Virus record (IMG/VR): IMGVR_UViG_3300050011_000078
Coordinates: 1-62,264 of that record
Source of the DNA: a virus
Strand: one strand, 5' to 3'
Length of the DNA stretch: 62,264 nt
Part shown: positions 1-62,264 of the stretch, piece by piece
Layout of the letters: the number at the start of each line of letters is the position of its first letter
Position numbering within the stretch: the stretch's first letter is position 1
Translations under genes and position numbers: made by a program
Notes under the pieces: model-generated
The model's input: only the letters and a program-made list of their open reading frames with translations
Database searches by the model: none
What the model was told of the DNA's origin: nothing

Positions 1-47
1 ATCTTTTTCCTCGTGCTGGCGTAGCGCGGGCTTTTGCCGAAAATCAT
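1..47 (-). CDS. 5' end of an unidentified leftward gene, cut by the window edge
   Basis: An ATG at 47 overlaps the stop of the preceding small gene (ATGA) and has a GGAGG ribosome site about 8 bases upstream. Only 15 codons (MIFGKSPRYASTRKK) lie inside the window, so the product cannot be named. The overlap and ribosome site show that the leftward PL operon continues past the left edge. Confidence 0.45.
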   Translation of the reverse strand, partial: MIFGKSPRYASTRKK

Positions 48-154
48 AGCCAGCCCTCCGGGTCGTCATCGCGGAGCTCCAGCGGATTGCGCAATTCCCA
101 ATCGGCCCAAACCACAAGGCTGGCGATCGCGGCGGCGATGGCGGCGGCGATCAT
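44..154 (-). CDS. 36-aa single-span membrane protein
   Basis: The gene starts at an ATG that overlaps the stop of the upstream 28-aa gene (ATGA). The protein opens with an alanine-rich hydrophobic helix (residues 1-16) and ends in an acidic cytoplasmic-type tail (ELRDDDPEGWL). It is the third gene of the PL operon. No family is recognised. Its size and topology resemble other tiny early phage membrane proteins, and its function is unknown. Confidence 0.5.
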   Translation of the reverse strand: MIAAAIAAAIASLVVWADWELRNPLELRDDDPEGWL

Positions 155-237
155 TGCGCACACAGGGCGTAAGCGAAGACCAGCAGACCGGCTAAGCCGA
201 TAAGCGTCAGAATCGCGTCGCGAATGTCGGCGATCAT
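151..237 (-). CDS. 28-aa single-span membrane miniprotein
   Basis: This very small gene (MIADIRDAILTLIGLAGLLV...) has a perfect AGGAGG ribosome site and overlaps both neighbours by ATGA junctions. Residues 8-24 form a hydrophobic helix. The translational coupling and strong ribosome site are the evidence that it is real. Its function is unknown. Confidence 0.5.
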   Translation of the reverse strand: MIADIRDAILTLIGLAGLLVFAYALCAQ

Positions 238-557
238 CGGCGCGCCTCCTCGCGAAGCTTGATAGCCTTCGCGACTCTGTTCCCCGCGGACGACAATTCG
301 CTGTAGCGGTCATTGCCGATTGAACTGATAGGCGAAGCCCATGCCGCTCCGCGAAGGCGACTCAATTCCGCCCGCAATTCATCCATCGACATTTTCGAAA
401 GGCGGTTGGCCTCGCGCTCGCGCTCGATCAAAATCTGGCGCGCCTTAATGCGAGCCCATGCCGGCCAAGCGTCTTCGCCTAACTGTTTCGCGAGAACATC
501 AACCTCGTGCGGGTCAATAACCGGCTCAAAAGAGGCGACGAGGGAAAGGGCGTTCAT
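234..557 (-). CDS. First gene of the leftward (PL) operon, hypothetical 107-aa protein
   Basis: The start ATG at 557 (MNALSLVASFEP) was chosen because GGAG lies about 8 bases upstream. A longer reading frame extends to 788 but would run through the operators and into the repressor gene. The protein is mostly charged helix (residues 30-75, rich in R and E) with no recognised domain. It lies directly downstream of the repressor-controlled promoter at 588-616, so it should be silent in lysogeny and expressed early on induction. Confidence 0.7.
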   Translation of the reverse strand: MNALSLVASFEPVIDPHEVDVLAKQLGEDAWPAWARIKARQILIEREREANRLSKMSMDELRAELSRLRGAAWASPISSIGNDRYSELSSAGNRVAKAIKLREEARR

Positions 558-587
558 GTCGGGCGCTCCAATCAGGTGACTGGAGGG

Positions 588-630
588 AGTAAACAACAAC
601 TCGTTGTGCTTGTCAACAACAAAATGTTGT
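588..630 (-). promoter_or_regulatory. Leftward early promoter PL with two operators
   Basis: Reading leftward, TTGACA (616-611) and TTTACT (593-588) are separated by exactly 17 bp. Two copies of the dyad ACAAC-N5-GTTGT lie at 593-607 and 616-630. One covers the spacer and the -10 edge, the other overlaps the -35. Their centres are 23 bp apart, the same as in the rightward control region. Repressor binding here should block the promoter. Confidence 0.75.
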
Positions 631-651
631 ATCACGCGAACCTGGATTGGC

Positions 652-984
652 CTAAAAGGAATCTGGCGTCTCTTCAGGCGCGCTTGGTGATGGTTGATTG
701 AAGGCGATGGTCGTTTCGCGCTGACGAGGCTGCTCTGGCAACGATCTAATGGCAATGTCGCCGAACATAATGAAATCCACAGGCACACCTAATTTGGTGC
801 GAATTATTTTCCATGTGCTGATTTTCGGCTCTCGAAGCCCCTGTTCGTAGTTATTGTATCGCTGCTGAGACATTCCGACAGATTTTGCGAAATCGGTTTG
901 GTTGTCGGTAACCATCATTCGCGCGGCAGTGAGACGCTTGGCCCAGGCCGGTAGATTAGCTGGTGCTTTATGATTTCTCGTCAT
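652..984 (-). CDS. XRE-family (cI-like) phage repressor
   Basis: This 110-aa protein has a helix-turn-helix at about residues 18-70 (RLTAARMMVTDNQTDFAKSV, then GMSQQRYNNYEQGLREPKIS), typical of XRE regulators, followed by a Pro/Ser-rich tail. It has no peptidase-type C-terminal domain, so RecA-dependent self-cleavage is not evident. It lies between two operator pairs and is transcribed away from the Cro-like gene, the position of cI in lambdoid immunity regions. Role as lysogeny repressor is inferred from position and fold. Confidence 0.85.
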   Translation of the reverse strand: MTRNHKAPANLPAWAKRLTAARMMVTDNQTDFAKSVGMSQQRYNNYEQGLREPKISTWKIIRTKLGVPVDFIMFGDIAIRSLPEQPRQRETTIAFNQPSPSAPEETPDSF

Positions 985-1018
985 AGTTAATTGTGGTTCG
1001 CAGCCGGTTTCTCGTCCA

Positions 1019-1061
1019 ACAACGATTTGTGCTTGACATGAACAACAAAGCGTTGTTATCT
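1019..1061 (+). promoter_or_regulatory. Rightward early promoter PR with operators
   Basis: TTGACA (1033-1038) and TTATCT (1056-1061) are 17 bp apart. A perfect ACAAC-N5-GTTGT dyad lies at 1042-1056 within the spacer. A degenerate copy (ACAAC-N5-GTGCT) at 1019-1033 touches the -35. The centre spacing is again 23 bp. Transcription should begin at about 1068, which is the ATG of the Cro-like gene, so the message may be leaderless. Confidence 0.75.
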
Positions 1062-1067
1062 GTGGAC

Positions 1068-1274
1068 ATGGATCTGAAAACCTACCTCAGAGAAAACAAT
1101 ACGGATGCCGCGGCGTTCGCGATCCGCGTCCGCGTGACCAAGGAGGCCGTAAGGCTTTGGATTTCAGGCGGTCGGACGCCGCGACCAATCATCATGCGAC
1201 GAATTGTTGATGAGACGAATGGAGCCGTTACGCCGAACGATTTTCTGCCGTCAGGCAGCGAGGTCGCCGCATGA
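1068..1274 (+). CDS. Cro-like helix-turn-helix protein
   Basis: This 68-aa protein starting MDLKTYLRE resembles YdaS/Cro-type small HTH regulators. Residues about 9-45 form the HTH (AFAIRVRVTKEAVRLWISGG). It is divergent from the repressor and is the first gene of the rightward operon. Upstream ATG and GTG codons exist, but they lie in the operator-promoter region. The start at 1068 falls at the predicted transcription start. It probably competes with the repressor for the same operators. Confidence 0.75.
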   Translation: MDLKTYLRENNTDAAAFAIRVRVTKEAVRLWISGGRTPRPIIMRRIVDETNGAVTPNDFLPSGSEVAA

Positions 1275-1780
1275 GCCAAGGCTTCGTCTATGCCATCCAG
1301 AGCGGCGCGCTCGTCAAAATCGGCTTTTCCGCGAAGCCTCGCCTTCGCCTGACGAAGATCAATTCCGACGCCAGCGGCCCCTGTCGGCTGCTTGGATATG
1401 TCGCGGCGACGAAGGCGCAAGAGGCGCAGCTCCATGGTTTGCTGGCCCCGCATCGCGCCTACGGAGAATGGTTTAGCCGTGAAGGGTTGGTCGAGCATTT
1501 TCTGTCCAAGCTCCCATTTCCAGAAAAAACGGTGCAACGCCGCAAAAGGAGCTCCACGGCTGCGGATCACCCAATTTATAAATACAGAGAGGCACTAGGA
1601 CTGAGTTTGCGAGCTCTATCAGGACTTTGCGGGATAACATCGTCAGAACTTTCTAGATTTGAAAATGGCAAGCGGCCACCGTCCCCCGCTATGGCAAAGC
1701 GGATTGTCGTCGCAACCGGAGGCATCGTTTCACAGCATCAACTCCGGCCAGATATCTGGCCGGCGCAGGCCGCCGAATGA
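1271..1780 (+). CDS. T5orf172/Mug113-type nuclease domain fused to an XRE HTH
   Basis: Residues 1-75 match the T5orf172 (GIY-YIG-related) pattern: FVYAIQSGALVKIGFSAKP, then a conserved R-L-x-K-I, then a late H-W-F segment. Residues about 103-150 are a separate XRE-type HTH (YREALGLSLRALSGLCGITS, then SELSRFENGKRPPS). The two parts are joined by a basic linker. The gene overlaps the Cro-like gene by ATGA. The fusion could target a nuclease to an operator or use the domain as a DNA-binding regulator. No activity can be read from sequence alone. Confidence 0.7.
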   Translation: MSQGFVYAIQSGALVKIGFSAKPRLRLTKINSDASGPCRLLGYVAATKAQEAQLHGLLAPHRAYGEWFSREGLVEHFLSKLPFPEKTVQRRKRSSTAADHPIYKYREALGLSLRALSGLCGITSSELSRFENGKRPPSPAMAKRIVVATGGIVSQHQLRPDIWPAQAAE

Positions 1781-1980
1781 GCGACACCCGCGCGCCAAAC
1801 AGGCATGAGCGTTGGCCGCTCGTCGCCGAAAAGCAGGCCACCATCATCGCAGGCCTGGACGAAATCATTGCGGAGCTTACGGCCTCTATTCTCCGCAAGG
1901 ACGAACGAATTGCCGAACTTACGACATGTCTCCATACGGTCGGCGCGCTGATCGGCAGGTTTGACCGAGGCCGCGCATGA
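1777..1980 (+). CDS. Small helical hypothetical protein
   Basis: This 67-aa protein is coupled to its neighbours by ATGA overlaps on both sides. Residues 15-50 have a heptad-like pattern (IIAGLDEIIAELTASILRKD), suggesting a short coiled coil. No family is recognised. Confidence 0.55.
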   Translation: MSDTRAPNRHERWPLVAEKQATIIAGLDEIIAELTASILRKDERIAELTTCLHTVGALIGRFDRGRA

Positions 1981-2213
1981 ATCATCCTCACGCATGCCGC
2001 GCCTGCGGCCAGACGACCTACGAGCGCCGCACGGTCACCCATGATGGGACCGTGATCTGGGCCAACGTCTGCGACTGCGGTCACGTCGAATCCTTCTCTT
2101 TGAATTTCTCAGCTTCGGCCGCGAGGCCGGAGGTTTCCTCCCAAAGACTTGGCGACGGCCCGCGTACCGGGCCGTCGCCTTTTTTGGATCGCGCCGAAGG
2201 CATCCGAACATAG
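1977..2213 (+). CDS. Small zinc-ribbon protein
   Basis: This 78-aa protein has paired cysteines CRACG (residues 7-11) and CDCGH (about 32-36) that could form one zinc ribbon. The C-terminal third is encoded by the terminator hairpin at 2151-2185, so the useful fold probably ends near residue 45. It is translationally coupled to the upstream gene. Function unknown. Confidence 0.55.
   Translation: MNHPHACRACGQTTYERRTVTHDGTVIWANVCDCGHVESFSLNFSASAARPEVSSQRLGDGPRTGPSPFLDRAEGIRT
2151..2185 (+). terminator. Rho-independent terminator
   Basis: A perfect 12-bp stem (2151-2162 with 2168-2179) with a 5-nt loop is followed by six T. It lies inside the 3' end of the small zinc-ribbon gene, so it would end the first early transcript unless antitermination occurs. 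Confidence 0.85.
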
Positions 2214-2251
2214 TTAACATGTATCGTTAATGAATTTGCGAATGCGCAAAT
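2214..2251. promoter_or_regulatory. Two inverted repeats upstream of the second early block
   Basis: TTAAC-N7-GTTAA lies at 2214-2230, and the perfect dyad ATTTGCG-AATG-CGCAAAT at 2234-2251. They lie between the terminator and the gene at 2277, where a control point for the next transcript would be expected. A binding protein is not known. Confidence 0.4.
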
Positions 2252-2276
2252 AGTCTTTGAGGGGGAAGCAAAACCA

Positions 2277-2606
2277 ATGTCCGCGTTTGTCGAGGAGGCC
2301 GCTGAAAAAGCCAGTTGGCTTGTGCGCCGCGAGATGCGCGGAACGGGCGATCTCCACAACGCGATGCGGCGAATAGAAACGCGCTTTGGCATTCCATACG
2401 GAGCGCTGTGGAGCCTTCGTTATCGACGCCCCGGCGACATGCTTGTTTCAATTTATGCCCGCATATGCGTGGCCTACGAGGCGGAAGTTGAAAAACAGAG
2501 AAACCTGCTCGACGCGAACTCGCAATCTCAAAAGCAAAGACCAGGATTGGCTCGATTATGGATCGCGCGGCTCATTGCCTGGGCGCGACGGACGATGAGG
2601 CTGTGA
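2277..2606 (+). CDS. Conserved phage hypothetical protein
   Basis: This 109-aa protein is preceded by a GAGGGGG ribosome site. The core (REMRGTGDLHNAMRRIETRF and the following GIPYGALWSLRYRRP) is a pattern met in alphaproteobacterial prophages. The C-terminus is strongly basic. No function is known. It is the first gene after the terminator at 2151. Confidence 0.65.
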   Translation: MSAFVEEAAEKASWLVRREMRGTGDLHNAMRRIETRFGIPYGALWSLRYRRPGDMLVSIYARICVAYEAEVEKQRNLLDANSQSQKQRPGLARLWIARLIAWARRTMRL

Positions 2607-2635
2607 CATGACTGCCATCACGGGAGGCGAGGCAA

Positions 2636-2815
2636 ATGACTGTGCATGATCTTATCGACAAGCTCAAGGCGGACCTGCGGCGGTCAGTCGACGCACGAGA
2701 GCCCGAAGGCTGGGGTATCCCCATCAGCAAGGCGGATCTGCGCATGCTGATTGCCGCGATCGAGCTCGAGCCCGAGCATCATCACCTGTTGGCAGCCACG
2801 CATGCTCTTGGCTGA
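2636..2815 (+). CDS. 59-aa hypothetical protein
   Basis: An uninterrupted short frame (MTVHDLIDKLKADLRRSVDA...) has a strong GGGAGGCGAGG ribosome site. It is a helical, charged protein with HHH near the C-terminus. No family is recognised. It fills what would otherwise be a gap in the operon. Confidence 0.6.
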   Translation: MTVHDLIDKLKADLRRSVDAREPEGWGIPISKADLRMLIAAIELEPEHHHLLAATHALG

Positions 2816-2842
2816 TGAATGCGGTCAATCAATGGAGTCAGA

Positions 2843-3082
2843 ATGACCGCTCACACTCTGCGGGATCATCGGATGCACGAGCGGTGTAGCGCGCTCATGA
2901 CAAGGCTGGATCGCATGCGCGATTCCCCCACGCAAAGGCCGGACGTGATTTTTGAATTCGTGAAGGCCGAAATCAAGGCGGCGCTGGAGACCGACAGCCG
3001 AAGGGTTGCGCCGGACTCGGCTCAGAAAACCATCCACCCGTCCATGGCATCGCCATACGGCGTGCGGATTCTCCTAACTTAG
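2843..3082 (+). CDS. 79-aa hypothetical protein
   Basis: The start ATG at 2843 was chosen over 2819 because GGAG lies just upstream of it. The protein is helical with a conserved-looking centre (DVIFEFVKAEIKAALE). Function unknown. Confidence 0.55.
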   Translation: MTAHTLRDHRMHERCSALMTRLDRMRDSPTQRPDVIFEFVKAEIKAALETDSRRVAPDSAQKTIHPSMASPYGVRILLT

Positions 3083-3104
3083 ATTGAGATTGGACTGTAG
3101 AAAA

Positions 3105-3878
3105 GTGAACGATATTCCGTTTCATCCGCTCTCGGAAATTTTCCCGCTAATCGAAGGTGCGGACTTCGATGCGTTGCGCGACGACATCGCAAAAAACGGT
3201 GTGTTGGAGCCTATCGTTCTAATGGACGGCCAAATCATTGACGGGCGCAACAGATATCTTGCAGCGCTTGCCGCTGACGTCGAATGCCCAACCACGATTT
3301 ACGAAGGAAACGATCCGCTCGGACTCGTCATTTCGCTGAATCTCAAGCGGCGGCATTTGAGCGAGTCGCAGCGCGCAATGGTGGCGTCGGCGCTGGCGAA
3401 TATGAAGTCTGGTGAAAGAACAGACCTACCCTCAATTGAGGGAAGGTCAATATCGCAGGGTGATGCGGCGAAACTCTTGAATGTTGGTGTTGCTTCTGTT
3501 GAGCGCGCCGCCAACGTCCGCGCCAACGGCACAGCCGAGCTAATCAGCGCCGTGCAACAAGGTCGGCTTGCCGTAAGCGAAGCCGCCAAAATGTCCAAAG
3601 CGGCGCCGGAAGTTCAGCGCGCCATCGTCGCCAAGGTGAATGCTGGCGTGAAACCCATGGAGGCGGCTAGGCAGGTCACAGCGGCAGTGAAGGCGGAACG
3701 CAGGGTAGCGCTTCCAGACGGCAAATACCGCATCCTCTATGCCGACCCGCCGTGGTCCTATGGAAACACTCAGCCGGACTATCACACCGAGCAGCGAGAC
3801 CACTATACAATCAAAACGTTCTATCTGAGCCTAGAGTTTGTCAAAAATCACGCCATCAAATGCTTGGACGCAACATGA
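3105..3878 (+). CDS. ParB-like nuclease/HTH protein with a truncated MT-A70 methyltransferase domain
   Basis: Residues 5-90 form a ParB/Srx-like domain (DGRNRYLAAL is the conserved ParB box). Residues 90-190 contain a KorB-like HTH. Residues about 208-240 begin an MT-A70 adenine methyltransferase and include its DPPW catalytic motif (ILYADPPWSYGNT). Family members continue for about 150 more residues. This one stops about 35 residues after DPPW, where the GapR gene begins, so methylation is unlikely. The GTG at 3105 fits the homologous N-terminus. A TTG at 3084 is the alternative. Confidence 0.8.
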   Translation: MNDIPFHPLSEIFPLIEGADFDALRDDIAKNGVLEPIVLMDGQIIDGRNRYLAALAADVECPTTIYEGNDPLGLVISLNLKRRHLSESQRAMVASALANMKSGERTDLPSIEGRSISQGDAAKLLNVGVASVERAANVRANGTAELISAVQQGRLAVSEAAKMSKAAPEVQRAIVAKVNAGVKPMEAARQVTAAVKAERRVALPDGKYRILYADPPWSYGNTQPDYHTEQRDHYTIKTFYLSLEFVKNHAIKCLDAT

Positions 3879-4189
3879 CCGACATCGGACACAACAGCTT
3901 TGCGGGAGATCAGCTTCGCTCCTACATCGAGCGCATTGAAAGGCTCGGCGAAGAAAAGAAGGCGTTAGCGGACGATATCCGCGAGGTTTTCGGCGAAGCC
4001 AAGGCAACCGGCTTCGATGTCAAGATAATTCGCAGGATCATCGCCATCCGCAAGCAGGACGCGGACCAGCGCCGCGAAGAAGAGCAAATCTTAGACACAT
4101 ATTTGCGGGCGCTGGGTATCCTGAACGGCACGCCGCTCGGCGACGCCGCTATCAGGAATTTCAAGGATTCAACCATTTCGGAGCCTTAG
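3875..4189 (+). CDS. gapR: GapR-family (DUF2312) DNA-binding protein
   Basis: The 104-aa sequence from MTDIGHNSF to the end matches the DUF2312 pattern: IERIERLGEEKKALADDI, then EVFGEAKATGFDVKIIRRII. GapR of Caulobacter binds overtwisted AT-rich DNA ahead of replication forks and stimulates type II topoisomerases. The gene overlaps the truncated ParB-MT gene by ATGA. A phage copy may help replication or reshape the host nucleoid, which is an inference. Confidence 0.85.
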   Translation: MTDIGHNSFAGDQLRSYIERIERLGEEKKALADDIREVFGEAKATGFDVKIIRRIIAIRKQDADQRREEEQILDTYLRALGILNGTPLGDAAIRNFKDSTISEP

Positions 4190-4218
4190 CGACTACCCAC
4201 CAACTTGGAGAATTTGAA

Positions 4219-4647
4219 ATGATGCCACTTTTCGCATTCACCTTCGCTGCCATGATTTCAACGGCAGCTTTCGCCAGTCCGCCGGAGACTCAACCCGCCC
4301 CTCCCCCTGATTGCGCCACTCTCGCCGCTGCGCGGGAATTCTTTTCCAGCCTCGAACAAAAAGCCGGCGCCACATTCGTCGACATACAAGGCGCGGACGC
4401 CGAAAAGTTAATGCTCGCGTGGAACAACCAGCCGCCGGTATCGCATGACGAAGCGCAAGAAATCCTCATCGCCGCGGTGCCGGCGGGAGCAACCTTCGTC
4501 TACGTTTTCGTCAACCACGGACAGGCGTGCGACGTCCGCTCCCTGCCAATCGCGCGGCTTACATCATGGCTGCGCGATGCCTTTGCTCCGACTCCAACCT
4601 CTCACCATGACGACGGCCGCGTAACGCCATGGAGCCCAGTGATATGA
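4219..4647 (+). CDS. Exported hypothetical protein
   Basis: This 142-aa protein has a signal peptide of about 19 residues ending in AFA-SP. The mature part contains two cysteines (DCATL and QACDV) that could form a disulfide in the periplasm. It is the first gene of a set of six exported or membrane proteins (4219-6598) and overlaps the channel gene. It may be a periplasmic partner of that channel. No family is recognised. Confidence 0.65.
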   Translation: MMPLFAFTFAAMISTAAFASPPETQPAPPPDCATLAAAREFFSSLEQKAGATFVDIQGADAEKLMLAWNNQPPVSHDEAQEILIAAVPAGATFVYVFVNHGQACDVRSLPIARLTSWLRDAFAPTPTSHHDDGRVTPWSPVI

Positions 4648-5087
4648 GGGACAGGCGATGCTTTCTAACCCACTTCGCACTGTGCCTTGCCATGGCGGCT
4701 GGCGCTTTCTTTGCCTTCGTATACGGCCTGCCGCAACTCGTCTGGAACAGCGATCTCTCGCACATGACATCGGTTATCGCCGGGGTGTTTGTGGCGTCCT
4801 GCTTCTATCTGGGATGGCTTTCCTGGAACTTGTCGCCATCGACCGCATCAGCAACGGAAATCAAAGCGGAGTGGGGGTGGTTCGCGGAGGAGAAATTTGT
4901 CCGCATGGGCCTGTTTGGCACAGTGATCGGGTTGATCTTGCAGGCGAAGGTGCTGGCGACTGGCAGCGAAGGCTTAGGCCCGTTGTCGACGGCGTTCATG
5001 TCGACGGCGGTAGGTGTCCTGGCGAGCTTTTTGCTGGCTCTGCTTGCATTCAATATCACGAGTCATATTGAGCGGATGAAGCGATGA
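4644..5087 (+). CDS. MotA/TolQ/ExbB-like proton-channel protein
   Basis: The 147-aa protein has four predicted membrane spans at about residues 8-30, 38-58, 84-106 and 112-138. The last two carry the family signature (MGLFGTVIGLILQA, then LSTAFMSTAVGVLASFLLAL). In this family the subunit forms a five-member proton channel around two MotB/ExbD-type helices. The next gene supplies such a helix. The protein lacks the large cytoplasmic loop of MotA and is short even for ExbB. Start at 4644 (ATGA overlap) is preferred to 4629. Such a pair is unusual in a phage. Confidence 0.75.
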   Translation: MRDRRCFLTHFALCLAMAAGAFFAFVYGLPQLVWNSDLSHMTSVIAGVFVASCFYLGWLSWNLSPSTASATEIKAEWGWFAEEKFVRMGLFGTVIGLILQAKVLATGSEGLGPLSTAFMSTAVGVLASFLLALLAFNITSHIERMKR

Positions 5088-5710
5088 AGCGCCGCTCGTC
5101 CAACGCCGGCTGGGTCTGTTTTACCGAGGTCATGACGACGGCGCTTATCGTCGTCATGGTCCTGGCGAGCACACACAAGGCCGAGGACACCGGCATCAAG
5201 CCGAAGGCTGAATATGTCGTCACGGCGGAATGGTCGCTCGATTCCGACGCCGACGTTGATCTTTGGGGCGTTCCGCCGCCGGGCGACAAGCCGGTATTCT
5301 ACAAGACCCGTGAGATCGGGCTGCTGGTGCTCGATCAAGACTGCCTCGGGTTTCCGAACACGATCGTTACGCTCGACGACAACACTCAAGTCAAAATGTC
5401 GTCCTGTAAAGAGACGATGACGCTGCGCGGGATTGTGCCGGGTCATTATGACTTCGGCGTGAATCTTTTCGCTTATCGCGATCGTGGGAACAGCACTGAT
5501 CCTCCGTCTGGAATCAAGGTTCACGTTGAAATCATCCAGATGAACCCGCGCGTGAAGGTTCTGTATGTGGGCGACGTCACGCTCGACCACCAGCGGCAGA
5601 CGATCAATTTCGCGAGTTTCGATCTTGGCCGCGATGCTTCGTTTCAGCGCGTCGATCCGCCGCTCGCGCCGATCACCGATCTTTTCTACAGAAACGGAGG
5701 CACGGAATGA
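5084..5710 (+). CDS. MotB/ZorB-like N-terminal helix with a periplasmic DVDLW domain
   Basis: Residues 8-28 (GWVCFTEVMTTALIVVMVLA) align with the MotB/ZorB membrane helix of pattern W-x-x-F-T-D-x-M, with Glu in place of the proton-carrying Asp. There is no OmpA-like peptidoglycan-binding domain. Instead residues about 45-200 start with SDADVDLWGVPPPGDK, a pattern like DUF2135/YfaP-type beta domains. It overlaps the channel gene by ATGA, as expected for a stator pair. Energy coupling is inferred from the pairing and the acidic residue. Confidence 0.65.
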   Translation: MKRRSSNAGWVCFTEVMTTALIVVMVLASTHKAEDTGIKPKAEYVVTAEWSLDSDADVDLWGVPPPGDKPVFYKTREIGLLVLDQDCLGFPNTIVTLDDNTQVKMSSCKETMTLRGIVPGHYDFGVNLFAYRDRGNSTDPPSGIKVHVEIIQMNPRVKVLYVGDVTLDHQRQTINFASFDLGRDASFQRVDPPLAPITDLFYRNGGTE

Positions 5711-5853
5711 ACGTCAAGGAAATAATCAAATGGTGTCTGGTCGCCGCCGGGCTCGCCGCCGGGCTTAGCGCTCTTCTGATTTTCGCCGCGTGGGACGGCC
5801 CCTATGGTTGGAGGCTACATCAATACGACTGTCATCAGAGCTGCTATCGATGA
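5707..5853 (+). CDS. 48-aa single-span membrane protein of the channel cassette
   Basis: The frame MNVKEIIKWCLVAAGLAAGL... has ATGA overlaps at both ends. Residues 9-28 form one membrane span. The C-terminus has the cysteine pair CHQSC. It is part of the tightly coupled series 4644-6598. Function unknown. Confidence 0.6.
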   Translation: MNVKEIIKWCLVAAGLAAGLSALLIFAAWDGPYGWRLHQYDCHQSCYR

Positions 5854-6095
5854 CCATCCGCATCATTTTCATCGCCTTCATGGTTGCTGGATTCCTGATT
5901 GGCTACGGGTGGCACCATACACACGTCGCAATTGAAGCCTCGGTTCCCGGTGGTAGCGGGAATGTCTTTATCGAATACCACGCGCCGTTGGCTGTGACTC
6001 ATTTCGGCACGAAAGAAGAATGCGAGTCGCGATGGATGGACATGCTCAAGAGTCCGCCTGCGCATGATCCAACATTCAAGTTTGGATGCTTTTGA
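5850..6095 (+). CDS. Membrane-anchored small protein of the channel cassette
   Basis: The start MTIRIIFIAFMVAGFLIGYG was chosen at the ATGA junction. One N-terminal span (residues 3-20) is followed by about 60 residues probably in the periplasm, with two cysteines (EECES and FGCF). It is coupled on both sides. No family is recognised. Confidence 0.6.
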   Translation: MTIRIIFIAFMVAGFLIGYGWHHTHVAIEASVPGGSGNVFIEYHAPLAVTHFGTKEECESRWMDMLKSPPAHDPTFKFGCF

Positions 6096-6598
6096 TGACC
6101 GGCCACGCTCAATTCATTCTCGCCCTCGGCGCATTCATGGTGGTCGCCGCGCTGATTGCCGCCGTCACCATCAAAGACAGCGGCGTTCGCTTTGGCTGGA
6201 AACTCGCGATTCCCGCCGCGCTTGTCGCGCTCGGATGCTGGACGCCGTTCACCGTCAATCAAATGATGGGCCTGCCGATTGATGCGGCGATGCGCGATCT
6301 GCCGCAGACCGCAGAGCTGATTTCTTTCATCCCGCACGACAAGGAAAAGCGCGTCGATCTTTGGTTGCTGTCAGGCGATGTCCCGCGCGCCTACAGCGCC
6401 CCATTAGATGAGCCGATGAAGAAAGCCCTGCAAGAGGCTGGCAAGCGCTCTGCGGCGCATCAGCGCGTCTATCTCAAGAAGGATGGAGGCAAGCCAGACA
6501 AGGGTGGCGGCGATCAGCATTTGAACTTCGACGCGCCCCATTATGTCATTGACGAAAGCGCTGTGTCGCATTTGCCCCCCAAAGACGGGGAAGGGTGA
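6095..6598 (+). CDS. Two-span membrane protein of the channel cassette
   Basis: This 167-aa protein begins at a TGATG junction. Two hydrophobic stretches (residues 6-25 and 35-55) are followed by a soluble domain with KRVDLWLLSGDVPRAYSAPL, then a Lys/Gly-rich linker and a C-terminal segment. VDLW echoes the DVDLW of the MotB-like protein, perhaps by chance. It is the last member of the set, and its role in the complex is inferred only from coupling. Confidence 0.6.
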   Translation: MTGHAQFILALGAFMVVAALIAAVTIKDSGVRFGWKLAIPAALVALGCWTPFTVNQMMGLPIDAAMRDLPQTAELISFIPHDKEKRVDLWLLSGDVPRAYSAPLDEPMKKALQEAGKRSAAHQRVYLKKDGGKPDKGGGDQHLNFDAPHYVIDESAVSHLPPKDGEG

Positions 6599-6813
6599 TG
6601 ACTTGGGGCACTGCGCACGTCGAGGCCCACCGCAATCTGCGCGCAAAGATTCTCGCCAATCCGTTCGTGAGGATCATTCGCGAATCCCTTACGGACACCG
6701 AGGTCTATTTGCTTTTGGTGGCGAGCCCTCTGCTTTCGCCGGGATACCACGGCCAGCGAGAGTTGGTCATCGACGATAGCCCGGTGAGGTTTAAGCCATG
6801 GGTGGAAGCATGA
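6598..6813 (+). CDS. 71-aa hypothetical protein
   Basis: The gene starts at a TGATG junction with the channel cassette. The sequence (TWGTAHVEAHRNLRAKILAN) is amphipathic with a short hydrophobic strand (VYLLLVASPLL). No family is recognised. Confidence 0.55.
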   Translation: MTWGTAHVEAHRNLRAKILANPFVRIIRESLTDTEVYLLLVASPLLSPGYHGQRELVIDDSPVRFKPWVEA

Positions 6814-6847
6814 ACAATAAGCCAGATGAATACTCGGAGCGGCCGAA

Positions 6848-7399
6848 ATGAGGCAATGGCGCGATTGGCTTGAGGCCCATCCACTCGTGGCGGCGCGACT
6901 GCGCGCAGCCAAGGGAACGCGGGACTTCGACAAGATTGAAACCGAACTAAAGATCGTGGCCAGTGGATGCCCGTCGTTGTCGAGAAGGTCGCCAAGATCC
7001 GCGAAACGTTCGGCCCCGGTCGATGAGAAGACGATCCATGTCTCGGTTTACGAATGGTTGTGCCTCGTCCTTCCTGGCGCCCTGATATGGCATGTGCCGA
7101 ACGGCGGCAAGCGCGAGCCTCGCGAGGCGGCGAAGCTCAAAAAGATGGGCGTCGTTCCCGGCGCCACCGATTTGATGATCTTGGCCGCTGGCTACCCGCT
7201 CTTGTGTCTGGAAATCAAGACGCAGGCCGGACGCCTAACGGCCGATCAGCACGACTTTCACCTTCGGGTTCGAAAGAACGGCGGCAAGGTCTCAACCGTG
7301 AGAGGGATCGACGAAGCGCGCGCCGCTCTAAAGTCCTGGGGCGTCTTTACGCGCGAGTCCGCCTTTGGGCGCTTGCCTTGGGAGGCGATCGACCTGTGA
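6848..7399 (+). CDS. VRR-NUC domain nuclease
   Basis: Residues about 60-160 fit VRR-NUC: GALIWHVPNGGKR, then GVVPGATDLMIL, then LLCLEIKTQAGRLTADQHDF. The D...E-x-K triad is present (D of GATD, E and K of EIK). These PD-(D/E)XK-type enzymes act on branched or flapped DNA, and in phages they usually accompany an SNF2/DEAD helicase, as the next gene does here. It overlaps that helicase by GTGA. Confidence 0.85.
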   Translation: MRQWRDWLEAHPLVAARLRAAKGTRDFDKIETELKIVASGCPSLSRRSPRSAKRSAPVDEKTIHVSVYEWLCLVLPGALIWHVPNGGKREPREAAKLKKMGVVPGATDLMILAAGYPLLCLEIKTQAGRLTADQHDFHLRVRKNGGKVSTVRGIDEARAALKSWGVFTRESAFGRLPWEAIDL

Positions 7400-8787
7400 C
7401 CGATCGCTATGAGGAGTTTCTCGCACGCAAGCGTGTGGTCGATCCAATGACCGGCATGGTCGATGTTAAGATTATGCCCGCGTTCTTCAAGCCGCACCAG
7501 GCCGATATTACGCGGTGGGCGCTTAAGCGCGGGCGCGCGGCGATCTTTGCGGGGACTGGTCTCGGCAAAACTTTGATGGAGCTTGAATGGGCGCGTCAAG
7601 TCGTAGCCCATACCGGCAAGCCAGTCATCAGCCTAGCACCGCTTGCCGTCTCAAATCAACACATTCGCGAGGCCGATAAGTTCGGCATCCAAGCGACAAT
7701 CGTTCGCTCGCAGTCGGATGTGCGCGACGGAACGTCGATCACGAACTATCAAAAACTCCCGCACTTCGATCTATCGCAGTTTGGCGGCATATGCCTTGAC
7801 GAAAGCTCGATTCTCAAATCGGTAGATGGTCATTATCGGACGACGCTGATTCGTGAGGCCGCGCGCCTCCCGTTCCGTCTCGCAGCGACAGCGACGCCGG
7901 CCCCGAACGACTTCATGGAGCTTGGCAATCACGCCGAGTTTCTTGGCGTCATGTCCTATACCGATATGCTTGCCACGTTCTTTGTTCACGACGGCGGCGA
8001 GACTTCGAAGTGGCGGCTGAAGGGCCACGCCGAAGATGCGTTTTGGAAGTGGATGGCGTCATGGGCCGTCATGCTTCGGAAGCCGTCCGATCTCGGCTAT
8101 TCCAACGATGGTTACGACCTTCCGCCACTGAATGAATATCAGCACGTCGTCGGCGTGACCTATGAAGATGCCTGGGCAGGCGGGATGCTTTTCCCGACCG
8201 AGGCGCGCGGGCTTGGCGAGCGCATCTCTGCGCGGCGCGGCTCTGTCAATTCTCGCGTCGAATTGGCTTCTTCGATCACGCCTGCCGATAGGCCGTTCGT
8301 ATGGTGGTGCAACCTCAATTCCGAAAGTGACGCCGTCACCCGAAGCGTTCCCGGAGCCGTCGAAGTGCGCGGTTCGGATGATGATGACGATAAAGAGCGC
8401 AAGCTAGTTGATTTCAGCGAGGGACGGATTCGCGTCTTAGTGACGAAGCCTTCGATCTGCGGCCACGGGATGAATTGGCAGCATTGCGCCGATACCGGTT
8501 TCATCGGCGCGAGTGACAGTTTCGAACAGACCTATCAGGCCATTCGTCGTTTCTGGCGGTTCGGCCAGACTAAGCCCGTCAACGCGCATTTCATCGCAGC
8601 GGAAACTGAAGGCGCGGTGGTCGCGAACTATCGCCGCAAGGAAGCTGACGCGGATAGAATGGCAGCGGCCATGTGTCGGCATATGGCCGACCTTTCAAGC
8701 CAGAGCGTGCGCGGCATGACGCGCGATGCGGCAAGCTACAACGTTCGCGATTGTTCCGTTCCCTCTTTTTTGAGAGGCGCGGCATGA
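7396..8787 (+). CDS. SNF2-like DEAD/DEAH-box helicase
   Basis: The 463-aa protein starts at GTG (GTGA overlap). A much longer frame from 7054 lies on top of the nuclease gene and is rejected. Motif I is GTGLGKT (about residue 54), motif II CLDESS, motif III TATPAPND. The C-terminal lobe ends with the arginine motif QAIRRFWRFGQ. This is the usual phage replication/recombination helicase paired with VRR-NUC. Confidence 0.9.
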   Translation: MTDRYEEFLARKRVVDPMTGMVDVKIMPAFFKPHQADITRWALKRGRAAIFAGTGLGKTLMELEWARQVVAHTGKPVISLAPLAVSNQHIREADKFGIQATIVRSQSDVRDGTSITNYQKLPHFDLSQFGGICLDESSILKSVDGHYRTTLIREAARLPFRLAATATPAPNDFMELGNHAEFLGVMSYTDMLATFFVHDGGETSKWRLKGHAEDAFWKWMASWAVMLRKPSDLGYSNDGYDLPPLNEYQHVVGVTYEDAWAGGMLFPTEARGLGERISARRGSVNSRVELASSITPADRPFVWWCNLNSESDAVTRSVPGAVEVRGSDDDDDKERKLVDFSEGRIRVLVTKPSICGHGMNWQHCADTGFIGASDSFEQTYQAIRRFWRFGQTKPVNAHFIAAETEGAVVANYRRKEADADRMAAAMCRHMADLSSQSVRGMTRDAASYNVRDCSVPSFLRGAA

Positions 8788-8960
8788 TCACCAATTACAT
8801 ATACGCGCTAATTGATCCCGAAAGTGGTGACGCCTCTGACCAAGACGCGATCCGCACCGCCATTGCCGGCAAGCAAAAGGTCAAAGACCTAGCCGTCCGC
8901 TATGGCGTTCACCGCACGACGATCAGCAAAGTAAATATGGGGACGTACGATGCCCGTTAA
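8784..8960 (+). CDS. 58-aa helix-turn-helix protein
   Basis: The start ATG overlaps the helicase stop (ATGA). Residues 25-52 (VKDLAVRYGVHRTTISKVNM) are a clear HTH of resolvase/Hin type. The gene overlaps the next methyltransferase by 11 bases. It is probably a small regulator or a DNA-binding accessory. Confidence 0.65.
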   Translation: MITNYIYALIDPESGDASDQDAIRTAIAGKQKVKDLAVRYGVHRTTISKVNMGTYDAR

Positions 8961-9888
8961 GGCGATCGATGAGGCATCCGGCGCCGGCTGGCACATTTGG
9001 AACGGCGATTGCATCGATGTGATGGCGGGACTTCCTGACGAAAGCGTTGGGATGTCGATTTTTTCCCCGCCTTACTTGTCCCTTTATCAATATTCTAATT
9101 CAGACCGAGACTTGGGCAACACCAAGGACGACGACGAATTTTACTTTCATTTTGGATTTGTGATCGACCACCTGTTCCGTCTCGTCATGCCCGGGCGTGT
9201 AGTCGCCGTCGATTGCATGAACGTTCCTGCGATGAAATCGCGCGACGGGTTCATCGGATTGAAGGATTTTCGAGGGGAGTTGATTCGCAGATTTGTGGCT
9301 GCGGGGTTTATTTTTCACAGCGAACATTGCATGTGGAAAGATCCTCTTATCGAGGCGACGCGAACAAAAGCGCTCGGTTTGATGCACAAGCAATTGTGCA
9401 AAGACAGTTCAATGGCGCGAGCCGGAATCCCTCAATATCTATTGGCCTTTCGCAAGCCGGGAGAAAATGCTGAACCGATTGGTCACCCTAACGGCGTCGA
9501 CTATTTCATCGGAGAGAATGAGCCGAGCAATGGCATTATGTCTCACGAGCGATGGCGGCGATATGCATCCCCGGTTTGGCTCGATATTGATTTTACCCGG
9601 ACGCTGAACTACCGGGCTGCGCGCGATGCGCAAGATGAGCGTCATATAGCGCCGCTTGCCCTTGATGCGATTGAGCGAGCCCTATGGCTTTGGTCCAATC
9701 CCGGTGATGTTATTTTTTCTCCATTTACGGGGATTGGAAGCGAAGTCTATAGCGCCGTCATGATGGGCCGCGTTGGCTGTGGGGCGGAATTGAAGCCATC
9801 ATATTTCGCGCAGGCCGTACGCAACATGCTTTCCGCCAAACCAGCCGCCAAAAATAATCTTCTTACGATCTCGGAAGCAACCGCATGA
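8950..9888 (+). CDS. DNA methyltransferase of the N4-cytosine/N6-adenine class
   Basis: The 312-aa enzyme has SPPY (about residue 39) as catalytic motif IV after IWNGDCIDVMAGLPDESVGM. The AdoMet-binding motif I lies C-terminally (DVIFSPFTGIGSEVYSAVMM), so the order is that of beta-class enzymes. SPPY is typical of N4-cytosine methylation. No restriction gene is adjacent, so it is an orphan enzyme that may protect phage DNA. Confidence 0.85.
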   Translation: MPVKAIDEASGAGWHIWNGDCIDVMAGLPDESVGMSIFSPPYLSLYQYSNSDRDLGNTKDDDEFYFHFGFVIDHLFRLVMPGRVVAVDCMNVPAMKSRDGFIGLKDFRGELIRRFVAAGFIFHSEHCMWKDPLIEATRTKALGLMHKQLCKDSSMARAGIPQYLLAFRKPGENAEPIGHPNGVDYFIGENEPSNGIMSHERWRRYASPVWLDIDFTRTLNYRAARDAQDERHIAPLALDAIERALWLWSNPGDVIFSPFTGIGSEVYSAVMMGRVGCGAELKPSYFAQAVRNMLSAKPAAKNNLLTISEATA

Positions 9889-10787
9889 GCATGCATCCCG
9901 CCGCCAGCCGATACACGCCTTTGCAGCTTGATCTGAACGAGCAGCACAAAGCCCGCGAGCGTCGCATGCACGACGCGGCGCGCGCGCGCCTTGCTGCCCT
10001 GCCGGCGCCGGAGCCTTCGCCAGCGCCCGTGCTAGCCAGATTTGGATCGCCGCTCGATCGCGTCAAGGAAGCGGTTGAGGCTGTAAGGCCGACGGTTCGA
10101 GCGACTTCGTCCGCCATCCTCACGGCCAAGGACATAAAAGCCGAGGTCGCGGCTCAATACTTTTTGACGGTCGATACTTTGATCGGCCGCTGCCGACTCT
10201 GGGAGGTAGTGCGTCCAAGGCAGATCGCCATGTATCTGACGCATGTCATCTGTCCGAAAATGAGCCTGCCGCAGATCGGACGAGCGTTCAACAGGGATCA
10301 CACAACCATTCTTAGCGCTCTTTATAAAATCCGTCGCCTTGTCGCGACCGATCCAGTGGTTGATGCCGAGATTAAGGAGTTGTTGGTGTTTCTCGCCACA
10401 GCGCCGACGCCGCCGGTCGCAGACCCCCATGTCTCTCCGGTAGACTTCTACGGCCGCAAGCCGATGGTTAATCGCGCTGGCATTCGATACGGGATGCTTA
10501 TCGTCATTGATGACACGCCCGTCTCGTTTCGAAAGGGCAACAAAATCGATTGGCTGTGGAACTGCAAATGCGATTGCGGCGACACGAAGCTGATTCGAGC
10601 CGACCGGCTCAGATCCAAAACAAGAGGCCTAAGAAACTGCGGTTGCTTGCTTCGTGAATCGGCCCGTCAGCGAGCCATTTTGAGGCCGCGGGCGTTCGGT
10701 GGAAGGTTCACGCCGCGGCCGAGTGTCTTATCCGATATCGATGCATGGAAGAGTCTTGGCATAAAAAGCAAGCCGAGGGTCACATGA
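9885..10787 (+). CDS. DnaA domain IV-like initiator fused to a C-terminal zinc ribbon
   Basis: Residues about 75-170 contain the DnaA domain IV signature (RPRQIAMYLTH, then SLPQIGRAFNRDHTTILSAL), which reads DnaA boxes. Residues about 190-265 hold a separate Cys4-type ribbon (WNCKCDCGDTKLIRADRL, then LRNCGCLL) of a sort seen in phage DNA-binding proteins. There is no AAA+ ATPase part. Together with the DnaA box at 13278 this suggests a role in choosing or occupying the phage origin. It overlaps both methyltransferase genes. Confidence 0.75.
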   Translation: MSMHPAASRYTPLQLDLNEQHKARERRMHDAARARLAALPAPEPSPAPVLARFGSPLDRVKEAVEAVRPTVRATSSAILTAKDIKAEVAAQYFLTVDTLIGRCRLWEVVRPRQIAMYLTHVICPKMSLPQIGRAFNRDHTTILSALYKIRRLVATDPVVDAEIKELLVFLATAPTPPVADPHVSPVDFYGRKPMVNRAGIRYGMLIVIDDTPVSFRKGNKIDWLWNCKCDCGDTKLIRADRLRSKTRGLRNCGCLLRESARQRAILRPRAFGGRFTPRPSVLSDIDAWKSLGIKSKPRVT

Positions 10788-11671
10788 ACGGCTTGCCTCT
10801 CGCTATTGACCTCTATTGCGGCTTAGGCGGATGGACCGATGGCCTGCTCGCCGAGGGCTACGACGTCCTAGGCTTCGACATCGAGCGCCACGAATACGGC
10901 GAGCATCGCTACCCCGCGCAGCTTGTGATCCAGGACGTTCTCACGCTGCACGGCTCGCAATTCAAGGACGCGACGTTGATTGTCGCGTCGCCGCCGTGTC
11001 AGGAATATTCCTACATGGCGATGCCTTGGACCCGCGCGAAGGCGAAGGCAGCGGCGATCCGGACCGACACGAGCGGCGCTGAGATCGAACGGCTGAACGC
11101 GCTGTTCAACGCCTGCTTTCGCATTCAGCGCGAGGCTTGCGAGGCGGCTGGGCGGCATATCCCGATGATCGTCGAGAACGTGCGCGGCGCAATTCCGTGG
11201 GTTGGCCGGTCACGTTGGAACTTCGGAAGCTTCCACTTGTGGGGTGACATTCCGGCGCTGATGCCTCCCGTTTCCAATGCCCGCAAGTTCAATCCTGACC
11301 GTCTCGACCATCCGACCAAAAACACCGGCGGCTCTTGGTTCGACGTTGCGCACAACACGACAAGCGGAAAATCGAACAATCCCGTCTCAATTCCGGCTTG
11401 CCGAAACGACGGCGCCAAGCTCCCCGGCTTCCGCTTCGACGGGAGCGGCAAGAGCTTTCAGAGCGCGTCGGTGGAGGGTGTCAAGGGCGAAGGCGTCAAG
11501 CAGCACGGCAGCGGGCGAGAGTGGTTTGCGGGCGAAGGCAAGATGGGGCGACTTAGCTCGAAATCCCCGGCCCGCAAGATGGCCAGCGCCATGATCGCGA
11601 AGATTCCGCTGGCGCTCAGCCGGCATATCGCTCGCGCGTGGTTCCCGCAGCAATCCTCGGAGGCCGCATGA
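10784..11671 (+). CDS. C5-cytosine DNA methyltransferase
   Basis: The 295-aa enzyme has motif I DLYCGLGGWTDGLLAEGY, the catalytic motif IV SPPCQEYSYM (nucleophile Cys in PPCQ) and motif VI ENVRGA. The start at 10784 makes an ATGA overlap and keeps the normal N-terminus. It is an orphan methyltransferase, probably protective or regulatory, and the second in this operon. Confidence 0.9.
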   Translation: MNGLPLAIDLYCGLGGWTDGLLAEGYDVLGFDIERHEYGEHRYPAQLVIQDVLTLHGSQFKDATLIVASPPCQEYSYMAMPWTRAKAKAAAIRTDTSGAEIERLNALFNACFRIQREACEAAGRHIPMIVENVRGAIPWVGRSRWNFGSFHLWGDIPALMPPVSNARKFNPDRLDHPTKNTGGSWFDVAHNTTSGKSNNPVSIPACRNDGAKLPGFRFDGSGKSFQSASVEGVKGEGVKQHGSGREWFAGEGKMGRLSSKSPARKMASAMIAKIPLALSRHIARAWFPQQSSEAA

Positions 11672-12546
11672 GTCAGCCATGGATGCCTCTCTATATCGCC
11701 GACTATCTAGCAGACACGCGCCGGCTGACGACGCTTGAGCATGGCGCATACTTGCTCTTGATTATGGAATATTGGCGCAATGGTGGCCTACCTGCCGACG
11801 ATGACAAGCTGGCGCGCATCGCCGGCCTATCGCGGAAGGAGTGGGTTTCCATCCGCGCCAGCATCGCCGAATTATTTCAGGATGCTTGGCGTCATAAGCG
11901 GATAGACCAAGAGATTGCTCATGCGGCTGAAAAGTCTGAGGCGGCCCGCGCGTCCGTTGGCCGGAGGAAATACCGACCAGTCAAATCGAACGATCAATCG
12001 AACGATCAATCGAACGATCAATCGAAACGCAATCGAACGATTGACAAACGATCAATCGAAACGCAATCGAACGCCAATCTGTCACAACCACAACCACAGT
12101 TAAAGGAAGAATCCCCCTCACTACGTTCGGGGGACACGGGGGGGGGATCCGATTCTGATCCCGTCGCCAAGCCAAAATCGAAGGCCAAGGGATCGCGCCT
12201 TGCGGACGATTGGCGACCGGACGACGCGGGCATGCTCTTCGCTGCCGAGCAAATCGGCCAGGTGACGGCCGATGTCGAGATCGACAAGTTCCACGAATAT
12301 TGGCGGTCTTTGGCTGGCGCGAAGGCAATCAAGCTCGATTGGGGGCTGACTTGGCGCGGTTGGGTCCGCCGGGCCGCCGAGCGACGCCCGCCGGCGCGCG
12401 CCGGGCCGCCGCCACGCGCACCGAAGACCAACCTTTTCATTCAATCCGTGATCGAGAGCCAACGAAATGCAGACCGGGCAAGAGATTTCCAAAGTTCAGA
12501 CGACTATCAGGGCGGCCCCACGATCGACGTCGATCCAGCTCGCTAA
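11668..12546 (+). CDS. DUF1376 replication protein
   Basis: Residues 1-95 match DUF1376 (MPLYIADYLADTRRLTTLEH, then GAYLLLIMEYWRNGGLPADD). A low-complexity linker with NDQS repeats (about residues 107-135) and a run of nine G (12138-12146) leads to a C-terminal domain with WRSLAG and WRGWVRRAAERRPP, as in phage replication proteins. It probably acts at initiation together with the next gene. Confidence 0.8.
   Translation: MSQPWMPLYIADYLADTRRLTTLEHGAYLLLIMEYWRNGGLPADDDKLARIAGLSRKEWVSIRASIAELFQDAWRHKRIDQEIAHAAEKSEAARASVGRRKYRPVKSNDQSNDQSNDQSKRNRTIDKRSIETQSNANLSQPQPQLKEESPSLRSGDTGGGSDSDPVAKPKSKAKGSRLADDWRPDDAGMLFAAEQIGQVTADVEIDKFHEYWRSLAGAKAIKLDWGLTWRGWVRRAAERRPPARAGPPPRAPKTNLFIQSVIESQRNADRARDFQSSDDYQGGPTIDVDPAR
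11984..12073 (+). repeat. 12-bp tandem repeats in the DUF1376 linker
   Basis: The unit AATCGAACGATC occurs three to four times in a row and then in imperfect copies. It encodes NDQSNDQSNDQS. The length is a multiple of three, so copy-number change would keep the frame and only alter the linker. Confidence 0.8.
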
Positions 12547-13246
12547 CGCGCTGTCGATCGCCTTGAACGCGCTGGTCGGCGGTGGCATGACGGAGGCGGC
12601 GTTGCCATCCGGCGCGCGCCTCGGCCTCGAAACGCGCTCCCGCGAGTTGGCAGCCGCCTTGGCTCCGCCGCGTCCCGAAAAGGTCAGATCGTTGCTGGCG
12701 CAATTGGGGACTCTGCCATCTCGCGATGAGGATGATCCCACGGTTCGGTTGATGCTGGTCGAACAATATGTCGTAGCGTGCTCCGACGTCCCAGAATGGG
12801 CGCTCGAATGGGCGGTTTGGGCGTTCATCAAGAACGAGGCCGGCGGATCGCAATTCCGCCCGACGGCCGGCGAGCTTCGCTCATTCGCCATGCGGCGGGT
12901 TTCGGACGTCATCGCCGAGCGCCAGAAGATCGAGTCTGTCCTGCGCGCTCCGGCGCCGGTCAAACTGATTGGCCCAGAAGATCGCAAGCGCATGGCCGAC
13001 ATGCTCCGGGAAGCCGCCGAGGCGTTTCGCATGCGCGACTTGGAGGTCGAGCAAAAACGCGGCGCCAGGGAATTAGAGGTCGTCCGTCGCGCCCAGGAGA
13101 CTATCGAGGAAGCCGCGCGGAAGGTCGACGACGCATTTTCTCACATTCAAGGGCCGTTGACTGTCTCTGACGAGCTAAGGGTGTCCAATGCCTCCCGCAA
13201 TCGCACACTGGCGGAAACGAGCGAGGACGCGAACCATGCCGCATAA
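12467..13246 (+). CDS. Probable replication accessory protein
   Basis: This 259-aa protein overlaps the DUF1376 gene by 80 bases. The centre (VPEWALEWAVWAFIKNEAGG, then SQFRPTAGELRSFA) resembles regions of phage helicase-loader or primosome-type proteins. Residues 165-230 are a long charged coiled coil. Position after DUF1376 supports a loader role, but this is inference. Confidence 0.6.
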   Translation: MQTGQEISKVQTTIRAAPRSTSIQLANALSIALNALVGGGMTEAALPSGARLGLETRSRELAAALAPPRPEKVRSLLAQLGTLPSRDEDDPTVRLMLVEQYVVACSDVPEWALEWAVWAFIKNEAGGSQFRPTAGELRSFAMRRVSDVIAERQKIESVLRAPAPVKLIGPEDRKRMADMLREAAEAFRMRDLEVEQKRGARELEVVRRAQETIEEAARKVDDAFSHIQGPLTVSDELRVSNASRNRTLAETSEDANHAA

Positions 13247-13277
13247 AGACCCGGGCCGCCTTGTCCCGTGGCCAATC

Positions 13278-13330
13278 TGTGGATAATCACAAATGAAAGG
13301 TTTTGCTAAATGATATAATCATTGCAACAC
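13278..13330. other. Candidate replication origin: perfect DnaA box plus AT-rich stretch
   Basis: TGTGGATAA at 13278-13286 is the exact complement of the consensus DnaA box TTATCCACA. It is followed by about 40 bp of AT-rich DNA with a TATAAT at 13312 and an imperfect palindrome (TTGCTAAATGAT / ATCATTGCAA). The site is intergenic, just after the replication genes. Only one perfect box was seen, so origin function is not assured. The TATAAT may instead be a promoter for the gene at 13399. Confidence 0.5.
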
Positions 13331-13398
13331 TATGAATGGGCGGCTTAAAAGTCCTCCTCGCATGAAATTGGTCTGCCAGCCAACGGGTGCATTTAAAA

Positions 13399-13602
13399 AT
13401 GACGGTCAAGAGCTCTGTCGTCGTCTATGACGAACACGAAGGGATTTACGAAACCCGGTCAAAGGTCGAATCGAACGTTTGGGACCGCCAAACAGAAATG
13501 GTTGACACGGGGATTCTCGACGCTGGCGGCGCGCCGATTAAGAGACAAACCAGTGGAATGGACCAAATAGGGTTCATTCGATCGAAACTGCCCGCTCGAT
13601 GA
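13399..13602 (+). CDS. 67-aa hypothetical protein
   Basis: The start ATG was chosen at MTVKSSVVVYDEHEGIYETR. The short beta-rich protein ends in an ATGA overlap with the next gene. It is the first gene after the candidate origin/promoter. No family is recognised. Confidence 0.6.
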   Translation: MTVKSSVVVYDEHEGIYETRSKVESNVWDRQTEMVDTGILDAGGAPIKRQTSGMDQIGFIRSKLPAR

Positions 13603-14228
13603 CGGTCAAGGAAGCCAAGCGGTTTCTCCGTGGGTTTCAGGAAAGCCAGGATATCGCGCCAGCGGTTCCGACGGCCGAGCGGCTGAACAAGGCCGGCGAG
13701 GATTATTCGATCGAGGATTCGATATCGGTCGAGGAGATAATCGGGAAGGACGGCCGGCCGACGCCGGAGACGATCGAGCGCAAGCGCATCCGGTTGAATG
13801 ACTCGCCCCTGGCGCGCCTGGCGTCGAGGGGCTTGCTGGCGCCCAGCGACAAGTCCATGAACATGGCGTTACGGGCGGCGGGCGAGAAATATGCCGAGCA
13901 TTGGCACAACGGGACACCGACGCTCGGGGCCATGGACCCGTCCAAGCCGTTCATATCGGACAGCCGGGTTCCGGCCCATTGGCAAAACGAATGGCAATTG
14001 GGAGAGTGGCAATTGTGGCTCCAGGCCTCGCTTGTGGTCTATCCGGTCCACCGGGCCACGGTCGATGCGGTTGTGCTTCACGATCGGAGCCCGTCGGATA
14101 TTGCCCGCCACGTCACCCGATACACCAAAGTTGACTCGGGCGTCGCCGTCGTCATCGAACGGCTCACTTGCGGTTTGGCCGAGCTCGCCATGCATTTCGG
14201 GATGCTCGACAAGAATGATTTGCGGTAA
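13599..14228 (+). CDS. Hypothetical protein, possible DUF6456-like regulator
   Basis: This 209-aa protein contains SPLARLASRGLLAPSDK and a C-terminal segment with VIERLTCGLAELAMHFGML. This order resembles DUF6456-type proteins of alphaproteobacteria. A gene at the end of the early operon just before the late region could be a late regulator, but that is a guess from position. Confidence 0.5.
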   Translation: MTVKEAKRFLRGFQESQDIAPAVPTAERLNKAGEDYSIEDSISVEEIIGKDGRPTPETIERKRIRLNDSPLARLASRGLLAPSDKSMNMALRAAGEKYAEHWHNGTPTLGAMDPSKPFISDSRVPAHWQNEWQLGEWQLWLQASLVVYPVHRATVDAVVLHDRSPSDIARHVTRYTKVDSGVAVVIERLTCGLAELAMHFGMLDKNDLR

Positions 14229-14243
14229 TGAGGTATGCTTCTG

Positions 14244-14540
14244 ATGGGCACGAAAAACAACCCCGGAAAGTTCGATTGCTATGAGAATGCAATGCCTGAT
14301 GAGCCGATGTTCGTCATCCTTGGACGCGACAAGATCGGCGGCTCAATTGTTCGCATGTGGGCAAAGAATAGATTGGACGATGATCCGCACAAAATACAGG
14401 AATCCCTTGATTGTGCAGACGCGATGGACGCGTGGGCAATCGGCTTGGGCAAACAACCCGTTGCCCTGATCGACAAGCCTCCCTTGGCGGATCCACAGCG
14501 ACGGAGGCGGAGAATGTCTAAGCCCATGTCTCCTCCTTAA
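14244..14540 (+). CDS. Conserved phage protein with an NPGKFDCY motif
   Basis: The 98-aa protein begins MGTKNNPGKFDCYENAMPDE and continues with MFVILGRD, a pattern widespread in alphaproteobacterial prophages near the early/late boundary. The start at 14244 has GAGG at suitable spacing. An ATG at 14235 is too close to that site. Function is unknown. Confidence 0.75.
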   Translation: MGTKNNPGKFDCYENAMPDEPMFVILGRDKIGGSIVRMWAKNRLDDDPHKIQESLDCADAMDAWAIGLGKQPVALIDKPPLADPQRRRRRMSKPMSPP

Positions 14541-14557
14541 GGCCAACATCGCGCTTG

Positions 14558-14573
14558 ACGGCCCGCGGGCCGT
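14558..14573. promoter_or_regulatory. 16-bp perfect palindrome in the early/late gap
   Basis: ACGGCCCGCGGGCCGT is a perfect self-complementary sequence, followed at once by TAATATACGG. It could be a hairpin or a binding site upstream of the tRNA-like gene and late operon. There is no T tract, so it is not an obvious terminator. Confidence 0.35.
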
Positions 14574-14651
14574 AATATACGGATCATATCCAATGGATTC
14601 GCGCGCCCGGAGCTCTACAGCTTGCGGGCGCTTTTCAATTCGCGTTTCAAC

Positions 14652-14724
14652 GCCGGGGCTCAGCAGGTAGAGCAGCGGTTTTGTAAATCGCAGGTCGCGT
14701 GTTCGAATCATGCACCCGGCACCA
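14652..14724 (+). tRNA. tRNA-Thr(TGT)-like gene missing bases 7-9
   Basis: The 73-nt sequence gives an anticodon stem GCGGT/ATCGC with loop TTTGTAA (anticodon TGT at 14682-14684). It also has a T-arm with GTTCGAAT, a D-stem GCTC/GAGC, a six-pair acceptor GCCGGG/CCCGGC and an encoded CCA. The D-stem follows the acceptor directly, so positions 7-9, including the core base U8, are absent. It is either a degenerate tRNA or a tRNA-like RNA. Location between early and late genes is common for phage tRNAs. Confidence 0.6.
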
Positions 14725-14978
14725 ATTCACAATTCACCCATTCGCCCGATGCGCCCACAACGCTTGGACGAAGGCCGGCAGGACCGCGAGAAGGCCTCTC
14801 GCCGAGCCGGCCACCAATGAGAAAGGTCGTCTGATCGCGCCGGCGACCATATCATCGCCGCGCAAGACAAGCGCGACAGACAGAACGCCAAGCGCCTCGC
14901 TAATCGACCGTCTTACAGGAGCCGTCGGGGCTCAGCCGGTTGATCCCTCCCCCGATAACAAACCAAGGAGAATACGTC
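14725..14978. other. Gap without a convincing gene
   Basis: Open frames cross this stretch, but none has a clear ribosome site or family-like sequence. The only signal is the AAGGAG at 14965-14970, which serves the next gene. A late promoter may lie here but I cannot point to one. Confidence 0.4.
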
Positions 14979-15164
14979 GTGAACGCTCAGGGCGTTCTGC
15001 TCTGCGTGGCGGCTGTCATGTTCATTGCCGGCGTCGTCATGGTGACTATCGGCGCGATCGCTGATGAAAAAGCGTATCGGAAGATGATTAACGCCTACCT
15101 GCGCCGCAAGGGCTGGGCGCGCCCCAACCAATCACCACCCGAAGACCGCTCTTGGGCGTCGTAG
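14979..15164 (+). CDS. 61-aa single-span membrane protein
   Basis: The start is GTG, with AAGGAG at ideal spacing. Residues 4-28 form a strong membrane helix (GVLLCVAAVMFIAGVVMVTI). The C-terminus is basic. It precedes the terminase. A holin-type or accessory role is possible but unsupported. Confidence 0.55.
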   Translation: MNAQGVLLCVAAVMFIAGVVMVTIGAIADEKAYRKMINAYLRRKGWARPNQSPPEDRSWAS

Positions 15165-15192
15165 GCGTTTGATTAAATCAAAGGAATTCAAA

Positions 15193-15729
15193 ATGGCCCG
15201 CGGTGGCAAACGCGCTGGCGCTGGGCGCAAAGCGAAGGCCAAGGGTGAACACCCCAAGCCAACAAAGCAAGAGCGCTCCATAGGCCGCCCTACAGCCTAT
15301 ACGGAAGAGATCGCCGCAGGGATATGCGAACGGCTCGTTATGGGCGAAAGCCTGCGTAACATCTGCCAGTCGGATGGTGTGCCGCACCTTTCGACCATCA
15401 TGCGGTGGCTGGGCCATAAAGACCACGCGGTCTTTCGCGAGTTATATGCGCGCGCGAGGGATGCACAAGCCGATGTTTTATTTGATGAAATCTTGACGAT
15501 CGCCGATACGCCGATTGTTGGCGTGAAGACGGTGACCAAGGCGGCCGGGGTCGAGAAGACCGAAGGCGACATGATTGAGCATCGCCGGCTCCAGATCGAC
15601 GCGCGCAAGTGGATCGCAAGCAAGCTGGCCCCAAAGAAATATGGCGAGAGGCTCGCGCACGAGCACAGCGGCCCGGACGGAGGCCCTATCGCTCTCGTCA
15701 CTCTGGAGAAGGAAGACCGCTATCTGTGA
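15193..15729 (+). CDS. Terminase small subunit
   Basis: The 178-aa protein starts MARGGKRAGAGRKAKAKGEH, a basic Gly-rich N-terminus common in TerS. An HTH follows (AAGICERLVMGESLRNICQS, then DGVPHLSTIMRWL), for recognition of packaging sites. It precedes and overlaps the large subunit, as usual. Confidence 0.85.
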   Translation: MARGGKRAGAGRKAKAKGEHPKPTKQERSIGRPTAYTEEIAAGICERLVMGESLRNICQSDGVPHLSTIMRWLGHKDHAVFRELYARARDAQADVLFDEILTIADTPIVGVKTVTKAAGVEKTEGDMIEHRRLQIDARKWIASKLAPKKYGERLAHEHSGPDGGPIALVTLEKEDRYL

Positions 15730-17039
15730 CATTCGCCCTCACGGAGCGTCAGAAGGAGGTTCAGCGGTTCATGCGTGGGCCGGAGCGCCACAAGCTTATC
15801 TATGGTGGCGCCCGTTCCGGCAAAACTGTTCTGATTATCCGGGCGATTTTGATCCGGGCGATGATGGCTCCTGGCAGTCGCCACGCAATCCTGAGATTCC
15901 GCGGTAACGCTGCCCGATCGTCTATCGCTCTCGATACGCTACCAAAAGTGAGGGAACTTTGTTTCCCAACGATAGCGCTAAAGGAGCATAGGCAGGACGG
16001 GTTCTTTGAACTGCCGAACGGGAGCCAGCTTTGGATTGGCGGCCTTGATGACCGGGAGCGCGCCGAGAAAATCCTCGGCCAGGAATACGCGACGATTTAC
16101 GCCAACGAATGCTCGCAGATCCCCTATTCTTCGATTCTTATCGCGCGCACCCGGCTTGCCCAAATGGTGCAGGCTAACATTGACGGCCAGAAATTCACCC
16201 TTCCGCAGCGCGGATATTACGACCTAAATCCAGTTGGCGGCGGTCATTGGACCAATGTTGAGTTTGGCGAAAAGCGCGATCCGCTATCCCGGAAGGCGCT
16301 CGCCCATCCGGACAATTTCGCCCGAACATGGATCAACCCGAACGACAATCGAGACAATTTATCGGCCGACACGCTGGCCGAGCTTGATGCACTCCCTGAG
16401 CGCCATCGCAAGCGCTTCTTTGAGGGCGTCTATGTCACGGAACTCGACGGCGCTCTTTGGACTTACGAGCGCCTCGAGGCCTGCCGTTGCGAGATCGAGG
16501 ACGTTCCTCAACTGACCCAGATCGTCGTTGCAGTCGATCCGAGCGGCGCTCGGGGCGAGGAAGACCGTCGGTCAGACGAAATAGGGATTGTCGCCGTCGG
16601 CAAAGGTATCGATGGGCGCGCCTACGTGCTGGAAGACGGGACGTGCCGTCTTGGCCCGGCTGGCTGGGCCCGGCGTGCGGTGGAAATGTATCACAGGCAC
16701 GGCGCCGATTCGATTATAGCCGAGATCAACTATGGCGGCGCTATGGTCGAGTCGACCATTCGAGCTGAAGCGCTGGATGTCTCGTATCGAGAGGTTCACG
16801 CCTCTCGCGGCAAGTGGGTCCGGGCTGAGCCGGTAGCGGCGCTCTATGAAGAGAAGATCGACAAGGTTAGACACGTCGGGCGGTTTGCCGATCTTGAAGA
16901 CCAGCTCTGCAAATTCTCAGCCAATGGTTACACCGGCGAGCGGTCGCCGGATCGCGCCGATGCACTCGTATGGGCAATCACCGATTTGATGCTCGAGGAC
17001 GGGTTTGACCTCACAACCTATTTGAAGGCGTATGCTTAA
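15726..17039 (+). CDS. Terminase large subunit
   Basis: The 437-aa packaging motor has Walker A GGARSGKT (about residues 27-34) and a Walker B-like segment TIYANECSQ. The nuclease domain has VVAVDPSGARGEED and DALVWAITDLML, supplying the metal-binding acids. It starts at GTG with a GTGA overlap of the small subunit. A longer frame from 15609 lies on TerS and is rejected. Confidence 0.92.
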   Translation: MTFALTERQKEVQRFMRGPERHKLIYGGARSGKTVLIIRAILIRAMMAPGSRHAILRFRGNAARSSIALDTLPKVRELCFPTIALKEHRQDGFFELPNGSQLWIGGLDDRERAEKILGQEYATIYANECSQIPYSSILIARTRLAQMVQANIDGQKFTLPQRGYYDLNPVGGGHWTNVEFGEKRDPLSRKALAHPDNFARTWINPNDNRDNLSADTLAELDALPERHRKRFFEGVYVTELDGALWTYERLEACRCEIEDVPQLTQIVVAVDPSGARGEEDRRSDEIGIVAVGKGIDGRAYVLEDGTCRLGPAGWARRAVEMYHRHGADSIIAEINYGGAMVESTIRAEALDVSYREVHASRGKWVRAEPVAALYEEKIDKVRHVGRFADLEDQLCKFSANGYTGERSPDRADALVWAITDLMLEDGFDLTTYLKAYA

Positions 17040-18586
17040 TGTCAAAGACTAAGCATCAGCGCATTCAGCAAAACGCTATGCAAAGTCAAAGGGTTAACGA
17101 CGCCGCGCCAGCACCATCTCCAGCGCCGGAACTCGCGTCAGCGGCCACGGGCGGCCAAGTCAATGATTCCTACCAGAATTTCGCGGCGCGCATCGGCGTT
17201 GGAACCGGCAATCTCGGCGACGGAAGCTCCTACGGATTCAACCCAGTCACGCGCAAGCGGGCCGAACTTGAATATATGTATCGAGGCTCATGGATCGCGC
17301 AGATAGCAGTCGACGCTGTCGCCGACGATATGACTCGAGCCGGGATCGACTTCGGCCAACTCGATCCCGATGAGATCGACGCGCTGACAGGCGATTTTGA
17401 ACAGAAGGCGATTTGGCCAGCGATTGGCGACACGCTGCGCTGGTCGAGGCTCTACGGCGGCGCCATCGCGGTAATTCTGATCGAGGGGCAAAACCTCGCG
17501 ACGCCGTTGCGCATTGAGTCGATCGCCAAGGGTCAGTTCAAGGGGCTGCTCGTTCTCGATCGCTGGACGTTCCTACAGCAATATGACCATTTGGTGCAGG
17601 ATTTAGGCCCCGATCTCGGCAAGCCGAAGTTCTACACGATCGGGCCGCAGGCGCCGGCTCTGCAAAATCAGAGGGTCCATTACAGCCGCATTATCCGGTT
17701 CGATGGCAAGGTGCTCCCATACTATCAACGCCTTGCCGAACAGGGCTGGGGAATGTCGGTCATCGAACCCGTCTGGGATCGCATGGTGGCATTCGACAGC
17801 GCCACGCAAGCTGCGGCGCAGTTGGTCTACAAGTCGCATCTCAGGGTCATGTCGGTCGAGGGCTTGAAGAAGATCCTCGCCGCCGGCGGCCCCGCCTTTG
17901 ACGCGCTGGTCAAGAATATTCAGTCAATCCGCCAATTCCAGTCCACCGAAGGCATGTCGATTATCGACGCCACCGACAAGCTGGAAACGCAGGTCTACAA
18001 TTTCAGCGGCCTGGCCGAAATCATAATTCAGTTCGGACAGCAGATATCCGGCAATCTTCAAATCCCGATGGTGCGCCTGTTCGGCCAATCGCCGGTCGGC
18101 ATGAACGCCACGGGCGAAAGCGATCTTCGAACCTATTACGACGGCTGCGCCTCGAAACAGGAATCGCAACTTCGCGTTCCGGTTTCCAAGGTCATCGATA
18201 TAGCATATCGGTCGCTGTTCGGCAAAGCGATCCCGGCCGGATTCAAGTTCAAGTTCAACGCGCTGTGGTTGCTCCGCGAAGAAGAGAAGGCGGATATCGC
18301 CGGCAAGATCACGACGCTGGTTGTGCAGGCACACGAGAGCGGGATCGTCGATAGGCCGACGGCCCTGAAAGAATTGCGCGCAAGCGCCGACGAATCCGGC
18401 ACCTGGCATTCGATCACCGACGATATCATCAAGGAAGCCGAAGAAGAGCCGCCGATCCCGACGCCGCTCGATCCCAAAGAGGCGACGGCCAAGGCCAAGC
18501 TCGAAGAGGCTGGCAAAACGCCCGAGCCCGGAAAGAATCAGCCGAATGCTGGAGCGGCCGTCGTCAAAGAGCCCGTCGCCGCTTGA
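17039..18586 (+). CDS. Portal protein (DUF1073 type)
   Basis: The 515-aa protein begins at a TAATG junction with terminase. DUF1073-type features are YRGSWIAQIAVDAVADDMTR near residues 80-100, then PVGMNATGESDLRTYYDGC at about 355. The C-terminus is rich in P, A, E and K. Twelve copies would form the DNA entry ring. Databases sometimes label this family Acb1-like by shared naming, but nothing suggests phosphodiesterase activity here. Confidence 0.88.
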   Translation: MSKTKHQRIQQNAMQSQRVNDAAPAPSPAPELASAATGGQVNDSYQNFAARIGVGTGNLGDGSSYGFNPVTRKRAELEYMYRGSWIAQIAVDAVADDMTRAGIDFGQLDPDEIDALTGDFEQKAIWPAIGDTLRWSRLYGGAIAVILIEGQNLATPLRIESIAKGQFKGLLVLDRWTFLQQYDHLVQDLGPDLGKPKFYTIGPQAPALQNQRVHYSRIIRFDGKVLPYYQRLAEQGWGMSVIEPVWDRMVAFDSATQAAAQLVYKSHLRVMSVEGLKKILAAGGPAFDALVKNIQSIRQFQSTEGMSIIDATDKLETQVYNFSGLAEIIIQFGQQISGNLQIPMVRLFGQSPVGMNATGESDLRTYYDGCASKQESQLRVPVSKVIDIAYRSLFGKAIPAGFKFKFNALWLLREEEKADIAGKITTLVVQAHESGIVDRPTALKELRASADESGTWHSITDDIIKEAEEEPPIPTPLDPKEATAKAKLEEAGKTPEPGKNQPNAGAAVVKEPVAA

Positions 18587-19343
18587 TCGCGTTTTCGATC
18601 GCGTCAAACCGACTTCGGCCAAGAGCGAGTACTTAAAAGCGCGCAAGGTCGAGGCGCTCTATGGGACGCAACTTCGTAAAATCGCGCGGCATATCGGAGA
18701 TTTGGTCAAGGGCTTCAATCCCCTCAGCCACACCGACATGCTGATCCTTCAATCGGCGCTGCGTCGATATGGCCTGGCAATTGAGCCTTGGGCGCGATCG
18801 ACGGCCTGGCGCATGATTACCGAGGTCGCCGCGCGCGACAAGCTGGCATGGCGCCGCGTCTCCGCGCAGATGGGCGTTGCTCTAAAGCAAGAAATCGAAA
18901 CCGCCCCGACAGGGCAGGCCATGCGGCAGTTGCTCGACGATCAGGTCATGCTGATCACATCACTGCCGATCGAGGCCGCCCAACGCGTTCATGAGTTGGC
19001 GTTGCAGGGGATCACGGAAGGTTCCCGCGGGGGCGACATCGTCGCAGAAATTATGCGCACCGGCGAAGTGACGAAAAGCCGGGCGGTCACGATCGCGCGC
19101 ACGGAAACGGCGCGCACGGCATCGGTCCTGACTCAGGTTAGAGCCGTGCATATCGGGTCGACCCACTACACTTGGAGCACTGTTGGCGATTCCGACGTAA
19201 GACCCGACCACAAGGCACTGAATGGCGGCGTGTTTGCCTGGAACGATCCGCCGATAGCCGATACCAGAACGGGCGCGCGAGCGAATCCGGGATGCATTTA
19301 CAACTGCCGTTGCATCGCCCTGCCGATCATTCCGGCCGATTGA
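18546..19343 (+). CDS. Head morphogenesis protein (SPP1 gp7/Mu gpF type)
   Basis: The 265-aa protein overlaps the portal gene by 41 bases. The C-terminal third has the family signature RAVTIARTETARTASVLTQV and TWSTVGDSDVRPDHKALNGG, ending CIYNCRCIALPI with the usual cysteines. It is a minor head protein associated with the portal. Confidence 0.85.
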   Translation: MLERPSSKSPSPLDRVFDRVKPTSAKSEYLKARKVEALYGTQLRKIARHIGDLVKGFNPLSHTDMLILQSALRRYGLAIEPWARSTAWRMITEVAARDKLAWRRVSAQMGVALKQEIETAPTGQAMRQLLDDQVMLITSLPIEAAQRVHELALQGITEGSRGGDIVAEIMRTGEVTKSRAVTIARTETARTASVLTQVRAVHIGSTHYTWSTVGDSDVRPDHKALNGGVFAWNDPPIADTRTGARANPGCIYNCRCIALPIIPAD

Positions 19344-19568
19344 TTTCGTGCCATGTTCTTCACATCGACGAAAGTTTGAATTGACGATCGCGTCTACGCT
19401 GCTGCCCTTATCAAGCGGCCATCGACAGAGCACCTCGTCGCCTTCAGCATATGGCTTTTCATCCAAGCCGAATGGAAATTCCAAGGGCGCTTCTATCTTG
19501 GGCGCCAATACATCGGTCACTTTGATTGAGTGCGTAATTTTCAACACTTCCTCTTTCTCTTCCTGCAA
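18960..19568 (-). CDS. Antisense moron-like gene, possibly truncated
   Basis: A leftward frame begins near 19544-19568 (TTG or GTG starts) with GAGGAA upstream and a perfect TATAAT on the minus strand at 19576-19571. The first 75 residues (KITHSIKVTDVLAPKIEAPL, then EFPFGLDEKPYAEGDE) look protein-like. The rest lies antisense to the head morphogenesis gene and is probably not meaningful. It may be the intact 5' part of an inserted gene whose 3' end was lost. Confidence 0.4.
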   Translation of the reverse strand: MQEEKEEVLKITHSIKVTDVLAPKIEAPLEFPFGLDEKPYAEGDEVLCRWPLDKGSSVDAIVNSNFRRCEEHGTKSIGRNDRQGDATAVVNASRIRSRARSGIGYRRIVPGKHAAIQCLVVGSYVGIANSAPSVVGRPDMHGSNLSQDRCRARRFRARDRDRPAFRHFAGAHNFCDDVAPAGTFRDPLQRQLMNALGGLDRQ

Positions 19569-19712
19569 ACATTATACGCGCCCAACACGCGATTGAATAG
19601 AGCCGCCGCAGCGTTACAGCGCGTTGACGGCTCTAGCCAAGTTCAAGTTAGTCCCAACGCATGGCCATGTCGGAAGGGGGCGCTGCCACGCCTCCGTAAC
19701 CGCCAAGGGGTT

Positions 19713-20038
19713 GTTGCGTCCCACAACGCACGCCCGGACGGAAAGCGCTGACACGCTTATCTTGTCCGAGCTGGTGCTGAGATAATTTGGGACTGCCCCG
19801 TCGCACCGAAGCGAAAACGGGAAGTTTGGTCTCCGCTGCCTTTGCCGCCACATACGCGGCATAGTCAGCGAAGGAGTTGCGTCCCACAACGCACGCCCGG
19901 ACGGAAAGCGCTGACACGCTTATCTTGTCCGAGCTGGTGCTGAGATAATTTGGGACTGCCCCGTCGCACCGAAGCGAAAACGGGAAGTTTGGTCTCCGCT
20001 GCCTTTGCCGCCACATACGCGGCATAGTCAGCGAAGGA
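19713..20038. repeat. Perfect 163-bp tandem duplication
   Basis: Positions 19713-19875 and 19876-20038 are identical as far as I can read. The unit length is not a multiple of three, so it shifts the frame of the minus-strand gene that crosses it. Perfect identity means a very recent event or an assembly artefact. Confidence 0.9.
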
Positions 20039-20059
20039 TTTCAGGCTCCTTATCTGCAT
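19865..20059 (-). pseudogene. Antisense small gene disrupted by the tandem duplication
   Basis: A leftward gene starts at 20059 with a strong AAAGGAAG ribosome site. It encodes MQIRSLKSFADYAAYVAAKA and then AETKLPVFAS. The 163-bp duplication changes its C-terminus to GTQLLR-stop. With one copy removed, the frame would continue to 19648 and give about 82 residues. It lies just downstream of the dyad at 20102. Function unknown. Confidence 0.5.
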
Positions 20060-20101
20060 GACACTTCCTTTCCGGAAAACGCCTTCCCTACTCAGGAAGG
20101 G

Positions 20102-20121
20102 CACTATCGTAAACGATAGTG
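20102..20121. promoter_or_regulatory. 20-bp perfect dyad, candidate operator of the antisense gene
   Basis: CACTATCGTAAACGATAGTG is two perfect 9-bp arms around AA. It lies 43 bases upstream of the minus-strand start at 20059. Dyads of this kind are typical operators of small autoregulated loci such as toxin-antitoxin modules, but no recognisable toxin or antitoxin is encoded here. Confidence 0.55.
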
Positions 20122-20217
20122 AGCCAGAAATAGTTCCGCAAGGTTCGGGATATACCTACGCCGCGTTCGGCCATGCCGATCATTGCGGCTAAATGACGAT
20201 TTTTTGGAGATAGCCAA

Positions 20218-20628
20218 ATGACGCTTCCCGCTTATATCAACAAGGGGCTAACCGCTTCTGCCATCGGCAGTTTCTCGAAACTCAACGCCTTGGTCTCGCT
20301 AACGCTTGGCGTTTCGACAGGCCTGACGGCGTCCACGACGCATACCCGCGCGGGCGCGCTTGCCCTCACGGAGGTCGTCAACAACTTGGGCACCGTCGCC
20401 GGTTCCGGTGACGCTGTTGGCCTTCCCGCGGCGGTTGCCGGCGCCGTCGTCATCGTCTTCAACGGCGGCGCGAACCCGGCGGCGGTTTTCCCGGCAGCGT
20501 CCGCAGACACGATCGATGGCGGATCCGCTGGGGCGTCGGTGACCCTCACCAACGCCAAACGCGCCATGTTCGTTTGCGTCGCGACGGGAATATGGATTTC
20601 CGCGCAGCTCGGCGTTGTGAGCGCCTGA
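20218..20628 (+). CDS. Putative head decoration or structural protein
   Basis: This 136-aa protein has a GGAG ribosome site. It is rich in Ala, Gly, Thr and Val (VVNNLGTVAGSGDAVGLP), the composition of small phage capsid-associated beta proteins. It lies between head morphogenesis and protease genes. No family is assigned. Confidence 0.55.
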   Translation: MTLPAYINKGLTASAIGSFSKLNALVSLTLGVSTGLTASTTHTRAGALALTEVVNNLGTVAGSGDAVGLPAAVAGAVVIVFNGGANPAAVFPAASADTIDGGSAGASVTLTNAKRAMFVCVATGIWISAQLGVVSA

Positions 20629-20629
20629 T

Positions 20630-21055
20630 ATGCTCCTCGCTTCGCTTGCCATCACAACGGCGACAGCCGCCGTCGCTGGGACAGTTGCGCTCGCCAAGGG
20701 GGGCGCGCCGTCCAATCTGACGATCCAGGGCAATTTCGTCTATGGCAGCGGCGGAACGAGCGCCGACGCATGGGTGCAAACCAGCCTCGACGGCGGCGTG
20801 ACATGGGCGGACATCGCCAACTTCCATTTCACGACGGCGAGCGCCCGATTCATCTACAATCTGTCCGCGCTGACGCCAAAAACAACTGAGGTGACGCCGA
20901 CTGATGGGACGTTGGCGGCGAACACGTCCGTCGACGGCGTCATCGGGCCGATGTTCCGCGTCAAATCAACGACTGTCGGCACCTATGCGGCATCAACGAC
21001 GCTGCGCGTGGACATCAACGCGGGCGGCGTCTCGGCGCCAGTAGCCGTTCAATGA
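20630..21055 (+). CDS. Putative virion-associated beta protein
   Basis: The 141-aa protein has a hydrophobic start and a beta-sandwich-like pattern (SADAWVQTSLDGGVTWADIA) as seen in phage decoration proteins. It directly follows the previous gene. No family is assigned. Confidence 0.55.
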   Translation: MLLASLAITTATAAVAGTVALAKGGAPSNLTIQGNFVYGSGGTSADAWVQTSLDGGVTWADIANFHFTTASARFIYNLSALTPKTTEVTPTDGTLAANTSVDGVIGPMFRVKSTTVGTYAASTTLRVDINAGGVSAPVAVQ

Positions 21056-21106
21056 GCATGTCAACCGTGACGGCTCCCCACTTCCAGAAGATACGGAGGA
21101 TATGAA

Positions 21107-21265
21107 ATGCATCACTGGATAGGCGCTGGATTGATGATCGTTGGCGCTGGGGCTGCGGCGATCGTATTCACCCTCAACTCACAGACCCCGATTCAACTTG
21201 GGCCGGTTCCGTTCTTCGGATCATGCGCCTTGATCTTCGTCGGCATCCTCGTGTGGGCATGGTAA
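21107..21265 (+). CDS. 52-aa two-span membrane protein
   Basis: A short frame (MHHWIGAGLMIVGAGAAAIV...) has a GGAGGA ribosome site. Two membrane spans lie at residues 5-22 and 34-52 around a Pro-rich turn. It sits in the head operon just before the protease. Role unknown. Confidence 0.55.
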   Translation: MHHWIGAGLMIVGAGAAAIVFTLNSQTPIQLGPVPFFGSCALIFVGILVWAW

Positions 21266-21266
21266 C

Positions 21267-22586
21267 ATGAGCATGGTTCTTGACCGGCTGGCGGCGACGC
21301 TGGCGGTCGACCAGATCGGGCGCAATCAAAGCATAACCCCGGAGGGGTTTTTGCTGTGCTCGGACGTGCGCATCGCGCGCACCGGCCCGATGATGTATGC
21401 CGACTACGAAATGCCGGATATCCCGCCAGAGCCGGGCCGGCACATGGTGACTATCGATCGCACGGCGGATGTGCTGTTCCATCCAGACGCTATTTTGTCG
21501 TTCGCCGGAAAGCCGGTCACGAATGACCACCCCTCGAAATTCGTTACGCCATCGACTTGGCGCCAGGACAGCATCGGCGTCGTGCTCAACCCGCGCCGCG
21601 GCGAAGGCATCGACGCCGATTATATGATCGCCGACTTGCTGATTACCCATCAGGACGCCATCGACGACGTCAGGGCCGGCAAGCGGGAAGTCTCGTGCGG
21701 CTATGACGCCAAACGCGAAGCGGTAAGGCCAGGGCTTGGGCGTCAAGTCAGTGTTGTAGGAAATCACGTCGCGCTCGTGGATCGTGGCCGCTGTGGCCCG
21801 TCTTGCGCGATTACAGATTCAGAAAAAGGAATTATCGATATGGTAAAGCGCAGTGCCTGGGATCGCGTTCGTGACTTCATGAAGGCCGGCAAAATAACCG
21901 ACGCCGAGGAAGAACTCCAGAAGCTGGAGGACGCCGACGGCGATGACGACAGCGACGACAAGAAGGAAAAGAAGGAAACCGAGGATGCGATCAAGCGCAT
22001 CGTCGACGCCGCTCTTCGCCCGATTGCCGACAAGCTCGGCACCCTCGATACGGCCGTGACAAAGATCGTCAAGGACGCCGAGAAGGACGACGAAGAGGAA
22101 GAGAAGAAGAAGGCCGAGGACAAGCGCCTTAAGGACGCCGAGGCCGAGGAGGAAAAGAAAAAGCAGGAAGACGCGGCCCGCAAGGTCACCGATTCCGCGC
22201 CTCTCGCCTCCGCGTTCAACGACACGCTGTCGCGCGCTGAAATCCTCTTCCCCGGCATTACGTTCCCGGTGTTCGACGCCAAGGCCAAGAGCACCGCGAC
22301 CAATGATGCTATGTGCGCGTTGCGCGTGCAGGCGCTTGACAAGGCGTTCAGCGACCCGGCTCGCCGCAAGCATGTTCTTGCTGTGCTCGGTGGCAAGGCG
22401 CCGGAGTTCTCGAAAATGACCTGCGACGCCGCGGAAGTGGTGTTTACGGCCGCTTCGGAATTGGCGCGCGCCGCGCAAGTCGCCGATACGGCTGGCGATC
22501 GCAGCAACCGCCGCGACCCCGCGGCCGGCCCGATGACGGCCGCGAAGATGCAGGCGCGCATCGAGGCATTCCGCAAGAAGGCTTAA
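21267..22586 (+). CDS. DUF2213 prohead protease/scaffold fusion
   Basis: Residues 1-185 fit DUF2213 (RTGPMMYADYEMPDIP, FAGKPVTNDHPSKFV and GKREVSCGYDAKRE), a phage prohead protease-like fold. Residues 200-310 are a long highly charged coiled coil (Asp/Glu/Lys) typical of scaffold. The C-terminal 120 residues are helical. Protease-scaffold fusions precede the capsid gene in many phages, as here. Confidence 0.85.
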   Translation: MSMVLDRLAATLAVDQIGRNQSITPEGFLLCSDVRIARTGPMMYADYEMPDIPPEPGRHMVTIDRTADVLFHPDAILSFAGKPVTNDHPSKFVTPSTWRQDSIGVVLNPRRGEGIDADYMIADLLITHQDAIDDVRAGKREVSCGYDAKREAVRPGLGRQVSVVGNHVALVDRGRCGPSCAITDSEKGIIDMVKRSAWDRVRDFMKAGKITDAEEELQKLEDADGDDDSDDKKEKKETEDAIKRIVDAALRPIADKLGTLDTAVTKIVKDAEKDDEEEEKKKAEDKRLKDAEAEEEKKKQEDAARKVTDSAPLASAFNDTLSRAEILFPGITFPVFDAKAKSTATNDAMCALRVQALDKAFSDPARRKHVLAVLGGKAPEFSKMTCDAAEVVFTAASELARAAQVADTAGDRSNRRDPAAGPMTAAKMQARIEAFRKKA

Positions 22587-22605
22587 TCAATCCTTGCAAT
22601 TCGGC

Positions 22606-22639
22606 CCGCCGTGACGGCGGCCCGCACCCTTTGATGGAG
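22606..22639 (+). promoter_or_regulatory. Virion-gene leader motif, copy 1
   Basis: A short GC dyad CCGCCGTGACGGCGG is followed by a C-rich tract and the ribosome site TGATGGAG (22632-22639). The start codon is at 22648. The same arrangement recurs before five other genes or gene blocks. Confidence 0.6.
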
Positions 22640-22647
22640 AAACTATC

Positions 22648-23142
22648 ATGACTGCAATTCTGAGCCGTGCGCCGACCGGGTTTGCCGGCGGCGTGTCGCG
22701 CGCCACTGAGGGGCGCGTTATTTCCCAGGAACTCATCTACGCCACGACGCCGCCCACGCTTTATGGGCAGTTCCTGAAATACAATGGCAATGCCGTGACG
22801 CCGCTGGCTTCCGGCGATGCTGCGACTGCGTTCGCGGGCATCGCCGTGCGATCCTACCCCGTCCAGTCGACGACCAACGCCTTCGGCGCTGCCGTTCCCC
22901 CGACGACCGGCTTTATCGACATGCTGCGTAGCGGCTTTGTCACGCTGATCCTCGCGCTGGGAACCGCCGCCAAGGGCGGCGCGGTCTATGTCGTGACCAC
23001 GGCCGGCGGCACGGTGAACGTCGGTGACGTCGTCACATCGTCTTCCCCAGCTGGCGGTGGCACTGGCGTTTTGATTGTCGGCTGCAACTTCGAAGGCCCT
23101 GCCGGCGCCGATGGCATCGTCGAGGTTTCCCTCGCTCTGTAA
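22648..23142 (+). CDS. Head decoration/cement protein
   Basis: The 164-aa protein has the repeating beta/Gly pattern of DUF2190-like cement proteins (YGQFLKYNGNAVTPLASGDA, then FAGIAVRSYP, and GGAVYVVTTAGGTVNVGDVV). It lies immediately before the capsid gene and has the leader motif. The identification rests on pattern and position. Confidence 0.75.
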   Translation: MTAILSRAPTGFAGGVSRATEGRVISQELIYATTPPTLYGQFLKYNGNAVTPLASGDAATAFAGIAVRSYPVQSTTNAFGAAVPPTTGFIDMLRSGFVTLILALGTAAKGGAVYVVTTAGGTVNVGDVVTSSSPAGGGTGVLIVGCNFEGPAGADGIVEVSLAL

Positions 23143-23148
23143 TAGATA

Positions 23149-23180
23149 GGGGGGGCTTCACGCCCCCCTTGACGCCCATT
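23149..23180 (+). terminator. Possible terminator between cement and capsid genes
   Basis: Seven G (23149-23155) face six C (23163-23168) across a 7-nt loop. TT follows, and a T5 run appears 9 bases further on. The T tract is displaced, so it may only attenuate. Confidence 0.4.
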
Positions 23181-23216
23181 TTTCTCGCTTGGGCAACGGT
23201 CAATCGGTCAATCGCC

Positions 23217-23249
23217 CGTCGTGACGACGCGCGCATCCCCCTGATGGAG
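23217..23249 (+). promoter_or_regulatory. Virion-gene leader motif, copy 2 (capsid)
   Basis: The dyad CGTCGTGACGACG (23217-23229) is followed by ATCCCCC and TGATGGAG (23242-23249). The capsid start codon is at 23258. Confidence 0.65.
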
Positions 23250-23257
23250 TCCACAAA

Positions 23258-24310
23258 ATGTTTCACTTCCGCGACACCCTCGCGGGGAGCACGGCTATTG
23301 CTCGCGCCCCTGCGCTTAATTCGGCTCGCTATGTCCGCGACGCCTTCACCACGTTCGACCGGGCGACTTACGACAGCGCTGGCGCGTTCCTGATCGGCGA
23401 GCTCGAACGCCTCGACCCCATGATCCACGAGCCCCTGATTTCTATCCAGTGGCCGCGTGATATCGATCTGCGCACCGACGTCCAGATGGGCGACACCACG
23501 TCCAGCTACACGCTTTCATCGTTCGCGATGGCCGGCGGCGCCACCCCAGGCGGCCTCAACTACGCCAGCGCGGAAACCACGACAATCCCGCGCGCGCAGC
23601 TTGACATTTCGAAGACCGTCAATCCGCTGAACCTCTTCGCTTACGAGATAGCCTATACGCTGCCCGAGCTGGAGTCTGCTCGCCTCACCGGGCGCCCGAT
23701 CGACGTTCAGATGCTGTCCGCGATGAATCGCAAGCATCAGATGGACATTGACCAGAGCGTTTATGTCGGCGACTCCACGATCAACACCACGGGCCTGCTC
23801 AACAACGCCGCCGTTTCGAACGTTTCGAACGTCGCCGCCGGCGCCGGCGGCCTGATGCAGTTCGTCAACAAGAGCGCCGACGAAATCCGCGCGGACGTCA
23901 ACCAGTTGATTGTGTCCGTGTGGGCAGCGACGGGTTATGCGGCTCCTCCGACCAAAATCCTGATGGCGCCTGGCCCGTTCGGCTATATCTCGACGACGAT
24001 CGCGTCGAGCGCCGCCAACACGACCATTCTCCGGTTCCTTGAGGAAAATAACATCCTCACCGCGGAGACGGGCCAGAAGCTCGAAATCAAGTCGAGCAAG
24101 TGGCTGGACAAGGCTCTCCTGACGGGGACCTACGACCGCATGGTCGCCTATAGCCAGCGCGCCGATTACGTCCGCTTCCCGATGGTCCCGCTGATTCCGG
24201 TTCAGCCGCAATATTCCGGCATCTGGATCAAAGTGCCGTATTTCGGGCGCGTCGGCGTCATCGAAACCGTATACCCCGAGACCCTAGGTTACCGCGACGG
24301 TATTGGGTAA
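23258..24310 (+). CDS. Major capsid protein (DUF2184, HK97-like fold)
   Basis: The 350-aa protein fits DUF2184: long N-arm, DVQMGDTTSSYTLSSFAMAG, SKTVNPLNLFAYEIAYTLPE, then a C-terminus RMVAYSQRADYVRFPMVPLI. It follows protease/scaffold and cement genes and is preceded by the leader motif, as expected for the most highly expressed virion gene. Confidence 0.9.
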   Translation: MFHFRDTLAGSTAIARAPALNSARYVRDAFTTFDRATYDSAGAFLIGELERLDPMIHEPLISIQWPRDIDLRTDVQMGDTTSSYTLSSFAMAGGATPGGLNYASAETTTIPRAQLDISKTVNPLNLFAYEIAYTLPELESARLTGRPIDVQMLSAMNRKHQMDIDQSVYVGDSTINTTGLLNNAAVSNVSNVAAGAGGLMQFVNKSADEIRADVNQLIVSVWAATGYAAPPTKILMAPGPFGYISTTIASSAANTTILRFLEENNILTAETGQKLEIKSSKWLDKALLTGTYDRMVAYSQRADYVRFPMVPLIPVQPQYSGIWIKVPYFGRVGVIETVYPETLGYRDGIG

Positions 24311-24387
24311 ATAAAACAAAGGCTTAAGATATCCTTATTGCAATAATTCTGAAACAGTCTTATATAGATTGTCTCAGGAGGTTGCCA

Positions 24388-24840
24388 ATGGACGAAGAGC
24401 ACAAGGCAAAGATTCGCGCGGCGCATTTGGGCAAGAAAAAGCCTTGGGTCGCCGCGCGAAACCGGTCGCAAGAAGTGCGGATGAGACCAAAGCCAAGATC
24501 AGCGCCGCTGCGCTCGCGCGGCCAGACCTCGGCCAAGCATCCGCTAGGACCGCTGGTCAACCTGACCGAAGGGGGCGAAGGCTTGACCGATCCGTCGCCC
24601 GAGGTTCGGGCGCAAATTTCTAGCAAGGTGAGCCTCAGCCTAAAGGGCAATCAGCGCCGCAAGGGAAAACTGCACGACGACGCCACGAAGGCATTGATCG
24701 GGAAGAAGAGCCTTGGCAGGACGCATACCCCGGAAGCCAAGGCGAAAATCGGAGCGTCCTTTAAGGGGCGCCCACTTTCAGACGAGCATCGCGCCAAGCT
24801 CAAAGAGGCATGGCGACGGCGCCGGGATGGCATCGGCTGA
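24388..24840 (+). pseudogene. Remnant of a GIY-YIG/NUMOD3 homing endonuclease
   Basis: The 150-codon frame contains NUMOD3-type repeats (EEHKAKIRAAHLGKK, EAKAKIGASFKGRPLSDEHR) and GPLVNLTEGGEG. The intact endonuclease at 31812 has the same motif just after its GIY-YIG domain. The GIY-YIG catalytic half is missing. A further NUMOD3-like stretch (DETKAKISAAALAR) lies in another frame around 24477-24520, so there is at least one frameshift. It directly follows the capsid gene, a usual homing target. Confidence 0.7.
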
Positions 24841-24851
24841 TTCCACAACGA

Positions 24852-24906
24852 GGCGGCTTCGGCCGCCCCGTTAGCGCGCGTTGACGCTAACAGGCCGTCA
24901 ACGCGC
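24852..24906 (+). promoter_or_regulatory. Mutually exclusive hairpins before the gene at 24927
   Basis: A GGCGGC-TTCG-GCCGCC hairpin (24852-24867) is followed by two overlapping stems. GTTAGCG/CGCTAAC pairs 24870-24876 with 24885-24891. GCGCGTTGACG/CGTCAACGCGC pairs 24876-24886 with 24896-24906. Only one of the last two can form at a time, the layout of an attenuator or translational switch. Confidence 0.55.
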
Positions 24907-24926
24907 GTCTACCAAAGGAAGACCTC

Positions 24927-25454
24927 ATGCTGTATTCCATCAGCGTTCCGAAGGACGTCAATATTCTGGCGAGCTACGGTGCTGAGCCCCGCAAATTCAA
25001 AGCGGGCGTTCATCATGGCGTCCCGTCAGAATATGCGCTCCATCCTTATGCTGTGGCTTGCGGCGTGAAGGTTCTGGATACCGAAGACGCTGCGCCTTTT
25101 GCCCAAAAGAGCGATGCTGAGATTATGGAAGACGTCAAGGCCGGCGCTGTTGCGCTTGGCTATGTGCATGCGTTCCCCGCCGCCGCCGAGGCCGCGATCG
25201 CTGCGCAGGCCAAGATTGACTTCGCTTACGAGGTGAAAGGGTTAGAGTTATTTGGCGATGACGACCCCGACGCCGATCGAGAGATGGGCGACGAAGATGC
25301 CAGTTATAAAGTCTCGCCATTCACCGAGCTCGCCGCGAAGGGCGAAACCAAAGACGAATTGATCGCGCAGGCCGCAGAGCTTGGCCTGACCGTCGATAAG
25401 CGCTGGGGCCTCGCCAAGCTCCATGCGGCCATTGACGCCGCGCTGGCGGCTTGA
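24927..25454 (+). CDS. Hypothetical head-region protein
   Basis: This 175-aa protein has an AAAGGAAG ribosome site. The N-terminal 60 residues are mixed alpha/beta (DVNILASYGAEPRKFKAGVH). The middle is acidic, and the C-terminal 40 residues (ETKDELIAQAAELGLTVDKR) form a SAP/HeH-like helical hairpin, a small nucleic-acid-binding fold seen in phage head proteins. No firm family. Confidence 0.6.
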   Translation: MLYSISVPKDVNILASYGAEPRKFKAGVHHGVPSEYALHPYAVACGVKVLDTEDAAPFAQKSDAEIMEDVKAGAVALGYVHAFPAAAEAAIAAQAKIDFAYEVKGLELFGDDDPDADREMGDEDASYKVSPFTELAAKGETKDELIAQAAELGLTVDKRWGLAKLHAAIDAALAA

Positions 25455-25455
25455 C

Positions 25456-25851
25456 ATGACCGTTACGGTGACATCGTTTCGCGATGGCTTCCCTGCCTTT
25501 GCCAATACGGCAACATTCCCGGACTCCGCGGTTAATTTCTGGATCGCCGTCGCGGGAAACATGCTAGATCCCAACCAATGGGGGGCAATGGCCGATACGG
25601 GATCGTCGCTGTTCATCGCGCACAATCTCGTTCTCGACGCACAAGCGAATGCCTCGGCCGCGACACCCGCCGGGGTTCCGAACGGGCCGGCGGGGGCATT
25701 GGCCTCTAAGAGCGTCAGCGGCGTTTCAGCGTCCTATGACATGGAGAGCAGCACCATAAAGGGCGGCGGCGATTTCAATCTCACGGCCTATGGCAAGCGC
25801 TATCTCAGCCTAGCCGAAATGTTCGGCGCGGGCGGATTTCAAATCTGCTAG
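25456..25851 (+). CDS. Head-tail adaptor, DUF4054 type
   Basis: The 131-aa protein matches DUF4054: FPAFANTATFPDSAVNFWI, then LDPNQWGAMADTGSSLFIAH, then SKSVSGVSASYDMES and the end YGKRYLSLAEMFGAGG. Such proteins occupy the gp6-like adaptor position below the portal. Order fits. Confidence 0.85.
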   Translation: MTVTVTSFRDGFPAFANTATFPDSAVNFWIAVAGNMLDPNQWGAMADTGSSLFIAHNLVLDAQANASAATPAGVPNGPAGALASKSVSGVSASYDMESSTIKGGGDFNLTAYGKRYLSLAEMFGAGGFQIC

Positions 25852-25868
25852 GCCCTATGAGAACATCG

Positions 25869-26162
25869 CTACGGTTTGAGCGCCTTACGGGAACGTGATG
25901 GATTGACCATCGCGTTAAGAGAACCATGCTTCACCAGCGTCCATTGCTGCGGATCAATCACGACGTTGGCGATCTTTATAGGATCGGCGGCGCCTTCCGC
26001 GATCTTCTTTAGCGCCTCATAGAACGCCTCGATCATGTCGGCGGCCTCCCATGCAGGCATATCTTTGACGTCGCTGGCGTCTGGGAAAACATAGGCCAGC
26101 TCCTCGCGCGCTTCCTCGCGAAGCAATTCGATGAGTTCGTCCGGGTTCCATTTCGGCAGCAT
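25869..26162 (-). CDS. Antisense moron-like hypothetical protein
   Basis: The start MLPKWNPDELIELLREEARE at 26162 has AAGGA upstream. A longer frame to 26699 is rejected because it runs antisense to two other genes. The 97-aa protein is acidic and helical, with ADPIKIANVVIDPQQWTLV in the middle. It opposes the surrounding head operon and is divergent from the zinc-knuckle gene, as for a moron. Function unknown. Confidence 0.65.
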   Translation of the reverse strand: MLPKWNPDELIELLREEAREELAYVFPDASDVKDMPAWEAADMIEAFYEALKKIAEGAADPIKIANVVIDPQQWTLVKHGSLNAMVNPSRSRKALKP

Positions 26163-26198
26163 CCAGCCAATCCTTAGCCACAATCGAAGGCGACGTAA

Positions 26199-26399
26199 AT
26201 GCGTTGCACCTATTGCGGATCGAGCCTGCATCCGACCAACTACTGCCCGGCGACGGCAGCCGGGCAGGGCAGACGCTTGCATCTTCGCTGCTCGTATTGT
26301 GGCAAGGGCGATCACAATCTTGAGGCATGCACGCGTAGCTCGACGATCCAATGGACCGGCCGCGGAGTGCGACTCCTCGACAAACGACAGATTCCCTAA
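26199..26399 (+). CDS. Double CCHC zinc-knuckle protein
   Basis: The 66-aa protein has two perfect C-X2-C-X4-H-X4-C knuckles, CTYCGSSLHPTNYC (residues 3-16) and CSYCGKGDHNLEAC (about 31-44), as in retroviral nucleocapsid proteins. It probably binds single-stranded nucleic acid. It is divergent from the antisense gene at 25869. Similar small proteins occur in alphaproteobacterial prophages, where their role is not established. Confidence 0.75.
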   Translation: MRCTYCGSSLHPTNYCPATAAGQGRRLHLRCSYCGKGDHNLEACTRSSTIQWTGRGVRLLDKRQIP

Positions 26400-26426
26400 A
26401 ACCCGCTTAGGCAACGGACCCGCGAA

Positions 26427-26460
26427 CGTCGGATGACGTGCGCAATCCCCCTCGATGGAG
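26427..26460 (+). promoter_or_regulatory. Virion-gene leader motif, copy 3
   Basis: CGTCGGATGACG (26427-26438), a C-rich tract and CGATGGAG (26453-26460) are followed by an ATG at 26473 that opens only MPPED-stop. The true downstream gene starts at 26505. This copy is either displaced by a rearrangement or reads a leader peptide. Confidence 0.55.
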
Positions 26461-26504
26461 CCCCCTAACAAAATGCCCCCGGAAGACTGACGGAGCACAC
26501 ACCC

Positions 26505-27095
26505 GTGAACGACCTCACCGATATGGCTGATGCGAAGATATTGCAGGCGTTGCAGGCGGTTCACGACGCATTCGCCAAGGCCATCAAGGGCGATCCGCGC
26601 CTTGTCGATCAATCGGCGAAGAAGGTCGGGCACATCAAGAGCGGAACATCCACGATCCGGGACTATTGCGAATTCCTCGCGTGGTTGGTTGGTCGCCAAG
26701 AGGACGTCATTTCCAACGCGGCCGCCGACTGCGGCAAGCTCGCGGAGCGGCTTAACACCTGCTCCTATATCGCACTCTCATTCCCGCGTGACGCCATGCG
26801 CCGCGCGGACGCTGTCAGAGCGGAAGCAAAAACTGTCTGCGCGCGCAAGTCCTTTGTTGGTCCGCTGGTGGGCGCCCATGCGAAGGGCGCCGACGAAGAG
26901 GATTTTTACGCCGTTTTCGGCTGTCACCTGTCCCTCTCGGCCCTGGCCGATCAACGATTGCGCTCGCCCGACGATCATGTCGTCGCGGCTCGCAAGCCAT
27001 TCCCGCGCCATCGCTTCGCAAGCATCATCGCCTGCAACGCTCATCTTGGCGACCTGCGCCTCGCGCACGCGCCGCTCGAATCCCTTTCAGCCTAA
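26505..27095 (+). CDS. Hypothetical head-tail region protein
   Basis: The 196-aa protein starts at GTG, with GGAG upstream. Residues 1-80 are helical (MADAKILQALQAVHDAFAKA, then REDVISNAAADCGKLAER-like). The C-terminal half is basic and has low resemblance to any family. Codon usage of the C-terminal part is less convincing than the first half. Confidence 0.5.
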   Translation: MNDLTDMADAKILQALQAVHDAFAKAIKGDPRLVDQSAKKVGHIKSGTSTIRDYCEFLAWLVGRQEDVISNAAADCGKLAERLNTCSYIALSFPRDAMRRADAVRAEAKTVCARKSFVGPLVGAHAKGADEEDFYAVFGCHLSLSALADQRLRSPDDHVVAARKPFPRHRFASIIACNAHLGDLRLAHAPLESLSA

Positions 27096-27108
27096 GAGGG
27101 CAACACCC

Positions 27109-28047
27109 ATGTTCAATCTTCGTAGCAAATTGCTTGCTGGCGGCTTCGCCGCATCCGTTCTGTTGGCCGGCGCTGGCGATTACGGCGCCGAAGCCTTCCT
27201 GAATTGGATGGGCGGGAATCAGGCCATGCCGGTTCTTGCCTCGCGCTTCCTCGCCTTGTTCACCACGGCGCCGACCAGCGACGCAGGCACGGGCGGCACG
27301 GAATGTTCCGGCAACGGCTACGCTCGCATTCAGGTAGCGGGCGCGCTGGCCGCGACCGCGACGTGGACCACAGCCACGCCCAATATCACCATGACCACCA
27401 ATCCAGGCTGGATTGTGGCTGGGATGAACGTCTATGACGCGACGAACAGCTTCCAAATTGGCACCGTCTCGACATTTTCAGGCACCGCGCTCGTTCTGAC
27501 CGCGAACGCGTCTCACGCCTCGAGCGGCTCGACCGACTCGCTGATATTCAGCGCTTTCCCGGCGGCGGCCGCCTCGTCCGGCACCGAGCCGACCGTTGCG
27601 CCTTCCGCGATCTCGAACGCCTCGATCGTCACCTATCCGGCGGCGACCGGCGGCGGCGCTGGCTTTGGCACCGTGGTTGCCTTCGGCCTCTATGACGCAC
27701 TGACGGCCGGCAACTTCATTGCCTGGGACTATCTCGGCGGCCAGAAGTGGTTGCCATTCACATGCACCCTCGCCTCGCCTGGCGTGCTTACCGCTCCGGC
27801 GAGCAGCTTCGCCACGAGCTCGCAAGTTGTCGTCACCACGAAGGACGGCGGCGGCGCTCTGCCCACAACGGGCGGCTCCTGGACCGGGCTTCTCACCGTC
27901 ACCAATATCTCGGCCGATACCTTCTCCGTGGCCGTCAACACGACCAGCACGGGCGAGGGCGAGGTCCGGCAGGTCACGACGCAGGCTATTCCCTCCGGCG
28001 TTGTGGCGAGCTTCGCCGCCGCCACGATGACCATAACGGCCGCCTAA
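27109..28047 (+). CDS. Putative tail-fibre-like or decoration protein
   Basis: The 312-aa protein begins with an Ala/Leu-rich stretch, then SRFLALFTTAPTSDAGTGGT and SGNGYARIQVAGAL. This pattern recurs in phage tail-fibre-type proteins and their head-tail relatives. The remainder is Thr/Ser/Ala-rich beta structure with Ig-like composition. GAGGG precedes the ATG. A surface-exposed virion role is inferred. Confidence 0.6.
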   Translation: MFNLRSKLLAGGFAASVLLAGAGDYGAEAFLNWMGGNQAMPVLASRFLALFTTAPTSDAGTGGTECSGNGYARIQVAGALAATATWTTATPNITMTTNPGWIVAGMNVYDATNSFQIGTVSTFSGTALVLTANASHASSGSTDSLIFSAFPAAAASSGTEPTVAPSAISNASIVTYPAATGGGAGFGTVVAFGLYDALTAGNFIAWDYLGGQKWLPFTCTLASPGVLTAPASSFATSSQVVVTTKDGGGALPTTGGSWTGLLTVTNISADTFSVAVNTTSTGEGEVRQVTTQAIPSGVVASFAAATMTITAA

Positions 28048-28051
28048 CCCA

Positions 28052-28543
28052 ATGGCCTATTACGACGCCCTCATTGCCGAGTGGTCCACGCTAGCGGCGG
28101 GGACGACTGCGCAAAAGCTGGCGGCGATCAATGCCGAGACTGTCGCCGGCCCCAACATCGCCGTCGCCGTCTCGCAAGTGGTCGGAAGCCTTTTGCTCAG
28201 CGGCGGCTATGCCACGCTGTCATCGTTTGCAGCGGGCGCCTTGAACAGCAATGCGACGCATGATGCGGCGCTGATGGCCGCCAAGACATTGATGGCGCTT
28301 ATGACCGTGCCGAACTCGCCGGCAATCGATATGTCGAATCCGACGACGTTAGCGATCGTCAAGGGAATGGCCGACGCGATCTTGGCGCAGGAAACCGCCG
28401 CGCCAGGGGGCACCGGGTTCACCCAGGCCGTTCACGACGGGCTGCTCGCGCTCTGCGCGACGTCTATCCCGTGGTGGAAGGTGAGCGGCTATTCCTCGCC
28501 GATCAGCGCTGGAGATCTTTCCGCCGCTGGGGGCTTGACCTAA
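28052..28543 (+). CDS. Conserved phage structural-region protein
   Basis: The 163-aa protein begins MAYYDALIAEWSTLAAGTTA and QKLAAINAETV, a helical pattern that occurs in structural clusters of related phages. It lies between fibre-like genes. Function unknown. Confidence 0.6.
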   Translation: MAYYDALIAEWSTLAAGTTAQKLAAINAETVAGPNIAVAVSQVVGSLLLSGGYATLSSFAAGALNSNATHDAALMAAKTLMALMTVPNSPAIDMSNPTTLAIVKGMADAILAQETAAPGGTGFTQAVHDGLLALCATSIPWWKVSGYSSPISAGDLSAAGGLT

Positions 28544-28544
28544 A

Positions 28545-28775
28545 ATGGCGCTCGCAATGACCGATCTCCATTGGGCCGCCGCTCGCAACGGTTGCGGCAA
28601 TCGCCTTATTAATCGCTGGTATTTGAATGGTCGGCGCGGCGCTGGCCTTATGATGACGATCTGGCCGTTAATGACGTTGCGCCGACAAAATCAGATAGAA
28701 ACCGCACTCATGCGCTGGAAATCGGCGGCCAAAGTTGGCTGTCCAGCGAGTGTGGAGACGTGTCATGGCCGTTGA
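28545..28775 (+). CDS. Small hypothetical protein
   Basis: This 76-aa frame (MALAMTDLHWAAARNGCGNR) follows closely after the previous gene and overlaps the next start by 11 bases. It is basic with several Trp residues. No family is seen, and the ribosome site is weak. Confidence 0.4.
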   Translation: MALAMTDLHWAAARNGCGNRLINRWYLNGRRGAGLMMTIWPLMTLRRQNQIETALMRWKSAAKVGCPASVETCHGR

Positions 28776-29232
28776 AAAATGGGTTGCTGGAGCTGTCGCT
28801 ACTTACACCGCCGCCATGGGCGGCTCTGATCCGAACAGCATCGTCAGTGGCAATGCCATCTTGTCGACAACCCAGCTCGATAATTCGACGGCGCTTGATA
28901 TGTTCGCCGATTTCTCGATTTCGCTTGGGTCTGTCACCACCGGCGCGGCCAATCCATTTATCGGACTCTACGTTGTGCCGCTTAATGAAGATGGGACGAC
29001 TTATGGCGATGGGCGTTTCAGTTCATCGGCGGCAGGCCCCCCTTCGCAAGCCTATTTTGCTGGGCAGATCCCTTGTGCGCCATCGACAACTGCCGTGATA
29101 ACCGGGACGCTGCGCCAGGTTCTCTTGCCGCCGAGCAAGTTCAAGCTCATTATCTACAATTTCGCTGGAGTGACTCTGGCCGCCTCGGCCAATGTCGTCG
29201 ACTGGAAGACGTATAACCGTTCGGTGGCGTGA
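28765..29232 (+). CDS. Putative virion protein
   Basis: The 155-aa protein starts MAVEKWVAGAVATYTAAMGG. A beta-rich body (FADFSISLGSVTTGAANPF, then LYVVPLNEDGTTYGDGRFSS) ends with RQVLLPPSKFKLIIYN. The pattern suits a small tail or decoration jelly-roll. It couples to the next gene at TGATG. Confidence 0.6.
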   Translation: MAVEKWVAGAVATYTAAMGGSDPNSIVSGNAILSTTQLDNSTALDMFADFSISLGSVTTGAANPFIGLYVVPLNEDGTTYGDGRFSSSAAGPPSQAYFAGQIPCAPSTTAVITGTLRQVLLPPSKFKLIIYNFAGVTLAASANVVDWKTYNRSVA

Positions 29233-30914
29233 TGATTGCCACGACACTAAACAAATTCGACAAAACCACATCCATTACGCTCAGCAATGACAACCTCACC
29301 GCTACGGCAAATGTCACTGTGGGCGATGCCCAGGTCCGATCGACGACTTCTCACTCAACTGGCAAGTGGCATGTTGAGTTTACAGGAATTGTTCTTAAAC
29401 AGGGTGGCTACGATGCTGGCGGATTTGCCACATCTGATGCGACCCACACATTTAATGGATTATCTACGGGGACCGGGACAGGCAACGATCTGTTTAGTCT
29501 AGGTGTTTATGACAGCACTGGCAATACCCACATCTATGTCAATAGTGCTCTTGTTCAAACAGCTGGCGCGGCATGGTTGCAGGGTAGCGTCATGGCGATG
29601 GAGCTGGATTTTGACGCCAAGCTAGTTCAGGTCAACGTAGGGTCGGGCTGGTCCAGCGCGTATCATTTCTCGCAACTTCCAAGCGCTACGCCTTATTTTG
29701 TCGTCGTCGATATGGAAAATATAAATGATTCCATATCTGTAAATTTTGGCGCGACGCCCTTCGCGATTACGCCTCAAGCAGGGTTTTTATCCTGGGACGC
29801 GTTTCTAGTAACAGTTCCTGCCAGTTATATAATTGCGATGCCGGCGCTGTTCTTTTCCGGATCCGGGACCGCCGCGCTGCTTGCGCGTTCGCGGATATCC
29901 GTCGGATGGCGTGGCACACTTGCGGGAGCTACGCCGCTCAACTCTCGCTCGGCAATGGTCGCCAGCGCGCTCGCTGGCATGAAGGCCGCGGCCGCTTTGT
30001 CTGCAAAGGCTGCGCTGGAAGTCGAGGCGAAAGCCACGCCCAGCGCTAGAGCCCCCTTGGCCGCTCTCGCGGAAACTGTCGCGCACGCGCGCGTGACTGC
30101 TATGGCCGGCCAGACGTCGCTCGCCGCTCGGTCGAGCGTCACGACAGAGGCTCGCGGATCGCTTGCGGGTAAGGCATCGCTTAGTTCAGGGGCCGCAATC
30201 GCCATCAAGGCGGCGGCGGCGGCGGCTTTCACCGCCGTCATGTCTGCCCGCTCCGGCGTCAGCATAAAGGCCTCGGCTACGCCGCCAACCGGCCGCGCGG
30301 CTATCTCGGCCCGCGCCTCGACGCTCGTTCGCGCCTCGGCGCCTATCGTCGCTGGCGGCTCTCTGTTGGCCCTGTCGGCGCGCGCGGCGATCGTGGTTAG
30401 GGGCGCGGCGTCCGCCGCCGCCCGTGCGGCTCTATCCGCTCGCTCCACGGCATCGGTCAAGGCAGCGGCGTCAATGGCCGGCCGCACCGCTATTTCTGCG
30501 CGCGCGGCTCTATCGGTCAAGGCATCGGCGCCGATCGCCGCTGGCGCGGCCCTATCGGCGCGCGCCGCAACATCGGTCAAGGCTCACGCCTCGGCGTCCT
30601 TCACGGCCGTCCTATCGGCAATGGCTGGTGTCCGCGTCGCGGCGCGCGGCATCACAAGCGGGACCGTCTCGCTGTCCGCAAGGGCTGCGACGGCGATATC
30701 CGCGCGCGCCGTCATCACGGCGCAGTCTCCGCTGGTCGCACTGGCGGGCGTTATCCGAATCGGCGTCTCGGCGTTCGGGGTGCTGACAAGGGTCTTCGCG
30801 TCGGTAATTTCGGCGCAGACAACCGTCAAATCCATGTCGTCGACCACGACGATCAAAACGCCGTCGGCGCAACCGACGATCAAAACACCATCAGCGAACA
30901 CGACAATCGAGTAG
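29232..30914 (+). CDS. SPRY-like domain protein with a long Ala/Ser/Arg repeat tail
   Basis: Residues about 1-195 resemble a SPRY/concanavalin-type beta domain (TGKWHVEFTGIVLKQGGYD, then NDLFSLGVYDSTGNTHIYVN). Residues about 210-530 repeat a motif near ALSARAAxSVKAxA roughly 15 times, with period 15-18. The tail ends in TTIKTPSAQPTIKTPSANTT. The repeat may form a fibrous rod. The N-domain could bind ligand or host surface. No known virion protein of this design comes to mind. Confidence 0.65.
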   Translation: MIATTLNKFDKTTSITLSNDNLTATANVTVGDAQVRSTTSHSTGKWHVEFTGIVLKQGGYDAGGFATSDATHTFNGLSTGTGTGNDLFSLGVYDSTGNTHIYVNSALVQTAGAAWLQGSVMAMELDFDAKLVQVNVGSGWSSAYHFSQLPSATPYFVVVDMENINDSISVNFGATPFAITPQAGFLSWDAFLVTVPASYIIAMPALFFSGSGTAALLARSRISVGWRGTLAGATPLNSRSAMVASALAGMKAAAALSAKAALEVEAKATPSARAPLAALAETVAHARVTAMAGQTSLAARSSVTTEARGSLAGKASLSSGAAIAIKAAAAAAFTAVMSARSGVSIKASATPPTGRAAISARASTLVRASAPIVAGGSLLALSARAAIVVRGAASAAARAALSARSTASVKAAASMAGRTAISARAALSVKASAPIAAGAALSARAATSVKAHASASFTAVLSAMAGVRVAARGITSGTVSLSARAATAISARAVITAQSPLVALAGVIRIGVSAFGVLTRVFASVISAQTTVKSMSSTTTIKTPSAQPTIKTPSANTTIE

Positions 30915-30925
30915 GGGGCCGCAAC

Positions 30926-31249
30926 ATGGCGACGCAGATATTTTTCCGCGGCGCAACGGCTTTCTTCTCGACCACCTTTTACGACATCAACGGCAATATC
31001 ACCCAGCCGCCCGGCGCGACTCTCTCGATCTTATATCAAAATGAGACGTTCAACCCCACGACGGCGTTGATACCGATGATGGGGCCGACCGGCTCCCAAA
31101 CCGCATGGACTGCGCAATGGGACTCCAGCCTGGCCGGCCCTGGCACCGTTCAATGGTCAGTCAGCACCACGGGCGGTCCCCCGCGCTCTGTCCAAGATGG
31201 ATTCTTCGTGCTTACCGCCAACGCGGCCAATCTTGCGAGCGCCCCGTAA
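30926..31249 (+). CDS. Small beta-sandwich structural protein
   Basis: The 107-aa protein (RGATAFFSTTFYDINGNITQ, then PPGATLSILYQNE) looks like one Ig-like domain of the type found in phage structural clusters. It is followed directly by a tail completion gene. No family is assigned. Confidence 0.55.
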   Translation: MATQIFFRGATAFFSTTFYDINGNITQPPGATLSILYQNETFNPTTALIPMMGPTGSQTAWTAQWDSSLAGPGTVQWSVSTTGGPPRSVQDGFFVLTANAANLASAP

Positions 31250-31744
31250 ATGGGCGTCAAGGTCACGGACAAGACTGACGACGTCAAGCGCGCCCTAAAG
31301 GTACTGACCACGCGCCGTGTGCTTGTCGGCATCCCCGCCGTCAACGATGCGCGCGAACCGGACGGTGACAAGCCGAACCCGATCGGCAATGCGGCGCTCG
31401 GCTATATCCATGAATTCGGCTCGCCAGCCAAGAACATCCCGGCCCGGCCGTTTCTTGTGCCAGGCGTCACGAGCATTCGGGATCAGGCGATCGCGATCCT
31501 CAAGAAGGCCGCGCAAAAGGCGCTCGACGGTGACATTAAGCCTATCGACAAGGCGCTGATGGCCGTGGGCCTGATGGCGCAGGTCGCGGTTCAAAATAAG
31601 ATGAAGGACGGCCCGTTCGTGCCGCTCGCCGCTCGAACGCTCAAAGCGCGCGAGAGGCGCGGGCGCACCGGCACGGCGCCGCTCCTCGATACTGGCAGAC
31701 TCCGGCAGGCCATCAAATACGTTATTCGCGACAAGGGGAAGTGA
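31250..31744 (+). CDS. Tail completion/neck protein (HK97 gp10-like)
   Basis: The 164-aa protein has VLVGIPAVNDAREPDGD, then NAALGYIHEFGSPAKNIPAR and PFLVPGV, the hallmark of gp10/virion-morphogenesis proteins. The C-terminal LLDTGRLRQAIKYVI is also typical. It probably joins or terminates the tail. Confidence 0.8.
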   Translation: MGVKVTDKTDDVKRALKVLTTRRVLVGIPAVNDAREPDGDKPNPIGNAALGYIHEFGSPAKNIPARPFLVPGVTSIRDQAIAILKKAAQKALDGDIKPIDKALMAVGLMAQVAVQNKMKDGPFVPLAARTLKARERRGRTGTAPLLDTGRLRQAIKYVIRDKGK

Positions 31745-31760
31745 TTTGTGCTAGAAAAGC

Positions 31761-31795
31761 GAAGCCCGCAAGCGCTACCAACGCTCACGGGCTTC
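31761..31795 (+). other. Hairpin before the homing endonuclease
   Basis: GAAGCCCG (31761-31768) pairs with CGGGCTTC (31788-31795), with inner pairing AGCG/CGCT. No T tract follows, so it may be an RNA stability or attenuation element, or it may have travelled with the endonuclease gene. Confidence 0.5.
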
Positions 31796-31811
31796 TGACC
31801 ACGCGAACAGA

Positions 31812-32441
31812 ATGAGTGCTCGAATGGCTGACGCGACCTTAGCGCGTTCCGACTTCTATGTGTATGTGCTTTTCCGCCACGATACCGGCCAGCCGTTCTA
31901 TGTCGGCAAGGGCAGGCGCGATCGCGTTGAGAGGCATTTTTCCGACCTCCGCAATCCTCACAAGAGCCACATAATCGCCCGAGCGAAGAAGGTCGGATGC
32001 GATATCCCGAGAGTTAAGATCGCGGTCGGGATGACCGAGCGACAAGCTTTCGACGTTGAAATTGCCTTTATCGATGCGATTGGGCGCGAGCCTAATGGGC
32101 CGCTAGTCAATCTGACTGATGGCGGAGACGGACCGAGTGGCGGGACATGGAAGTTGTCCGAGGCCACGATCGAAAAACAGAATTTGGCGAAGCGGTCACG
32201 CCACGGATCGTTCGTCGGTAGAAAGCATTCCGAAGAAACGTTGGCTAAGATGCGCGCGACTGCCGCAGCGCGCGACTGCCGTCACTCGCCCGAGACGCGC
32301 GCGAAGATGAGCGCCAGCGGACGGCTGAAGAAGCTGACCGCAGAACACCGCGCAAATATCGGCAAGGGCCTCAAGGGCAATAATAACGCTATTGCGAAGA
32401 GGCTTCGAGAATGCCAACTCTTGACGTCACCGAAGTCTTAG
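31812..32441 (+). CDS. GIY-YIG homing endonuclease with NUMOD3 repeats
   Basis: Residues 13-110 form the GIY-YIG domain (YVYVLFRHDTGQPFYVGKGR gives the Y-V-Y...Y-V-G core), with EIAFIDAIGR supplying the catalytic Glu and GPLVNLTDGGDG at the end. Residues 130-200 hold NUMOD3 DNA-binding repeats (KHSEETLAKMRAT, HSPETRAKMSASG, TAEHRANIGKGLKG). It is free-standing, inserted between two tail-joining genes, and overlaps the next by 31 bases. Confidence 0.9.
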   Translation: MSARMADATLARSDFYVYVLFRHDTGQPFYVGKGRRDRVERHFSDLRNPHKSHIIARAKKVGCDIPRVKIAVGMTERQAFDVEIAFIDAIGREPNGPLVNLTDGGDGPSGGTWKLSEATIEKQNLAKRSRHGSFVGRKHSEETLAKMRATAAARDCRHSPETRAKMSASGRLKKLTAEHRANIGKGLKGNNNAIAKRLRECQLLTSPKS

Positions 32442-32800
32442 GAAGCCCCGAGTTCCAAGATAATTTTCTCGTCACTCAGACCGCCTTCGTCATCGGCGCC
32501 GGCGGGACTGGATCATCGACCGTCACCGGGCCATTTGCCGCGCAAGGCGTCGTCATCCCCGGCAAGAGCTCCTTGCAGCGCAATTCCGATGGCGAGCGCG
32601 TCACGGCGTATCTGGATGTATATACGACCTATCCGCTGACGAACGGCCTAAAGACCGATGACGTGTCATCGCGAGAGGCGGATATCGTGACCTGGCGCGG
32701 CCGCCAGTTCACCGTCATGGGAATCGACGATTTTACCAACTTCGGCGCTGGCTTCATTCACGCGTCTTGCGACCTGCTCCCGCTCAATCCGAAATCTTGA
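32411..32800 (+). CDS. Head-tail joining protein candidate
   Basis: This 129-aa protein (MPTLDVTEVLGSPEFQDNFL, then VTAYLDVYTTYPLTNG, and WRGRQFTVMGIDDFTNFGAG) resembles small minor capsid/stopper proteins located between gp10-like and tail terminator genes. The 5' end overlaps the homing endonuclease. Assignment is mainly positional. Confidence 0.6.
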   Translation: MPTLDVTEVLGSPEFQDNFLVTQTAFVIGAGGTGSSTVTGPFAAQGVVIPGKSSLQRNSDGERVTAYLDVYTTYPLTNGLKTDDVSSREADIVTWRGRQFTVMGIDDFTNFGAGFIHASCDLLPLNPKS

Positions 32801-32903
32801 TGTTGCGCCCGCCGCCGTCGTTCCAGGAATTGCGCCGGCACCTACGAGCGTACCCGCGCCGGCTCCGGTGATCCGGCACCATCTCTAAGAGGACGTTTGC
32901 TAA

Positions 32904-33518
32904 ATGGCCGACTCCTCAACCACTGCGTCGCCAAATGGACCTGGCGCATTTCTCGCGCCCACAAGCGGCTTTCTCAATGCCGAAGATGACGCGCTAGACG
33001 CCATCCTGCAAGGGCTTGTCGTCGGCGTAACGGCGATCCCCGGCAACCTCGTGCGACCGCGCTGGCAGCCGGTTCCCCCGCCGCAGCCCGATCAAAACAC
33101 CGATTGGTGCGCGATCGGGGTTACCGAGGAAGACCCTGAGCCGAACGTATCGACGGTCCACACCGCAGCCGGCAACGGTTCCAGCACGACATACGAAAAC
33201 GACATCGTCACCGTTCTTGCCAGCTTCTATGGGCCGACCGCACGCGGAAATTCGAACCTCCTGCGAAGCGGCCTCATGGTCGCGCAGAACCGCGAAACGC
33301 TGCTCGTCAACACCAACCTGGCGCTTATGGCGATCCCCGGCAAGGGGACATTCGTTCCCGAGGAAGTCAACAACATCACCGTCCGCCGCGTCGATATCGA
33401 ATTGCGATTCCGCCGCCGGACGATCCTTGTTTGGCCGATCGATAATCTGCTCGGCGCAAAGGGGACGATCTACTCGGACGACGGCGCGTCGCAGCCGTTC
33501 ACCGTTCCCGCGCCTTAA
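32904..33518 (+). CDS. Tail terminator/neck protein (LIC_12616-like)
   Basis: The 204-aa protein has WCAIGVTEEDPEPN, YENDIVTVLASFYGP and RRVDIELRFRRRTILVWPID, all met in phage neck proteins of the LIC_12616 type upstream of DUF3383 sheath genes. It probably ends the tail tube and joins it to the head. Confidence 0.75.
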   Translation: MADSSTTASPNGPGAFLAPTSGFLNAEDDALDAILQGLVVGVTAIPGNLVRPRWQPVPPPQPDQNTDWCAIGVTEEDPEPNVSTVHTAAGNGSSTTYENDIVTVLASFYGPTARGNSNLLRSGLMVAQNRETLLVNTNLALMAIPGKGTFVPEEVNNITVRRVDIELRFRRRTILVWPIDNLLGAKGTIYSDDGASQPFTVPAP

Positions 33519-33533
33519 CCCGCCTCTCCGCGC

Positions 33534-33568
33534 CGTCGTGATGACGCCGCCATTCCCGCTTGATGGAG
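33534..33568 (+). promoter_or_regulatory. Virion-gene leader motif, copy 4 (sheath)
   Basis: CGTCGTGATGACG (33534-33546) is followed by CCATTCCC and TGATGGAG (33561-33568). The sheath start is at 33578. Confidence 0.65.
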
Positions 33569-33577
33569 CCTAAAACC

Positions 33578-35386
33578 ATGACTGTTCAAACAGTTGACGT
33601 ATCCGATTTCGTAAATGTCTCCGTCAACATTACCCCGCTTGCGATCCCCTTTGCGAATTTCGGCTTGCCGGTTTTCATTGGCGACAGCAACGTCATCGAT
33701 ATCAACCAGCGCTATCGGTCCTATACGACGATTATTGGCGTCGGGCAGGATTTCGGCAACACGTCGCCGGAATACCTGGCGGCCGAAATCTTTTTCAGCC
33801 AGCAGCCGCAGCCCGCGCAACTCTTCCTCGGACGTTGGGCGCGCACCGCGACGGCTGGCTTGCTGCATGGCGCGGTTCTCACCGCCGCTCAGCAGTTGCT
33901 GGCGAACTTCACCGTGATCACGTCCGGCGCGTTCTTCATCACGATCGACGGCGTTCCGCAGGCCATCTCGGGCCTGAATTTCTCGGCGGCGCTCAATCTC
34001 AATGGCGTTGCGTCGCTGATCCAGACGGCGTTGCCGGCCGGCGATCTGTGCGTTTTCGGAGCGAGCAAGCGCTTTGATATCGTGTCGAGCACGACGGGCA
34101 TTGCCTCATCGGTCAGCTTCGGCGCCGCGCCGACGGCGATCGGCGATGCGGTTTTCTCCGCCAACCCAGCAAACAACGACACACTGACGATTGGCGGCAC
34201 GACGGTTACCTTCGTCACCGGCACCCCGACCGGAAACCAGGTCCTGATCGGCGGCACGCTCGCTATCACCCTCGCGAGCCTGGTAAACTTCCTCAACGCC
34301 TCGGCCGACGTGAATATAGTCAAGGCGAATTATTCGGTTGTCGCCAGCACCCTCTATGTCGTCTTCAAGACGGCTGGCGTCACCGGCAACTCGTTCACCC
34401 TCGCCAAGGTCAGCACCGCGATCGCGCTGAGCGCCGCGACTCTGGCGGGCGGCTCTGGCACCGACATTTCGACCCTGCTCGGCCTCACGTCCGCGTCGGG
34501 CGCTTCGCCTCTCGTCCACGGCATTGCGGCCGAAAGCCCGCTCTCCGCCGTTACAGCGATGGCGAATACCTCCTCGCAATGGTATGGCGTGATGTTCGCT
34601 TGCGCGACCTTCCCCGCCGACGCCGACTATGAGGCTGTCGCCGCCTATATCCTGGCCTCGAGCCGCACGCGCATCTTAGGCATCACCGAACAGAATACGA
34701 ATCTGCTCGACCCGACCCAGACGAACGATCTGGCGAGCGTCTTGCAGACGTTCAATAACAAGCGCGTTTTCGTGATGTGGTCCAGCACGAACGCCTTCGC
34801 CGCAGCGACGATCTTCGGACGCGCCCTGACGGTCAATTTCAACGGAAACCTCACAACCATCACCCTCGCCTATAAGCAGGCGCCTGGGATCATCGGCGAG
34901 AACCTGACGGAGACGCAATTCGCGACTCTGGTCTCCAAGGGCGCGAACACCGTCATCAACGTCGACAATGGCGCGACGATGATCTGGCCCGGCCAGATGA
35001 GCAATGGATACTTCTTCGACGAAGTCCACGGCACCGATTGGTTCCAAAACCGCGTCCAGACCGACGTGTTCAATCTGCTCTACACCACCACGACGAAAGT
35101 TCCGCAGACCGACGCCGGCAACAACATGATCGCGACGGCGATGGTCGGATCGTGCGAGGCCGCCATTAACAACGGCTTCGCGGCTGCGGGTCAGTGGAAT
35201 GCCGCCGGCTTCGGCTCGCTCCAGCAGGGCGATGCCCTGACGAAGGGATATTACATCTATTATCCCCCGATCGCGACGCAGTCGGAAAGCGACCGAACGC
35301 TGCGTATTTCGGTCGTGTTCCAGATCGCCTTGAAGCTGGCGGGCGCGGTCCAAACGCCGTTCGTCGTCATCAACATCAACCGATAA
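33578..35386 (+). CDS. Tail sheath protein (DUF3383)
   Basis: The 602-aa protein has the DUF3383 layout. The N-terminus includes DVSDFVNVSVNITPLAIPFA. A repeated beta domain lies in the middle (residues about 110-300). The C-terminal half has SRTRILGITEQNTNLLDPT and ends with RTLRISVVFQIALKLAGAV. It shows that the phage is a contractile-tail virus. Start at 33578 follows the leader motif. An in-frame ATG at 33560 is upstream of the ribosome site. Confidence 0.9.
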   Translation: MTVQTVDVSDFVNVSVNITPLAIPFANFGLPVFIGDSNVIDINQRYRSYTTIIGVGQDFGNTSPEYLAAEIFFSQQPQPAQLFLGRWARTATAGLLHGAVLTAAQQLLANFTVITSGAFFITIDGVPQAISGLNFSAALNLNGVASLIQTALPAGDLCVFGASKRFDIVSSTTGIASSVSFGAAPTAIGDAVFSANPANNDTLTIGGTTVTFVTGTPTGNQVLIGGTLAITLASLVNFLNASADVNIVKANYSVVASTLYVVFKTAGVTGNSFTLAKVSTAIALSAATLAGGSGTDISTLLGLTSASGASPLVHGIAAESPLSAVTAMANTSSQWYGVMFACATFPADADYEAVAAYILASSRTRILGITEQNTNLLDPTQTNDLASVLQTFNNKRVFVMWSSTNAFAAATIFGRALTVNFNGNLTTITLAYKQAPGIIGENLTETQFATLVSKGANTVINVDNGATMIWPGQMSNGYFFDEVHGTDWFQNRVQTDVFNLLYTTTTKVPQTDAGNNMIATAMVGSCEAAINNGFAAAGQWNAAGFGSLQQGDALTKGYYIYYPPIATQSESDRTLRISVVFQIALKLAGAVQTPFVVININR

Positions 35387-35402
35387 TCCCGACCTTCCGG
35401 CC

Positions 35403-35436
35403 GCGCCGTGAGGCGCCGCCATTCCCTTTGATGGAG
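35403..35436 (+). promoter_or_regulatory. Virion-gene leader motif, copy 5 (tube)
   Basis: GCGCCGTGAGGCGC (35403-35416) is followed by CATTCCC and TGATGGAG (35429-35436). The tube start is at 35445. Confidence 0.65.
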
Positions 35437-35444
35437 CACTCACC

Positions 35445-35921
35445 ATGGCTATTACGTCCGGCGCCTATTCATTTCTCGACGTGCAATGCACGTTTAGCGG
35501 GCCGGGCGGCTCGTTCGACATCGCGAGCGGCCAGGTCAGTGATGACGCCATTCATATCGCGATGGACGGCCCGAAGAACACCAAGACCATTGGTGCGAAC
35601 GGCGCCGGCATGCACTCGCTGCACGCTTCGAGGGGCGGCAAAATTACGGTCAATCTGCTGAAGACCGCCGGCGGGAATGCCATGTTGAATCAAATCTACA
35701 ATTATCAACAGACATCGTCGGCCTATTGGGGCCAAAACATCATGACGGTCACCAACAACATCACGGGCGACGCCATCGTGGCGACGAACGGCGCGTTTGT
35801 GAAACAATCGGACCTCGGATATCATACCGAAGGCGGCACGAACGTCTGGGAATTCGACTTCATAGAGATCGATGAAGTCCTCGGCAACGGTCTTAATCCG
35901 ACCGGGCTGGTCATGCCGTGA
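35445..35921 (+). CDS. Tail tube protein (DUF3277)
   Basis: The 158-aa protein fits DUF3277 (FDIASGQVSDDAIHIAMDGP, then NTKTIGANGAGMHSLHASRG, then GKITVNLLKTAGGNAMLNQI). It follows the sheath gene as usual and overlaps the tail chaperone by 4 bases. Confidence 0.88.
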   Translation: MAITSGAYSFLDVQCTFSGPGGSFDIASGQVSDDAIHIAMDGPKNTKTIGANGAGMHSLHASRGGKITVNLLKTAGGNAMLNQIYNYQQTSSAYWGQNIMTVTNNITGDAIVATNGAFVKQSDLGYHTEGGTNVWEFDFIEIDEVLGNGLNPTGLVMP

Positions 35922-36397
35922 TAGAATTCCGCGTCGACAATTGCGTCTATCGGGTGATGCGTCCCATGGACGCGTTCACTCAGTTCGACGTCATCGCCAA
36001 AGTGTCGCCGTTGCTGGCGAGCGGCTTTAGCGAGATAGTCCCGTTCTTCATCGAGCTCCGCAAAGAAGGCATCGGCAGCATTGCCGATGTTCCCATGCAG
36101 CGGGCGGCTCAATTATTCGGGCCTGTCTCGCGCGAGCTCGCCAAAATGCCGCCGGAAGATCGCCGCTATATCATGGGCGCGTGCCTCGGCATTTGCGAGC
36201 GTAAGCAGGACGGGCAACAGGGCTTCGCGCCGATATGGAGCGACCAGGCCGGGCGGGCCATATTCGACGATATCAACAACAACATTTCCGTCATGCTGCG
36301 CATTGCGGTCGCCGTGATCCAGGGGACATTCGCCGATTTTTTTCCCGCAAGCCTCTCCGGTTTACTCGGCGGGGCTCCCCTCACAACTTCGAAGTAG
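35918..36397 (+). CDS. Tail assembly chaperone, short (G-type) product
   Basis: The 159-aa helical protein (RPMDAFTQFDVIAKVSPLLA, then KMPPEDRRYIMGACLG) lies between the tube and tape-measure genes, where G/GT-type chaperones are found. It stops at 36397. A fraction of ribosomes are expected to slip at 36337 and make the longer product. Confidence 0.75.
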   Translation: MIEFRVDNCVYRVMRPMDAFTQFDVIAKVSPLLASGFSEIVPFFIELRKEGIGSIADVPMQRAAQLFGPVSRELAKMPPEDRRYIMGACLGICERKQDGQQGFAPIWSDQAGRAIFDDINNNISVMLRIAVAVIQGTFADFFPASLSGLLGGAPLTTSK

Positions 36398-36573
36398 TCC
36401 GGCTCCCAGACGGGGAAGACTGGCTAATGCAGCCTGTCCTTGCAGGGCTCTGCAAATACGAAAGCCTTCTGGACGGGACGGTCGGCCTGTTCGATCTCCA
36501 GCGCATGAACGACGCAATTGCGGTGCGCAATGAGAACAATTCCCGCGCGCATGAGGCGATGAAGACGAAGTGA
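35918..36573 (+). CDS. Tail assembly chaperone, -1 frameshift (GT-type) product
   Basis: Slipping back one base at TTTTTTT (36337-36343) joins the chaperone to the overlapping frame. This adds a tail that includes LPDGEDWLMQPVLAGLCKYE and LLDGTVGLFDLQRMNDAI, a pattern usual for T-domains of such phages. The product would be about 218 residues. An ATG at 36427 could also allow separate translation of the last 48 codons. The two-protein scheme is inferred from the conserved tail-chaperone mechanism. Confidence 0.65.
36337..36343 (+). other. Slippery heptamer for -1 frameshifting
   Basis: In the zero frame GAT TTT TTT CCC, the heptamer T-TTT-TTT allows both tRNAs to re-pair one base back. The resulting frame is open to 36573 and encodes a family-like T-domain. 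Confidence 0.6.
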
Positions 36574-36719
36574 TTGATCGCCATTCTCGACTGTGCTAAC
36601 TGTGAATTGAGAGGCTTGGATACGGGCGATAGCAGATGAATCCCATTCAGTGGGGCGAGCGAATACATTTGCGGCAATCTAACCGCATGATGAGGCTTAT
36701 ATCGAACGTGGTAATGCCA

Positions 36720-36857
36720 TTAACTCAGGACCCGGACGCCTGGGCCTCTTAACAGCCAAATAAACTTCAGTTCATCGTCTGCGCCGGGCTCAATCTCTTT
36801 GATCTTGTCGTCACCCCATTTGTCGCGCAAATATGCGAGCTGGCTGGCGGGGATCAT
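36720..36857 (-). CDS. 45-aa antisense hypothetical protein
   Basis: The frame MIPASQLAYLRDKWGDDKIK, then EIEPGADDELKFIWLL, is protein-like. It continues in the same frame as the exported gene upstream (stop at 36909), with no stop between. A TTG at 36863 is an alternative start. It may once have been the C-terminal part of that gene or a coupled small gene. Confidence 0.4.
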   Translation of the reverse strand: MIPASQLAYLRDKWGDDKIKEIEPGADDELKFIWLLRGPGVRVLS

Positions 36858-36908
36858 TAGCAATTGCGTGGTATCCCTTGTTAGTGAAGCAATGAAGCCG
36901 AAGTGAAC

Positions 36909-37175
36909 CTACCTGTTGATTTTGATGCACACCACATATTCTCGGCTGTTCGAGGGGAGGCCGGCCCGCATCGTGCGCATGCGCAAAGAGCCGTTGCACG
37001 CTTCGAGCGAGTCGAATATTTCTTGAATTGGGCGCCAATCGCAAGTTAAGCGTCCATCCGGTATCGGCATACAGGCTCCGGCCACATAGACAGTCCCAGA
37101 AGCATCAAGCGCATCTTGAGCGTTGGCCGAGCCGCCCGCGAAAACCAAAGCCAAAGCTGCAATCATCAAGCGCAT
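36909..37175 (-). CDS. Small exported protein in the antisense cassette
   Basis: The start MRLMIAALALVFAGGSANAQ was chosen because AAAGGA lies just upstream. A signal peptide is cleaved after about residue 19. The mature 69 residues contain four cysteines (GACMP, TCDW, ACNG, VCIK), suggesting disulfides in the periplasm. It runs opposite to the tail operon. Function unknown. Confidence 0.65.
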   Translation of the reverse strand: MRLMIAALALVFAGGSANAQDALDASGTVYVAGACMPIPDGRLTCDWRPIQEIFDSLEACNGSLRMRTMRAGLPSNSREYVVCIKINR

Positions 37176-37267
37176 GGGATATCCTTTCAAAGGTCGACAT
37201 TGGGCGCGGGTTCAGTCAGCGGCATGGTCGAGGGCGCTCGGTTTGAAGTCCGCCGAAGTGATCGAGG

Positions 37268-37795
37268 TCACTGACTGACCGCCAAGGGAAGGTCGCTCGT
37301 ATCGATCATTATGCTGTTTGCTGTTGGGAAGCCGTCTGGAACGCACATGAGCAGCGAGAGGTAGCTCGGGACGCCCGGCGTCAATTGCAGTCGAGCCAAC
37401 TTTGCCGCGTCTTGCATGCAAAGAATTTGATAATATTCGGTATATCCAGCCCAATGCGCCACGAGGTAGTTTCTCGCCTTGATCTCCGCGTTCAGCCAAT
37501 GTTTGAACAGCACGTCTCTGTCTGTGTCGAGAAGCGCCAGCGCCTCCCTGCGATCCTTATCCGTGCTCCACTCGCTATGCGCCCCTTTATCGGCCGATTT
37601 CAGCATATCGAGCGTCTGCGCCAAGGCCGCTTGATTGACGTCCCAATTGGGGAACGGCTCGGCAGCATGGGCGGGCCGGTCGAGCAGGCTGGCGAACAAA
37701 ACCAGCGCCAGCAGCGCGGCGGCGGTTAGCAGTTGCCTGATGATTCCGGGCCAGAGGACCGCCAGGAGGATCAAAATCAGGATCGGGAAAATCAT
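37268..37795 (-). CDS. Membrane-anchored periplasmic protein in the antisense cassette
   Basis: The 175-aa protein has hydrophobic stretches at residues 2-18 and 22-44 (ending in RPAHAAEPFP). A mainly helical domain follows, with paired cysteines (ILCMQ, LLMCVPD). It overlaps the upstream 64-aa gene by ATGA. It may alter the host envelope during lysogeny, as many morons do. No family is recognised. Confidence 0.6.
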   Translation of the reverse strand: MIFPILILILLAVLWPGIIRQLLTAAALLALVLFASLLDRPAHAAEPFPNWDVNQAALAQTLDMLKSADKGAHSEWSTDKDRREALALLDTDRDVLFKHWLNAEIKARNYLVAHWAGYTEYYQILCMQDAAKLARLQLTPGVPSYLSLLMCVPDGFPTANSIMIDTSDLPLAVSQ

Positions 37796-37986
37796 TTCAG
37801 AATCTCCATGATCAACGTCAACGTCGCGACATTAGCTAGGCGCTTCCCCTTCGCGTCAAGGAGGCTGTAGTGGCCAAAGCCTATCGCCTTCGTGTCACGC
37901 ACTCGCGATTTGACAATCTTCCATCCCCTGCGCGCCGCGACCCGACGCAAGCGATTTTCAAGAACTTTTTCGGAATTAAGCATCAT
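37792..37986 (-). CDS. 64-aa basic protein, first gene of the antisense cassette
   Basis: The protein MMLNSEKVLENRLRRVAARR continues with GWKIVKSRVRDTKAIGFG and HYSLLDAKG, a compact mixed fold with a basic N-terminal helix. Relatives occur as stand-alone small genes in proteobacteria and phages. AGGAG lies about 13 bases upstream. It is divergent from the tape measure gene, so the 50-bp gap must hold its own promoter. Confidence 0.6.
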   Translation of the reverse strand: MMLNSEKVLENRLRRVAARRGWKIVKSRVRDTKAIGFGHYSLLDAKGKRLANVATLTLIMEILK

Positions 37987-38036
37987 GCCGATAGGTATGC
38001 TCCTATGTATGCCAGAAGTCAATAGGAGCGCATTAA

Positions 38037-40001
38037 ATGGCCGACAACACGATTAAGGAATTCCTCGTTGGCCTAGGCTGGCAGAGCAACGACGCTCAAT
38101 ATGCCAAATTCGCGTCCATGCTTGAGGGGGCGACCCTCAAGGCGAATCTGCTCGCGACAGCCCTCGAAGAGGGCGCGCGCAAGGTATACGATAGCGTCAA
38201 GGGCATCGCAGAGAGCTTCGAAGGCCTATATTATGCGGCCGCGCGCGCTGGGACATCCGCCGCCGGCATGAAGGCATTTGAATATGCCGCTTCCCAATTA
38301 GGGAGCACGGTAGAAGAGGCCCGCGCATCGCTCGTAGCGATGGGAAAGGCGGTGCAATACGACAACCCTGGCAATATCGCAGCGCTTAACGCACTCGGAT
38401 TCGGCTATGATAAAGTCACCAAAAAGATAGAATATCAGAAAGATCTCGCGGAAAAAGCGGCGAGGTTGCCGGACTATATACGATCCAAATACGCCGCAAT
38501 GGTCGGCCTAGACCTGCATACCTTGCAGGCGATGAAAGATGTCGGCACATTCCAGGCCCGCATTGACGAGAGCCGGAAATCCATGGCCGCCGCCGGGCTT
38601 GACCCCGCGAAGGCCGCGGCCGACGCAGTTGAATTTGGGAATGCGCAGCGCAAGCTATTTAACGACATCGGGAACGATTACGACAAGCTCGTAACGACGA
38701 TGATGAAGGATTTGACGCCTGGGCTCAAAGACCTCGACAAGTGGCTGGGCGAGCATCAACCGGAAATATTGAAGGACATTGACGACGTCGCGAAAGCCGT
38801 CACCTCGTTGGTGGAAGGCTTCAAGTATCTCTTAAAGCTGAACGAAGATTCCGCGAATTGGGACGTTACGAAGTCTTTAGGCGCCTTCATGGGGATAGGC
38901 CCGCCAGGCAAGACCGGGCTTGGCGCCGCGATTTTCCAGCCTCAACCGAACAGTCCCGATCCTAACAAGCGAGAAGGGGGATGGGGCGGCGCGTGGGGGT
39001 GGGTCAAAGGAATGTTTGGGGGCGGTGGCGGCGACGCGGCCGCGCCGAGTTCGGACGATCTCGACAAGCTGCGCAAGGCCATGGGCGGCGGCGCGACGCG
39101 CGGCATCGACTTTGGCGGCGGGAAGGATATCTCGCTCTTGCGCGCCACGGACGGCGGCGCGAATGGGACCGGCTTTGGCCCCAACTCCGGCGCTCCTCGC
39201 GATATAGGAACCATCAAGGTCAACGGGGTGTCGGTCGATTCCGGCAATCCACTTCCAGTTACATTCGACACGTCGGGCTTTGGCAGTTCGGCCGGCGGCG
39301 CCGGCGGCGGCCTCTTTGGCTCGATAGGCGCTGGCATCAAGAGCTTATTCGGCGGCAGCGGCGGCAACGGCGGTCCAATGGCTGAAAAGCCGGTCGGCCA
39401 TTGGTGGACGCCGGAACGCATGGCGTATGCGGCGGACTATCTCATGAAGAATGCCAACCTGACAAAGGAAGGCGCGGCGGGACTCGTCGCTCGAATGGCG
39501 GGAGTAGAGTCGCCGCAGGGTCCGGGATCGCTCAACCCCATTTCCGGAGCCGCCGGGATCGCGCAAGGGCTCGGCGATCGACGTGCCGGCTATACCGGAA
39601 CCTTCGAACAGCAACTTGCAAACGAAGCTCGCGAATTGAACACGACAGAGAAGCGCGCGGGCAATATTCTCCGCGCAGCGCATACGGCGGCGGAGGCCAA
39701 GCGCGGCGCATCGGCGTTCGAGCGGGCGGAAGGTTACAACGGGCAGACAGGGCTAGACAATTTCACCAACGCGACGCCATACAATGACGTCATGTCAAAG
39801 ATCGATGCGTTCCACAATTCGCAATTGGGCGGCGATACCCACCATCACGACAACAGCGTGACGGGATCGCATAACGTCATCCACAACAACATCACGGTCG
39901 ACGGATCGCAGGACCCGGGGGCAACCGCAAATATGATCGCTGCACATGTCAAAAGGGCGTCCCAAGACTTGACGCGTGACATGGTGGGGGCGACCCAATG
40001 A
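38037..40001 (+). CDS. Tape measure protein with a C-terminal tail-lysozyme-like domain
   Basis: The 654-aa protein starts MADNTIKEFLVGLGWQSNDA after AGGAG. Residues 1-280 are helical. A Gly-rich linker covers about 320-450. Residues about 455-590 (WWTPERMAYAADYLMKNANL, then GLVARMAGVES, then AAGIAQGLGDRRAG) resemble phage tail lysozyme domains that open peptidoglycan during infection. The length predicts a fairly short tail. Confidence 0.85.
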   Translation: MADNTIKEFLVGLGWQSNDAQYAKFASMLEGATLKANLLATALEEGARKVYDSVKGIAESFEGLYYAAARAGTSAAGMKAFEYAASQLGSTVEEARASLVAMGKAVQYDNPGNIAALNALGFGYDKVTKKIEYQKDLAEKAARLPDYIRSKYAAMVGLDLHTLQAMKDVGTFQARIDESRKSMAAAGLDPAKAAADAVEFGNAQRKLFNDIGNDYDKLVTTMMKDLTPGLKDLDKWLGEHQPEILKDIDDVAKAVTSLVEGFKYLLKLNEDSANWDVTKSLGAFMGIGPPGKTGLGAAIFQPQPNSPDPNKREGGWGGAWGWVKGMFGGGGGDAAAPSSDDLDKLRKAMGGGATRGIDFGGGKDISLLRATDGGANGTGFGPNSGAPRDIGTIKVNGVSVDSGNPLPVTFDTSGFGSSAGGAGGGLFGSIGAGIKSLFGGSGGNGGPMAEKPVGHWWTPERMAYAADYLMKNANLTKEGAAGLVARMAGVESPQGPGSLNPISGAAGIAQGLGDRRAGYTGTFEQQLANEARELNTTEKRAGNILRAAHTAAEAKRGASAFERAEGYNGQTGLDNFTNATPYNDVMSKIDAFHNSQLGGDTHHHDNSVTGSHNVIHNNITVDGSQDPGATANMIAAHVKRASQDLTRDMVGATQ

Positions 40002-40711
40002 GCGACATTTTCGGGGCGCTCATCGGCGACGCTATCTCGAATTTCGCGCTGATCGGCTACACCGGCCGATCGATCGGGACTCTGATCCCTGACGTCGTTG
40101 TCGAAGAAACGCACCACGACGAAGCGACGATTACCCAGCACCCAGTTGAAGTCGGCGCGCCGATAACCGACCACGCCTATATGCAGCCATATACGGTTGA
40201 AATCCGTTGCGGATGGTCGGACTCTTCCATGCAAAGCGAGGGCTTTGTCCAGGAAGTCTATCAGCAGCTCTTGGCGATGCAATCGGCGTTGCAGCCGATC
40301 GACATTATCACGGGCAAGCGCGCCTATACGGGAATGCTCCTTCGCAGCCTAGCGGTGAAAACCGACGAGACTTCGGAATTCGCCCTGATGGTTATCGCGC
40401 TCGCGCAGCAAGTCATCATCACCGATACGCAAACCACGGCGGCGAGCGCGAGCTCTAGCGCGAACACGGATGGGTCTTCGACGGTCGCTAGCGCCAATGC
40501 GCCGACCCTTGGCGACGGGACTCAGTCGACAAGTGGCGGATTCACCGTATCGGGCGGCGCGGCGCCGGTCACGACCAACTCGATCACTCCAGGCGCCGAC
40601 GGGACGTTCGGATTCTCGAATTCTCCGTATTCCGGCGGTCAAGTCTCCTTGCAGCCGGCGCCTTCCGGGACGCCGACAGTCGAAACCATCACGGGCGTTG
40701 GTCATCAATAA
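39998..40711 (+). CDS. Dit-like baseplate/tail protein
   Basis: The first 150 residues (GYTGRSIGTLIPDVVVEETH, then HPVEVGAPITDHAYMQPYTV) fit the Dit-like phage tail family that follows tape measure genes in such phages. The last 90 residues are Ser/Thr/Gly-rich and low in complexity. It overlaps the tape measure gene by ATGA. Confidence 0.78.
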   Translation: MSDIFGALIGDAISNFALIGYTGRSIGTLIPDVVVEETHHDEATITQHPVEVGAPITDHAYMQPYTVEIRCGWSDSSMQSEGFVQEVYQQLLAMQSALQPIDIITGKRAYTGMLLRSLAVKTDETSEFALMVIALAQQVIITDTQTTAASASSSANTDGSSTVASANAPTLGDGTQSTSGGFTVSGGAAPVTTNSITPGADGTFGFSNSPYSGGQVSLQPAPSGTPTVETITGVGHQ

Positions 40712-40723
40712 AGGGGTGTGACG

Positions 40724-41050
40724 ATGGCGGCGGAAACGGTTTTCGAAATACCGCTTTCGCCCCAGCCTAAGACCTTCTCGATCAAGTTTCCTAATGGCGT
40801 CTTCTACACGCTGCGCCTGATCTATCTTTTCACGCCAAATGATTGCTGGCTGCTCGATATCAACGACGCGCATGGGAACCCGATCGTTTGCGGGATTCCT
40901 CTCGTGACCGGCGCGGACCTGCTCGCGCAATATGCCTATCTCAATTTCGGCTGCAAGCTGTTCTGCACGGTCGATGGCGACTCCACGGGAGCTGTCCCGA
41001 AATTCTATTCGCTTGGAATCACATCTCACCTGTGGCTTGAGACTCCCTGA
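40724..41050 (+). CDS. Baseplate plug protein
   Basis: The 108-aa protein (FEIPLSPQPKTFSIKFPNGV, then YTLRLIYLFTPNDCWLLDIN) matches the small baseplate plug family found between Dit-like and hub genes. ATG at 40724 follows AGGGGTG. A GTG at 40718 is possible. Confidence 0.75.
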   Translation: MAAETVFEIPLSPQPKTFSIKFPNGVFYTLRLIYLFTPNDCWLLDINDAHGNPIVCGIPLVTGADLLAQYAYLNFGCKLFCTVDGDSTGAVPKFYSLGITSHLWLETP

Positions 41051-42036
41051 TGAGCCAGAACTACGGCCGCGCCTGCACGATCGTTGCTGGCGGGACAACC
41101 TATGTCCTAGTCGAGGGCGTCGGCCCGCCGATCGGCCTTCGCGGGCGATTCTCCGTGAAATTATTCGCGGACGGGCTGACGCTCAACAAAGCTGTCGTCA
41201 GAATCAGCAATCCTCTGCCCGCCACGGCGCAGCAATTCGTCACGCCACAAGCCGAAGGCCTCCCACTCACGATCACGGCCGGATATACGGACAACAGCGC
41301 GATCATCTTCTCCGGCTTTCTCCGGCAAGCAATTTACGGGCGCGACTCGCCGACCGACACGGTTTTGACCCTGATCGGCGCGGACACTGACAAGGCGCAC
41401 AATTACGGAACCATCAGCCAGACGCTGGCCGCCGGCTCGACGCCGATGGATCAAATCAACGCCGCTGTTACAGCTATGGCGAAGGCTGGCCAGATCGCGG
41501 TCGGCTATCTCGACCCAGCCCTGAATTTGTTGCAGCCGGTCTTCCCGCGCGCCGTGGCGTTATACGGCATGGGCCGCGACGTGCTCTTGAACGTCGCCAA
41601 GTCGAAACAGGCGAACGTGAGCTATCAGCAAGGGCAGGTTCAAATGCTCGGCGCGCAGGCATCAATCCCCGGAAGCGCTTTCGTGCTGAACACGAATACC
41701 GGCCTGGTCGGAATGCCGACGCAGACCGTCGGCGGAATTATGGCGCGAATCCTCATCAACCCCAGCGTGAAAATCAACACGTCGGTCCAGATTGCGCAAT
41801 CACTCGTTCAGGGTGCGCAACTCCCTCTCGGGCCAGACGGCAATATCGCCCCAAACCTGACCCCAAATGTCGCCGCCGATGGATTCTATAAGGTCTTGGG
41901 GATCGATTTCGACGGGGATACGCGCGGCAACCCTTGGTATATGGACCTGGCGTGCATCAGCGTCTTGGGTGTCGGCGGCAATCCGTCCCTCATCCCGAGA
42001 CCCCTTCTTGGCGCCGCCGCGGGGCCGCCGGTATGA
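41050..42036 (+). CDS. Baseplate hub protein (gp27-like)
   Basis: The 328-aa protein has hub features: RGRFSVKLFADGLTLNKAVV, TAGYTDNSAIIFSGFLRQAI, and the C-terminal DGFYKVLGIDFDGDTRGNPW. It shares junction overlaps with the plug and spike genes, as expected of a hub gene. Confidence 0.8.
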   Translation: MSQNYGRACTIVAGGTTYVLVEGVGPPIGLRGRFSVKLFADGLTLNKAVVRISNPLPATAQQFVTPQAEGLPLTITAGYTDNSAIIFSGFLRQAIYGRDSPTDTVLTLIGADTDKAHNYGTISQTLAAGSTPMDQINAAVTAMAKAGQIAVGYLDPALNLLQPVFPRAVALYGMGRDVLLNVAKSKQANVSYQQGQVQMLGAQASIPGSAFVLNTNTGLVGMPTQTVGGIMARILINPSVKINTSVQIAQSLVQGAQLPLGPDGNIAPNLTPNVAADGFYKVLGIDFDGDTRGNPWYMDLACISVLGVGGNPSLIPRPLLGAAAGPPV

Positions 42037-43619
42037 TTACGAACCTCGAACGGCTCGACAGCAACGACCTTGCCGTTCGTATCGCCATAGAGGGCGCGCT
42101 CACGCGCTTCTGGACAGCCATTCCGGCGATCGCCCAGGCGACTAGCGACGGCCATACAATGTCCGCGCAGGCGTCCATCAACGGAATCCAGCGCCAATTC
42201 GACGGCTCGATCCAAAACCTGCCGTTGCCGCCATTCAACGATGTCCCCGTTCATTTCACGGGCGGCGGCGGCGTCACGTCGACGCATCCGGTCGCGTCCG
42301 GCGACGAAGGCCTGATGGTCTTCGCGTCGCGCAATCAAGACTCCTGGCATCAGAGCGGCGGGACGAACAACGATCCGATCGACGGCCGGACGGCGCACCT
42401 GTCGGATGGCCGATGGATTCCTGGCGGCCGCTCGGACCCGCGCAAGCTGGCGAATGTCAACACGACTGAAATTCATCAGCGCACCGACGACGCCAAACAC
42501 ACGTCTGCGGTTGGCCCGACCGGCATCACACATAAGTCTGTTCCGGCGTCCGACAGCGCGACCGACCCTTACGGGGCCGCGACGACTTTCTATGCGAGCT
42601 TTGTCCAGGCGGCGAGTGGTATCGCGCATCAAGCCGTATCGCCGGGCGTGATGCATCAAATTACGAACGATCTGACCGCTGGTCCTCGGATGAGAGCGTC
42701 GAACGACGCGCATATCATTCAGAACCATCCGACCAACGGTCCATTGCTGACATCATCGTCCGGCTCCAACGCCATGTCGGCGGCGATCAACCCGTCGTCT
42801 GGCTTCAACCTGTCGGCCACCTTCGGCGCGGCAGTCCACACCATGCTGATGGGAACCGGCGGCATAAGCCTCAATTCGTCAGTCGCGATTGGATTCAGCG
42901 CGCCGTCGATGAGTTTTCCATCAGCGTCCATCGGCGGCGCGGCGCTCCAGACGAACTCCGTCAACGGCACCGTTCTCATCAACGGGACGGTGGCTGCCGC
43001 CGCGCTGACGAACGGATTTACCGGCTCTGGCGCTTTTGTGCGGGCGACCGGAGCAAGCATGGGCGTCATGTCGCTTGGCGGTTCCGGCAGCACCAATGTT
43101 ATTAGTCTGACTGGCTACAGCGGCGCCCTCGGCAACGACGGCATACTGATGATTCCCTTCGCTGTGCCAGCGACCCCCATAGCATTTGAGAACGCGGTAG
43201 GAGGCGTGGTTGGCTCCATAACAACTAATGGCTCCGCGACAGCCTACAACCTTTCGTCAGATGAGCGATTGAAGAAGATTCACGGGCCGCACGATCCACG
43301 CGAGGGCCTGGCGCGCGTCCTGCGCATCAAGCTCTATGAGGGCGAGTTTCACGAGGAGCCCGGCGAGGTTCACACGCTCCTACTCGCCCACGAGCTGCAG
43401 GAGATCAATCCGCGCGCCGTTACCGGCAAGCGCGGCGCGATGCGAATGACGCGGCCCGTGCTTGACGACGAAGGAAACGAAATAGAGCCGTCGCGCGAGG
43501 TTATCGCTCCGCAACAGGTCGATTACAGCAAGATCGTCCCAGACTTGATCGCCGCCAATCAGGCATTGGCGGCCGAAATTGCCGAACTCCGCACGATGTT
43601 AGAAGGGCGACCGGCATGA
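42033..43619 (+). CDS. Baseplate spike (Gp138/gpV-type) with a C-terminal S74 chaperone domain
   Basis: The start MITNLERLDSNDLAVRIAIE is at an ATGA overlap. Residues 1-100 form the OB-fold spike domain (PLPPFNDVPVHFTGGGGVTS, then SGDEGLMVFASRNQDSW). Residues about 240-405 are Gly/Ser-rich beta repeats. Residues about 408-528 match the S74 intramolecular chaperone: SDERLKKIHGPHDPREGL gives the Ser-Asp...Lys cleavage motif, and LLAHELQEINPRAVTGK follows. S74 domains usually end fibres and cut themselves off after trimer folding. Confidence 0.82.
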   Translation: MITNLERLDSNDLAVRIAIEGALTRFWTAIPAIAQATSDGHTMSAQASINGIQRQFDGSIQNLPLPPFNDVPVHFTGGGGVTSTHPVASGDEGLMVFASRNQDSWHQSGGTNNDPIDGRTAHLSDGRWIPGGRSDPRKLANVNTTEIHQRTDDAKHTSAVGPTGITHKSVPASDSATDPYGAATTFYASFVQAASGIAHQAVSPGVMHQITNDLTAGPRMRASNDAHIIQNHPTNGPLLTSSSGSNAMSAAINPSSGFNLSATFGAAVHTMLMGTGGISLNSSVAIGFSAPSMSFPSASIGGAALQTNSVNGTVLINGTVAAAALTNGFTGSGAFVRATGASMGVMSLGGSGSTNVISLTGYSGALGNDGILMIPFAVPATPIAFENAVGGVVGSITTNGSATAYNLSSDERLKKIHGPHDPREGLARVLRIKLYEGEFHEEPGEVHTLLLAHELQEINPRAVTGKRGAMRMTRPVLDDEGNEIEPSREVIAPQQVDYSKIVPDLIAANQALAAEIAELRTMLEGRPA

Positions 43620-43834
43620 CAACTGAAAAATGCGTTATCGCAGACCCCAATAAGACAGCCGGCCGCGCCTTCATATTCATCGTTGAGCTGGGGCGTGATA
43701 AGCGCATCAGCTCTATCGAGGCGGCGTTTCTACATGTCGCCATATGGCCGCTCATCGAGAAGGAAAGCGACGAAGCCGAAGCCGAAGCGACGCGCGTCGC
43801 CATGGTCCATTCCTGCAACGGCGCGGTCAACTGA
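43616..43834 (+). CDS. 72-aa hypothetical protein
   Basis: A small protein (MTTEKCVIADPNKTAGRAFI) is coupled by ATGA to the spike gene. It is acidic in its C-terminal half. It lies within the baseplate cluster. Function unknown. Confidence 0.6.
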   Translation: MTTEKCVIADPNKTAGRAFIFIVELGRDKRISSIEAAFLHVAIWPLIEKESDEAEAEATRVAMVHSCNGAVN

Positions 43835-43835
43835 A

Positions 43836-44189
43836 ATGCGCTTGCGCATGCAGGACGCCAACGGCGATCGGTTGTTCGGCCAGGGTCAAGCGAACTTTTG
43901 GATCAACGTTCCCGATGCCGCCGGGCAGCTCGCGCAGACCCGCATGGCTCTTTGGCTCGGGCAATGGTTCTTGAACACGCCAGACGGCACGCCATGGCTG
44001 ACAAAGGTGCTCGGGAAATACAAGGGCTCGACGCGCGACGCGGCGATCCAGGCGCGCATTCTCGGAACTCCAGGCGTCAAGGCCATCCTCGCCTATGCGA
44101 GCCAGCTTAACCGCGACACGCGCGTCTGGAACGTCCAGGCGACGATCGACACGACATTCGGTCAAATAAAGATTGCGGGGCCTGCCTGA
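43836..44189 (+). CDS. gp25/gp46-like baseplate wedge protein
   Basis: The 117-aa protein (RMALWLGQWFLNTPDGTPWL, then RDAAIQARILGTPGVKAILA, then VQATIDTTFGQI) has the pattern of small wedge proteins placed just before baseplate J. The start at 43836 was chosen over an upstream overlapping frame. Confidence 0.8.
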   Translation: MRLRMQDANGDRLFGQGQANFWINVPDAAGQLAQTRMALWLGQWFLNTPDGTPWLTKVLGKYKGSTRDAAIQARILGTPGVKAILAYASQLNRDTRVWNVQATIDTTFGQIKIAGPA

Positions 44190-45463
44190 TGGGATCGACG
44201 CCGGTTGCTACAGTCGACGCGACTGGAATCCACAAGCCGACCATTGCCGCTTGCCTGACCTATTTCAATGAGGGCTATCAGTCGATCTATGGATCAGACG
44301 TCATCATCGAGTCCTCGACCCAGGACGGCGAATTACTCGGCTTGCTCGCCTCGGCCGTCGACGATGCCAACGCGATGGCCGTTCAGACCTATAACGCCTA
44401 TTCGCCCGCGACAGCGCAGGGCGCCGGTCTTTCGAGTAATGTCAAGATCAACGGACTCGCAAGAGAAATCCCGACGTTCTCGACGGCTCCCTTGCTGCTT
44501 GTCGGCACCGTCGGCACCACGATCACCAACGGAATCGCGGAAGACGCAAACCAGAATCAATGGTCGCTCGGCGCAACCCCGATCATCATTCCGTCGGCCG
44601 GCCAGATCACCGCGACCGCGACATGCACGACGCTTGGCGCCATCGCCGCGCCGATCGGGACCATAACCCAGATCAAGACGCAGACTCGAGGCTGGCAGAC
44701 GGTCAGCAACACCGCTGCCGCCACGCCTGGCGCGCCGGTAGAGTCCGATCCGACGCTGCGTATTCGCCAGGCCGTTTCGACGATGGCGCCGGCTCAAGGG
44801 CCGCTTGCGGCCGTCCTATCGGCCGTCGCGGCCATTCCTGGCGTTGCCCCGTTCATTGGCTACGAGAACACCACCAACGCCTTGGACACGAACGGCGCGC
44901 CCGGCCATACAATTTACGTCGTCACCACCGGCGGCGACTCTGTGGCGATCGCTTCGGCTATCAACATCGCCAAGCAGGGCGGCACGGGAACTTTCGGCAC
45001 CACCACCGAGACAATCGTAGACGCTTACGGCGTTCCTCACCCCGTTAACTTCTTTTTTGCGACGCAAGAGCCGATAATCTGGGGCGTTTCGATTCAGCCC
45101 CTCAATGGCTTTAGCACCAACACGAACGCGCTGATCCAGGCCTCGCTCGCCGCTTGGACGAACAGCCTGGGAATCGGCACGGATATTCAACTGTCGCGCG
45201 CCTATGCCGCGGGATATTTGCAGCCGAGCATTCAAGCTGCCACCGCGCAGCTACAGGCCGACATGGCGGCGAACGCTCTACCGGCGACGCTCGCGGCGGA
45301 CCTTGCGGCCATAACAAGTCTAAATGCTGCGGCCCAAACTTATGAAATCACCGCCCTGACGGTCGCCATCAGCCCCGCCGCCCTGGCTGCCCTTGACGTG
45401 CCGATCTTGTTCAATCAGTCAGCGCAAAGCCTTTCCGCCAGCGTAACCGTCACGGTGATATAA
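44189..45463 (+). CDS. Baseplate J-like protein
   Basis: The 424-aa protein has typical J features: YFNEGYQSIYGSDVIIESST, then DGELLGLLASAVDDANAMAV near the start, ESDPTLRIRQAVSTMAPAQG in the middle and a C-terminal wing. It forms the outer baseplate wedge that triggers sheath contraction. Confidence 0.88.
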   Translation: MGSTPVATVDATGIHKPTIAACLTYFNEGYQSIYGSDVIIESSTQDGELLGLLASAVDDANAMAVQTYNAYSPATAQGAGLSSNVKINGLAREIPTFSTAPLLLVGTVGTTITNGIAEDANQNQWSLGATPIIIPSAGQITATATCTTLGAIAAPIGTITQIKTQTRGWQTVSNTAAATPGAPVESDPTLRIRQAVSTMAPAQGPLAAVLSAVAAIPGVAPFIGYENTTNALDTNGAPGHTIYVVTTGGDSVAIASAINIAKQGGTGTFGTTTETIVDAYGVPHPVNFFFATQEPIIWGVSIQPLNGFSTNTNALIQASLAAWTNSLGIGTDIQLSRAYAAGYLQPSIQAATAQLQADMAANALPATLAADLAAITSLNAAAQTYEITALTVAISPAALAALDVPILFNQSAQSLSASVTVTVI

Positions 45464-46356
45464 TGCGGGCGGGATCCGACTACCTCGCTCTCATTCCGCC
45501 GGAGCACGCCGGCAAGCCGAAATTCACGGCCGAAGTCGCGCTCGTCACGCAGCCGTTTGCCGATCTTCAAACACTTATGGCGTCTCTGCCAAGCCTGTTC
45601 GATCTCGACCTAGCGATCGGCGTCCAGCTAGATGCGACCGGCGCATGGATCGGCCTGTCTCGCTTTGTCCCTATCCCGATTCCCAACTCATATTTTTCGT
45701 TCGACATGCCTGGGCTCGGCTTCGACCAGGGCTATTGGTTCGGAACATTCGAGGCCAACTCGACTTACCTTACGAAGCTTGATGACGACACCTATCGCCG
45801 ACTGCTTCGCGCGAAAGTCCTTTGCAACAACAGCGATGGGACGATCGCCGACATTCAGGGAATTTTGAACGCCTATTTCCCTGCTTCCCTCTATCCGTCG
45901 ACGAACGTCTTCGTCATTGACGGGATTTCTCCACCAATCGGCCAGTTCTTCTCGTTCGATGATCCGTTGCGGGGATACGACACCGGCATCTGGTGGGTTA
46001 GTAATGATTCTTCCCCCTATGCGACGAACGACATGAAGATCATCGTTGCGATCTCTGGCGTTCTGCCGACCGTCGTCGATCTCGAAGTGCTGAAGCAACA
46101 AATCCTCCCGTTTAGAGGCGCGGGCGTTCGCATCGAATGGGAAGTCGTGACTTCCCAGGGTGCGCCAGTATTCGGCCTCGATATCGAGAACGAATTCATA
46201 AGCGGCCTCGACGGCGGCGCCTGGGGCGCTGATCCCGGAGTCGTCGCCGGCCTGTTGCCTACGCTTGCGCCTCCGCCGCCTCCCCCGCCTCCCCCGCCTC
46301 CCCCGCCTCCCCCGCCTCTGTCGGGATCTCCGACGTTCTACATTTTAGGATTCTGA
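45463..46356 (+). CDS. Baseplate/tail protein, DUF2612 type, with a polyproline run
   Basis: The 297-aa protein fits DUF2612 (DLDLAIGVQLDATGAWIGLS, then DDTYRRLLRAKVLCNNSDGT, and IQGILNAYFP). Near the C-terminus (about residues 267-285) an unbroken proline run precedes the last 12 residues. The run could stiffen the link to a fibre. EF-P would be needed to translate it. Confidence 0.8.
   Translation: MRAGSDYLALIPPEHAGKPKFTAEVALVTQPFADLQTLMASLPSLFDLDLAIGVQLDATGAWIGLSRFVPIPIPNSYFSFDMPGLGFDQGYWFGTFEANSTYLTKLDDDTYRRLLRAKVLCNNSDGTIADIQGILNAYFPASLYPSTNVFVIDGISPPIGQFFSFDDPLRGYDTGIWWVSNDSSPYATNDMKIIVAISGVLPTVVDLEVLKQQILPFRGAGVRIEWEVVTSQGAPVFGLDIENEFISGLDGGAWGADPGVVAGLLPTLAPPPPPPPPPPPPPPPPLSGSPTFYILGF
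46269..46317 (+). repeat. 9-bp tandem repeat coding polyproline
   Basis: The unit CCTCCCCCG is repeated about five times and encodes only proline. Such repeats can change copy number by slippage and alter the linker length without shifting the frame. Confidence 0.85.
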
Positions 46357-46359
46357 TAA

Positions 46360-47229
46360 ATGTCGAATCTAACATCCGTCGGAATTACGGCCGGCGTTCC
46401 GACTTCTGGCACGGGAACCGTGTCGACGATCGACGCCTTGATGGCTGACGGCGGGCAGGCTACTGTCGGATCGATGGTGGATACCGCATACACAACAGGA
46501 TCCGGTTCGCTTGTCGCTATTCTTAAGGGTTTATTCGGCAAGATTAGCGCAGCCCTTGTCGCTCAGGGCTCAACGACATCTGGGCAGTCTGGCGAGCTAA
46601 CTCTAGCCGCCGTCACGACTGCCAGTCCGTCATACACGTCTGCGCAGACGTCACCCCTCTCGCTCGACGTCAATGGCGGCCTTCGCGTCAATGTTATCGC
46701 CGGCGGCGCCGGCGGCGGAGTCGTCACACAAGCGACTGGAACCAACCTTCATACTGTTGTCGACTCCTTGCCTCCCGTCCTTGGCTCCGGCGCCGCAGTC
46801 ACGGTTACGCCAACGGTTACTGCCGGCGCCTATACGGCCGGCTACGTCATGGGCGGTATTATGACGTTCGCGAGCATTTTGCCGGCGTCGTTCAATGGAA
46901 TTTTGGAAAGCCTTGCGCTTCGCTTTAAGGGCACGTTGCAGACCGGAAGTTTCGCCGTCGCGTTGTTTTCCGCGTCGCCTGCCGGCACGTTTGCCGATCA
47001 CGGCGCCCCCGCGATTGCTGGCGCCGATACCGCGCTACTTCTCGGCGTTTATCAATTGAGCGCAGCGCAGAGCGAACTCGGAACGCATACGATTTATTGC
47101 CTCGACGGCATAGGAAAGCAGATTGTCGGCGCCTCGACCTCGCTATTCGCAGTTGTGGTTGCGATCACGACGCCGACCGCCCCGGCGTCAACCTCTGAAA
47201 TGTCGCTACAGATTGGCGTGGTGCAGTAA
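46360..47229 (+). CDS. Putative tail fibre/receptor-binding protein
   Basis: The 289-aa protein is Gly/Ser/Thr/Ala-rich. It has an N-terminal helix (LVAILKGLFGKISAALVAQG) that may dock to the baseplate, and a beta-rich C-terminal half (FNGILESLALRFKGTLQTGS). It lies between DUF2612 and an SGNH hydrolase. No family is assigned. Confidence 0.6.
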   Translation: MSNLTSVGITAGVPTSGTGTVSTIDALMADGGQATVGSMVDTAYTTGSGSLVAILKGLFGKISAALVAQGSTTSGQSGELTLAAVTTASPSYTSAQTSPLSLDVNGGLRVNVIAGGAGGGVVTQATGTNLHTVVDSLPPVLGSGAAVTVTPTVTAGAYTAGYVMGGIMTFASILPASFNGILESLALRFKGTLQTGSFAVALFSASPAGTFADHGAPAIAGADTALLLGVYQLSAAQSELGTHTIYCLDGIGKQIVGASTSLFAVVVAITTPTAPASTSEMSLQIGVVQ

Positions 47230-48251
47230 TGTTCGGGCCGCAAAAGGCTATCCTGAACCATGCCAATATCCCCTTCCCGCTCTATTACAATTTCACCGAA
47301 TTCAATCTGCCAAATCTGGCAAGCCTGCTTTCGAGCGGAGGCAAAATCCTGTGCGCTGGCGACAGCACGACGGCGGGCTACAATAATACAAACCTGTCGA
47401 GCAGCTACCCATTTCTGCTGCCGGGGGATGTTGGGGGGAATTTAGTTTATGATATGTGCTGCGGCCAGATCGGGGCGGACTCTCGCGTTGCTGGGGGTTC
47501 CACCGGCGGGCAGCCGGGCATAGCTCCTGGCTATCAGCAGACCGGAGCCGATACCCTCGCCTTCACGCCGACTGACAGTTGGGATACGGCAGACATATAT
47601 TTCGCCAAGGGCGGCGTGTCGGGCGTGTCGAACGTCAACATTAACGGCGGCTCGACTCTGGGCTCTCTCAGCACGAGCGGGGCTACCTCGGTTGGTAAGC
47701 TCACGGTAACCGGCACAGCCGGCGTCAACACGCTCAACATCGTCTGGGTTAGCGGTAGTGTCTGGCCACTCGTCATCGACTGCTATCTCAGCACCGCACA
47801 CAAGGCCCGCGTCCTTGGATGCGGTAATAGCGGGGCGACCTCGACCAGTTATTGCAATCAGTCGCAGGGCTTCGCCGCACCTCAGATGATGACTGCGCTG
47901 AATCCCAAACTAACGATCCTAAATATTGGAATCAACGATTGGGAAACAGGCGTAGCCCTGTCTACTTACTCAGCAAATATGCAGAGTATGATTACCAAGA
48001 TTTTGGCTCAGGGCGATTGCATTTTGATGGGGCCAAATTCTACTGGAAATGTTGCAAGTGAAGCGACTCAACTGACCTACATACAAGCTATCAGGCAGCT
48101 AGCCTTCAATAACAACATCCCTATGATTAATATACGGTCAGTCTTGGGAGCATACGCGACGGCGAACTCGGCCGGTTATATGTATAATAACTTGCACCCT
48201 TCCACTACCGGATACGCGATCATCGCTTCGGCGATAGCGGCCAAGCTGTAA
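47229..48251 (+). CDS. SGNH/GDSL hydrolase, tail-associated
   Basis: The 340-aa protein has block I CAGDSTTAGYNN (catalytic Ser, residue about 46), block III ILNIGINDWETG (Asn oxyanion contributor) and block V NNLHPSTTGYAI with the catalytic His. The usual Asp three residues before His is Asn here. A beta insertion (residues 120-190) splits the domain. In a tail cluster it would deacetylate or cut surface glycans. Confidence 0.78.
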   Translation: MFGPQKAILNHANIPFPLYYNFTEFNLPNLASLLSSGGKILCAGDSTTAGYNNTNLSSSYPFLLPGDVGGNLVYDMCCGQIGADSRVAGGSTGGQPGIAPGYQQTGADTLAFTPTDSWDTADIYFAKGGVSGVSNVNINGGSTLGSLSTSGATSVGKLTVTGTAGVNTLNIVWVSGSVWPLVIDCYLSTAHKARVLGCGNSGATSTSYCNQSQGFAAPQMMTALNPKLTILNIGINDWETGVALSTYSANMQSMITKILAQGDCILMGPNSTGNVASEATQLTYIQAIRQLAFNNNIPMINIRSVLGAYATANSAGYMYNNLHPSTTGYAIIASAIAAKL

Positions 48252-48286
48252 CCCACGGGCCGCCCTGGTCTTTAATCGGAGTCACA

Positions 48287-48955
48287 ATGCCGAATACAAA
48301 CGACTATCAGCCATGGGCGGCACAAGTGGGCGCCAACGTTCTTGCGCCTGCGGTTTACGCCGCCCTTCCAGAGCTCCCGGCGGGTTTTGTGGCTGGCATC
48401 ACGCCATCGGTGAAGATAAACACCATCTTGCGGCAGGCGTCGGTCATCGCCGCAATGATCGCACAGTTCACGGCAGACTATGGGCCGGCGAACGTCGTCG
48501 ACGACGGCAATATTGCGGAAGTCGAAGGAAACTTCGGCTCGGCGATTGCCGCCTATCTCGCGACAAAGCCGCCTTCGAATCAAGAAATCGTCCTCCAGGC
48601 GAAGGGCGTCAACCTCAATGCGACCGGCGACACGATCGTCGCTGTCGCACTTCCTGCCGGCTTCACCCGCTACACCATTGTGGGTATCAACGTCAGCCAC
48701 GCTTCGGTGTCTCTGACAACGGCGCACGTCGGCCTCTTCACCGCCGCGTCACAAGGCGGCACGGCGATTGCGGCCGAACAGGCTCTCTCCGGAATCACAG
48801 CGACGGCGGCCGCGACCGCGGCGAACGGAATCGCGCTGGCTCTCGCCCTTAGCAATATCTGGCTGAGTGGCGCGAGCCTGTTCCTGAACGTCGGGACGGC
48901 CCAAGGCGCCGCCGCTACTGCGGATTTCGCAATCCGAATCCTTCCCCTTTCGTAA
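48287..48955 (+). CDS. Tail fibre A, shares an N-terminal adaptor with the next fibre
   Basis: The 222-aa protein has an N-terminal 85-residue region (NTILRQASVIAAMIAQFTAD, then ANVVDDGNIAEVEGNFGSAI). It is clearly homologous to the same region of the protein at 49028. The C-terminal domain differs. Shared adaptors with different tips suggest alternative or heteromeric fibres. Confidence 0.65.
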   Translation: MPNTNDYQPWAAQVGANVLAPAVYAALPELPAGFVAGITPSVKINTILRQASVIAAMIAQFTADYGPANVVDDGNIAEVEGNFGSAIAAYLATKPPSNQEIVLQAKGVNLNATGDTIVAVALPAGFTRYTIVGINVSHASVSLTTAHVGLFTAASQGGTAIAAEQALSGITATAAATAANGIALALALSNIWLSGASLFLNVGTAQGAAATADFAIRILPLS

Positions 48956-48983
48956 GAATCTGCCACCGATCCTGTTTCGTCAA

Positions 48984-49016
48984 CGTCGTGAGACGCGGAC
49001 CCTCCCCGTGCTGGAG
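48984..49016 (+). promoter_or_regulatory. Virion-gene leader motif, copy 6 (fibre B)
   Basis: CGTCGTGAGACG (48984-48995) is followed by CCTCCCC and GTGCTGGAG before the start at 49028. It is the most divergent clear copy. Confidence 0.55.
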
Positions 49017-49027
49017 AACTCAGCCAA

Positions 49028-50029
49028 ATGTCGAACACAAACGCAATCCTTCCATTTGGCTTGGGCGTCGGCTCCAATGTCATGTCGTCCGCCGCATGGT
49101 CGGCGATAGCGGCTCGCCTCAGTGGATTCGAGTCTGGACTTGCACAGTCGATCCAGGTCAACACGGCCATGCGTCAGGCCGCTTTCGTCGCGACGATGAT
49201 CGCACAATTCACCGCAGATTTTGGCAACGCCAACGTCAACGACGACGCCAACATAGCCGCCCTTGAGAGCAATTTCGAGGCGGCTCTCGCGGCGTTTATC
49301 GTGCCCTTGGTGCCATTCTTCGCTGGGCCAACGCTACGGCTTAATGCGTCCTTGACGTCGGCAGGAACAAGCGTTGCCTTCACCGCAGATGAAATTGGCG
49401 TCGCTAATGGATTGGGCGCGAGTGGCACAACGCTTGCAAGCTATAGCCAGACGTTGAATGTATCGACAACCGGCGCCGGCGGCATGGATATCGGCTCTGC
49501 GCCCGCCTCTGGATTCGTTTCGATCTATGCAATTTACAACCCGACAACCCAGACGCAATCGATCCTTGGAACAACCGCCAGCAGCGGCACCGTTTATAAC
49601 GGCGCGCATATGCCAGCTGGCTATACGATGTCTTCGCTCATTTCGGTTTGGAAGACCAACGGCAGCTCGCAACTGGTCGCGGCATATCAGATCGACAGAC
49701 AATATTTTTATGCTGTGAATGTTCAAGTTTTGACGACAAGTAGCGCGACGACACCAACATCCATTTCGATGACAGCGGCCATCCCTCTGGCAGCGCGGAC
49801 ATTCACCGCTCTGTTTTCGATTATCGAAACCGGTTCCGTCGGCGCCAGTTCTGACGGATTCTTCGGGCCAATAGCCGGCGTGTTGCCTCTAGTTTGCGTC
49901 GCCGCAGTATCTGGCGGGCAGTTGAACACGTTTGCGACGTTGCCGGTCGGGCCGTCGCAGACATCATTTTATAAAGTTGGTCAAGCCTCTGTGGAGGCCA
50001 GCGTTACCGTTACCGGCTATTCGATCTAA
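49028..50029 (+). CDS. Tail fibre B
   Basis: The 333-aa protein has the same adaptor as fibre A (NTAMRQAAFVATMIAQFTAD, then NVNDDANIAALESNFEAALA). Its different beta-rich body includes NPTTQTQSILGTTASSGTVY and AHMPAGYTMSSLISVWKTNG, a pattern common in phage tail tips. It probably contacts the host surface. Confidence 0.68.
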   Translation: MSNTNAILPFGLGVGSNVMSSAAWSAIAARLSGFESGLAQSIQVNTAMRQAAFVATMIAQFTADFGNANVNDDANIAALESNFEAALAAFIVPLVPFFAGPTLRLNASLTSAGTSVAFTADEIGVANGLGASGTTLASYSQTLNVSTTGAGGMDIGSAPASGFVSIYAIYNPTTQTQSILGTTASSGTVYNGAHMPAGYTMSSLISVWKTNGSSQLVAAYQIDRQYFYAVNVQVLTTSSATTPTSISMTAAIPLAARTFTALFSIIETGSVGASSDGFFGPIAGVLPLVCVAAVSGGQLNTFATLPVGPSQTSFYKVGQASVEASVTVTGYSI

Positions 50030-50041
50030 GGACCCCTTCAT

Positions 50042-50536
50042 ATGCGAAGACTTTTCGGCGTCTACAATACGAAGATCGAATCCAGCAAATCAATTCCGAT
50101 CATGCTCGCCACGGCGGCCAACCCTGAATATTGGGTTGACGCTTACGGGATTGATTTGGCCGGCGTCCTGTTGCCCGGAGACTACGTTGAGGCATGGGGC
50201 GGCGCTGAATTCACGAACAACACCGTGGAAACAGGCATCGTCACATGCTTGACGCTGACGAACGCCATGCCAGACCAAGCCGGCCCGCTCTCAGTATCGA
50301 ATGGCTATACCGGCATGTTCTTGTGCCCACAAACCGTCGAGGATGCGGACAAGAGCATTATTCATCATCAGGTGCGGACGCCGATTGGCGCCACGCTGAT
50401 TACCGACACGACATATTCAGATCTCGCATGCTTTCGTATGCGATGTGCGGCGCAATCTTCCGCCGCGATGTCGACCGCCATCCCGATCATTATCGAACAG
50501 GGATACGGCCAAATGTGGGTCAAAGTTTACCGCTGA
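50042..50536 (+). CDS. Hypothetical tail-cluster protein
   Basis: The 164-aa protein (SKSIPIMLATAANPEYWVDA, then YGIDLAGVLLPGDYVEAWGG) has a beta-rich profile and ends the fibre cluster. It follows fibre B by 12 bases. It may be a fibre tip or a chaperone. No family is recognised. Confidence 0.6.
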   Translation: MRRLFGVYNTKIESSKSIPIMLATAANPEYWVDAYGIDLAGVLLPGDYVEAWGGAEFTNNTVETGIVTCLTLTNAMPDQAGPLSVSNGYTGMFLCPQTVEDADKSIIHHQVRTPIGATLITDTTYSDLACFRMRCAAQSSAAMSTAIPIIIEQGYGQMWVKVYR

Positions 50537-50573
50537 TCCTCGGTCGACCCCTTTCCACTTAGGAGGTTCACAA

Positions 50574-50966
50574 TTGAAACACGCTATTTTTGGCGCGCTT
50601 GCGCTCGCATCTTTGTCATCATGCGCGCCGGCGCCGGCCATCGCCGCCGAGGCGCCGCCATCGCTCTGCGTCAATATCTCCGTCCCTAAGGACGCCATCG
50701 CCGCGCGCAACGGCAGATGGATCGAACTGACGCCGGAGCAATGGCAGTTCATGCGCGGCATCTATGTGATGAATCCGGCGACACCGGCAGGCCTCCCCTA
50801 CGGCGACAGGGCCATACTGGCCGAGGTTCCCGGCCATGCCGGCGGCGTGGTGTTTTTCATCGACGGCGACAGGGCTTGCACGCCTATGCCTGTCCCTTCC
50901 GAGATAACAGCCATGCTGCAAGACGTGGCGACCGGGACGCTCAACCATGAAGGCCGCGCCCTTTGA
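50574..50966 (+). CDS. Small exported protein/lipoprotein before the lysis genes
   Basis: The start is TTG with a perfect AGGAGG at 50561-50566. The N-terminus (KHAIFGALALASLSSCAPAP) is a signal peptide with a lipobox-like LSSC. The mature part has two more cysteines (LCVNI, ACTPM). It overlaps the RlpA-like gene. Periplasmic role unknown. Confidence 0.6.
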   Translation: MKHAIFGALALASLSSCAPAPAIAAEAPPSLCVNISVPKDAIAARNGRWIELTPEQWQFMRGIYVMNPATPAGLPYGDRAILAEVPGHAGGVVFFIDGDRACTPMPVPSEITAMLQDVATGTLNHEGRAL

Positions 50967-51505
50967 CGCGCGTTTGGCCGATTTCGGTTGCGCTCGCGCT
51001 GGCGTGGCTTTTTATCCCGCACGCCGCGCGCGCCGAAAGCCCGACACAGTTCTGGGTGCATCGGGCGCAGGGCCGTCTGTCTTCCACCGCGGACGGTCGC
51101 GCGGCCGGATGGATCGGCGCGCTGATAGCCCGCGCGTCGTTCTATGGCGCTGGGGAAAAGCTCAACCGCCATACGTCTAACGGCGAGGTTTTCGACCCTC
51201 GCGCGCATACGGCGGCGCATCGCACCTTGCCGTTCGGCACGCGCCTAAAGGTGACGAATCTATCGACGGGCCTTTCGACGACGGTTCGCGTGAACGATCG
51301 CGGCCCCGCCGAATGGACGGGAAGAGCGATCGACCTTTCGCGCGCCGCTGCGGCCGAGATTGGCATGCTCGCGGCCGGCGAGGTCCGCGTTGCAATCAGC
51401 ATCCTAAACCAACTGACGGAATCACACCATGATCGACCGCGAGAAGTTCTTTCCAGCCGCGCGCGCCTCGGTTTTCATGGGGCGCATGGATCAAAGTCAA
51501 GTTGA
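50963..51505 (+). CDS. RlpA-like double-psi beta-barrel protein
   Basis: The 180-aa protein begins at a TTG coupled to the previous gene and has a signal peptide ending ARA-ES. Residues about 57-150 match RlpA: ASFYGAGEKLNRHTSNGEVF, then AAHRTLPFGTRLKVTNLSTG, then VRVNDRGPAEWTGRAIDLSR. RlpA of Pseudomonas is a lytic transglycosylase that cuts peptidoglycan lacking peptide stems. The last 27 residues overlap the endolysin gene. It may assist envelope lysis. Confidence 0.8.
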   Translation: MTRVWPISVALALAWLFIPHAARAESPTQFWVHRAQGRLSSTADGRAAGWIGALIARASFYGAGEKLNRHTSNGEVFDPRAHTAAHRTLPFGTRLKVTNLSTGLSTTVRVNDRGPAEWTGRAIDLSRAAAAEIGMLAAGEVRVAISILNQLTESHHDRPREVLSSRARLGFHGAHGSKSS

Positions 51506-51968
51506 CGGCGTCAACGCACTTCTAGACGCCGCGCCGCCTGCCTGGGATGCGCGATGGACTGCCTATGCGCTCGCTACCGCTTATCATGAAAGCGCGCGGA
51601 CAATGCAGCCGATCAGGGAATACGGTCGCGGCGCCGGGCATACTTATGGAATTATCGATCCGATTACTGGTCAATATTATTATGGCCGAGGCTATGTGCA
51701 ACTCACTTGGAAGGCGGACTATAAGGTGATGTCTGTTGTTGTCGGGGAGGACCTCGTCGCCAACGCGGACCTCGCGTTGCGACCCGACCTCGCCGCGAAG
51801 ATCCTGTTTTACGGAATGGGGCACGGATCATTCACCGGAGTCGGGCTCGCGCGATATTTCAATGGCGAGGCGTCCGATTGGATCAATGCGCGCCGCGTAA
51901 TTAACGGAACCGACTGCGCGGCGCAAATCGCCGCTTATGGGCAAGAGTTCCACTCCGCTCTGGCTTGA
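51429..51968 (+). CDS. Endolysin, GH19 chitinase-class lysozyme
   Basis: The 179-aa protein starts MIDREKFFPAARASVFMGRM. The GH19-like core contains AYALATAYHESARTMQPIRE, with the catalytic Glu of HES, and GRGYVQLTWKADYKVMSVVV. It ends the peptidoglycan-degrading pair with the RlpA-like protein. No signal peptide is seen, so a holin is needed. Confidence 0.88.
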   Translation: MIDREKFFPAARASVFMGRMDQSQVDGVNALLDAAPPAWDARWTAYALATAYHESARTMQPIREYGRGAGHTYGIIDPITGQYYYGRGYVQLTWKADYKVMSVVVGEDLVANADLALRPDLAAKILFYGMGHGSFTGVGLARYFNGEASDWINARRVINGTDCAAQIAAYGQEFHSALA

Positions 51969-52016
51969 AAACGATTTCCACAGAACGCACTAAATCGCTC
52001 CCAAGATTAAAGGATT

Positions 52017-52056
52017 CGCGCACCGGGGCCGACTGACGGTCGCCGGGCGGTGCGCG
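52017..52056 (+). other. Hairpin upstream of the holin-like gene
   Basis: CGCGCACCG (52017-52025) pairs with CGGTGCGCG (52048-52056). The loop has further internal pairing. It ends 41 bases before the start at 52098 and could slow transcription or translation of the holin. There is no T tract. Confidence 0.45.
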
Positions 52057-52097
52057 ATGCCTCCCGGCCCCCGGCGATCGTCTTTATTGAGGTCAAG

Positions 52098-52307
52098 ATG
52101 AATTCGGACGAAATCAAACAACTCGTTCCTGTCGTTGTGATGGTGCTGACGCCGCTCTGCGCCAAATACGGAATCACAGATTCCGACATTGCGACGTGGG
52201 TCAACATCGGCGTCGAAGTCGTTGGCGCCCTGATGCTGACGATTCAGCACTGGAACATGAAGAAGGTTCCTGAAACCTCCGTCGTCGCAGCTCCCGCCAA
52301 AGCGTGA
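52098..52307 (+). CDS. Holin-like membrane protein
   Basis: The 69-aa protein starts MNSDEIKQLVPVVVMVLTPL after TTGAGG. It has two hydrophobic segments (residues 8-22 and 34-52) and the K-YG-ITDSD pattern seen in putative holins of the Pam3_gp28 type. It directly follows the endolysin. Role as holin is inferred from size, topology and position. Confidence 0.65.
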   Translation: MNSDEIKQLVPVVVMVLTPLCAKYGITDSDIATWVNIGVEVVGALMLTIQHWNMKKVPETSVVAAPAKA

Positions 52308-52663
52308 GCGAATCCGGGCAACTTTCAGACCCGGAGCTCATAGACGCAGTCATCGAACAATGGGCGGCGCGCGACGCGACCGCCTATCTCCTCCGCATCC
52401 TACTCAAAAAGGTTCACGATATGTCGCTCGATCTCACACGCCTGAACAAAGCTTTCGCCGACAATGCCGCCGCTCAGACCGCGCATGCGAGCGCGCTGAT
52501 TGCCAAGGCATCGACGGAAGCATCAAACGCAGCTTCTGTTTCCGCCGCTGACCAGATGGCCGTCGACGGCGTCGCAGCTTCGGTCGAAGGCGTCACGGCG
52601 AGCATCGTCGCCGCGACGGCTGCGGTTGTCGCTCCGGCGCCGGTTGCTGCGGCCGCCGCCTGA
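52304..52663 (+). CDS. Helical Ala-rich hypothetical protein
   Basis: The 119-aa protein begins with a GTG that overlaps the holin gene. It is a helical protein (ATAYLLRILLKKVHDMSLDL), then an Ala/Ser/Val-rich coiled tail. Its position suggests a lysis or tail accessory. No family is recognised. Confidence 0.5.
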   Translation: MSESGQLSDPELIDAVIEQWAARDATAYLLRILLKKVHDMSLDLTRLNKAFADNAAAQTAHASALIAKASTEASNAASVSAADQMAVDGVAASVEGVTASIVAATAAVVAPAPVAAAAA

Positions 52664-52692
52664 CAATTGCCAATCACAAAAAGGAAAACGAA

Positions 52693-53130
52693 ATGTTGAA
52701 GATTCTTGCGGCGGCCGCGATTGCGCTCGCGTCCATCTCTCTCGTCGCCTGCGGCACCGATCCCACCACAGGCCTTGCGACGTTCGGCAGTATCGATATC
52801 AATCTCGGAAATTCGAAGGCGAATTCCACGCTTCTCGCCGTCTCCGCGAAAATTGATGCCGGTATTGCGGTTGTTCAGGCTGATCTTCCCGCACTCTGCG
52901 CAATCGCCTCGAGCGCCGCACAAGTCGGCGCTGCCGCCTCTGCACTCTCGAATAACGCGAAGCTGGCCCAGGTGACAAGCGGCGCGTCTGCCGCCGCCAC
53001 GAGCCCCATTTGCGTCAATGGCGTCACCGGAACCGTCGCCGACGCGACCACGCTCGCCGCCTCGATCAAGGCCGTTGCGTCTGCGGTCAACAAGCCTGCG
53101 GCGTCGATCGCCGCGCCGCTCGCCCAGTAA
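52693..53130 (+). CDS. Lipoprotein
   Basis: The 145-aa protein has a signal with lipobox SLVAC (Cys 20). The mature protein is Ala/Ser-rich, helical, with CAIAS and SPICV cysteines. It might be an outer-membrane spanin-type or superinfection-related lipoprotein, which cannot be told from the sequence. Confidence 0.6.
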   Translation: MLKILAAAAIALASISLVACGTDPTTGLATFGSIDINLGNSKANSTLLAVSAKIDAGIAVVQADLPALCAIASSAAQVGAAASALSNNAKLAQVTSGASAAATSPICVNGVTGTVADATTLAASIKAVASAVNKPAASIAAPLAQ

Positions 53131-53212
53131 GGCGTAATGCTGTGCTGGCGTGGCGACGGTCGTGCTTGTTGCGATCGCCGCCGCGCCGCTTGCGGCCGGA
53201 GGGAGAACGCTC

Positions 53213-53416
53213 ATGTTCAATAGAATCGTCGGAGCAATTTTGATCGTCGCCACGCTGTCGATGTCCGGTTGCGCGGCTATCCAGTGCGTGACCAACGGCA
53301 GCAACGCCTACGGGCTAACAACTGCACTCTCAATAATCGGCGGCACGGTCGGCATCATCGTCATAATCGTCGTTGCCGGCTGGATTTGGCTAACATCTCT
53401 AAAGCGATGGGACTAG
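53213..53416 (+). CDS. Small lipoprotein with a C-terminal membrane span
   Basis: The start ATG (MFNRIVGAILIVATLSMSGC) follows GGAGGGAGAAC. A lipobox MSGC at residues 17-20 is followed by about 20 residues and a second hydrophobic segment (IIGGTVGIIVIIVVAGWIWL). Lipid anchor plus span is a combination seen in unimolecular spanin-like proteins, but here the linker is too short to cross the periplasm. Confidence 0.55.
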   Translation: MFNRIVGAILIVATLSMSGCAAIQCVTNGSNAYGLTTALSIIGGTVGIIVIIVVAGWIWLTSLKRWD

Positions 53417-53420
53417 CGCT

Positions 53421-53768
53421 TTGGCCTTCTCGCTCGGCGGTCTTCTATCGTTCTTCACCGGACGAACTGCGGCGCCGACTCTAACCGCAGGCGGCTTGCA
53501 AATCGCCGCCGGTCAGATCGCCGACCTGTCCGCAGCACTCAGCGCGCATCTGGCGAACATGCCGGCCGACGAAGTTCTGACCGAGGATATTCTCCTCGAC
53601 GCCGCGATGCTTGCGGGCGGACCATGGGCGCTCGCCGCGCCGACGCTTGTTCCGCTTCTTGTCCCGCTGATCTTCGATCTCATCACCAAAAACCAATCCG
53701 CGATGCCTGGCGCGCTGGCAACGATCGGCTCCGGCAAAAAAGGATCAAACCCAAATGAGCCTTCTTGA
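53421..53768 (+). CDS. Hypothetical membrane-associated protein
   Basis: The 115-aa protein starts at TTG four bases after the previous stop. An amphipathic N-terminus is followed by acidic helix and a hydrophobic C-terminal part (ALAAPTLVPLLVPLIFDLIT). It overlaps the next gene by 14 bases. Function unknown. Confidence 0.45.
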   Translation: MAFSLGGLLSFFTGRTAAPTLTAGGLQIAAGQIADLSAALSAHLANMPADEVLTEDILLDAAMLAGGPWALAAPTLVPLLVPLIFDLITKNQSAMPGALATIGSGKKGSNPNEPS

Positions 53769-54039
53769 TAGCTTTCTTGGCATTCTCGAGCGCGCTATCC
53801 AAAACCCCAGCGACAAAGCCGCGGTCAAGATCGCGATTGATGGCATGGCCGCATGGAATGCCATCGCGAGCAACCCGCTGGTCATGCAGCTTGAGTCGGA
53901 TATCGGGGCCTATGTGGCGCTGACGACGCCCGCCACAACCGCCGCGCCCGCCCCGGCGCCCGCGACAGAGCCGCCGGCGCCAAGCCGCCAGAGCCCGCAA
54001 GATTTCAACCGCTGGCAGGCGGAACACCCCAACGCCTAA
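53755..54039 (+). CDS. Small hypothetical protein with a Pro/Ala-rich tail
   Basis: The 94-aa protein (MSLLDSFLGILERAIQNPSD) has a helical N-terminal 55 residues. A Pro/Ala/Thr-rich linker follows, then a C-terminal FNRWQAEHPNA. Its layout is that of small phage lysis-cluster proteins. Function unknown. Confidence 0.5.
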   Translation: MSLLDSFLGILERAIQNPSDKAAVKIAIDGMAAWNAIASNPLVMQLESDIGAYVALTTPATTAAPAPAPATEPPAPSRQSPQDFNRWQAEHPNA

Positions 54040-54070
54040 CACCACGCAAGCGCAAATAGGGGATGATGAA

Positions 54071-54439
54071 ATGGGAGTCCCAGGTGGTGTAGGCGACGAA
54101 GCATGGTCGCTCTGGCAAATATTCGTAACCCTCGTGAGCGGCGGCGCGCTTACGTCGTCGCTCGGTTTCATATTTTGGACCGGCCGCAAACTTGGACAAG
54201 GGGAAATGTCAATGACGGCGCTTCGCCGGGATTTTGAGGATCACGGCGAATCCGATGAACGCACCTTCGCCGCGGTAGAACAGAAGATCGAAAGACTTCG
54301 CATGGAATCCAGCGACGTCAAACAGTTGATTTCCGACAGGCCGAGCCGGTCGGAATTCCTCGAAGGCATAAGGAGCATTCAGCAATCGATTTCGGCCATG
54401 GGCATGAGAATTGATAGCGCGTTTCGACGCGAACAATAA
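54071..54439 (+). CDS. Inner-membrane coiled-coil protein, spanin-like
   Basis: The 122-aa protein has one N-terminal span (residues 14-34) and then a long coiled coil (RRDFEDHGESDERTFAAVEQ, then KIERLRMESSDVKQLI, then GIRSIQQSISAMGMRI). This is the topology of an i-spanin. Lipoproteins upstream could be its outer partners. The role is inferred from topology. Confidence 0.5.
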   Translation: MGVPGGVGDEAWSLWQIFVTLVSGGALTSSLGFIFWTGRKLGQGEMSMTALRRDFEDHGESDERTFAAVEQKIERLRMESSDVKQLISDRPSRSEFLEGIRSIQQSISAMGMRIDSAFRREQ

Positions 54440-54452
54440 AAGGGAATCCTGA

Positions 54453-55676
54453 ATGACCATTTCCGATGAAGAATTGACGCAAGCCGTCGCTCTGTATCGC
54501 GAACATGGGAGTTATAGAAAAGCCGCCGTCGCTGGCGGCATGCCGACGATGACGATGCACAGTCGCGTCAAGATCGCCGCCGAGCGCGGCCTTATGGGCT
54601 TTACGCCGGTCCTGCCAGGATTCGCGATCAAGCAGACGTCGGAGAAAGTCGACGGCGCTTGGGTCAAGCAGACCAGGGAGTCTGGCGAAATATTCGAGGT
54701 TCCCGCAGGTCAAGCGATCAATGGCGTATCCGCTCTCGTTGACGCCGACGGCCGCGAGATGTTCAAGTGGATCAAGACGAGCGCCGAAAGCAAAAACCTC
54801 GAACATCTGATCTCCGCCCTCGAAGCTAGATTCGCCAAGCCGGAACATCGACCCTATCTCGACATCGTTCCGACCGTCAAAGGCAACGACGATCTGATGA
54901 GCGTCTATCCTATCGCCGATCAGCACCACGGCCTTCTGGCGTGGGGACGAGAAACCGGCGAGGATTATGATCTCAAGATCGGCGCGCAGCGGTTGCGCGA
55001 CTGCGCTAAGCGCCTTATAGGGCAATCCCCACCGAGCTCGCTCGCCATAATTTTGAACCTTGGCGATTGGCAGCATACCGACGATTCAAGGAACGTGACG
55101 CCCGGCCACGGCCACGGCTTGGACGTTGACTCTCGATACTATAAGATCGTTGAAACCGGCGTCGATCTCTTGGTCGACGTTATCGAACTCGCGCTGCAAA
55201 AGCACGAGAAGGTCATCGTCCGCAACATCGCCGGCAACCACGATCCGCATTCTAGCGTTGCTCTGACGATCGGCATTCGCCAGCACTACCGCAACAATCC
55301 AAGAATCGAAGTCGTCAATAGTCCGAGTGATTTTTTCTATCATCGCTTCGGCAAGGTGCTGATCGGCGCGACGCACGGTCACAAGCTCAAACCCGCGAAT
55401 ATGGCGATGGACATGGCCGTTACGCAACGCGAGGATTGGGCGAAGGCCGATTACCGGCATTTTTTCTTCGGACATATCCATCACGAGTCCGCCGTTGAGG
55501 TTGGCGACGTGCGCGTTGAAAGTTTTCAATCACTTGCTTCGAAAGATGCATATGGACGCGGAGCGGGGTTCAATTCAGGTCGATCGCTAACGAGCATTAC
55601 ATTCCATAGCCGAGATGGCGAGATCGGGCGACACCGCGTCAATATCCCCCCGCCGCGTGCTGTGAAGTCACATTAG
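54453..55676 (+). CDS. Calcineurin-type metallophosphoesterase with N-terminal HTH
   Basis: Residues 1-50 form an HTH (ALYREHGSYRKAAVAGGMPT). The phosphoesterase domain has all family motifs: YPIADQHHG (metal Asp/His), LNLGDWQH (GD), IAGNHDPHS (GNH[D/E]), ATHGHKL and FFGHIHHE (GHxH). HTH-linked members of this family occur in phages and may act as nucleases or nucleotide phosphatases. It is the largest accessory protein after lysis genes. Confidence 0.8.
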   Translation: MTISDEELTQAVALYREHGSYRKAAVAGGMPTMTMHSRVKIAAERGLMGFTPVLPGFAIKQTSEKVDGAWVKQTRESGEIFEVPAGQAINGVSALVDADGREMFKWIKTSAESKNLEHLISALEARFAKPEHRPYLDIVPTVKGNDDLMSVYPIADQHHGLLAWGRETGEDYDLKIGAQRLRDCAKRLIGQSPPSSLAIILNLGDWQHTDDSRNVTPGHGHGLDVDSRYYKIVETGVDLLVDVIELALQKHEKVIVRNIAGNHDPHSSVALTIGIRQHYRNNPRIEVVNSPSDFFYHRFGKVLIGATHGHKLKPANMAMDMAVTQREDWAKADYRHFFFGHIHHESAVEVGDVRVESFQSLASKDAYGRGAGFNSGRSLTSITFHSRDGEIGRHRVNIPPPRAVKSH

Positions 55677-55754
55677 GCGGAACTGCGAATTTGCAGACCA
55701 TGAGAGACTTCCGGCAAATTTGCATAGCTTTTCTCAGATGAAGGGATAAAGGTC

Positions 55755-56042
55755 ATGGTCAGAAAGGCTCCAACCAAGACGACAGTCCAAGCCAAAGTCC
55801 TGATCGTCACCTGGGACGACGCCGTGGCCGACGGGGGGTGGAAAGAGCACCACGAAGCCGACCTGCCGCAGCGATGCACGTCGATCGGCATGGTCGTGCT
55901 GGAAAACGATATTTGCTTGGTCCTCGCCGGCACTTGGGGCATGAACGGCGCGAAGATGGAAACCAACAATCGCATCACCATTCCGCGCGGCTGGATCGTC
56001 AAACAGACGCTCGTGAACATCAACTTAGTTGCAAGCGCGTGA
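55755..56042 (+). CDS. 95-aa hypothetical protein
   Basis: The protein (KVLIVTWDDAVADGGWKEHH, then SIGMVVLENDICLVLAGTWG) is beta-rich, with AAAGG upstream. It overlaps the DUF1937 gene by GTGA. Such small barrels are frequent in phages. Function unknown. Confidence 0.6.
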   Translation: MVRKAPTKTTVQAKVLIVTWDDAVADGGWKEHHEADLPQRCTSIGMVVLENDICLVLAGTWGMNGAKMETNNRITIPRGWIVKQTLVNINLVASA

Positions 56043-56500
56043 TCAGAACCGGCACCGCCCACGAATACGAGGCGCGAAAGCGCTCCGCGCGCAACGTCGT
56101 AAGACCCGCGCCGACGCTCGAAGACCTGACTTATGTCGCGGGATTCTGGTATTTGGCGACGCCATATTCGAAGTGGGCAAATGGAATCGACGACGCCGCA
56201 TTTGTCGCGGCCGAAGTCGCAGCCAAGATCATCCGGCGCGGCGTCCCTGTCTATTCTCCGATTGCGCACACGCACCCGATTGCGGTCGTTGGCAATATCG
56301 ACCCGCTCGATCACGCTATTTGGATGCCGATGGACAAGCCGATCTTCGACGCGGCCGTTGGCCTGATTGTCGCCATGCTCGAAGGCTGGCGCGAAAGCTA
56401 TGGAATCGGCAAAGAGATCGCATGGTGCGAAGCGGCCGGCAAGCCGATTTTCATGCTCGATCCAAAAACCATGGAGCTGTCCCCGCATGTCGCGTCCTAA
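56039..56500 (+). CDS. DUF1937 protein, nucleoside deoxyribosyltransferase-like
   Basis: The 153-aa protein starts at GTG. It has WYLATPYSKWANGIDDAAFV, SPIAHTHPIAVVGN, DHAIWMPMDKPIFDAAVGLI and GWRESYGIGKEIAWCEAAGK, the DUF1937 pattern. The fold is related to 2-deoxyribosyltransferases that swap nucleobases. A role in nucleotide or modified-base metabolism is inferred. Confidence 0.78.
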   Translation: MIRTGTAHEYEARKRSARNVVRPAPTLEDLTYVAGFWYLATPYSKWANGIDDAAFVAAEVAAKIIRRGVPVYSPIAHTHPIAVVGNIDPLDHAIWMPMDKPIFDAAVGLIVAMLEGWRESYGIGKEIAWCEAAGKPIFMLDPKTMELSPHVAS

Positions 56501-56798
56501 AAACGCCGAGCCTATGACGAAAGCCAAGCTGCTAAACCTCGCCATTGAAGCCACCGCCGGGCGCGGCCTTAACTACGGCCGCCCGGAAGACAATTTCGCG
56601 CGCATCGCCCGCCGCTGGCGAGTGCATTTGATGAACGCCTATGGAATCGACGTCGATCTGACTGCAACATCGGTCGCCATCATGTGCGCTGATATCAAAA
56701 TCGCTCGCCTGGAAAACCAGCCAGACCACCTTGATTCGTGGATCGATTTGGCTGGGTATAGCGCTTGCGGCGCAGAGATCGCGGTCAAGGGCGCCTGA
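56487..56798 (+). CDS. DUF6378-type protein
   Basis: The 103-aa protein has GLNYGRPEDNFARIARRWRV and VAIMCADIKIARLENQPDHL, then DSWIDLAGYSACGAEIA. This is the DUF6378 signature, with conserved E, D and H residues reminiscent of MazG/dUTPase-like helical folds. It overlaps DUF1937, which supports a joint nucleotide-related role. ATG at 56514 is an alternative start. Confidence 0.75.
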   Translation: MSRPKNAEPMTKAKLLNLAIEATAGRGLNYGRPEDNFARIARRWRVHLMNAYGIDVDLTATSVAIMCADIKIARLENQPDHLDSWIDLAGYSACGAEIAVKGA

Positions 56799-56829
56799 AA
56801 TTATACTCGTTTCGCGAAGATGGTATAAC

Positions 56830-56860
56830 GCCCCGCTGGCTCGGCCGGCGGGGCCTTTTT
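56830..56860 (+). terminator. Rho-independent terminator of the late operon
   Basis: GCCCCGC (56830-56836) pairs with GCGGGGC (56848-56854), with additional inner GGC/GCC pairing. CTTTTT follows. It lies just after the last rightward gene and before the convergent early operon. Confidence 0.85.
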
Positions 56861-57001
56861 CCGTTTCGGATGAGGGATAGGATCAAAATAACCGTTTGCA
56901 TTCAATGCATCATGTGAGGGACGATTATGGCAACTTGACGTTGATATTGATCGACTATGTTTCCCCTAACGTGCCCGCCATCGATTTTCTAAGCTATTGT
57001 C

Positions 57002-57241
57002 CTATTTGGTCTTTTTAACGTCCGATCCCTCGCCGCCCATAGGGGCAGGGAATAGAATGGTCGTCGTTTGTTCGCTTTTGAAGCGGTCCATTGCCGATCC
57101 GGCAAGACGCGTCCGATCCGGAACGAGCCGGATTGTCCCATCGGGGGCAATCTCGACAACGCGGCCCGTCCCGGCCTTGTCGGCCGCGCGAACGGCCCGC
57201 GCTATGTCGGCTTGAGAAAATCTCGCGGCGCGCATGCTCAT
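57002..57241 (-). CDS. Small hypothetical protein, last gene of the leftward operon
   Basis: The 79-aa protein (RAARFSQADIARAVRAADKA, then VVEIAPDGTIRLVPD) is of a type common in rhizobial and related prophages. It is always small, with a helical start and a short beta hairpin. Function unknown. GGAAA upstream is a weak ribosome site. Confidence 0.65.
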   Translation of the reverse strand: MSMRAARFSQADIARAVRAADKAGTGRVVEIAPDGTIRLVPDRTRLAGSAMDRFKSEQTTTILFPAPMGGEGSDVKKTK

Positions 57242-57275
57242 GAAGTTTCCAGATTTTCAGGACAAATGCAATACC

Positions 57276-57311
57276 GGAACGAATTTTCACGTCCAGGAAC
57301 GAATTTTCACG
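57276..57311. repeat. 20-bp tandem repeat at the end of the HNH gene
   Basis: GGAACGAATTTTCACG occurs at 57276-57291 and 57296-57311 with a 20-bp period. The second copy overlaps the HNH stop codon. It appears to be a local duplication. Confidence 0.75.
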
Positions 57312-57738
57312 CTTTCTTGGCTGGCTTCACGTCCTTAAACATCGGCCGGCGCGGCGGCAGGCTATCCAGCTTCGAGGGGCGCCGGGCGCGGTCGATCGCC
57401 TTTTGCGTCTTGGCGAAGTCGGCGCCTTTAAGCTCGGCCTTGGGGCGCGTGGCTCCGACGTGGGCTGCTTCCAAGCGCTTCGCACGCGCGATTGCGCTTG
57501 TATCGCCTGGCGTCTTGTCAGCATGGCACAATCGGCAGATGGCGCGGCAGTTCGAAAACGTCGCCTTCCCACCTAGGCCGTCCGCAATCTCATGATCGAA
57601 ATGCACACGGCCCTTGACGAGAGTGGCGTTGCAACGTGTCTTCGTGCCGTCCTCGCGGGTTACGTCGGCTTCGCATTTGAATTCTGCGAAATTCAGGCGC
57701 TTGACGCGGACGGCGGCCGAGAACTCTGTGCGGCTCAT
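57307..57738 (-). CDS. HNH endonuclease
   Basis: The 143-aa protein has the HNH core VHFDHEIADGLGGKATFSNC, then RAICRLCHADKT (paired CxxC and terminal His). The C-terminal half is basic. HNH enzymes near phage early genes may be packaging-related or free nucleases. This one lies far from terminase, in the leftward operon, and overlaps its neighbour by 4 bases. Confidence 0.85.
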   Translation of the reverse strand: MSRTEFSAAVRVKRLNFAEFKCEADVTREDGTKTRCNATLVKGRVHFDHEIADGLGGKATFSNCRAICRLCHADKTPGDTSAIARAKRLEAAHVGATRPKAELKGADFAKTQKAIDRARRPSKLDSLPPRRPMFKDVKPAKKA

Positions 57739-58106
57739 GCGCGTGCCGCCTTGTTGTGCTTATCCCGCAACACAAATCTGCGAAGCAATCCGAACCAAAG
57801 GCCGCGCGCTTCGTCTGGCGCTCGCTCTCGTGCGCCTTGGACTGCATCGCGCATTTGCTCATCCATATCGCCGTGCATCCAACAAAAACACGGCGTATTG
57901 TTCTTAACCCACGTTCTCAAATCAACGCAGCGCTCACACGTATGGACCGAAGAAGCGCTCCCATCCCATATTGCGAACAGCGCTTCATATCGTTCGCCCG
58001 GCGTGATTATACCGCCGCACTCGTAACAGCGATGCAGCTTACGAGCCCGGACGATCTTCGGGCGGTAGACAGAGGGAGGATCGTAGTCACAATAGCAATC
58101 GGTCAA
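57735..58106 (-). CDS. Multi-cysteine zinc-binding protein
   Basis: A TTG start overlapping the previous stop (TTGA), with AGAGG upstream, gives about 123 residues. CYCDYD, HRCYECGGII, HTCERCVDL and CFCWMHGDMDEQ provide several cysteine and histidine pairs, enough for two zinc sites. Similar small proteins are found in phages and prophages. Function unknown. An upstream ATG at 58142 would overlap the neighbour by 40 bases. Confidence 0.65.
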   Translation of the reverse strand: MTDCYCDYDPPSVYRPKIVRARKLHRCYECGGIITPGERYEALFAIWDGSASSVHTCERCVDLRTWVKNNTPCFCWMHGDMDEQMRDAVQGARERAPDEARGLWFGLLRRFVLRDKHNKAARA

Positions 58107-58300
58107 CGCGCCCTCTTTTCGTCCGTTGCGGCGTCGTGCCAAGTGAACGCGAGCTGACCCTCAGCGGTTATTGCATCGTCGCTCAACCCGCAGCCGTCGC
58201 AGGCCGGACATTCGATGCAAAACACTTCCTTTCCGCGGCGGTCGTGGATTGGATAGAGCCCAAGCCCTTCGCAGACATTGCATTTGTCATCGTCTTTCAT
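58103..58300 (-). CDS. Small zinc-ribbon protein (DnaJ-type CxxCxGxG)
   Basis: The start MKDDDKCNVCEGLGLYPIHD was chosen at the overlap with the upstream gene. Two cysteine pairs CNVCEGLG and CPACDGCG resemble the DnaJ zinc repeat. A longer frame upstream lies on another gene. Function unknown. Confidence 0.65.
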   Translation of the reverse strand: MKDDDKCNVCEGLGLYPIHDRRGKEVFCIECPACDGCGLSDDAITAEGQLAFTWHDAATDEKRAR

Positions 58301-58608
58301 GCGTGGGCCACCTTTTCGAGAAGCGCCAATCCTGGGAAAGCGCGGACGACACAGTGAATGCTTTCCTTGAAATCGCCGCGCCGCGCATTCCACTCAGCCT
58401 CCTCGACTAAGCGATCTTGCTCGGCAATCACTCGCATTTTTGCGTCATGATGGGACAAGATATTCATGCTACGATCGGTCGGCGCCTTTTTGCGCTCGCG
58501 CAACGCTTCGCGTTCGGCAATCGTGATTATGTCGCGGTACTGCAATTCGTCGATCATGTCGCGAGTTGAAAATTCGGAAATATCGACCTCGATTTTGACT
58601 GTTCTCAT
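58297..58608 (-). CDS. Hypothetical protein, copy A of a duplicated pair
   Basis: The 103-aa protein (EVDISEFSTRDMIDELQYRD, then IITIAEREALRERKKAPTDR, then NILSHHDAKMRVIAEQDRLV) shares its first 65 residues with the next gene upstream. The C-terminal 40 residues are unique. No family is recognised. Confidence 0.65.
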   Translation of the reverse strand: MRTVKIEVDISEFSTRDMIDELQYRDIITIAEREALRERKKAPTDRSMNILSHHDAKMRVIAEQDRLVEEAEWNARRGDFKESIHCVVRAFPGLALLEKVAHA

Positions 58609-58910
58609 GCTGATTTTCCTGCCTCCCGCTCCAGCGCATCGGAAACCTTGCATTTGTCATCGTCTTCCATTGCTCTCACTCCGTTGGATAAAAATTCGTT
58701 GCGGGGCGTTGCGAAGCGTCGCGGCGCGAGGCGTGCGGCAATCACTCGCATTTTTGCGTCATGATGGGACAAGATATTCATGCTACGATCGGTCGGCGCC
58801 TTTTCGCGCCCGCTCAACGCTTCGCGTTCGGCAATCGTGATTATGCCGCGGTATTGCAATTCGCCGATCATGGCGCGAGTGGAAAATTCAGCAATATCGA
58901 CTTCGACTTT
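58422..58910. repeat. Direct repeats of about 165 bp, roughly 90% identical
   Basis: The segment 58422-58590 recurs at 58736-58910 with an offset of about 314 bp. A smaller motif, TCACTCCGTTGGATAAA, also recurs at about 58678, 58921 (divergent) and 59134. The block looks like repeated unequal duplication of the early genes. Confidence 0.8.
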
Positions 58911-58925
58911 TATGCTCTCACTCAT
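58605..58925 (-). CDS. Hypothetical protein, copy B with a chimeric tail
   Basis: The 106-aa frame repeats copy A (EVDIAEFSTRAMIGELQYRG, then NILSHHDAKMRVIA). Its tail then includes FLSNGVRAMEDDDKCKVSDA, which resembles the ribosome site and start of the zinc-ribbon gene (MKDDDKCNV). It appears to be made by tandem duplication and fusion of adjacent genes. Confidence 0.6.
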   Translation of the reverse strand: MSESIKVEVDIAEFSTRAMIGELQYRGIITIAEREALSGREKAPTDRSMNILSHHDAKMRVIAARLAPRRFATPRNEFLSNGVRAMEDDDKCKVSDALEREAGKSA

Positions 58926-59115
58926 TTGATAAAAAATCGTTGCGTTGCGTAGCGTCGTAGGGGGAATGCCACGAAGGTCGATCAACCCAACTGATCTTGG
59001 CGATGCCGGGCTTTGGCCTGGGCACAGTCTCATGAGCGCTCGGGTATTGCCGGCGCAGAATGGTGGATTTCTGCACGTCTTCGTTAGATTTAACGCCTTT
59101 CTTACTCTGCATCAT
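58918..59115 (-). CDS. 65-aa hypothetical protein
   Basis: The protein (MMQSKKGVKSNEDVQKSTIL, then RRQYPSAHETVPRPKPGIAK) has AGGAGAATGG upstream and overlaps the next gene. It is basic and short. No family is recognised. Confidence 0.6.
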   Translation of the reverse strand: MMQSKKGVKSNEDVQKSTILRRQYPSAHETVPRPKPGIAKISWVDRPSWHSPYDATQRNDFLSNE

Positions 59116-59173
59116 TTTCCATTCTCCTATATTTCACTCCGTTGGATAAAGAATGTCTCTCTTGCAAACTGGA

Positions 59174-59237
59174 TTGTAGCGAGGCGGCCCATCGACCGTC
59201 CGGGTTGCACCAAATTCACGGAGCCGTCTCGCTACAA
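59174..59237 (-). repeat. Palindromic element, copy 1
   Basis: A 15-bp stem (59174-59188 with 59223-59237, one G-U type pair) surrounds a 34-nt loop that starts CCATCG and ends ACGGA. It is flanked by AACTGGA and ACTGGAT. It lies in the 180-bp gap after the IS110-like gene. Confidence 0.8.
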
Positions 59238-59245
59238 ACTGGATC

Positions 59246-59303
59246 GGGAGTGATGGCCCACCAAGACCGCGGCGTGCATTTTCCCCTTGGAGCCATCACT
59301 CCC
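59246..59303 (-). repeat. Palindromic element, copy 2
   Basis: A perfect 12-bp stem GGGAGTGATGGC/GCCATCACTCCC surrounds a 34-nt loop (starts CCACCA, ends TTGGA). It follows copy 1 after ACTGGAT and precedes AAACTGG. The stem sequence differs completely from copy 1, but pairing is kept. Confidence 0.8.
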
Positions 59304-60318
59304 AAACTGGTGGATTGGAGGGGGACGGGCCAAGCGCCGGCTGGACTGTCACCTTAGGGTCGGACCAGTCCCTCTCCAAACTTGTGGCGGCGCCCAATTC
59401 CAGCGCGGGGTTCATGCTGCATTTGGAGCGCCGCCATTCGGACCAAAGGTCCGAAACCAAAGCCTTCGTCATAATCCGCAGCGCGTCCATGCGCGCGTGT
59501 GCGGGTTTCCAATCTGGGTGCGCGATGGCCGTCGCTTGCCTGCGGGCAATGTAGACATCGCCATAAGGCCCTTTCGGTCCTCCGTATTCGGTCCCAGACT
59601 TTTCCTTGCTCGTGAGCTGATGCTTGGACATGGGATCGGCGATGCAAGCGTGAATTTCAGCGCGTCGGGGCGGCTTGTATCCCGCGTCTGTCCATTCTTC
59701 CGCGGTTAGTCCGCCATTCATGCGCCATGTGGAATAGGCTTTGCCCTCATAGGGAGCAAGGCCGAGCCGTTTCCAAAGCATCTTGTGGTGAGGGTAGTTC
59801 GATAGGTTCCCTGATTCCGCGATAAGGACGGCGAGGCCGAGTGGTCCGAAACCCGCAACGCCGTCCGCCCATTCCGCTACCGGGAGAGAGCGCGTGAGCT
59901 TTTTCATTTCGCGTTCGATTTCCTCACGACGAATTTCGATGGGCGCGATAGACTTTCGAAAAACAGCCATATCGAGATCTATTGCCAGAGCGATTTCTGC
60001 ATCTTCTTCTTTAACCGGTTTTCCCTTTAGCAGAGCGGCCACAATGCTTTTAGCGCGCTTCTTTATCTCATCCCGGTCTTGCTCGCTCGCATCCGCAGCG
60101 AATCCGCAAATGCGTCGAGCATACGCGCCGGCCGCATTCGTGAGCTTGTTAGCGGCGTTGATATAAAGCTTCCGGCGCCGGCCGTGCAACATCATCGTCT
60201 CGCATACGGCTTGCAGATTGGAGGCCTCGACCGTGGAGACAGCTCCATTTTGGATTGCATCGATCAATTGGTCAGAACGGTCGAGGCTTTGGGTGGAACT
60301 TTGCATATCATGCGTCAT
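59296..60318 (-). CDS. IS110-like protein with Transposase_20 domain but no DEDD catalytic domain
   Basis: The 340-aa protein starts MTHDMQSSTQSLDRSDQLID after AGAGGA. Residues about 40-150 are helical, with a coiled-coil part (EIRREEIEREMKKLTRSLPV). Residues about 155-285 match the C-terminal half of IS110/IS116/IS902 transposases: GVAGFGPLGLAVLIAESGNL, then SNYPHHKMLWKRLGLAPYEG, ending near ARMDALRIMTKALVSDLWSE. The N-terminal RuvC-like DEDD domain is absent, so it cannot be a complete transposase. Its C-terminus is formed by palindromic copy 3. Role unknown. Confidence 0.7.
   Translation of the reverse strand: MTHDMQSSTQSLDRSDQLIDAIQNGAVSTVEASNLQAVCETMMLHGRRRKLYINAANKLTNAAGAYARRICGFAADASEQDRDEIKKRAKSIVAALLKGKPVKEEDAEIALAIDLDMAVFRKSIAPIEIRREEIEREMKKLTRSLPVAEWADGVAGFGPLGLAVLIAESGNLSNYPHHKMLWKRLGLAPYEGKAYSTWRMNGGLTAEEWTDAGYKPPRRAEIHACIADPMSKHQLTSKEKSGTEYGGPKGPYGDVYIARRQATAIAHPDWKPAHARMDALRIMTKALVSDLWSEWRRSKCSMNPALELGAATSLERDWSDPKVTVQPALGPSPSNPPVWE
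59315..59379 (-). repeat. Palindromic element, copy 3 (in the 3' end of the IS110-like gene)
   Basis: A 15-bp stem (59315-59329 with 59365-59379, one mismatch and one G-U type pair) surrounds a 35-nt loop. It is read in-frame as residues about 314-335 of the IS110-like protein (LERDWSDPK...GPSPSNP). Confidence 0.8.
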
Positions 60319-61036
60319 TGGCGATCCTCTCGGCTTTCTGAGCCATGCGTTGAAATTTCTTTGGGCTGATGCAGTCGCCGACGCGCGCGTCCGGATAGCT
60401 CGGGACAACACGCTTGAGCTGTTTCAGAACCGCCCCCTCATAGGCGCCTTCCCTGACCCGGAGAATTGACGAGGCAACCTTGCTATCGTTTTCCTTGATC
60501 AGGAGAGGCAGCGCGGAACATTTGATATCTGCCCACCGGGTGCCGTTGCGCATCTTCACTCTGTCGAAGACGCTCGGCCCGGACATGGCCTGCGCGTTCC
60601 TGACTATTGTCAGGAATGATTTTGGGGAAGAGGAGAGGCCGTCTGGATTGGAAGGGGATGGCCCATTTCCGAAGCGGCTTTCCAAGGGATCGTCGGCGCC
60701 GTCCCCTTCCAAATTTTCGGCGCGGGCAAAGAAACCATGGTTTTCACCCACTGACTGGCCCGCGCCGCCGGGCTCGCCCGGAACTGCTATCACCAGCCTG
60801 TGCGGCATCTCGCGCCAGACCAACATGAGATAATCAACCGCCGCCGCATGGATCGCGTCTGCTTTCAGATTGAGCAGCGCAATCAGCATCCCAGAACTAG
60901 CGAAGGTATTCATGAATTGCGGCATTGCGTTCTCGACGCTGCCGTTTCGGCTCAGCGCATTGTATGCTGCCGCGTAAAGGCGCGATCGGTCGGCTAGCGA
61001 GCCTTCCGACGATAGTTTTTCTGCGATCATTCTCAT
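60308..61036 (-). CDS. Hypothetical early protein carrying an in-frame palindromic element
   Basis: The 242-aa protein starts at an ATGA junction (MRMIAEKLSSEGSLADRSRL). Residues 1-105 are helical. Residues 109-130 are encoded by palindromic copy 4. Residues 135-242 include SVFDRVKMRNGTRWADIKCS and KVASSILRVREGAYEGAVLK. The element appears to be an insert tolerated between two domains. No family is recognised. It overlaps the IS110-like gene by 11 bases. Confidence 0.6.
   Translation of the reverse strand: MRMIAEKLSSEGSLADRSRLYAAAYNALSRNGSVENAMPQFMNTFASSGMLIALLNLKADAIHAAAVDYLMLVWREMPHRLVIAVPGEPGGAGQSVGENHGFFARAENLEGDGADDPLESRFGNGPSPSNPDGLSSSPKSFLTIVRNAQAMSGPSVFDRVKMRNGTRWADIKCSALPLLIKENDSKVASSILRVREGAYEGAVLKQLKRVVPSYPDARVGDCISPKKFQRMAQKAERIANDA
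60648..60712 (-). repeat. Palindromic element, copy 4 (inside the gene at 60308)
   Basis: A 15-bp stem (60648-60662 with 60698-60712, one G-U type pair) surrounds a 35-nt loop and is preceded by CTGGA. It is read in the same frame as copy 3, giving LEGDGADDP...GPSPSNP at residues about 109-130 of the host protein. Confidence 0.8.
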
Positions 61037-61548
61037 GCGGCCTCCATGGCGTTCTTTTCGAGTTGGGCAGGCGTAACGTCGATAAGGCCGGCGACATAAG
61101 CGAGAACAGACTCTTTCGATTTGGCGAAGTCCTCTTTGCCCATGGCCCGGTATTTCTGGGACTTGGCCGTGAAGACCCGAACGACGCTTTCGCTCGCCGT
61201 CACAAGCGCGAAATCGTCCATCGGCTTGATAAAGGCGGCGACTCGCATTGCCTCCGCCTTCGACGCGCAGACGATCGACCGTTCGTCGCAAAATCCTTCC
61301 TTGATGAGTGCATACTTTCTGAGGTGCTCGACGGACGGGAACCGCTCGACAAGGTCATCGGGGAAGTTCTTCCAGGCGTCTGTGAGGCAAGCAAAATAAT
61401 GCGAATGGCTTACGGCGGATCTTTCTTCGAGCACGTCCAGCACATAGCGCTGCCCGATCACGAACTGCGCCGCGCAATAGTTGTGGAACCGCTTTAGAGG
61501 CTCGAATTCAGAGCCGTTCCAGACTCCAAAGATTGGTCCGGCCGCCAT
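61033..61548 (-). CDS. Conserved alphaproteobacterial phage protein
   Basis: The 171-aa protein (FEPLKRFHNYCAAQFVIGQR, then VLDVLEERSAVSHSHYFACL, then DERSIVCASKAEAMRVAAFI, then VFTAKSQKYRAMGKEDFAKS) has a pattern I recognise as common in alphaproteobacterial prophages without a known function. The start at 61548 was chosen because longer frames lie in the next gene. Confidence 0.75.
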   Translation of the reverse strand: MAAGPIFGVWNGSEFEPLKRFHNYCAAQFVIGQRYVLDVLEERSAVSHSHYFACLTDAWKNFPDDLVERFPSVEHLRKYALIKEGFCDERSIVCASKAEAMRVAAFIKPMDDFALVTASESVVRVFTAKSQKYRAMGKEDFAKSKESVLAYVAGLIDVTPAQLEKNAMEAA

Positions 61549-61550
61549 AG

Positions 61551-61733
61551 TCAACCCTCGTCCATTTCGAGCTGTTCGGGCTCGTATTCGATCGTGCCGC
61601 CGCCGCCGCAATACGGGCAACGCTCGTTTGTATCGTTCGCATAATCAGCGTCGTCTTCGACATAGACGTGCCACCAGCCGGTGCCCTTGCAGGCCTCGCA
61701 GCACATGAAGGCGATCGGCGGCTCGCAAAGCAT
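61551..61733 (-). CDS. Small zinc-ribbon protein
   Basis: The 60-aa protein has FMCCEACKGTGWWHV and RCPYCGGGGTIEYEP, a CxxC...CxxC ribbon of DnaJ type. It is coupled to the upstream gene by TGATG. It may bind nucleic acid or protein. Function unknown. Confidence 0.65.
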   Translation of the reverse strand: MLCEPPIAFMCCEACKGTGWWHVYVEDDADYANDTNERCPYCGGGGTIEYEPEQLEMDEG

Positions 61734-61909
61734 CACGCTGCCCTCGTTGGCGGCGCGGCGCGAAGTAACTCGACGCTGGCGCGCAGTTGCGACATAAGCG
61801 TATCGCGCGGCGGCGTGGAGCCATACTTCGCGGTCAGATCAGCGACAGTTTCCTCCAGCTCCGTTAGAAACTGGCGCACTTCCCTTTCGCACTCGATTAT
61901 CTCAGTCAT
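61733..61909 (-). CDS. 58-aa helical protein
   Basis: The frame MTEIIECEREVRQFLTELEE continues TVADLTAKYGSTPPRDTLM. It overlaps the genes on both sides. It is helical and acidic, perhaps a coiled coil. Function unknown. Confidence 0.6.
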   Translation of the reverse strand: MTEIIECEREVRQFLTELEETVADLTAKYGSTPPRDTLMSQLRASVELLRAAPPTRAA

Positions 61910-62264
61910 TGGCCCAAGCCCTCAAAGCTTCCTCAAGCTCGGCGACGCGCCTAGCAAATTCAACAAGTGCTTCGAGATAAAAGACGCCGCCCGGCAATTG
62001 ATGCTCTCCTTCGGCGTCGGCTTCATAAAGGACAGCCACGCCGTTCGACGGGATTTCTAGTCTGAATGGACCCGCGGACACTGAGGTCACACCATCTCGG
62101 GGGGCATATTCATCGCCGGGAAACACGTCGTTCAAGCCGCCGGCGATCAGCTTCTCGGCGGCGTCGACGGGGATAAGCCGGCGTCCGCCAACCACGACGC
62201 TCGGCAATTTGCCGTCGCGCATGAGCTGATAGGCATTCGAGCGACTAATCCCGTAGGACTGACA
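61902..62264 (-). CDS. Excisionase-type HTH (HTH_17) protein, cut by the window edge
   Basis: The frame is open to the right edge, and its first visible residues CQSYGISRSNAYQLMRDGKL, then PSVVVGGRRLIP, are the HTH_17 signature of excisionases and small regulators. The C-terminal part has beta strands and a helix (YLEALVEFARRVAELEEAL). The true start lies outside the window. It suggests an integration module beyond the edge, but no integrase is seen here. Confidence 0.7.
   Translation of the reverse strand, partial: CQSYGISRSNAYQLMRDGKLPSVVVGGRRLIPVDAAEKLIAGGLNDVFPGDEYAPRDGVTSVSAGPFRLEIPSNGVAVLYEADAEGEHQLPGGVFYLEALVEFARRVAELEEALRAWAND

What the first reader, a model, noticed from the sequence alone, without database searches (positions are those of the whole stretch)
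59174..60712. Family of four palindromic elements with covarying stems and variable loops
Four elements of 58-65 bp (59174-59237, 59246-59303, 59315-59379, 60648-60712) share one design. Each has a stem of 12-15 bp and a loop of 34-35 nt beginning CCA. Flanks are CTGGA on the left and, in three of four, AAACT(T/G)G on the right. Stem sequences differ but pairing is kept, with G-U type replacements, so the structure is under selection or is copied as a unit. Two copies are read in-frame in two different proteins and end in the same peptide GPSPSNP. Two lie in tandem in the gap after an IS110-like gene. One reading is a selfish palindromic element that enters genes, like Rickettsia palindromic elements. 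Another is an RNA array with variable loops linked to the IS110-like protein, whose relatives use bridge RNAs. I cannot separate these two.
Basis: partly seen in the sequence, partly recalled or inferred. Interest (0 to 1): 0.85.

Follow-up and report, generated by a model that had tools for sequence, protein, structure and literature searches.

The report
Phage dual-guide RNA array (TIGR-TasA)
The palindromes are six small guide-RNA hairpins flanking a gene for a guide-RNA-binding protein: a phage-borne TIGR-Tas system of the recently described stem-loop type, whose guide segments change wholesale between related phages while the rest of each hairpin stays the same.

Summary
The hairpins are real, but there are six, not four (two more at 59385-59436 and 60718-60767). 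All lie on the minus strand around a 340-aa gene (59296-60318). A fixed grammar describes every unit: variable palindromic stem, box C (CCR), 9-nt spacer A, a 9-10 nt loop repeat starting TG and ending CCR, 9-nt spacer B, then TG and the other stem arm. The "IS110-like" gene is not a transposase. By profile search and predicted fold it is a Tas protein with a Nop domain (best matches TasR and TasH) and has no nuclease domain, so it is TasA. In 15 related loci, 90 units lie on the gene strand within 2.5 kb of tas, 1 on the opposite strand, 0 elsewhere. This fits the stem-loop TIGR arrays of Faure et al. 2025 on every sequence feature tested. The selfish-palindrome reading is not supported; the RNA-array reading is essentially right. 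Apparently unreported: guides are hypervariable (35% identity) inside collinear arrays whose stems and flanks are 88-89% identical; units sit inside coding frames; a second conserved gene accompanies tasA. No target was found. RNA expression and DNA binding are inferred from the family, not shown.

The parts
59174..59237 (-). TIGR stem-loop unit u1: spacer A TGAATTTGG, loop repeat TGCAACCCG, spacer B GACGGTCGA; 17-bp stem
59244..59305 (-). TIGR stem-loop unit u2: spacer A AGGGGAAAA, loop repeat TGCACGCCG, spacer B CGGTCTTGG; 16-bp stem; holds the stop codon of tasA
59315..59379 (-). TIGR stem-loop unit u3: spacer A ACCCTAAGG, loop repeat TGACAGTCCA, spacer B GCCGGCGCT; read in frame in the tasA C-terminal tail
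59385..59436 (-). TIGR stem-loop unit u4 (not in the finding): spacer A AATGCAGCA, loop repeat TGAACCCCG, spacer B CGCTGGAAT; overlaps the 3' end of the conserved tasA coding region
60648..60712 (-). TIGR stem-loop unit u5: spacer A ACGATCCCT, loop repeat TGGAAAGCCG, spacer B CTTCGGAAA; in frame in the linker of the upstream gene
60718..60767 (-). TIGR stem-loop unit u6 (not in the finding): spacer A GTCAGTGGG, loop repeat TGAAAACCA, spacer B TGGTTTCTT; 10-bp stem; in frame in the linker of the upstream gene
59296..60318 (-). tasA: Nop-domain protein without nuclease domain (P0001, 340 aa); the conserved part ends near 59425, the rest is a disordered tail encoded by units u4 and u3 and the start of u2
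60308..61036 (-). partner gene (P0002, 242 aa), overlapping the tasA start; two predicted helical parts joined by a disordered linker (residues 73-137) that holds u6 and u5 (residues about 90-130)

Best explanation
This is a TIGR-Tas system of the stem-loop-array type encoded by a tailed phage, probably of an alphaproteobacterium. On the gene strand the order is: partner gene with u6 and u5 in its linker, tasA, then u4, u3, u2, u1; a single transcript is inferred from order and strand. Each hairpin would be released as one guide RNA whose stem replaces the edge repeat of ordinary TIGR arrays (shown for another stem-loop TasA in PMC12045711; inferred here). A TasA dimer would hold the edge boxes C and D in one subunit and the loop-repeat boxes in the other, presenting two 9-nt spacers. 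Spacer A would pair with one DNA strand and spacer B with the other, so the target reads A followed by the reverse complement of B with a gap of 0-2 bp (rule derived by me from the published TasR cut geometry). Without a nuclease domain the protein would bind, and probably bend or block, DNA at up to six programmed 18-bp sites, to silence or hinder a competing element or a host or phage gene rather than cut it. Shown here: hairpins, boxes, fixed 9-nt spacers, linkage to the gene across 16 loci including this one, Nop fold, absence of a nuclease domain, fast spacer turnover. Inferred: transcription, processing, DNA binding, biological purpose.
For: The grammar (stem, CCR, 9 nt, TG..CCR, 9 nt, TG, stem) fits exactly six places in 62 kb, all on the gene strand around tasA, with zero in shuffles. 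TasA profile against PDB sequences: best hits 9MTY (the TIGR-TasR structure of PMC12045711) E=1.3e-11 and TasH E=6.3e-7. Predicted fold (mean pLDDT 81, core mostly over 90): best VIA-align matches are TasH (Z 15.2, 211 residues) and TasR (Z 14.4), then IS110-family ISCro4 and IS621 (12.5, 12.1); Prp31 and Nop5-type proteins follow (9.0-7.0). The alignment to IS621 starts at IS621 residue 124-125, so the N-terminal catalytic domain is absent. Tas homologues were found in IMG/VR contigs, in two bacterial genomes and in Rhizobium phage RHph_X2_25. In 15 of these loci, 90 units lie on the gene strand within 2.5 kb, 1 on the other strand, 0 in the other 71 kb, mean 0.05 in shuffles. Published stem-loop TIGR arrays have the same anatomy: variable palindromic edges, two 8-12 nt spacers, boxes C and D, TasA without nuclease, processed single hairpins.
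Against: No RNA data exist for this phage. No natural target was found: in about 1 Mb of related phage DNA the predicted geometry A+rc(B) scores no better than control geometries (17 places with 2 mismatches or fewer, against 13-25), and exact searches of IMG/VR with five spacer pairs gave 0, 0, 3, 0 and 8 stretches, the 8 being mostly one conserved gene of AT-rich phages, which chance can explain. No promoter-like site and no terminator-like site on the gene strand was found near the array. Four of the six units lie in coding frames, which is not mentioned in the parts of the TIGR paper that I read.
Confidence: 0.93

Rival explanations
1. Selfish palindromic element (like Rickettsia palindromic elements) that spreads by insertion, including in-frame into genes.
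For: Units lie in frame in two genes and end in the same peptide; they occur in tandem and apart.
Against: Units are confined to the tas neighbourhood and to one strand (90 against 1, and 0 in the other 71 kb of the loci). Copies share only boxes and stem pairing, not sequence; no spacer is shared between any of the 96 listed units. Units at the same place in related phages keep the stem but change the spacers, the opposite of a decaying insertion.
Confidence: 0.02
2. An active IS110-family element with several bridge-RNA-like hairpins, that is, an RNA-guided transposon.
For: The Tas protein shares the C-terminal IS110 fold (ISCro4 Z 12.5, IS621 Z 12.1) and weakly matches Pfam Transposase_20 (E 0.0087, below its cut-off).
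Against: No N-terminal DEDD/RuvC domain: alignment begins at IS621 residue 124-125 and the first 30 or so residues have no confident fold. TasH and TasR score higher. Many single hairpins instead of one two-loop RNA. No element boundaries or second copy seen.
Confidence: 0.02
3. The hairpins are cis-acting RNA or DNA structures (terminators, protein-binding sites) with no guide role; the constant spacer length is incidental.
For: No target found; some units lie inside coding sequence.
Against: Exact 9-nt spacer lengths and TG/CCR-type boxes repeated twice per loop across many loci, and spacers that vary while boxes, stems and flanks stay (35% against 83-89% identity), are not expected of binding sites or terminators.
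Confidence: 0.03

Closest known systems
Stem-loop TIGR array with TasA (Peromyscus leucopus gut contig; Faure et al., Science 2025, PMC12045711)
   Different: Six units here against 13; four of the six inside coding frames; a conserved second gene accompanies tasA. No RNA data yet for this locus.
Dual-repeat TIGR arrays with TasA/TasR/TasH
   Same: Unit order edge, spacer A, loop, spacer B; TG/CCA-type boxes; Nop protein related in sequence (TasR E=1.3e-11, TasH E=6.3e-7).
   Different: No fixed edge repeat; the edge is a variable hairpin stem. No nuclease domain.
IS110-family transposase with bridge RNA (IS621, ISCro4)
   Same: Related C-terminal RNA-binding fold; guide RNA loops with two guide segments.
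   Different: Lacks the N-terminal DEDD domain; many independent hairpins; no transposon ends seen.
Box C/D snoRNP (Nop5, Nop56/58, Prp31)
   Same: Nop fold (Z 7-9); RNA with two guides between boxes C and D.
   Different: DNA rather than RNA is the expected target (by family); L7Ae/k-turn and fibrillarin partners were not looked for beyond the neighbouring genes.
Rickettsia palindromic elements (recalled, not compared here)
   Same: Palindromes read in frame inside genes.
   Different: Here confined to the tas locus, strand-specific, no shared sequence beyond short boxes and edges.

Membership tests
TIGR-Tas, stem-loop array type | Nop-domain (Tas) protein | tested here: met
   PDB profile search: TasR 1.3e-11, TasH 6.3e-7; fold: TasH Z 15.2, TasR Z 14.4
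TIGR-Tas, stem-loop array type | tandem stem-loops with variable palindromic stems next to the tas gene | tested here: met
   six units, all flanking or overlapping tasA and its upstream neighbour; same in relatives
TIGR-Tas, stem-loop array type | two 8-12 nt spacers per unit flanked by box C (CCA-like) and box D (UG-like) | tested here: met
   9-nt spacers A and B, boxes CCR and TG in all six units; 93-unit table
TIGR-Tas, stem-loop array type | nuclease-free protein = TasA | tested here: met
   no HNH or RuvC family hit; residues 1-30 not confidently folded and too few for a nuclease domain; alignment to TasH and TasR covers their Nop parts
TIGR-Tas, stem-loop array type | array transcribed and processed into single-hairpin RNAs bound by Tas | not testable with these tools
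   needs RNP pull-down and small-RNA sequencing
TIGR-Tas, stem-loop array type | spacers direct binding to opposite strands of an 18-bp DNA target | tested here: inconclusive
   no target above chance in about 1 Mb of related phages or, for five units, in IMG/VR
IS110 transposon with bridge RNA | N-terminal DEDD/RuvC-like catalytic domain | tested here: not met
   alignment starts at IS621 residue 124-125; the first 30 or so residues of P0001 have no confident fold
IS110 transposon with bridge RNA | one RNA with target-binding and donor-binding loops at the element end | tested here: not met
   six separate single-stem units
Rickettsia-type palindromic element | copies dispersed in many genes of the genome | tested here: not met
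   confined to the tas neighbourhood
Any Rfam family | covariance-model match | tested here: not met
   no family reaches its threshold in this region

The most novel reading that the evidence does not exclude
In rhizobial-type phages the stem-loop TIGR-TasA system is a three-part unit (tasA, a previously unnamed conserved partner gene, and an array partly written inside coding frames) whose 9-nt guides are replaced at fixed array positions while stems, boxes and flanking DNA are kept. That would mean guide renewal without insertion of new units, unlike CRISPR adaptation, with TasA plus partner acting as a programmable DNA-binding complex against competing elements.
Probability: 0.4. Interest if true: 0.85.

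Novelty: new member of a known kind. Interest (0 to 1): 0.62.

Why it matters
TIGR-Tas was described in 2025. Its natural targets, the function of nuclease-free TasA, and how its arrays gain new guides were left open in that paper. This locus and its relatives supply a set of alphaproteobacterial phages, including a catalogued one (Rhizobium phage RHph_X2_25, MW960032.1) and loci in the genomes of Rhizobium esperanzae and Shinella sumterensis, in which these questions can be tested in culturable hosts. The comparison of closely related phages indicates that guide turnover happens inside existing units, which any model of array evolution must explain. The accompanying conserved gene is a candidate TasA partner; the members tested match nothing in PHROGs, and the TasA proteins match a PHROG labelled transposase.

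Tried and rejected
(1) Rfam, at gathering threshold and by E-value: no credible match here; one tRNA elsewhere in the window. (2) BLAST of the region against 50,697 phage records: no match. (3) L010, fetched as a P0002 relative, shows no homologous open frame of the right layout and no hairpins near the match; treated as spurious. (4) Natural targets: no excess over control geometries in 979 kb of related phage DNA; exact IMG/VR scans gave 0 (u1), 0 (u5), 3 (u4), 0 (u3) and 8 (u6) stretches, of which 7 of the u6 hits are one conserved gene of AT-rich phages. u2 was not scanned. (5) Fold of the partner protein: low confidence (mean pLDDT 63, only the C-terminal part confident) and no PDB match at E<1; profile search of PDB gave nothing credible. 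(6) Homology of the window partner (P0002 plus L014) with the partner family of the other loci: not detectable by hhalign (probability 0.3%), although place and layout agree. (7) PADLOC: no hit.

Full report
OBSERVATION. The window is an IMG/VR virus record of 62,264 bp with tailed-phage genes (terminase, portal, tape measure, baseplate). The four reported palindromes are present. A covariance model of the four flagged a fifth in tandem, and a hairpin scan a sixth. Read on the minus strand, the strand of the neighbouring genes, every unit is: stem arm, box C (CCR), 9 nt, a 9-10 nt segment that starts TG and ends CCR, 9 nt, TG, stem arm. A scan for this grammar finds exactly six places in the whole window on both strands, all on the minus strand between 59174 and 60767, and none in 60 Markov shuffles. 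A looser arm-based count gives one plus-strand place (4772) and, at 7 of 9 pairs, one more on the minus strand (57081); I take both as chance.

GENE. The "IS110-like" gene starts at 60318 and runs to 59296 (340 aa). Relatives: 32% identity in L009, Rhizobium phage RHph_X2_25, two genomes, Rhizobium esperanzae and Shinella sumterensis, and 14 IMG/VR loci, one of which is the L009 contig again. A 16-member profile hits, among all PDB sequences, 9MTY (the TasR structure deposited with the TIGR-Tas paper) at 1.3e-11 and TasH at 6.3e-7, nothing else credible. The AlphaFold model (mean pLDDT 81; core mostly above 90) matches TasH (Z 15.2, 211 residues, rmsd 3.2) and TasR (Z 14.4) best, then IS110-family ISCro4 and IS621 (12.5, 12.1), with Prp31 and Nop5-type proteins lower. 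The alignment with IS621 starts at its residue 124-125, so the catalytic RuvC-like domain is missing. Residues 311-340, encoded by the array, are disordered. Hence: a Nop-domain protein without nuclease, TasA in the published naming.

ARRAYS IN RELATIVES. Hairpins with a constant loop (mostly 30 nt inside the stem) flank the Tas gene in nearly every relative. Under a strict 9/10-nt-loop grammar, 90 units lie on the gene strand within 2.5 kb of tas in 15 loci, 1 on the opposite strand, 0 in the remaining 71 kb, and a mean of 0.05 in shuffled sequence. In L009 each unit is GGTGCCA-N9-TGAAACGCCA-N9-TNGCGCC with one exception, a textbook TIGR unit. The box D letters of edge and loop tend to vary together (TG/TG here and mostly in L018, CG/CG in most rhizobial phages), as the TIGR paper reports for its arrays. 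In the nearest relative L014 (48% identity) the loop repeat is 15 nt and can itself form a small hairpin (for example GCCGGAAACGGC), so loop repeats differ between loci. Over 93 units the outer stem positions carry many standard pair types while the innermost C-G is invariant, in keeping with the C-G contact of boxes C and D described for TasR. The units were selected for pairing, so I rest the case on strand bias, boxes and spacer length.

IDENTITY. [quoted passage not shown] Every sequence feature testable here is met. Function is by family: TasR and TasH pair spacer A with one strand and spacer B with the other. From the published 8-nt 3' overhang and C-5 rule I derive that the target strand reads A then reverse complement of B; this derivation is mine.

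WHAT MAY BE NEW. (a) Guide turnover. L013 (Shinella) and L023 (phage contig) are collinear around tas. Identity is 88% in flanks, 89% in stems, 83% in loop repeats, but 35% in the spacers; the other two pairs show the same direction (totals 81, 87, 77 and 43%). Units with near-identical stems in different phages have spacers at background identity (25-26% against 27%). So guides are replaced inside existing units. (b) Coding overlap. In the window u4 and u3 form the tasA C-terminal tail and u5, u6 lie in the disordered linker of the upstream gene; in L014 a unit occupies the linker of the homologous gene and others the N-terminal extension of tasA; in L018 and L020 the long open frame upstream of the Tas core runs through units. 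Whether these stretches are translated is unknown. (c) Partner gene. A family of about 170-270 aa lies next to tas in 12 loci (upstream in most, downstream in L022 and L024), with L018 marginal. The window and L014 have a mutually homologous gene at the same place (E about 1e-7), not detectably related to that family. The PHROGs scan found no family for the partner proteins tested, and one member hits DUF6793 weakly. The TIGR paper mentions ParB-like partners for dual-repeat TasA loci; no ParB or other credible PDB match was found here.

LIMITS. No RNA evidence. No target found. One paper was read in depth; its supplements could not be opened, so (a)-(c) may be partly known there. Host of the window phage not determined; GC 0.59 and the relatives suggest an alphaproteobacterium.

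Noticed in passing
L013:3300-5860 against L023:2650-5860: Collinear TIGR arrays at 88% flank identity whose spacers are only 35% identical while stems are 89% identical: guides appear to be replaced in place.
   Followed up: yes
window 60308-61036; L014:3881-4642; L011:4498-5097 and homologues in other loci: Conserved gene next to tasA in stem-loop TIGR loci, upstream in most, downstream in L022 and L024; no PHROG and no fold match.
   Followed up: partly
L014:4296-4998: Units with a 15-nt loop repeat that can itself form a mini-hairpin (for example GCCGGAAACGGC), unlike the 9-10 nt loop repeats elsewhere.
   Followed up: partly
L018:4320-4944 and L020:4281-4953: Open frame continues 200 aa or more upstream of the Tas core through TIGR units; unclear whether translated or just a GC-rich open frame.
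   Followed up: no
L011:5512-6567 (QWY83253.1, Rhizobium phage RHph_X2_25); phrog_4285: TasA annotated as hypothetical protein, and the matching PHROG named transposase (integration and excision); likely misnaming of Tas proteins.
   Followed up: partly
window 58501-58596 and 58815-58910: 96-bp direct repeat, 91% identical, inside two neighbouring small open frames (58297-58653 and 58605-59033): local duplication next to the array.
   Followed up: no
window 57307-57738: Free-standing HNH endonuclease gene downstream of the array on the same strand; probably an ordinary phage HNH, but a nuclease close to TasA is worth a test.
   Followed up: no
L015:4798-4972: Three tandem hairpins with 28-nt loops just upstream of the Tas gene that the unit grammar does not parse; a possible further variant of the array.
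   Followed up: no
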